Virus record (IMG/VR): IMGVR_UViG_3300020430_000100
Span: 1-22,754 of that record
Length of the DNA: 22,754 bases
From: a virus
Direction: 5' to 3' (one strand)
Positions within the stretch are counted from its first letter, which is position 1. The number at the start of each line of letters is the position of its first letter. Of this stretch, positions 1 through 22,754 are shown piece after piece. Under the pieces are notes generated by a model that did no database searches, was not told the DNA's origin, and was given only the letters and a program-made list of their open reading frames with translations. Both the position numbers and the translations under genes were made by a program.

Positions 1-177
1 CCAATTACTTGCCTTTAGTTGTGCATGAATTTCATTTAAAGAAAATATGCCTGGCGCTGAACCAGTAACACCACCCATTGCTTTCAAAAAATCATACATA
101 GAATCTCTAGTTTGATTGCCTGTGGTAAATCCACTACCAAGTGTTATTGTTGGACTAGAACCTATGTAACGTGCCAT
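1..177 (-). CDS. Partial CDS, N-terminus of a small phage structural protein
   Basis: An ATG at 177-175 opens a frame that stays open to the window edge, so only the first 59 residues are seen. It begins MARYIGSSPTITLGSG and contains a helical stretch (residues about 25-35, MYDFLKAMGG). The start overlaps the stop codon of the upstream gene by one base (TAATG), the same coupling used at several other junctions here, which supports it as a real gene and the next member of the fibre/decoration string. I do not recognise a family with certainty. Position suggests a virion component; the function is unknown and the C-terminus lies outside the window. Confidence 0.7.
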   Translation of the reverse strand, partial: MARYIGSSPTITLGSGFTTGNQTRDSMYDFLKAMGGVTGSAPGIFSLNEIHAQLKASNW

Positions 178-539
178 TATGATATTTCCTCATAACTGAT
201 AACAATTTCTAAATCACTAGCAGCACTTGCACCCCCACGAATTGACTGACCCTCTTCTAAATAAAATGAAGAGTTTTTATCAATAATAACTACTGATGCA
301 CCCCCAGGCACAGCAAGAACATTTGCAAATTTAAAACCAGTAGACCCATTATAATGGTCTAATGTAACATTTGCACTATTTGTTCCATCAACATTTGTTA
401 CTATAACAGAGTTGATTTTAAAAACTTTGTTAGAACTACCACTATTCGCAAGAAGAGATGTAGTTAAAGTTGTACCCAATGCTGCTCCAGTAGTTTTTCC
501 TTGAATAGTTGCAACATTGACTATATTTGGATTCGCCAT
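177..539 (-). CDS. Small beta-rich virion protein (120 aa)
   Basis: This protein begins MANPNIVNVATIQGK and is predicted to be almost wholly beta-strand, with alternating hydrophobic runs (VFKINSVIVTNV, SVVIIDKNSSFYL) and no enzyme motif. The pattern of an early conserved 'VNS-IVTN' strand, a 'P.G.S..I.....F.L..G..I' segment and a C-terminal 'SYEEIS' resembles small structural proteins placed beside fibre genes in marine T4-like phages (known context, from memory). It shares this layout with the 202-aa product at 1564-2172, so the two look like paralogues (inference). A GGAG Shine-Dalgarno lies just upstream of the ATG (minus-strand AGGAGAAAATAAATG). The likely role is a capsid/tail decoration or fibre-accessory subunit; the exact role is unknown. 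Confidence 0.75.
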   Translation of the reverse strand: MANPNIVNVATIQGKTTGAALGTTLTTSLLANSGSSNKVFKINSVIVTNVDGTNSANVTLDHYNGSTGFKFANVLAVPGGASVVIIDKNSSFYLEEGQSIRGGASAASDLEIVISYEEIS

Positions 540-552
540 TTATTTTCTCCTA

Positions 553-783
553 TTAACCAAATACCAAAGACATTGCAATAGATTTACCAGTAGATGCATT
601 GACTTTCCAGTTATTTCCGTCATATACTTCTATTGCGTTTACTGTTGTATTAAATCTCATAAAACCACTATTGGGTGATGACGGCCTCTGTGCAGTTGTT
701 CCAGAGGGAATATCAATTGAACCAGTAGAAGATGAACTTCCACCTAACTGTGTTTCTGCTATTTGTTTTGCGTTACTAGCCAT
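553..783 (-). CDS. Small fibre-type protein with a short tip motif (76 aa)
   Basis: The protein has a polar Ser/Gly stretch (GGSSSSTGSIDIPSG, about residues 14-28) followed by a motif of the form GTTAQRPSSPNSGFMRFN, then IEVYDGNNWKV. This 'G..A.RP..P..G..R.N......E.Y.G..W' signature is common in phage tail-fibre and appendage proteins (family knowledge). It starts at an ATG overlapping the stop of the 259-aa gene by one base (TAATG), so it is translationally coupled to it. No catalytic residues are visible. I infer a fibre or whisker component, possibly a partner of the repeat protein just upstream; the full-length fibre is not encoded here in one piece. Confidence 0.75.
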   Translation of the reverse strand: MASNAKQIAETQLGGSSSSTGSIDIPSGTTAQRPSSPNSGFMRFNTTVNAIEVYDGNNWKVNASTGKSIAMSLVFG

Positions 784-1562
784 TATACGAAGTACCTCGC
801 CATTATTTGCGAATTGTTAATTGGTGCAAAAGTAAAAGTTAAAGTTGCACCAGAAATCGCATAGTCTGTTGTTGGTTTCATGGCAACACCGTTGTAAAAA
901 ACAAAGACATCATTTGTACTTGCACTATTACTTAAAGTAAATGCAGTTGTAGAACCATTACCAGTAAAGTTATCTAAGAACATTGACACTGCTCTTCTTG
1001 CAGTTGTTCTTACTCCTAGATGTTTTACTTCAATCTCTGCGCCGTTATCTGGAGCAGAGGTAAATGTTACCACTCCAGTTGTTGTATTTACTGAATAGTT
1101 ACTAGAACTTTTTTGTAAAATACCATCAACGAATACCATGATTTGTGTAGAGTTTGCTGGAACTTCTGATAAGGTTACTGTAGTTGCAGAACCGTTTCCA
1201 GTAAATGTATCTGTAGTAAATGTTTTTAAATTAGTTGCAAGTTCATTCTCACCTACTGAACCAGTTGGTGGTTTATTAAAAATACTTGCAATACCTCTAT
1301 GAATAACATAAATGGTATCACCATTTGCAGGCGTTCCAGTAAATGCAAGAATCTTTGGAAGATTACTTGCGTCATCATTTATCGTATAAGCGACATCTGG
1401 TTCTTGAATAACATTGTTTACAACAACCATTATATTTTGAGAAGAACCACCAGGCACCTCATTTGTCAGAGTAAAATTCGCTGTAGAACCATCTCCAGTA
1501 AAGTCCTCTTTTAAGAACTTTGGACTAACTCTGTTTTCAACTTGAGCGCCTATATATGCCAT
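783..1562 (-). CDS. Triple-repeat beta-sandwich fibre/structural protein (259 aa)
   Basis: Three tandem copies of a module fill the protein: residues about 17-92, 115-183 and 195-259. Each copy opens with an FTG[DN]GS motif followed by a T-rich strand, continues with a hydrophobic strand carrying 'V..NGV' or 'VDGI', and ends with a 'F..AP.[ND]......I' strand. Such modules occur in phage baseplate and fibre proteins as stacked beta-sandwich domains (family knowledge). The gene ends two bases before its promoter-distal neighbour in a tight string, and its own ATG lies one base after the stop of the upstream gene. The likely role is a rod-like or trimeric fibre segment in the virion; attachment site and ligand are unknown. 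Confidence 0.8.
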   Translation of the reverse strand: MAYIGAQVENRVSPKFLKEDFTGDGSTANFTLTNEVPGGSSQNIMVVVNNVIQEPDVAYTINDDASNLPKILAFTGTPANGDTIYVIHRGIASIFNKPPTGSVGENELATNLKTFTTDTFTGNGSATTVTLSEVPANSTQIMVFVDGILQKSSSNYSVNTTTGVVTFTSAPDNGAEIEVKHLGVRTTARRAVSMFLDNFTGNGSTTAFTLSNSASTNDVFVFYNGVAMKPTTDYAISGATLTFTFAPINNSQIMARYFV

Positions 1563-1563
1563 T

Positions 1564-2172
1564 TTAAGATACCTCTTGTAGAATACCAGCGATTAAATCA
1601 ACATTAGCAGCACTTGCATACGCATAAACTTTATCGTTTGCATTAAGAACAATCTTTTGTCCAGATACAATTTTCAATGTTGAACTTGATGGTATTGTAA
1701 CATCTTTTACAATGTGATATGCTTTAAATATTACTTTTGTTCCAGCAGCAGTTCCGTTTGATGCACCAGAGTTTTGTGCATATGTAAATGTTGTTGCACT
1801 TGGAACAGATGCAACTTTGTAAATACCATTTACAAAAGCAGTTGTTGAACCAGTTACATGAACATACATACCTACACTTAGTCCATGAGCAGAACCAGTT
1901 GTAACAGTTGCAATATCACTTGCAGATACAATACTTGTAATTGAACCTAATGTTGAAGAAGTGTCTTGAATAAAACAAGTTAACGATACACTTGCACTTC
2001 CAGTATTAGCAGCATCTAACTCAACTAGAATTGAGTTAACACCACTTGAACCATTGTTTGCATTGTATACTAACTGTGGGCCTGTCGCATTATCAGTTGC
2101 ACTACCAGTTGATTGATAAAACTCTCCAGCAGATACGATAGATGCAAAAGCGTTTTTAAAATTATTTGCCAT
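1564..2172 (-). CDS. Beta-rich virion protein with an inserted domain (202 aa)
   Basis: The outer parts (residues about 1-75 and 148-202) follow the same plan as the 120-aa product at 177-539: an early 'VNSI.VELD...TGSASVSL' strand pair and a late 'TIPSSSTLKIVSGQKIVLN..D' segment ending 'ILQEVS'. Between them, about residues 85-140, sits an extra module with the text TGSAHGLSVGMYVHVTGS followed by FVNGIYKV and TTFTYA. 'HGLS.G..V...G...FNG.Y.V' modules recur in phage structural proteins as small beta domains (family knowledge). I infer a paralogue of the 120-aa protein enlarged by a module insertion. It is probably a virion surface or fibre-associated subunit. No enzymatic motif is seen. Confidence 0.8.
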   Translation of the reverse strand: MANNFKNAFASIVSAGEFYQSTGSATDNATGPQLVYNANNGSSGVNSILVELDAANTGSASVSLTCFIQDTSSTLGSITSIVSASDIATVTTGSAHGLSVGMYVHVTGSTTAFVNGIYKVASVPSATTFTYAQNSGASNGTAAGTKVIFKAYHIVKDVTIPSSSTLKIVSGQKIVLNANDKVYAYASAANVDLIAGILQEVS

Positions 2173-2182
2173 ATTTTTTTCC

Positions 2183-2623
2183 TTATCCTAATGCAGTTGC
2201 TAATGCGATTGAAAATCCCTCAGTAGAAATTGTTCCTCCAACTGTAGGAAATGTTAAGTTCACAGAACCATTAGTTATATTACCATTAATTGTTGCATTA
2301 CCAGAAATTGTTACATTATTTGGTAAACCTATAGTAACTTGATTACCAGCAGCAGCAGTTTCGATTTCATTTGTTGTACCAGCAATCGTTAAAGTTTCAC
2401 TATCCAAAATTGAAATTGTTCCAGTATCACCAGAAATATCAACATCAATATTATTGACAGCAGTATTCAACAATGTAACTGCTTCTACAATATCACTTGC
2501 AGATGCTATAATACCAGATGCACCAGTAACACCAGCAATATCACCTACGTCAGTTGCGAGTTCATTGAACTCCACTCTAAATTGTTCAAAGGTGTTACTT
2601 GGTAATACTTGTCTATCTGCCAT
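2183..2623 (-). CDS. Fibre-like structural protein (146 aa)
   Basis: The N-terminus reads MADRQVLPSNTFEQFRVEFN followed by ELATDVGDI, a short alpha-helical baseplate/fibre-anchor-like segment seen at the start of many marine T4-like fibre proteins (family knowledge, from memory). The rest is beta-rich and repetitive: 'DTGTISILDSETLTIAGTTN', 'NNVTISGNATINGNITNGS', then 'LTFPTVGGTISTEGF', a pattern typical of trimeric beta-helical fibres. Its ATG lies inside the upstream 78-aa gene, overlapping by 11 bases, so translation is probably coupled. At 146 aa it is much shorter than a complete fibre, and it may be a connector or a reduced fibre. The role is inferred from context only. Confidence 0.78.
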   Translation of the reverse strand: MADRQVLPSNTFEQFRVEFNELATDVGDIAGVTGASGIIASASDIVEAVTLLNTAVNNIDVDISGDTGTISILDSETLTIAGTTNEIETAAAGNQVTIGLPNNVTISGNATINGNITNGSVNLTFPTVGGTISTEGFSIALATALG

Positions 2624-2849
2624 CTTTCTCTACCAATTTTACTAATAAATCTTTAATCTCATGCATTTCAGATTTTAATATATTTATCTGTCTTGTTGCA
2701 TCTCTTAATTCATCTTTTTGTTGTTGAACTGCTCTTGACCTCTTAACAGCAGCGACATAAGCACTTCTTGAAGTATTTATTATCGCTTTTGAATTTACAT
2801 CTCTTACAAGATGTTCGTGTCCTTCAACTTTTAAATATTCTTCACTCAT
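2613..2849 (-). CDS. Small coiled-coil protein conserved in marine T4-like phages (78 aa)
   Basis: The protein opens MSEEYLKVEGHEHLVRD and then becomes a long charged helix (about residues 28-75), with a heptad-like segment INILKSEMHEIKDLLVKLVE suggesting a coiled coil. Proteins beginning 'EYLKVEGH..LVRD' followed by a helix occur among the structural genes of T4-like cyanophages (from memory; no function is assigned that I know of). Start and stop are both coupled: the ATG shares one base with the stop of the 2250-aa gene, and the 3' end overlaps the next gene by 11 bases. I infer a small assembly factor or minor virion subunit, for example a helical oligomer acting as an adaptor; this is not shown. 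Confidence 0.8.
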   Translation of the reverse strand: MSEEYLKVEGHEHLVRDVNSKAIINTSRSAYVAAVKRSRAVQQQKDELRDATRQINILKSEMHEIKDLLVKLVEKDGR

Positions 2850-5800
2850 TATGTTGCCAATGCGATAGCACGCAAGTCCTTAATTCTAGGTGGTTCTGAA
2901 CTATTTGATGACTGCATACGAATCTTAATTGCAAATGCAGTAAATTCTTCTAAATCATTTGCACTATATTCGTATTCAATAAAGTCATCATCAGTAGTTG
3001 AGTCGTTAGTAGTAACATCTGGCCCACCAGTTGTGTTGAAAAATCTGAAACCTAGTTCATCAAAATCTGATTCATCATCTGAACGAAGTATTTTAAACAT
3101 GACTTGTATCTCTGCGTCTGCAAATCTTACAGCAGTATGTAATACCTTGAGTGCAGTAGCAGGATTTTTAAGTGTAACTTTTCTAGTTACATAAACTGAT
3201 TCTGTACTGTCACCATCTGGTTCAGTAGGTGCGACAAAGTCTGAAGTTGGGAATACACCAGAACTACTATCAATGTTATCAATTCTATTTGCAAAAGCAA
3301 CGATAGACTTTCTATCTAAATCAATGACTGGTGATAAGTTTTCTTGAGTTGTTCCCATAACAAGGTCAAGGAAGAACGACTTACTACCACTTAGTTCATT
3401 TGTTTCGTTAATTTGAGATGCAACCATTTTAGGATTATCAAAAAAGAAATTCTCTCCCAGAGTTATGTTTACTTTCTTATTAGAAGCAAGAGATGCAGTA
3501 TCCAGAGATGTTTCTGCACCACCAGGCGACCTACCAGAAGTTGCTCTAATTGAACTAGACAATGTAGTGTTTGGGTGTATGATAGTTGGTAATAATGTTT
3601 GCATACCATCCATCTGTGCATTTTCTGTTGCGACCACAGCGTTACCACCACCAACTGATACAGATGCGTCTGCACTTGTAGTTGTATTGATTGTATAGTA
3701 ATCTAAATTTTGATTTGCAATTGCAGTATGAGTTTTATTAATCTGGTCAAGAGGAATACCATTTAACTGATATAACTCAACGGTTGTACCGTTAGCATGA
3801 GCAGTTGCACTAGTACCATCTTGTCCTCTTGTCAAACTTGTAATTGCAGTTGTTCCAGCACCACCACTTTGAGTACCGAACATTATCTCATTACCAATCT
3901 TCAAGTAAATTCTAGAAGAGAGATTACTTGCTTCAAAACCAGTTCCAGATGTAAGTGTTAAACTAGTTGCACTATTTGTAATCGCACCATTAAGTGTTGT
4001 TGACGTATCAGACTTTACACCAGAGATAGTTACATTATTTTGGTTTGCAAACATATGGTGGTCTTCATGTAAAATTTTAACAACATTACTACTTGCAGTA
4101 AATCTTAGTGGGTCATTACCAAGAGTTTTACTTGGAAGAACATCATTGACCAAAGTTAGAGTTCCACTTGTGCCAGTTTCAAAACTTGCTCTATGAACAG
4201 TAAACTTTAAATCTTCAAAGTCATATGCAGACCATGTAGTATTATTCTGTGATTTAAATAACACACCAAGATATGGTTGTTCAGAAACAGTTCTAGTTCC
4301 ACCAATATCTGTTTCACCCATTCTTGAAATCCATGCAAAGTATTTGTCAGAGTCGGACTGAAGAACGATACAATATTCTACACCGTTTCTAACATACACT
4401 GGTGATTTAAATTTAAATGATGTCTGAAAAGATGCATTATTATTAATATTAACCCTTGACAATGTTTTACCAGAGATTGCTCTTAATGATGGAGATGCAA
4501 CTTTTAATAATGTATCACTAACAATTTCTGTTACTGTAGTAGTAAGTGCTTGTGTATCTCTTCCTGCCTGACCAGCTGTTCCTACATCAGAGTTTCCAGC
4601 ACCCTCAATAGTGATTGGACAACCGACAAACAATTCAGTAAAATTAGTATTAGTACCAGCAACATCAATTGAACCATTACTCATTGCAACTGTACCATCT
4701 TCAAATGGTTGATAAACTACAGTACCAAAAGGTAATGCCTTTACTGTGGGATAACCATTTTCCATTTCACGAATTTGACAAGTTACTGGAATAGATGGGT
4801 CTTTACCTTGGAAGAACACATCAATTTTTGTAATATATTCTCCACCCTCTGCTTGGGGCATAATGGATTGTGCAAGCGGATCCCACCACCCAACAACTTC
4901 ATCTCTAAAGTCTGTTCTCGTAACATTCTCTGTTGTAGAAACATTTCTAACCTCAACTCTTGCGTTTCTAGTTGCAATAATTCTTTCTTGAATATTTCTA
5001 AGAATACCTCTAGCAGAATAAGTTGCTTGTGCAAAAGTTTCTGGTTCTGGACTAATCTGATTTGTAGCAGAAGATGTTAATCTGAATACTCTTTCACCAG
5101 TTCTAAATCTTGGATTACCAGCAACATTAGGGTCTGGAATTGAGAAGACACCTTCTAACTTACCAAATCCATTTGAGAACATTGCACCACCAGCAGATGT
5201 TACAGTACCAGTACCACCAACAGATGGTGTTACATTTGCAGTAACATTTTGTTTATCAAAGAATGGATACATTCTAGTCAAAGGTTTTAGACCAGTTACT
5301 TTGAACGTAACATTTCTTGCACGAATAAAAGGAATAAGTGCAGTTGATACTAATCTATCTCCCTCTGACCGTCTATCAATTTGTGGCACAACATTAGTTT
5401 GAATACCTTGTCTAGTTCTAGTTCCAGTTTGAGTTGTTGTAACTCTTTGAAGAACTGCACGACCTCTTGGTTGACCTAAGTTAATAAATCTATGTTCTCT
5501 AAATCTACCACCTCTTGTAGTTGAAGTACCAGACCATTGAGTTTGCCATGCGTTCCACACAGTACCTATTGCGTTTCTATTTTGTGCAAAGACTGTATCA
5601 AAGTTACCCTCACGATTAATAACAAGTGCTGGAAGTCTGTTTACTTCAAACCACTCATCACCAGATGGACTTAATTCACAAATACCTGCCCATGAGAAAT
5701 TGAGAACTGGGTTTAGATTTTCAATTCTAGTTGCATAAGGTTGTTGAATACTTATAATCTCATCATACGGAAGAGTAATTAAGTCACCAGTTTTTTGATA

Positions 5801-8800
5801 CTTATCAAGAGTTCTTTGGGCATCAGTTGTATTTTCTTCTAGTAGTGAAACACCTTTCATAAAATACTTTGGTCTTAACTCTTGATTTTCCATATCAATC
5901 GCAACACGATAGTCTGGGTGTTGAACATCACCTATTGCATGACCACCAAAGTTATCAACTAAGAAACCAGATTTAAATCTATCTAATCCATTTGCATCTT
6001 GTACTTGAAAAGACTCTGCATCTTTTTCTAATAGTGAAAGAGCAGTATAATATTCGATATTATTAATTCTATCTTCAAGTCTACCAATATCTCTCATTGT
6101 ATATCGTTTGTTTGTTTCTTTAGTTAATTTTGCATCATCAATATTGAGAAGATAAGCAGGCAAAGTAATTTCAGAAATCAACATGGACTTTTGTAAATCT
6201 TCTGGTGGTTCTGGATTTTCAGCAGGAGTTCCTTGTTGAACTTTGAACTCACCCTTTTCAGTTAAGAAAAGTAAATCTACACGACCAAGAAAAAATTCAA
6301 AATCATATGCGATAGTTGAATTGTCTTTTGGAATTAGAATTTCAGATGCAGTACCAACATTATATGCTCTGGCAGCGAAGTTAAATGAGAAACCAGTAAT
6401 ATTATCAGCAGTATATTGACCACTATTTCTAGTTGCAGTAGTTTTTGCAATATCTCCAACCTTTGGTCTGAAGTCAATTGCATTTCTTAAATCATATTCA
6501 CCAGTAGGTTCTCTAACCTCTGGGTCAACTCTTGTTGCAGAGTATGTAAGAATATCTTTGTAGTCGATTGCACTATATGAGTCTACTGTGAAGAAATCAC
6601 CAGCACCGTGTTCAAAGTAATCAAACACTATTGAGATTCTACCAGTAGGTGCAGTTGCTCCTGCTTTTCTAATTATCCTACCGACATCATAAAAGTTATC
6701 TCTTTGTCCAGTATCTAAAATAAATCTATTTGTAATATTTTTTGAACCAGCAGTCAAAGTTCCAACTGTTGCAGTCGCACCAGATGTCTGTCCAGTAATT
6801 GTTTCACCAGAAGAAAAGTCCTTTGCATTTTTTACTATATATGTGATTGGACTTGTTGTTCCGATAATCAATGCTTGTGCATTACTCGTACCACCAACAA
6901 TTCTTTCACCCTTAGTGAATGTGCCAGATATACCAGTTGCAGTAAACTGTGGAAGTGCTGGGTCTGCACTTGTACTTTCTGAATCAAAGATTGCATGAAT
7001 TCTAGTTGTATCACCTTTACCAAGTGAAATGTCTTTATCTTTTGCATCAACACCAAACACATGAGATTGATTATTACCAGAAATATTATTTACAAGAACA
7101 ATATGAGCAGGAACTTTAGTTTTAACTTTATGTTCGGCAGCAGTTCTTCTTACAGTAGTTAAAAGTTTTACTTTAATACCATTCGCATTGAAAACGGTTG
7201 TGTTTGTAATTGTTAATTGATTACCACTAATATTAAAACTTGATGTACTTGCAGTTAAATTAATAACATCACCGTCTGCACAACCACCAGCACTATTGTT
7301 ATCAAGAACTACTGCAATGTAATCTACATTAGATGCAGATTGGAAAGTTTCATTTGCAGCTGCAGTAACAGCAATTTGTCCACTACCGTTTGAAGTTGTA
7401 ACATATTGTCTACGAACAGTTAATGCAGTAACAGAGTTGTTACTATTTGAATCTGTTTTTAAAGTCTTGATATTATTTTTTCTTAATTTACGAAGTAAAA
7501 TATTTCTATTAGTATCTTGTATTGCTGGTCTAGTTCTAGTTACTGGAACAGTAGTTGTAACAGAGCCAGGCGCAACTGTAACTGCTAAAGATGTATCAGA
7601 GGAAATAGTATTTACAATTCTAGTACCGATACCACTGATATTAATTACATCACCAGCACGAAGTTCAGTTTGGAAAAGAGTTCCAAAACCAGTTACAGTA
7701 GTTCCAGAACCAGCAGTTGAAACTGTACCAGTTAAAGTTTTTGTCGTATTAAGAACAAGGTCAGCAGTAAAGTCTTCATCAGAGTTTGTTGGGTCATCCA
7801 TAAAAACTTGTTTAACTTGGTCAAACTGTTTTTGTGCAACACTAGATACTGTTATAGCAGTATTATCACTTTTTTTAATTTGACCATTAGTTTCATCAGA
7901 TGAGGAAGATAATAAATTATCTGTTGTTAAGAATGTTCCCACAACATTCGTAAGATGAAGAATTGTATTTTGAACACTATGAACAAAACCAGTTGCACCA
8001 GAAACAGTACCAGTAACTTTTGCACCAGTTGGTACATGGTTTCCGTCTGGAACAGCACTTAAAACAACATTCGTAAACATACGAATATCGAAAAGATATA
8101 AATTGAACTGAGCAACTTGACCACCAGAACCACCGTGTGCTAATTTATTATCAGAGTTTGCATCAAGACCAGATGCGTGTTCAAATGCTCTTGCTCTTGC
8201 AATACCAATTTCTGCACCAGCACCACTTCCTCTAGAAGAAGTAGCAGCATCTCTTAATGAAATTTGTCTATATGGAACTGCAATTTCAGATGCACTATTT
8301 TTACTTGAGATGTCAGGCCCACCATATACATTTGTTACTCTAACAAAGTTACCAACTTCTGCGTTAGTAATTGCACTATCAAATTCTTCAGTTGTTCTAG
8401 GTTTTTCAACATCAATAAACTTGGGAGCAACAGTTTCAATTTCATATCCACGAACATATGCCTTACCAGGCGATACTTGGATATTTAAGAAATTTTCAGA
8501 TGCAGTGTTACCATCATCAGTAGTATTACCACTTGCATAAACACCTTCATTTAATCCGTCATCTAAGTTTTCTCTTAAATCAATACCAAAATCTTTTACC
8601 GTGTAGTTACCAGATTCATCAAAAGTTCTTCTTGCAAATGTTTCACTAAGAATAGAGTAATCTGTATTTCTTGCAATCTCTTGAATAACACCATTTTTAA
8701 TCTGAGCAATCTCTACAAAATTTTCATCAGCAGCAGAACCAAGTGCAAGTTTAGAAAGTGTTAATGTGTATTGTAATCTGTGAGCACCCTTTGCATTTTC

Positions 8801-9601
8801 ATTTGAAGAACCAGTTGCATTGTCTAACAATGAACTATCTGATTCTGGTGTAACTAAAGTTTCTGTTACAGCAAGACCAACTCTATAAGATGGTGAATTA
8901 GTATATTTGTCAAGAACAATTCTTTGTTTTTCAACTCTTACAAAAGTACCCCTAATAAAGTAAACACCAGTTTCTATACTCGCAGAAGAACCGATTGCAG
9001 TTGCACTTGATGCTTGTAAAGTTGCAGAGGCAACATTTGCATTAATTGTAGTTGCAGAACCACCACTTGGCGTATAAGTAATCGCTGTATCAGCAGAAAT
9101 ATTTTCACCATTTACAAATTCAGTTGTAACACCAGCAGTAGCACCACCAGCAGTATTAGTTGCTGTTTCTAAATATTTAACATAAAGTGTCGCTGGGTCA
9201 GTACTTGTAGCGGCATCAAAACCTATAACTCTTGCTTTTACACCAGAGGTTGAACCAGTTATGATAACACCCTTTTTTGCATTTGCATCTTGGGGGTCTG
9301 ACAGATTTGTATTTTCTGAGTATTGTTGTAAATAGTCTGCGATAGAAACTGCATTAAATGTTGACTGTAGTTTGACTGCATAGTATTCATTAATATATCC
9401 AAACTGGCCAGGCACAACAAGTGAACCCTCTTTGAACATATGTCTACCATGTCTTTCTACTTGATTTTGTAAAATAGACTGAAGTGTTGTTAGTTCTCTT
9501 GCCTGAACTGCAAAGCCAGGACGAAAAAGAACCCTATGAAAATTATCGGTTACATCAAAATCATCATGATATGGTGCAACATTTAAATCGGTTTTTTGCA
9601 T
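2849..9601 (-). CDS. Giant DUF4815 baseplate/tail structural protein (2250 aa)
   Basis: This is the largest gene here. The N-terminal 80 residues (MQKTDLNVAPYHDDFD, then FHRVLFRPGFAVQARELTTL) match the DUF4815 family as I remember it, whose members are virion proteins of T4-like and other large phages. Further in are 'SG[AV].A.V' beta modules (about residues 110-165, 550-590, 940-1010), a 'DFRPKVGD' segment near 1060, a helical stretch (about 1170-1290), and a conserved-looking WWDPLAQSIMPQAEGG block near 1569 followed by a 'CQIREMENGYPT' beta region. The C-terminus is more beta-rich repeat. No protease, lyase or lysozyme motif is obvious. It follows gp8 directly (3-base gap), in the position of T4 gp9/gp10, so a peripheral baseplate or fibre-attachment role is likely (inference). 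No dedicated promoter is visible; it should be co-transcribed with gp8. Confidence 0.85.
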   Translation of the reverse strand: MQKTDLNVAPYHDDFDVTDNFHRVLFRPGFAVQARELTTLQSILQNQVERHGRHMFKEGSLVVPGQFGYINEYYAVKLQSTFNAVSIADYLQQYSENTNLSDPQDANAKKGVIITGSTSGVKARVIGFDAATSTDPATLYVKYLETATNTAGGATAGVTTEFVNGENISADTAITYTPSGGSATTINANVASATLQASSATAIGSSASIETGVYFIRGTFVRVEKQRIVLDKYTNSPSYRVGLAVTETLVTPESDSSLLDNATGSSNENAKGAHRLQYTLTLSKLALGSAADENFVEIAQIKNGVIQEIARNTDYSILSETFARRTFDESGNYTVKDFGIDLRENLDDGLNEGVYASGNTTDDGNTASENFLNIQVSPGKAYVRGYEIETVAPKFIDVEKPRTTEEFDSAITNAEVGNFVRVTNVYGGPDISSKNSASEIAVPYRQISLRDAATSSRGSGAGAEIGIARARAFEHASGLDANSDNKLAHGGSGGQVAQFNLYLFDIRMFTNVVLSAVPDGNHVPTGAKVTGTVSGATGFVHSVQNTILHLTNVVGTFLTTDNLLSSSSDETNGQIKKSDNTAITVSSVAQKQFDQVKQVFMDDPTNSDEDFTADLVLNTTKTLTGTVSTAGSGTTVTGFGTLFQTELRAGDVINISGIGTRIVNTISSDTSLAVTVAPGSVTTTVPVTRTRPAIQDTNRNILLRKLRKNNIKTLKTDSNSNNSVTALTVRRQYVTTSNGSGQIAVTAAANETFQSASNVDYIAVVLDNNSAGGCADGDVINLTASTSSFNISGNQLTITNTTVFNANGIKVKLLTTVRRTAAEHKVKTKVPAHIVLVNNISGNNQSHVFGVDAKDKDISLGKGDTTRIHAIFDSESTSADPALPQFTATGISGTFTKGERIVGGTSNAQALIIGTTSPITYIVKNAKDFSSGETITGQTSGATATVGTLTAGSKNITNRFILDTGQRDNFYDVGRIIRKAGATAPTGRISIVFDYFEHGAGDFFTVDSYSAIDYKDILTYSATRVDPEVREPTGEYDLRNAIDFRPKVGDIAKTTATRNSGQYTADNITGFSFNFAARAYNVGTASEILIPKDNSTIAYDFEFFLGRVDLLFLTEKGEFKVQQGTPAENPEPPEDLQKSMLISEITLPAYLLNIDDAKLTKETNKRYTMRDIGRLEDRINNIEYYTALSLLEKDAESFQVQDANGLDRFKSGFLVDNFGGHAIGDVQHPDYRVAIDMENQELRPKYFMKGVSLLEENTTDAQRTLDKYQKTGDLITLPYDEIISIQQPYATRIENLNPVLNFSWAGICELSPSGDEWFEVNRLPALVINREGNFDTVFAQNRNAIGTVWNAWQTQWSGTSTTRGGRFREHRFINLGQPRGRAVLQRVTTTQTGTRTRQGIQTNVVPQIDRRSEGDRLVSTALIPFIRARNVTFKVTGLKPLTRMYPFFDKQNVTANVTPSVGGTGTVTSAGGAMFSNGFGKLEGVFSIPDPNVAGNPRFRTGERVFRLTSSATNQISPEPETFAQATYSARGILRNIQERIIATRNARVEVRNVSTTENVTRTDFRDEVVGWWDPLAQSIMPQAEGGEYITKIDVFFQGKDPSIPVTCQIREMENGYPTVKALPFGTVVYQPFEDGTVAMSNGSIDVAGTNTNFTELFVGCPITIEGAGNSDVGTAGQAGRDTQALTTTVTEIVSDTLLKVASPSLRAISGKTLSRVNINNNASFQTSFKFKSPVYVRNGVEYCIVLQSDSDKYFAWISRMGETDIGGTRTVSEQPYLGVLFKSQNNTTWSAYDFEDLKFTVHRASFETGTSGTLTLVNDVLPSKTLGNDPLRFTASSNVVKILHEDHHMFANQNNVTISGVKSDTSTTLNGAITNSATSLTLTSGTGFEASNLSSRIYLKIGNEIMFGTQSGGAGTTAITSLTRGQDGTSATAHANGTTVELYQLNGIPLDQINKTHTAIANQNLDYYTINTTTSADASVSVGGGNAVVATENAQMDGMQTLLPTIIHPNTTLSSSIRATSGRSPGGAETSLDTASLASNKKVNITLGENFFFDNPKMVASQINETNELSGSKSFFLDLVMGTTQENLSPVIDLDRKSIVAFANRIDNIDSSSGVFPTSDFVAPTEPDGDSTESVYVTRKVTLKNPATALKVLHTAVRFADAEIQVMFKILRSDDESDFDELGFRFFNTTGGPDVTTNDSTTDDDFIEYEYSANDLEEFTAFAIKIRMQSSNSSEPPRIKDLRAIALAT

Positions 9602-9604
9602 TGT

Positions 9605-11110
9605 TTAGAATTCCACTACGACTTTAATATCCTCTGTTTGGTCTGAGGCTCTTGAAATTACTCTTCTGTTTTCGACATAGATTATATCACCAGTATCCCT
9701 AACTAACTCTGGACTTGCATATCCACTTGCAAATACAACACCATTAGTTGTTCCAGATGATGTTGATGGAGTATGTGTTGCAGAGGAATCTGCACCAGTA
9801 ACAGCATTTGCACCAGAGAATAGTGTAAGATTACCAGCAGTATCTAATCCAAAGTTTGCATATTTTTCTTGTACATAGTAAAGTATTTTATTTGTACTAT
9901 CCCACTCAACAACTCGACCTTGAGCGCCAGTTGTTGCTTGTGTTATTTTTTCATCTACTGAAAAATTACCAGAACCACCAGATGCCATTAATATTGCGTT
10001 TGTAGTTCTTGCAGTTGTTATATTTGCAACAGCGTTTGTTGCAGTATCAGTTGGATTTTTAACAATACCAACTCTTCTAAAATCGTTTACTTGAGTTGCA
10101 TCAGCATCAGAAGGTTCAAACTTACCTTGAACCATAACAAAATGTCCACCAAGTTCTGCAATATCATCATCACCAGAACCACCAGCAGGTTCAATGATTG
10201 CTGTTATTGAACCAGCAGTTGCATTTGTCCAATTGGTTGCTTGTGTACCAGAGATTGCAGTTGTACAGTTTGCATCAGTAAAGATGTTTGCAGTTGATAA
10301 ATCAATATTTGCAAAACTATATCCAGACCCAGGCGCAGACACATAAGTATTTGACGCATTGTTTTGTCCAAATTCAGTAATAGAACCACCAGATACTACC
10401 AAAGCAACTTTTGCATTAGAACCATCACCTTTTACTTTTGTGTAAAAAGTTCCGTTAGGATATGATGAACCACCACTTGTTACCATAACAACAAATACAC
10501 CACGATTTACTTGTTCATTTGAATTAACTGTAACAGGCATAAAATCAGTTGTCAAGAAGTTTTGTACTTGACTAGTTGACAACTTGTACATAAACTTAAT
10601 ATAGTAATTGTTATCATGCCAGAACGGTGCTGAAATTTCTGAAGTAGGTTCTGCACCAGAAATATTTGATGCACCAGTTTGTAATTGGTCGCCGTTATAT
10701 AAAACTTTATAAACTCTAAATGCAGAAGTCATAAAGTAAAAGGTTGAGTCAAATACATTGATTGCACCACTTGATGTCGTTGTCTTTGATGGATAGTTAC
10801 CACTTGTTGTTGTTCCAGCAACATCATGTCTATACATATCGAATGCTGATGATGTAGAAAAATCTCTTCTTGGAACAACAAAAGAAATGTTACCAGATTG
10901 AACTTTTTTAGCTGCAATCATATCGTCCCAGTAATAAGATTCTGGTGCGACACTATCTACTGGATTAGGTGGATTACTGTCTGCTGTTGCACCCTCTGAA
11001 GTCCAAGGTTGTGATTTACCTACAAAGACATAATATTTACTAGATGTCAAATCAGCAAAAAATGCATCTGCGTTTGACTGTCTAAATTTTTCTGTAATAA
11101 TTGCTGCCAT
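9605..11110 (-). CDS. 8: Baseplate wedge subunit gp8 homologue (501 aa)
   Basis: Both ends resemble T4 gp8 as I recall it. The N-terminal 'ITEKFR...FVGKSQPWTSE...PP.PVDSV' followed by 'VVPRRDF' corresponds to the T4 'GRSEPWSS...PTDSV...VIPRRDW' region. The C-terminal 'DTGDIIYVENRRVISRASDQ' followed by 'TEDIKVVVEF' corresponds to 'SGEMIYMENRPPIIMAMDQTEEINILF'-type text. T4 gp8 is 334 aa and forms dimers in the wedge, bridging gp7, gp10 and gp6. This copy is about 165 residues longer because of inserted beta modules: 'GSGYSF' type (about residues 210-290) and a 'DEKITQATTGAQGRVV' module (about 390-420). A perfect TATAAATA late promoter and an AGGAAAG Shine-Dalgarno precede it, so it starts a transcription unit with the 2250-aa gene. 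Confidence 0.9.
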   Translation of the reverse strand: MAAIITEKFRQSNADAFFADLTSSKYYVFVGKSQPWTSEGATADSNPPNPVDSVAPESYYWDDMIAAKKVQSGNISFVVPRRDFSTSSAFDMYRHDVAGTTTSGNYPSKTTTSSGAINVFDSTFYFMTSAFRVYKVLYNGDQLQTGASNISGAEPTSEISAPFWHDNNYYIKFMYKLSTSQVQNFLTTDFMPVTVNSNEQVNRGVFVVMVTSGGSSYPNGTFYTKVKGDGSNAKVALVVSGGSITEFGQNNASNTYVSAPGSGYSFANIDLSTANIFTDANCTTAISGTQATNWTNATAGSITAIIEPAGGSGDDDIAELGGHFVMVQGKFEPSDADATQVNDFRRVGIVKNPTDTATNAVANITTARTTNAILMASGGSGNFSVDEKITQATTGAQGRVVEWDSTNKILYYVQEKYANFGLDTAGNLTLFSGANAVTGADSSATHTPSTSSGTTNGVVFASGYASPELVRDTGDIIYVENRRVISRASDQTEDIKVVVEF

Positions 11111-11128
11111 TGTTCTTTCCTATAATGT

Positions 11129-11136
11129 TATTTATA
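11129..11136 (-). promoter_or_regulatory. T4-type late promoter for gp8 (TATAAATA)
   Basis: On the minus strand the sequence is a perfect TATAAATA, the T4 late -10-like element recognised by the gp55 sigma factor with gp33 and the sliding clamp (established for T4). It overlaps the stop codon of the 91-aa gene and lies about 19 bases before the gp8 ATG. A start 5-7 bases downstream would leave a short leader containing AGGAAAG. Confidence 0.75.
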
Positions 11137-11407
11137 TTGACTTTTCTTCTTTATCTCTCGCAACTCTATCTTTATAGTCTGACCTTGCAGTTACCATTTT
11201 AACGAAGTCAGCTTTATTTGATGGGATAGAGTCAGTAAAAGATTCGTCATTCATAAGTTGATTAGTCCAGTTCTGTTGCATACGTTTCCAACAATTATTA
11301 ATTTTACCAGTTACAGCATCTTGCACCCATTCGTCAATATCTGTAAGGTCATTTAACATTACCTTTTCATCTGTATCGTCAATTTTTACCGTAATAGTTT
11401 TCGCCAT
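11132..11407 (-). CDS. Small acidic/helical protein of unknown function (91 aa)
   Basis: The product begins MAKTITVKIDDTDEKVMLND and continues with 'DIDEWVQDAVTGKINNCWKR', then a charged helical C-terminus ending RDKEEKSI. It has no signal peptide, membrane segment or catalytic motif that I recognise. It lies between the second fibre-like gene and gp8 and closes the fibre cassette, so a chaperone or assembly helper for the fibres is a reasonable guess, comparable in position to small fibre chaperones of other phages, but nothing in its sequence proves this. The ribosome site AAAGGAG lies 6-7 bases before the ATG and sits in the loop of a possible small hairpin (11411-11426). Confidence 0.75.
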   Translation of the reverse strand: MAKTITVKIDDTDEKVMLNDLTDIDEWVQDAVTGKINNCWKRMQQNWTNQLMNDESFTDSIPSNKADFVKMVTARSDYKDRVARDKEEKSI

Positions 11408-11410
11408 TTT

Positions 11411-11426
11411 TATCTCCTTTAAGATA
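11411..11426 (-). promoter_or_regulatory. Possible hairpin holding the Shine-Dalgarno of the 91-aa gene
   Basis: On the minus strand TATCT and AGATA can pair as a 5-bp stem around a six-base TAAAGG loop, so AAAGGAG, the ribosome site of the 91-aa gene, is part loop and part stem. T4 uses intrastrand structure to restrain translation of some late genes. Here the stem is short and AT-rich, so the effect, if any, would be weak. Confidence 0.25.
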
Positions 11427-11442
11427 GGTTATTTCACCCATG

Positions 11443-12330
11443 TTATGATAATAAGTGTACACCAAAGTTTGTAGTTGTAGCATTCATTGTAATTACTTTA
11501 GAACCACCAGCAATATACATCGCCCATCTAATCACATCATTTGCATCTGCGTCTACAATCTGTGACATTGGTAATCCACAGTTAACACCCACATTTGACA
11601 TATTGCGAGGGTGGAATAATCTTTGATAGTTTCTGTTTGATGTAATAATATAGAATACACCAGAATTATGATTACTTGCAACACTTTGAAATTCTACATT
11701 GATACAGACGAGATAACGACCAGTTACAGGCGCAGTAAATGTTCCATTTAACATATCTGCGTTATTATCATAAATATCATTATACGTTGTAGTTCCAGAA
11801 CCACCATTACCAGTATGACTATAATAAGTAGAACCATCACCAGTTACATTAGTAATATTAGCAGCTGGTGTGGATAGGGCAGCTGATTGAGAAGACGAAG
11901 TTATATGACCAGCAGAATCTATTCGCAGTCTTTCATTTTCGTTTGTATCAAATCTCATAAAGTTAGATGAATGGTCATACATAATACGACCGGCCACATC
12001 TGTTGCTTGGTCGCCAAATCGAAGTTGACTATTTGCAGTATTAGAACCAGCACGAAGAACTAACATTCCTCTATTAGAACCTTGACCCTTTACAATCACA
12101 TCACCAGTATTATTAATGTTTACAATTTCTGTTCCTGCTGGTTTAAGTAACATTGAACCAGCAGTACTAATATCGTTGCCACTTACCGTAAGGTCACCAC
12201 CAACACCAAGGTTTCCAGCAATCGTAGGATTGTTTTCAATCTTTGCACCAGTCACAGCGTCATCTGCAATATCAGCAGTTGCGATACTACCATCTAGTAT
12301 ACCGACTGATTTGATTGTATCAATAGCCAT
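11443..12330 (-). CDS. Tail-fibre-like protein with C-terminal C1q/TNF-like domain (295 aa)
   Basis: The N-terminal 40 residues contain 'GILDGSIATADIADDAVTGA' and 'KIENNPTIAGNL', a repeat typical of phage fibre shafts (family knowledge). Residues about 45-135 carry beta-helix-type text ('VGGDLTVSGN', 'DVIVKGQGSN', 'RLRIDSAGHI'). The C-terminal 130 residues (about 165-295) look like a C1q/TNF-type jelly-roll: 'FTAPVTGRYLVCINVEF' matches the hallmark 'F.AP..G.Y.F' strand, and the end 'TTTNFGVHLLS' fits the last strand. Such heads form trimers and often bind receptors. I infer a short receptor-binding fibre attached to the baseplate, acting with the 341-aa protein encoded immediately upstream. 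A GGAG ribosome site precedes the ATG. Confidence 0.82.
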   Translation of the reverse strand: MAIDTIKSVGILDGSIATADIADDAVTGAKIENNPTIAGNLGVGGDLTVSGNDISTAGSMLLKPAGTEIVNINNTGDVIVKGQGSNRGMLVLRAGSNTANSQLRFGDQATDVAGRIMYDHSSNFMRFDTNENERLRIDSAGHITSSSQSAALSTPAANITNVTGDGSTYYSHTGNGGSGTTTYNDIYDNNADMLNGTFTAPVTGRYLVCINVEFQSVASNHNSGVFYIITSNRNYQRLFHPRNMSNVGVNCGLPMSQIVDADANDVIRWAMYIAGGSKVITMNATTTNFGVHLLS

Positions 12331-12340
12331 TATCTACTCC

Positions 12341-13366
12341 TTATGAAATAGTAGCACCACTGTTTGAAACTACAACCCATCCAATAGTATTTGCATATAC
12401 CAACATTACAGTTTCATTTACTGCATCAAAAGCAATTGTTGAACCGTTAGCAAATGTTGCTGGAGTAAGTGTTGCAGTTCCACCACCGTCTACTACCATT
12501 GTAATAATTTTAATTTGACCAACAACTCCATTTGCAAGTGTCATTGCAAGACCAGAACCAGCAGTTGTTAGTTCTGAAATCATTGTGTTTAGACTTAGTG
12601 CAGTTGCAGAGTTAACTGCTTCTGTTGTACCTACAGTCTTTGCACCACTTAATAATACGTTTGGAGTCGCTCTTGCAGAACCACCATCTTTAGGTAACAT
12701 AAAGAAACCACTGTCACTAGCAGAGTGAGGTTGCGACATTAGAACTTGACCATGACTATTTGCTTCACAGTTAAGTCTAATCATACCTTGATTATTTGTA
12801 CCAGTAGTTGAACGAATTGTTACAATACCAGTTCCTTTTGGAAGTAATGCAAGGTCACAATTGGTTTCACCAGATGCACCAATAAGTGGAGCAGTGAGAC
12901 CACCACCAGATGGAGATGCTTCACCACCAGTAGCTGCGTTAGTAATTTCAATTTCGTTTACTGCACTCGCAGTTGTTTGAAAAATGACTTGTTCGTTACC
13001 ATTTGCGTCTGCAATAAAACCAGCGTCTGCAAACTTAGGTGCAGTCAAAGTTTTATTTGTAAGAGTGTCCGTAGATGTTCTCGCAACAAGCGTATCTGCA
13101 CCAGAAGGAATTGTCACAGTTCCACCATTAGTAATGGATGCGATAGTTGGTGTAGTTAAAGTTTTGTTGGTGAGAGTATCAGTTGTTGCTCTTCCTACAA
13201 CTGTATCAGTTGCATTTGGAAAAGTAAGACTATGTAATGCAGAACCATTACCAAGTTTGGAATAGATTTCTACAAAGTTATCGTTAATCTTGTCTCCACC
13301 AGTTCTGAGGTCATCACCAGTACCGTCATTAGCTGAAGAACCAAGACCAAGTGCTTGATATGCCAT
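12341..13366 (-). CDS. Baseplate-anchored fibre protein with gp10-type N-terminus (341 aa)
   Basis: Residues 11-40 read 'SANDGTGDDLRTGGDKINDN' then 'FVEIYSKLGNG', closely matching my recollection of the N-terminus of T4 gp10 ('VDDGTGDYLRKGGIKINENF'), a baseplate-anchoring helix-turn motif also found on many marine fibre proteins. Two copies of 'TDTLTNKTLT[TA]P' (about residues 62-73 and 99-110) are classic fibre-shaft repeats. A 'LLPKGTGIVTIRSTTG' segment near 173-190 is also common in fibres. The C-terminal 65 residues form a compact beta unit ('TATLTPATFANGSTIAFDAV' to 'GWVVVSNSGATIS') like the tips of marine fibre proteins. It opens a late unit with its own promoter at 13398-13405. It is probably a short tail fibre or pin, not a full gp10 (T4 gp10 is about 600 aa). 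Confidence 0.82.
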   Translation of the reverse strand: MAYQALGLGSSANDGTGDDLRTGGDKINDNFVEIYSKLGNGSALHSLTFPNATDTVVGRATTDTLTNKTLTTPTIASITNGGTVTIPSGADTLVARTSTDTLTNKTLTAPKFADAGFIADANGNEQVIFQTTASAVNEIEITNAATGGEASPSGGGLTAPLIGASGETNCDLALLPKGTGIVTIRSTTGTNNQGMIRLNCEANSHGQVLMSQPHSASDSGFFMLPKDGGSARATPNVLLSGAKTVGTTEAVNSATALSLNTMISELTTAGSGLAMTLANGVVGQIKIITMVVDGGGTATLTPATFANGSTIAFDAVNETVMLVYANTIGWVVVSNSGATIS

Positions 13367-13397
13367 TTTAGTTATCTCCTAATTAAATTCTTTCATT

Positions 13398-13405
13398 TAT
13401 TTATG
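13398..13405 (-). promoter_or_regulatory. T4-type late promoter for the fibre cassette (CATAAATA)
   Basis: The minus strand reads CATAAATAAATGA in the 43-base gap between the gp7 homologue and the 341-aa fibre gene. This is one base from the T4 late consensus and identical over 13 bases to the site before the 66-aa gene (18841-18853). It leaves a leader of about 26 bases with an AGGAG ribosome site, so the fibre cassette can be expressed separately. Confidence 0.7.
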
Positions 13406-13409
13406 TAGG

Positions 13410-16232
13410 TTATGCACCTATATCAAATTTTTTGTTTGTATTATCAAATCTGAAACTGGTTGAGTCAAATCTTTCAAACACTGGATTATCAAATGAGTTA
13501 TCAAACTTATTTATACCACTGTCAAATGATGTTGTTGTATCACTAAAGTCTATATTATATAATCCAGCAACATCTCTTGGAACAGTATCACCACCAGCAC
13601 CATCAAATTTTATAGAAGTACTATCGAATTTTAATCCAGTATCACTAAACAATGTTGTTACAGTTGTTTCATCAAATGTTTCTGTACTACTATCAAATGT
13701 GATAAAGTTATTATCAAATGCATTTGCTCTTGCAGTTCCAGAAATTTGTATATCGCCTGGCGGTGGCACGTTTGATTTTGTTGTAAATGCAGTCTGTGGT
13801 ATATTACCATTACTATCACTAACTTGATTAATACGAATATTACCAAACTGACCTATAGTAAATGATTGGTCATTGATACCATCTAAGTTTGTAATTCTTT
13901 TGATGCCTGGGTAGTGTGGAATATTTTCTGTAGTATTTGCACCAATACTAAACGCATATCTAGGCAATAGGTCAAGAGTTGGCCCAATGGCAGTACCTCT
14001 TTGAATTCTATTTGTTCCAATAACAACCGTATTAATTCTAGATAGAGTTAAATCTCTAGTTGTGTTTGTTAAATCAGTATGACTATCAACTCCAACCTTT
14101 GGTGTTGCTCTTAATGATGTTCCATCATCAACTGTACCAAGTCTTCTACCAAATACAGTAACAATAAGTGGTGTAAGAAGAGAAGCAAGTTCTGGTGTAA
14201 ATGAATCCACAGTTTGAACTTGTATTCTTGCAGATACTTGACTTTTTACTTCAACCTCACCAAAGACTGCCCAACCAGATGGGTGAACAGTTGACTTAAT
14301 CGCATCTCTCCACTCATTAATAGATTGACCCACTTTAACTACATATGAATAATCTTGATAATAAAAACTATCTTGTATTCTCATAACATCAGATGATAGT
14401 TTACCCTCTTCCCCTAAGAAATCTCCGACAGTAGTTCCGATTGTTCCAACAATAGCACTAATCTCAGCAGTATCAATGTTTGCAATTTTACCAGATGCAC
14501 CACCAGCAGAAACTGTATTACCAACTGCAAGATTAGCAGTAGTATTCATAGATAGTAGTTGTCTATCAGCATCAAACGCAGTAATTGTTCCAGAATGAGA
14601 TGACATACTTGCACCAGCAACAAAGTTACCAGATATATCTTTTATAACTGCGTGTCTAAATGCGTTCAAAGAGGGTGCAGAGGAATAATTAAAACCAAGA
14701 TTAGAAACTTTAATTGAGTCAATACTACCGACTGTGTTAGTAGATGCAGCTTTTAATTTTGCACCAGAACCACCAGTTGTTGAGATACTAGAAATCTTTG
14801 GTAGTTGTGTATAACCAGAACCACGATTAATAATTCTAATATCTGTAATAGACCCTGCTTCATTTGCATTACTGCCAGGCGCATCACCAAATGTTCCATC
14901 TTCTAAAACAATCTTATCACCATCAAAAAAGTCACTATAAAATGATTGACTTTCTGGTTCATTTGTGATATGGTCAGTTGCAATCATTCCATATGCACTA
15001 AGACTTCCTGCTTCTGGTGATATTGCACCACCAACAACTTGTACTTCAGCAGATACGTTAATACCATTTGTTCCAGTATTGTCAAAATTTATTGTATCAC
15101 CTACATCATAACCAGTACCAACATCATCAATTATTATTTCATCAATAGTTCCAGATGTAATTGTATCCACAACAGCAGCTGCAGTCCCACTTGAACCACC
15201 GACAGAACCAACATTGATTGTTTGTCCAGCAGTATAATATTGTCCACCGTCAGTGATATTTGTATCAGAAACAATTTGTAAAAGTTGTACCGTCACATCT
15301 CCGTCAGTAATATTGGATGTTCCAAGTAATGTTTCACCAGCAATAAATGTACTAGTCTGTGTTTCCTCATCAATTTCAAATTCAATAATTGTTGTATCTG
15401 CTTCTCTAAAAGAAACAATTGAAACTGGTATTGCAGTTGCTTGAGAGTTTTGTCCAGTAATCGTTCTTCCTATTAAATCAGTTGCATTACCAGATACACC
15501 AAGAACTCTCATAATCTTTTTTCTTGTCCACTTACCATCAGACAATCGTATCATGTTTTCATTAGGAAATGATATTACTGGTTCTTCATTTAAAAGTAAT
15601 CTGAAAAATAACTCATGTCCTTTCTTAGTTCCTTTTGAAATATAAAGGTCACGAACATTTTTAATTAATCTTCTTTTATCTACACCAGTTGCTAGATTAT
15701 CTACAACACCCTCTAAAAAAGCATCTCTAAAGTTATCTAAAAACTCAAAGATGGTTGCGTCAACATTTGACATATTTAAAAGTTGTTGTATATTACTTAC
15801 TGGGTTTGGTCTATAAGTTGCAATTGTACCAGTAGAATTAGATGTGCTTCCAGTAACAGTTTCACCAACTATAAATTTATTTTGTGAAGAAACATATAAT
15901 CTTGATGTAGAACCATCAACATCATCAACTAAAACAGTTGCAGTTGCTTTTGAAGAGTTACCAGTTATAGTTTCACCAAGAGTAAACTTAACTACAGAAT
16001 CTTCTAATACAATTTTTTCACCACTTTCGCTAACCATAAAGTTTGGTGAGGTAGTTTCTTGTCTTAAATAATTATTAACTTCACTAAAAGTTATTTCTGC
16101 ACTTTCAAGAAACTGATAATATAACTTTACAAATTTAGAAAAAAGTGGGTGGTCTGCTTGAATAAATTCAGGCAGTTGATGTTGAATATGAGTTGATACC
16201 TTATTTTTTAAGGTGATATCATCATAAGGCAT
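13410..16232 (-). CDS. 7: Baseplate wedge protein, remodelled gp7 homologue (940 aa)
   Basis: Residues about 187-220 ('RRLIKNVRDLYISKGTKKG' then 'HELFFRLLLNEEPVIS') resemble the part of T4 gp7 reading 'SYDFYSTKGIEASYKFLFKV' and 'LYNEEVEIEIES' as I remember it. The following module (residues about 250-310, 'TDLIGRTITG...STFIAGETLLG') also matches T4 gp7 ('EDLVGQTIYT...RLIAGQEV'), and 'TVHPSGWAVFGEVEV' near 647 matches 'RFVHPVGFGFIAITLL'. The N-terminus (ADHPLFSKFVKLYYQFLESA) is the usual start of this family in marine phages. T4 gp7 is 1032 aa; the match begins deep in it, so its large N-terminal domains appear absent and beta modules ('GETITG..S.A.A.V', 'GSGYTQLP') are added. The last 110 residues are an FD-rich repetitive tail (11 Phe-Asp pairs). 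gp7 is the central wedge protein joining hub and periphery. Its ATG is 3 bases after the gp6 stop. Confidence 0.85.
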   Translation of the reverse strand: MPYDDITLKNKVSTHIQHQLPEFIQADHPLFSKFVKLYYQFLESAEITFSEVNNYLRQETTSPNFMVSESGEKIVLEDSVVKFTLGETITGNSSKATATVLVDDVDGSTSRLYVSSQNKFIVGETVTGSTSNSTGTIATYRPNPVSNIQQLLNMSNVDATIFEFLDNFRDAFLEGVVDNLATGVDKRRLIKNVRDLYISKGTKKGHELFFRLLLNEEPVISFPNENMIRLSDGKWTRKKIMRVLGVSGNATDLIGRTITGQNSQATAIPVSIVSFREADTTIIEFEIDEETQTSTFIAGETLLGTSNITDGDVTVQLLQIVSDTNITDGGQYYTAGQTINVGSVGGSSGTAAAVVDTITSGTIDEIIIDDVGTGYDVGDTINFDNTGTNGINVSAEVQVVGGAISPEAGSLSAYGMIATDHITNEPESQSFYSDFFDGDKIVLEDGTFGDAPGSNANEAGSITDIRIINRGSGYTQLPKISSISTTGGSGAKLKAASTNTVGSIDSIKVSNLGFNYSSAPSLNAFRHAVIKDISGNFVAGASMSSHSGTITAFDADRQLLSMNTTANLAVGNTVSAGGASGKIANIDTAEISAIVGTIGTTVGDFLGEEGKLSSDVMRIQDSFYYQDYSYVVKVGQSINEWRDAIKSTVHPSGWAVFGEVEVKSQVSARIQVQTVDSFTPELASLLTPLIVTVFGRRLGTVDDGTSLRATPKVGVDSHTDLTNTTRDLTLSRINTVVIGTNRIQRGTAIGPTLDLLPRYAFSIGANTTENIPHYPGIKRITNLDGINDQSFTIGQFGNIRINQVSDSNGNIPQTAFTTKSNVPPPGDIQISGTARANAFDNNFITFDSSTETFDETTVTTLFSDTGLKFDSTSIKFDGAGGDTVPRDVAGLYNIDFSDTTTSFDSGINKFDNSFDNPVFERFDSTSFRFDNTNKKFDIGA
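13508..13515 (-). promoter_or_regulatory. Second TATAAATA match inside the 3' end of gene 7
   Basis: The minus strand reads TATAAATA, a perfect late-promoter core, about 110 bases upstream of the fibre-cassette promoter. It also encodes part of the FD-repeat tail (GINKFDN), so it may be coincidental coding sequence; the consensus match is the only support. Confidence 0.3.
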
Positions 16233-16235
16233 TTC

Positions 16236-18197
16236 TTAGTATCCACTTGAAGAACCACTACTTGAACCAGTTGATACTTCAGAAGAACTTGATGTTGATG
16301 TTGATGCTGTACTTGTTGTTGAAGTTTCACCACTATATGAACTTACCGTAGTTGCACCAACCCCAGCAGATGTACTTCCACTTGCAATTGTATCAGTAGT
16401 TGCGTTTACTGTTAAGTTTGTTGTATCTAATCTTAAAACTTGATTACGAACACCAAGAACATCATTTGAGTCTGGTGTTACTAATATTCTAAATGATGTT
16501 GAGGCGACACTATCAACTGAAGAAACAGATGTTATATTTAAGTTTGTTAAAATAATCTCACCAGTTTTATAATTAATAGTTCCTGCTGTTGTATCTTTAT
16601 ATGTTATAGTTGTGCCATCAGTTAAGAAGAATAATCTAATATTTCCGTTACCATCATCATTTAAAAACATTTCATTTTCATCACCAGAGATAAAGAAACC
16701 AGTTGAACTTACGATACCACCAGAGTCCATCATATGACCACCGTGAGGATTAAACAGAGCATTACCAAAAGGAATAATATATTTTGTTCCTACATTCAAA
16801 GTAGGTGTTATTCTTTTAGATAACTTTACTGTCGTAATATTTGAAGTGATTGCTTCATCTGCATTATCAATAATACCAACCACTTGAGAATATCTAAACG
16901 CACCATCAAACTTTGACAAGTTTTGTGTACCATAATTTAATATTGATGTTCTAACATTTGACTCCAAAGTTTCTTTTGCTTTAGTTGTATTCTTTGCGTT
17001 ATATTGAAATACTGTACTTATTCTAATGTCTGTAAATTCTGGGTCAACAATAATTGGTGTAACAGATGCGATAGTATATGTCTTCTTTAAATCATCAACG
17101 ATTTGTTTCTTTGCTGACGCAGTAATAGTTCCAATGGTAGGCACGATAGAAATGTAAACTCTTCCATAAAATGGAACATCATTATCTTCACCACCATAAA
17201 CTTGAACAGATTGTGTATTAGGATAAACTTTAGGTATAATCGCTTTAAAATCATTTGTACTAACTGCACGACCTTGAGCAGCAAAATCTAAAGGTGCATT
17301 TAGTTTTATTGATTGAATACTTTCTCTATCTGCACCACCCTCAGCTTCTGATACAGTAAGAATGTCGAAATCAGTTATACCGCTTATTGCACCACTTGAT
17401 GAAAATGTATCTGCACCATTTGATTCAGTTTTGTTTGTAACAACATATCTTAATCTTACTACATTACCATCAGATAATTTTTTACCAACAATACCATCTC
17501 CAAAGTAAACTTCAAACTTACCATCAATTGACTCTTGTAAGAAATAATTATTTGATGTTGCTTTAACAACTGTTAAATCATCAGTAAGAGTAAATGTAGT
17601 TGAACTAGTTGAACTTGCATTATCAAAAACATCAACTAATAATGTTGTAGTATCTGCTCTATCACTATTAAGTGTAAACTTTTGTTCTACGTTCTGTGAG
17701 TCAACAGTATAACGATTAGTTACATATGTTCCCTCAAAAATTGGAATATCAGTAAATCTAATAACATTGTTTGCAACTCTTGTTGTGTGTTCAGCAGTTG
17801 TTACAAATTGATATGATACATCATCAAGACTTGTTGTAAAAACAAAACCTATTGGAATAGTTGCAGTAGTTAATGCACCAAAATTATTTAACTCAATATT
17901 AAGAGTTGCCTTAGGTGCTCTAGGTGAACTTGGTGTATAACCTAAAGTCTTTGCGTGGGAAACAACAGAAGAACGAATAGATGCAGTATCCAAGAATGAC
18001 TCGTTTGATGCCATATTTAAATTCATTGCAAGGTAATGTGTATTATATGCAAGAACATCTAGTAACGCATTTACACCAGAACCTTCAAAGTCATAGTCTG
18101 TAAACTCATTCTGATTTCTCATAAAAGTTTTTAAATTATTCTTGATATCATCAAAGTCTAATTCTGTAACATTAAGTTTCTTTTCTGTAGTTGCCAT
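16236..18197 (-). CDS. 6: Baseplate wedge subunit gp6 homologue (653 aa)
   Basis: Length (T4 gp6 is 660 aa) and sequence both fit gp6, the protein that forms the inner ring of wedges and holds the baseplate together during sheath contraction. The N-terminal 'LDFDDIKNNLKTFMRNQNEF' and 'LLDVLAYNTHYLAMNLNMAS' and 'SVVSHAKTLGYTPSSPRAP' stretches are the well-conserved gp6/baseplate-J-like signature. The core (about 75-560) is beta-rich with 'DGKFEVYFGDGIVGKKLSDG' near 230, a baseplate-J hallmark. The last 40 residues are an added Ser/Thr/Gly-rich low-complexity tail ending 'SGSSSGY', not found in T4 gp6 as I recall. Its ATG shares one base with the gp25 stop (TAATG), consistent with coupled, stoichiometric synthesis of the gp25-gp6-gp7 wedge core. 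Confidence 0.93.
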   Translation of the reverse strand: MATTEKKLNVTELDFDDIKNNLKTFMRNQNEFTDYDFEGSGVNALLDVLAYNTHYLAMNLNMASNESFLDTASIRSSVVSHAKTLGYTPSSPRAPKATLNIELNNFGALTTATIPIGFVFTTSLDDVSYQFVTTAEHTTRVANNVIRFTDIPIFEGTYVTNRYTVDSQNVEQKFTLNSDRADTTTLLVDVFDNASSTSSTTFTLTDDLTVVKATSNNYFLQESIDGKFEVYFGDGIVGKKLSDGNVVRLRYVVTNKTESNGADTFSSSGAISGITDFDILTVSEAEGGADRESIQSIKLNAPLDFAAQGRAVSTNDFKAIIPKVYPNTQSVQVYGGEDNDVPFYGRVYISIVPTIGTITASAKKQIVDDLKKTYTIASVTPIIVDPEFTDIRISTVFQYNAKNTTKAKETLESNVRTSILNYGTQNLSKFDGAFRYSQVVGIIDNADEAITSNITTVKLSKRITPTLNVGTKYIIPFGNALFNPHGGHMMDSGGIVSSTGFFISGDENEMFLNDDGNGNIRLFFLTDGTTITYKDTTAGTINYKTGEIILTNLNITSVSSVDSVASTSFRILVTPDSNDVLGVRNQVLRLDTTNLTVNATTDTIASGSTSAGVGATTVSSYSGETSTTSTASTSTSSSSEVSTGSSSGSSSGY

Positions 18198-18637
18198 TAT
18201 CGTAATCTCTCTAATGCGAATGATATATCTACCAGTTCACTAGGTGCGTTTTGCAAATAAAATTCTACCGTAACTTCATATGTGTTATTATCAAAGTTTG
18301 GAAAAACCTCGACACCAGCAAGTAATGCTCTAGGTTCAAAGTTGTTAATAGTATCTTCAATTTTTCTTGTTAGAGTGCTTGCAGTAAATGGTGTCATATT
18401 TTCAAACAACATATCACGAACACCAGAACCAATTTCTGGGTGAAAAGGTTTTTCAAAATGACCAATCTGAACTAAATTACGAATACTTCTTTTTACGGCA
18501 GCAGCATCAGTTAAAGGAATTAAATCTTTCTTTATAGGGTGTCTAGTAAAGTTAAGATTTAAGTCTTTATACTTTTTAGATGACCTTGGAGAATCGTTAG
18601 TTCTCTGTGCATCTCTATATGCTGGTTGAACTGCCAT
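18197..18637 (-). CDS. 25: Baseplate wedge subunit gp25 homologue (146 aa)
   Basis: The size (T4 gp25 is 132 aa) and the EPR signature in 'NNFEPRALLAGVEVFPNFDN' (about residues 93-112) identify this as a gp25/GPW-family protein. In T4 the EPR loop sits at the sheath-baseplate junction and gp25 with gp6 and gp53 primes sheath polymerisation. 'DLNLNFTRHPIKKDLIPLTD' near the N-terminus and 'LVQIGHFEKPFHPEIGSGVR' at about 52-71 are further family features. It is coupled to both neighbours by TAATG overlaps, and its likely promoter is the late site at 18846-18853 upstream of the 66-aa ORF. Confidence 0.93.
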   Translation of the reverse strand: MAVQPAYRDAQRTNDSPRSSKKYKDLNLNFTRHPIKKDLIPLTDAAAVKRSIRNLVQIGHFEKPFHPEIGSGVRDMLFENMTPFTASTLTRKIEDTINNFEPRALLAGVEVFPNFDNNTYEVTVEFYLQNAPSELVDISFALERLR

Positions 18638-18828
18638 TATACTTCTTTACTTCCTACTGGTTTACATACATACTCTACAGATTTCCAATCACCATCTATA
18701 GGTATTTCCTCATGTAATGCTTTCATATCAATACATTCTTCTTTACTTTCAAACCATTGAACATCTTGATATTTACAGTTTGTATCTGTAAAACAAGCAG
18801 TTAATAGTAATGACCAAATAATTTCCAT
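18637..18828 (-). CDS. Small Cys-rich, possibly membrane-associated protein (63 aa)
   Basis: The frame can start at GTG 18837, but the ATG at 18828 has a well-placed GAGAGG Shine-Dalgarno 8 bases upstream, so I prefer it; the 63-aa product begins MEIIWSLLLTACFTDTNC. The N-terminus is hydrophobic and ends in LTAC, a lipobox-like motif at residues 9-12, but there is no positive n-region and it is very short, so a signal peptide or lipoprotein is uncertain. Cysteines at 12, 18, 32 and 55 and the text 'WFESKEEC' suggest a small exported, disulfide-bonded protein. It sits between the hub genes and gp25 directly behind a late promoter and is coupled to gp25 by a TAATG overlap. Its function is unknown; an envelope role such as lysis or superinfection exclusion is only a guess. 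Confidence 0.7.
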   Translation of the reverse strand: MEIIWSLLLTACFTDTNCKYQDVQWFESKEECIDMKALHEEIPIDGDWKSVEYVCKPVGSKEV

Positions 18829-18845
18829 CTCACACACCTCTCATT

Positions 18846-18853
18846 TATTTATG
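18846..18853 (-). promoter_or_regulatory. T4-type late promoter for the 63-aa gene and the gp25-gp6-gp7 unit
   Basis: The minus strand reads CATAAATAAATGAGAGG, matching the late consensus at seven of eight bases. The TAA stop of the 662-aa gene lies within the element, so the promoter overlaps the end of the upstream gene. Transcription starting 5-7 bases downstream would give a leader of about 12 bases containing GAGG. Confidence 0.72.
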
Positions 18854-20837
18854 CATCATCTAACAAATGAAAACCAAATAAATCTTCAGTTGGTTTTCCA
18901 TCTATTTCTGTTATGACTAGTAATGCTTCATAGTTTGAAAGATAATCAATAAGACTATCTTTACTTATACGAGAGTTTGGATTGTCAACATATTTTTTTA
19001 TAATCTCATTAACTTGTGTTAAAGCATCTGGATTAGTTTTCAAACTCATATTAATTTTATAATATTCATCTAACATATCTCTTTGTGCAACTTTTCTTAC
19101 AGTCTCACCATATCTTAACCATCTTGATAATTTTTTTCTACTCGACTTATCAAAATCTCCAGTAGGTTTAAAAGAAGTCATATAAGCTTTATTTGTTCTA
19201 TCAACATTGTCTTTTCTATTATTTTTAAAAGTTCTTCTAAATTGTCCAGTATCAGTAAGTTCACCTTTGATTGCAGTATCAAGTTGAACTTTATACTTAA
19301 CGCCTGCTTTAGATTTAAATTGAAACTCTATTGGTAATTTTTTCTCTATCAAAATTGACCTTGAAATTTTTCTCATTCTTGTTAGGATTACTGTTATATC
19401 AAAATTAAAACTGAGAACTTTTTTCTTTGCCTGACTCAAGTCACCCTCAGTCATAGGACTTACTTCATTTACTTTAACCCCACTTTCTACTTCAGCGGTT
19501 TCTACTGCATCAACTTTTGCATCTTCCAAAACTTTCTTTCTTTCTGCTGGGTCAAATACTTTACCATTAGCAACTATACTAGTTTTAATATCTTCTTCTT
19601 TTCTCTTACATTGTTCTATGAATTGTTTTGATACTTGAGCATCTGGCACAATAGATGGTGTATTACTAGCAAAATCTTTTAATTCTTCTGCGTTCTTTTT
19701 CATGACCTCTTTATCTATTGTTATATTTTTTATTTGGTCTTCTGCTTTTTTGATTTGAGTTTGTGCTTCAGTAAAGACAGATTTTAATTCTACCTCACCA
19801 CCCTCTTGTGGTATTAAGGATTCTTTTGCTTTTTGTTTGACAACTGCAACCTCATATTCTACTTTAACTTCTGCATAAGTTTCTCTAAGAAAAATACTTT
19901 TACCATCTTGAGTATATTGAATGTTTCCAAAGAAGTTTGTGTTTGCAGTTCTACCTTGAACAGAAATAATTTTAGTAGGAGTTTTTTCTAATATCAGATT
20001 ATCAGTACCACTTGCTTTTTGAGTTTTAGTTTCAACACCACTACCACCAGTTGACACTTCAAGATTTGGCATATTACAAATTGTATCTTTCATATTCGCT
20101 TGACCAGCAAGAAGTGAATCTGGTGAAAGAGGTGGAACACCAGATAAATCTAATCCAGGCAATGCTGGTAAAGATAAACTTGGTAAACCTAAATCATCAA
20201 GTGATGGTAATGATAAACCAGTAAGAGGGTCTAGACTTGGGTCAACAGTTTGTTCAACTGTGTAAATTGCTTTAAGTTTTTTAAATACCTTAGATGTCGT
20301 AATGATAGTGTCATCACCATCTTGTTCTGTTGTAAAACCAGTACCACTAAAAATATTAGTACCTTCTTTCATACCTTGGACTTGAGAAATCTCAATAAAC
20401 TCTTCTTGAATAATTACTGTGTCGGTGTTTTCATCTTCAACAGTTTTTTCTATAGTAGAAACTGCTGGACTTGCACCAGCTCCTAATGCACCAGTAGCAT
20501 CACTAACCAACTGGTCAATATCAAAACCTTGACCCTCTAGTGTATCTGTAAATTTATTTTTAAGTTCTAATAACTTTGCAGTTGCTTCATTAGACTTTGT
20601 TGCATCTAAAGTAAGATTAACATATTCGTCCATTGCTTCTTGAAAGGATAAAACTGGTTCATCTGGAATTTTCTCTGCAAGATTATCAAGTTCTTTTTCA
20701 AGTTCTTGTAAACCAGTATCTAATGCACCAGCAATCTCTGAAGCAGCAGAGTCTAGTTTTGCAGTAATCTCTTTTTCAATATCTGCAATCTTATCAGTAA
20801 CAGCAGTAAGTGCGTCATTCTTTCCACAAAGTGCCAT
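18849..20837 (-). CDS. Unknown baseplate-hub-region protein with duplicated beta domain (662 aa)
   Basis: The N-terminal 120 residues are helical and heptad-like (for example 'DKIADIEKEITAKLDSAASE', 'TGLQELEKELDNLAEKIP'), likely a coiled coil. Two related segments follow: residues about 146-196 ('IEISQVQGMKEGTNIFSG' to 'KKLKAIYTVEQ') and about 288-334 ('TKIISVQGRTANTNFFGN' to 'EVKVEYEVAV'), separated by a Leu/Pro/Ser-rich linker (about 200-240). A second helical region (about 335-470) leads to a basic C-terminal domain. No lytic motif is seen. It lies between the PAAR tip and the wedge genes, where a hub, gp27/gp29-like or chaperone role would be expected, but I cannot match it to any of those. 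It starts 3 bases after the PAAR stop, with GGGG AUAGAG before the ATG. Confidence 0.85.
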   Translation of the reverse strand: MALCGKNDALTAVTDKIADIEKEITAKLDSAASEIAGALDTGLQELEKELDNLAEKIPDEPVLSFQEAMDEYVNLTLDATKSNEATAKLLELKNKFTDTLEGQGFDIDQLVSDATGALGAGASPAVSTIEKTVEDENTDTVIIQEEFIEISQVQGMKEGTNIFSGTGFTTEQDGDDTIITTSKVFKKLKAIYTVEQTVDPSLDPLTGLSLPSLDDLGLPSLSLPALPGLDLSGVPPLSPDSLLAGQANMKDTICNMPNLEVSTGGSGVETKTQKASGTDNLILEKTPTKIISVQGRTANTNFFGNIQYTQDGKSIFLRETYAEVKVEYEVAVVKQKAKESLIPQEGGEVELKSVFTEAQTQIKKAEDQIKNITIDKEVMKKNAEELKDFASNTPSIVPDAQVSKQFIEQCKRKEEDIKTSIVANGKVFDPAERKKVLEDAKVDAVETAEVESGVKVNEVSPMTEGDLSQAKKKVLSFNFDITVILTRMRKISRSILIEKKLPIEFQFKSKAGVKYKVQLDTAIKGELTDTGQFRRTFKNNRKDNVDRTNKAYMTSFKPTGDFDKSSRKKLSRWLRYGETVRKVAQRDMLDEYYKINMSLKTNPDALTQVNEIIKKYVDNPNSRISKDSLIDYLSNYEALLVITEIDGKPTEDLFGFHLLDDA

Positions 20838-20839
20838 CT

Positions 20840-21136
20840 CTATCCCCCAGCAAAAACATTAGGTGAACCAGACGCTGATGCGTTAGGCACGAAACTTCCA
20901 TGTCCACCAGTTGCATCACCTTTTCTATGAACACTAATACCATTAACTTTTACAGTAGAACTTCCACCAGTTGCTGGGTCACCACACGCAGTTGCATCAC
21001 CAACTCTAACTACTGACGCACCATTTACTTTTACATCTGATGAACCAGACGCATATGCTGTTTGGTGAAATGGATTAGGTGTAGGACTTGCATGACCAAC
21101 ATGGGTATCTAATCCTACTCTTGTAACTTCAGGCAT
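20840..21136 (-). CDS. 5.4: PAAR-repeat spike-tip protein, gp5.4-like (98 aa)
   Basis: The short protein carries repeated 'VKVNGxSVxRxGD' units (about residues 35-47 and 62-74) with interspersed PAAR-type turns, His12, His15, Cys51 and His79, candidate metal ligands. PAAR proteins form a sharp, metal-stabilised cone that caps the gp5 needle in contractile tails and type VI secretion spikes; in T4 this is gp5.4 (97 aa, similar length). The gene lies immediately downstream of the gp5 spike gene (8-base gap), exactly the expected partner. The role is to sharpen and seal the membrane-piercing needle. Confidence 0.9.
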   Translation of the reverse strand: MPEVTRVGLDTHVGHASPTPNPFHQTAYASGSSDVKVNGASVVRVGDATACGDPATGGSSTVKVNGISVHRKGDATGGHGSFVPNASASGSPNVFAGG

Positions 21137-21144
21137 AGTAACTC

Positions 21145-22431
21145 CTAGTTTAAATTAATAAGTGGTGCGTCTGCATCAATCTCTGTACCAGCATTAATAT
21201 CCATCAGTGTTCCAGCATTAAATGTAACAGAGTCTTCAGAACTAATTACCATTGGTTGAGCAGATTTAAGATTTAAACTTGTTCCAGTAATCATTGTTGT
21301 TTTACCAGTAATAGAAGATTGTGCTAAGTTCTTTGTTGCAGTAATCTTGATATCACTTAACACTAATTGACTATAATCTTTTCCTACTGTTTTTTTATCA
21401 TTACCCTTTACGTTTTCTGTGCGATTACCTTTCAGTAATACTTCTGTATCTGCACCAACTGTTTGAACAAACTTATCAGAAATGTTTTCTGCAAAAGTTC
21501 CTCGTATCTCTTGTTGATGATTACCCCCTGCTTCACCAGCACCAACTTTGATTAATTTATTCTTGTGTATCTTTTGTGTATAATCACCCTCAACCTCAAG
21601 AACATAATCACCTTTAATAAGTTGTCTAACATTACCATCTACAGTTAGATTAACAGAACCTTTGACATAACAGTTTCTAGAACCAACAATTATTTCGTAA
21701 TCATCTCCAACAACTTTAACAACTTTACTACCGTCTGGGTGTATCTCTTCAAATGTTCCGCTACGGTGATAAGTAAAAAGTCTTTCACCCTCTGGACTAT
21801 CATCTATCTCATGTATGTGTCCGCTTTCAGATTCATGTACATGATTAAATGGGTAAAAAGAAACGGTGTTTGATTTTGCATCTAACTCATTCCATGTTGA
21901 ACGACTTTCTTGTACAGCAGCATCTTCAACCGTGGGTATATATGGTTTAGTTGCGATAGGAACTTCTTGTATCTGCGACTTCTTCCTTGTGTATAATGAT
22001 GAGTGAGTTTCGCCAACTAGACCTTGTGCAAGTCTATTGACATCATTTTCATTTACAGTTTTTGGATAAACTGCATTGGGGTCATTAAAACCTTTATTAC
22101 CGTCTGGTAATTCTAAATTAAATCCAGGCAGAGAACCTAAAATAATTGGTTCTTGAAACAGAGGTGGGTCACGAAAGAAACCTAACACCCAAGAACCCTC
22201 AACTAAGAAAGGTGGTGTTTCACCCATACCATTCATTGATGGTACAGTAGTTGGATTCATTACCCATGCCCAAGGTAAATCTTCTGTAGGTATATCGTCC
22301 TTATCTTCAGTATGATAACCTACGGCACGAACACGAACACGACCAAGTTTGTCTGGGTCATCTCTATCTTCAACGACTCCAGTAAACCAAATAAATCCGT
22401 CTTTGCCTGTAATAAATTGTGTAGTATTCAT
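21145..22431 (-). CDS. 5: Baseplate spike gp5 homologue lacking the lysozyme domain (428 aa)
   Basis: Residues about 10-105 ('GFIWFTGVVEDRDDPDKLGR', 'VRVRAVGYH', then 'VEGSWVLGFFRDPPLFQEPI') are the gp5/VgrG-type OB-fold. Residues about 205-235 ('ESGHIHEIDDSPEGERLFTY' then 'HRSGTFEEIHPDGS') are the spike base, and from about 235 to the end regular 'VxGxxxxxxxGxx' repeats form the triple beta-helix needle. T4 gp5 is 575 aa with a lysozyme domain inserted between OB-fold and needle; here the intervening ~100 residues have no such catalytic text, so this is a non-enzymatic spike, as in many marine T4-like phages. The ATG lies only 5 bases from a late promoter core and has no clear Shine-Dalgarno, so the mRNA may be leaderless. 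It heads the whole minus-strand late cluster. Confidence 0.92.
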   Translation of the reverse strand: MNTTQFITGKDGFIWFTGVVEDRDDPDKLGRVRVRAVGYHTEDKDDIPTEDLPWAWVMNPTTVPSMNGMGETPPFLVEGSWVLGFFRDPPLFQEPIILGSLPGFNLELPDGNKGFNDPNAVYPKTVNENDVNRLAQGLVGETHSSLYTRKKSQIQEVPIATKPYIPTVEDAAVQESRSTWNELDAKSNTVSFYPFNHVHESESGHIHEIDDSPEGERLFTYHRSGTFEEIHPDGSKVVKVVGDDYEIIVGSRNCYVKGSVNLTVDGNVRQLIKGDYVLEVEGDYTQKIHKNKLIKVGAGEAGGNHQQEIRGTFAENISDKFVQTVGADTEVLLKGNRTENVKGNDKKTVGKDYSQLVLSDIKITATKNLAQSSITGKTTMITGTSLNLKSAQPMVISSEDSVTFNAGTLMDINAGTEIDADAPLINLN

Positions 22432-22436
22432 GTCTT

Positions 22437-22444
22437 TATTTATG
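22437..22444 (-). promoter_or_regulatory. T4-type late promoter abutting the gp5 start (CATAAATA)
   Basis: The minus strand reads CATAAATAAAGACATG, with the promoter core ending 5 bases before the gp5 ATG. In T4 the late start site is about 5-7 bases downstream of the TATAAATA core, so transcription would begin at or next to the A of the start codon. The core is one base from consensus and the same as at 13398 and 18846. Confidence 0.65.
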
Positions 22445-22454
22445 GGAACACAAA

Positions 22455-22465
22455 GATACTAAATA
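22455..22465 (+). promoter_or_regulatory. Candidate promoter element for the plus-strand riboswitch RNA
   Basis: GATACT at 22455-22460 could be a sigma70-type -10 hexamer, and the overlapping ACTAAATA (22458-22465) resembles a degenerate late promoter core. Either would start RNA at about 22467-22472, just before the aptamer begins at 22474. There is no good -35 hexamer at 22432-22437. This is positional inference only. Confidence 0.3.
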
Positions 22466-22473
22466 GTAGTAAT

Positions 22474-22521
22474 CGTTCATCTATGCATATAGACGGAAGT
22501 AGGCAATCGCTGAAGGAACGC
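22474..22521 (+). ncRNA. Glutamine riboswitch aptamer (glnA / Downstream-peptide class)
   Basis: The sequence contains the conserved core shared by the glutamine-binding glnA and Downstream-peptide RNA motifs as I remember it: CGTTCATC, then GACGGAAGTAGG, then TGAAGGAACGC. It folds accordingly: P1 pairs CGTTC (22474-22478) with GAACG (22516-22520); P2 pairs TCTAT (22480-22484) with ATAGA (22489-22493) around GCAT; P3 pairs GGC (22502-22504) with GCT (22509-22511, one G-U) around AATC. The most conserved bases (ACGGAAGTAG and GAAGG) lie in the junction. These RNAs bind L-glutamine and control nearby genes. The short basic-peptide ORF just downstream, with no glutamine-synthetase gene, fits the Downstream-peptide (glutamine-II) context; the subclass needs a covariance model. 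The hit is strong by conserved core plus three helices. Confidence 0.87.
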
Positions 22522-22527
22522 ACTTAA

Positions 22528-22548
22528 CTTTTGGTAACTAATCGAAAG
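22528..22548 (+). promoter_or_regulatory. Possible expression-platform hairpin covering the Shine-Dalgarno
   Basis: CTTTTG (22528-22533) can pair with CGAAAG (22543-22548), six pairs with one G-U around a 9-base loop. This would occupy the first half of the AAAGGAG ribosome site of the 33-codon ORF. It is a plausible translational switch element lying 7 bases after the aptamer, but the stem is weak and I cannot compute its energy. Confidence 0.35.
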
Positions 22549-22553
22549 GAGAG
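22545..22553 (+). promoter_or_regulatory. Strong Shine-Dalgarno of the 33-codon ORF
   Basis: AAAGGAGAG lies with GGAG 6 bases before the ATG at 22558. It is one of the best ribosome sites in the window, it selects this ATG as the start, and it is the obvious target of riboswitch control. Confidence 0.8.
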
Positions 22554-22557
22554 TGTT

Positions 22558-22659
22558 ATGAATACGATTATTTTCCAATTAATCAAACTACAAAGACAAT
22601 ATAAAAGAGAACAGAAATTGTGGACTCTTTATATGAGAAGTAGACTCCGTTCTGCATGA
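22558..22659 (+). CDS. Riboswitch-controlled basic micropeptide (33 aa)
   Basis: An ORF too short for most gene finders encodes MNTIIFQLIKLQRQYKREQK followed by LWTLYMRSRLRSA. It has eight Lys/Arg and one Glu, so it is strongly basic; the first half could form an amphipathic helix. It has a strong Shine-Dalgarno, lies directly downstream of the glutamine riboswitch, and is followed 5 bases later by a terminator, so the RNA appears dedicated to this peptide. Short basic peptides are the known cargo of Downstream-peptide RNAs. In cyanobacteria a related glutamine riboswitch controls a basic, Arg-dependent inhibitor of glutamine synthetase (IF17, with IF7 as the short paralogue). A similar role in the infected cell is an attractive hypothesis but I see no alignment that proves it. 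Confidence 0.72.
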   Translation: MNTIIFQLIKLQRQYKREQKLWTLYMRSRLRSA

Positions 22660-22660
22660 C

Positions 22661-22691
22661 AAAAAAAAGAGGGAACTTAGTTCCCTCTTTT
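22661..22691. terminator. Bidirectional intrinsic terminator (12-bp perfect stem)
   Basis: AAAAGAGGGAAC (22665-22676) pairs perfectly with GTTCCCTCTTTT (22680-22691) around a TTA loop. On the plus strand the stem ends in four Ts and closes the riboswitch-micropeptide RNA. On the minus strand the hairpin runs into eight Ts, so it is stronger in that direction and could also end a minus-strand gene entering from beyond the right edge. The two units would then be convergent here. Confidence 0.85.
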
Positions 22692-22754
22692 CCCAATCCG
22701 AAGATTGTTCTCCTTTGTTGTGTATCACCCTTGTCTAATCCGAATCTAATTCAG
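22692..22754. other. Unassigned right-edge sequence
   Basis: No gene can be assigned to these 63 bases. A 5-bp hairpin CAATC-CGAA-GATTG (22694-22707) and a repeated AATCCGAA (22695 and 22737 areas) are visible. All minus-strand frames meet a stop close to the edge (for example TAG at 22735-22737), so this may hold the tail of a minus-strand gene outside the window followed by its trailer; that cannot be decided here. Confidence 0.4.

Follow-up and report, generated by a model that had tools for sequence, protein, structure and literature searches.

A probable glutamine-ON riboswitch and micropeptide cassette in a T4-like marine phage and related viral contigs

The viral fragment analysed here, a 22.75-kb record whose 22,754 nucleotides are together referred to as the window, carries a type 1 glutamine riboswitch aptamer directly upstream of a 33-codon open reading frame (ORF). 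These elements very probably constitute a late-expressed translational riboswitch cassette, in which glutamine would turn on the synthesis of a micropeptide payload. An initial sequence-only reading had proposed a self-contained glutamine riboswitch and micropeptide unit in a T4-like phage, and the present analysis supports that proposal.

The aptamer and the cassette around it

An Rfam covariance-model search of the whole window matched RF01739, the glnA-type glutamine riboswitch, at positions 22472–22524 of the plus strand. The match spans the full model (1–53), with a score of 63.5 bits (gathering cut-off 35) and an E-value, computed over the whole window, of 3.8e-12; RF01739 is the sole Rfam family above threshold within the window. 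All core bases of the consensus are kept. The three core motifs quoted in the sequence-only reading occur exactly at the positions listed in Table 1, and the P1, P2 and P3 helices that it described are borne out by the match; in P2 (UCUAU/AUAGA), the letters have changed while the pairing is preserved. The same reading had named the glnA and Downstream-peptide motifs together as the class. When the two models that it suggested were run, the glnA assignment held, whereas RF01704 (Downstream-peptide) gave no match in the window even at E 1, which rules out that class for this aptamer. By its sequence, the RNA at 22472–22524 is confirmed as a type 1 glutamine riboswitch aptamer.

Table 1. Features of the cassette and its divergent neighbour (window coordinates)
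Feature	Position	Strand	Basis or detail
gp5-like baseplate hub/OB-domain protein, divergent neighbour	21145..22431	-	phrog_430, 4.7e-101
T4-late-promoter-like motif ACTAAATA (consensus TATAAATA)	22458..22465	+	8 nt before CGTTC
glnA-type (type 1) glutamine riboswitch aptamer	22472..22524	+	RF01739, 63.5 bits, E 3.8e-12
Aptamer P1	22474-22478/22516-22520	+	
Aptamer P2	22480-22484/22489-22493	+	
Aptamer P3	22502-22504/22509-22511	+	
Conserved core motif CGTTCATC	22474	+	
Conserved core motif GACGGAAGTAGG	22492	+	
Conserved core motif GAAGGAACGC	22512	+	
Predicted Shine-Dalgarno-sequestering hairpin (expression platform)	22520..22556	+	RNAfold and covariation
Outer helix GCACUU/GAGUGU	22520-22525 with 22551-22556	+	pairs 0.89-1.0, ligand-free energy model
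Inner 8-bp helix	22528-22535 with 22541-22548	+	RNAfold
Shine-Dalgarno AAAGGAGAG	22545..22553	+	sequence; just 5' of ATG
33-aa micropeptide ORF MNTIIFQLIKLQRQYKREQKLWTLYMRSRLRSA	22558..22659	+	ATG 22558, TGA 22657-22659, 33 codons
Terminator-like hairpin, 12-bp stem with GAGGGAAC/GUUCCCUC, then U run	22665..22691	+	folding energy

The Shine-Dalgarno sequence and the 33-codon ORF were found downstream of the aptamer, in agreement with the initial reading, and the unit is indeed divergent from gp5. A terminator-like hairpin appears to close this monocistronic unit. The earlier claim of an intrinsic terminator stands as far as hairpin stability goes (dG -16.2, z -5.0, with none of 200 shuffles equally stable); the hairpin is absent from the output of the strict terminator scan. 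The gp5-adjacent placement of the cassette is repeated in about 11 related contigs, and elsewhere the neighbouring genes are others. The window also contains a small glycine-rich PAAR-like ORF adjoining gp5 (20840–21136, minus strand) and a 2250-aa ORF (2849–9601, minus strand). The window gp6 is 50–52% identical to gp6 of the OM43 phage Melnitz and the SAR11 phage Mosig, but only about 36% identical to those of cyanophages. By this gp6 affinity the T4-like phage is pelagimyophage-like, and it probably infects a streamlined marine heterotroph rather than a cyanobacterium.

A peptide-based scan of IMG/VR with the DNA encoding the start of the peptide matched 25 contigs. Twenty of them hold true homologues, all with the aptamer directly upstream (20/20), and the remaining five are unrelated chance matches in which the aptamer is absent. 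The dN/dS ratio is about 0.24 in the 33-aa subfamily of the window (four sequences only). Beyond the window's family it lies at 0.08–0.43 in seven others, and it is 0.19 for a 50-aa sister family represented by 32 sequences. Since the homologues always have the aptamer on their 5' side and are under purifying selection, the ORF is more than a chance occurrence and, on this sequence evidence, is a genuine coding sequence. The encoded peptide contains eight K/R residues and one E, and AlphaFold2 predicts a single helix spanning residues 2–32 (mean pLDDT 87.5). It has no match in PHROGs, Pfam or NCBIfam, and the Melnitz-type peptide family is likewise unmatched in these databases. Homology to the inactivating factor IF7 (NF052599) was rejected, as hmmscan found none and the hhalign profile comparison gave E 0.67. 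Among the viral peptide families, profile comparison indicates credible relatedness between C5 and C9 (E 1.4e-6) and between C9 and MDNYT (1e-4). Between the window family and C9 the comparison reaches no better than E 0.0015, close to the noise floor (0.009), and a single common ancestor of the peptide families is therefore not claimed.

Viral breadth and candidate roles of the peptide

The viral set derives from three scans, namely an aptamer-only pattern (at least 120 stretches in viral contigs), a window-type leader (83 stretches), and the peptide-based scan described above. Together they yield at least about 200 aptamer-bearing viral contigs, in most of which the aptamer lies just 5' of a short ORF, usually at a distance of 20–40 nt among the matches listed. 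This number, together with the earlier reports of Melnitz and Mosig (PMC9004378), contradicts the initial remark that riboswitches are rare in phages. Among the matches listed, 145 distinct payload peptides can be grouped into about 15 families. DUF4278 (PF14105) is the payload of some sister cassettes, with matches of up to 3e-9; this domain forms the N-terminal part of IF17 and of riboswitch-controlled picocyanobacterial peptides (PMC6316151). In two sister cassettes (L105 and L015), a DUF4278-like start is fused to a basic mini-helix. These two and L036 encode mosaic micropeptides, which combine a DUF4278-like YRG start or segment with a basic helix and recall the two-part IF17. Tandem aptamers precede one micropeptide at many viral loci (L006, L010, L018, L030, L036, L044, L048, L053, L112 and others). 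Among named phages, DNA or peptide similarity identified Melnitz alone, through a weak but real aptamer match, and tblastn of three sister peptides against INPHARED found nothing.

A late-promoter-like motif precedes the aptamer. The T4 late promoter consensus is TATAAATA; the window copy departs from it by two changes, and many relatives read TATAAATA or CATAAATA at this site. A late-like motif occurs at most 26 nt upstream in 93 of the 140 distinct viral units listed (66%), against a background of 1.3% in random stretches of the same loci. It stands at a fixed distance, mostly ending 6–8 nt before CGTTC, at which the transcript would begin at the aptamer. The cassette is probably transcribed from a T4-like late promoter, with the aptamer forming the 5' end of the RNA.

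As for the payload, its most likely function would be to damp host nitrogen assimilation when glutamine is plentiful, with glutamine synthetase as the first candidate target, because the leader design is common to the cyanobacterial glutamine-synthetase inactivating factors. This leading guess is based on the ligand, the direction of the switch, the gif-type leader, the occurrence of DUF4278 in sister cassettes, and a peptide that is small and basic. Small size and basicity are traits that the window peptide shares with the inactivating factors, and its glutamine-ON control is read only from the anatomy of the leader. Inactivation of glutamine synthetase itself is a serious possibility but short of probable, with the lack of detectable IF7 homology counting against it. 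Furthermore, the OM43 host of Melnitz is stated to lack glutamine synthesis (PMC9004378); if this is correct, glutamine synthetase is a less likely target in that host.

A rival to this view of the payload, although not of the switch, is that the peptide helps the phage take over the host or time lysis without any connection to nitrogen enzymes, glutamine acting only as a cue of host state. We regard it as about as likely as a glutamine synthetase target. The late promoter-like motifs, the insertion among late structural genes, the basic helix of the window peptide, and the variety of payload families behind one leader type are all in keeping with such a role, and lysis timing was speculated for the Melnitz riboswitch by the authors of PMC9004378. 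However, the leader design held in common with gif genes and the DUF4278 proteins of sister cassettes connect the system with peptides of nitrogen control, and the window peptide has no transmembrane-like stretch.

Expression platform and direction of the switch

RNAfold places the Shine-Dalgarno sequence of the window leader within a hairpin directly below P1. The first base of the masking helix is the last of P1, and the next base, right after P1, also belongs to it. Its strand pairs covary among the viral leaders (CACUU/GAGUG, CACCU/GGGUG, CAAUCU/AGAUUG and others). With identical strand pairs counted once, the 95 distinct strand pairs of the viral leaders listed were tested by swapping partners, and every swap fell short of the observed energy (z -11). 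When the leaders were grouped into 20 strand classes, each with one representative, none of 2000 partner swaps of the outer helix was as good. A first duplex test, in which the P1 strand and its flank were compared with shuffles, had given a weak signal (z -1.1), its register being too wide; the covariation became clear once the comparison was confined to the bases below P1 and partners were swapped. The window-type leader set was chosen by its exact leader and pooled into this test, and it is therefore not used alone to argue for leader conservation. In this model, the aptamer-linked expression platform is a covarying helix that adjoins P1 and masks the Shine-Dalgarno sequence.

A masking helix of -5 kcal/mol or lower is present in 76% of the viral leaders listed and in 100% of the cyanobacterial gif/DUF4278 leaders, but in 0% of the proteobacterial glnA/amtB/gltB leaders with the same aptamer, two of whose genes were checked by Pfam. 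The equivalent cyanobacterial helix occupies the identical place, pairing GCGCCUC with GAGGCG. In the S. elongatus aptamer structure of Ren et al. from 2015, a linchpin pair reportedly caps P1 and a short helix below P1 melts with the ligand, which fits an ON reading of the phage leader. In the absence of glutamine, GCACUU just 3' of P1 is predicted, with the support of covariation, to form a helix with GAGUGU that conceals the Shine-Dalgarno sequence. By analogy, glutamine would stabilize P1 and draw the base after it into the aptamer, upon which the helix below P1 would melt and free the ribosome site. The 33-aa basic helical peptide would then be translated.

The overlap between P1 and the masking helix is a single base (G22520), so that the two can coexist by secondary structure. 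Since they are almost compatible, we infer the ON direction from the S. elongatus structure and from the cyanobacterial leaders, which share the helix and among which the Synechocystis gifB leader and aptamer proved glutamine-ON in experiments (review PMC6316151). Of the states evaluated, the one containing both helices has the lowest energy (-19.6 versus -16.5 kcal/mol), a result that would also suit a glutamine-OFF switch, in which the ligand-stabilized P1 stacks on the masking helix and the peptide is off at high glutamine. Such a switch is unlikely, given that the cyanobacterial gif leaders have exactly this anatomy, the tested one being ON, and that the proteobacterial leaders, where OFF logic is expected, have no masking helix.

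The glutamine-ON cassette can be set beside several known systems. Its full-length aptamer is that of type 1 riboswitches (RF01739), but here it belongs to a phage, probably heads a late transcript, and has a micropeptide as its target instead of glnA, amtB, gltB or gif genes. The cyanobacterial gifB and gifA leaders (IF17 and IF7) share the aptamer, the masking helix directly below P1 and a small basic payload; the window differs in a payload unrelated to IF7 by profile comparison and in the phage late promoter-like motif upstream. Units of a glutamine aptamer and a short ORF are known from cyanobacteria and marine metagenomes, and the Downstream-peptide (type 2, RF01704) units of marine picocyanobacteria likewise place an ORF of 17–100 aa after the aptamer (PMC2864571), although the aptamer class differs. 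Outside viruses, uncultured marine Alphaproteobacteria and their relatives carry RF01739-type aptamers 5' of glutamine synthetase, ammonium transporter and glutamate synthase-like genes (L305, L247, L261, L258, L336 and others). Such aptamers occur in 23 of the 32 genomes of one family, and a Pelagibacteraceae MAG is among the bacterial genomes that carry them; a review calls the glutamine riboswitch class restricted to cyanobacteria. In cyanobacteria, short IF7-like proteins (46–51 aa) are found directly behind glutamine aptamers besides the known gifB case (L255, L260, L281, L323).

The riboswitch target in Melnitz and the reach of the cassette

Glutamine riboswitches of the same aptamer class were reported earlier in the related phages Melnitz and Mosig, and that of Melnitz was assigned to the phage tmRNA, which it was said both to belong to and to control (PMC9004378). 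Directly after the Melnitz aptamer (46398–46446 of MZ577097) comes a 32-aa ORF that lacks annotation, MTLYQQWCYLKAQKEYRRRQKILMYFRIRLKG; it has the identical GGAGAGTGTTATG start and the same ribosome-binding leader as the window ORF. An annotated reverse-strand CDS covers this ORF (MZ577097.1, 46398–46593; L143, 1899–2094). Homologous ORFs follow the same aptamer in five further contigs. The Mosig aptamer precedes an annotated 51-aa hypothetical protein, compared with 33 aa in the window. In Melnitz, only the predicted 3' end of the called tmRNA reaches into the aptamer, and no tmRNA was found in the window or in the examined stretches of 13 MDNYT-family contigs. The Melnitz ORF and its homologues, the marginal overlap and the tmRNA-free relatives make the peptide more likely than the tmRNA to be the target of the Melnitz riboswitch. 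Regulation of the tmRNA with an incidental ORF, for which the location of the aptamer right after ssrA in Melnitz and relatives speaks (PMC9004378), is highly improbable and already contradicted in the tmRNA-free window, because the ORF and its Shine-Dalgarno leader are conserved, the ORFs are under purifying selection, and the aptamer lies 5' of the ORF but 3' of the tag-coding part. A short ORF behind a riboswitch might also be a leader peptide regulating downstream genes, but the terminator-like hairpin directly 3' of it and, in the gp5-adjoining relatives, a next gene on the opposite strand leave it nothing to lead, and we give this reading almost no credence.

The riboswitch class itself and its occurrence in marine phages were already known. 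As far as the part of the literature searched shows, four points are new: how widely phages carry the micropeptide cassette, the late promoter-like motif upstream of it, its covarying platform of gif type, and the Melnitz ORF missing from the annotation. An earlier, unseen report of these points is possible. For Melnitz, the published target of the riboswitch likely needs correction. In more general terms, the cassettes suggest that these phages read the nitrogen status of the host late in infection. A bolder and rather doubtful proposal is that T4-like marine phages carry widespread, interchangeable glutamine-ON late micropeptides that act as viral inhibitors of glutamine synthetase or nitrogen assimilation. 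They would be functionally convergent with the inactivating factors of cyanobacteria and would operate in heterotrophs from which such factors are not known. The cassettes supply a large set of testable peptides. If the proposal is true, abundant ocean phages would gauge host glutamine by RNA and answer with tiny proteins late in infection, directly linking infection to marine nitrogen flow.
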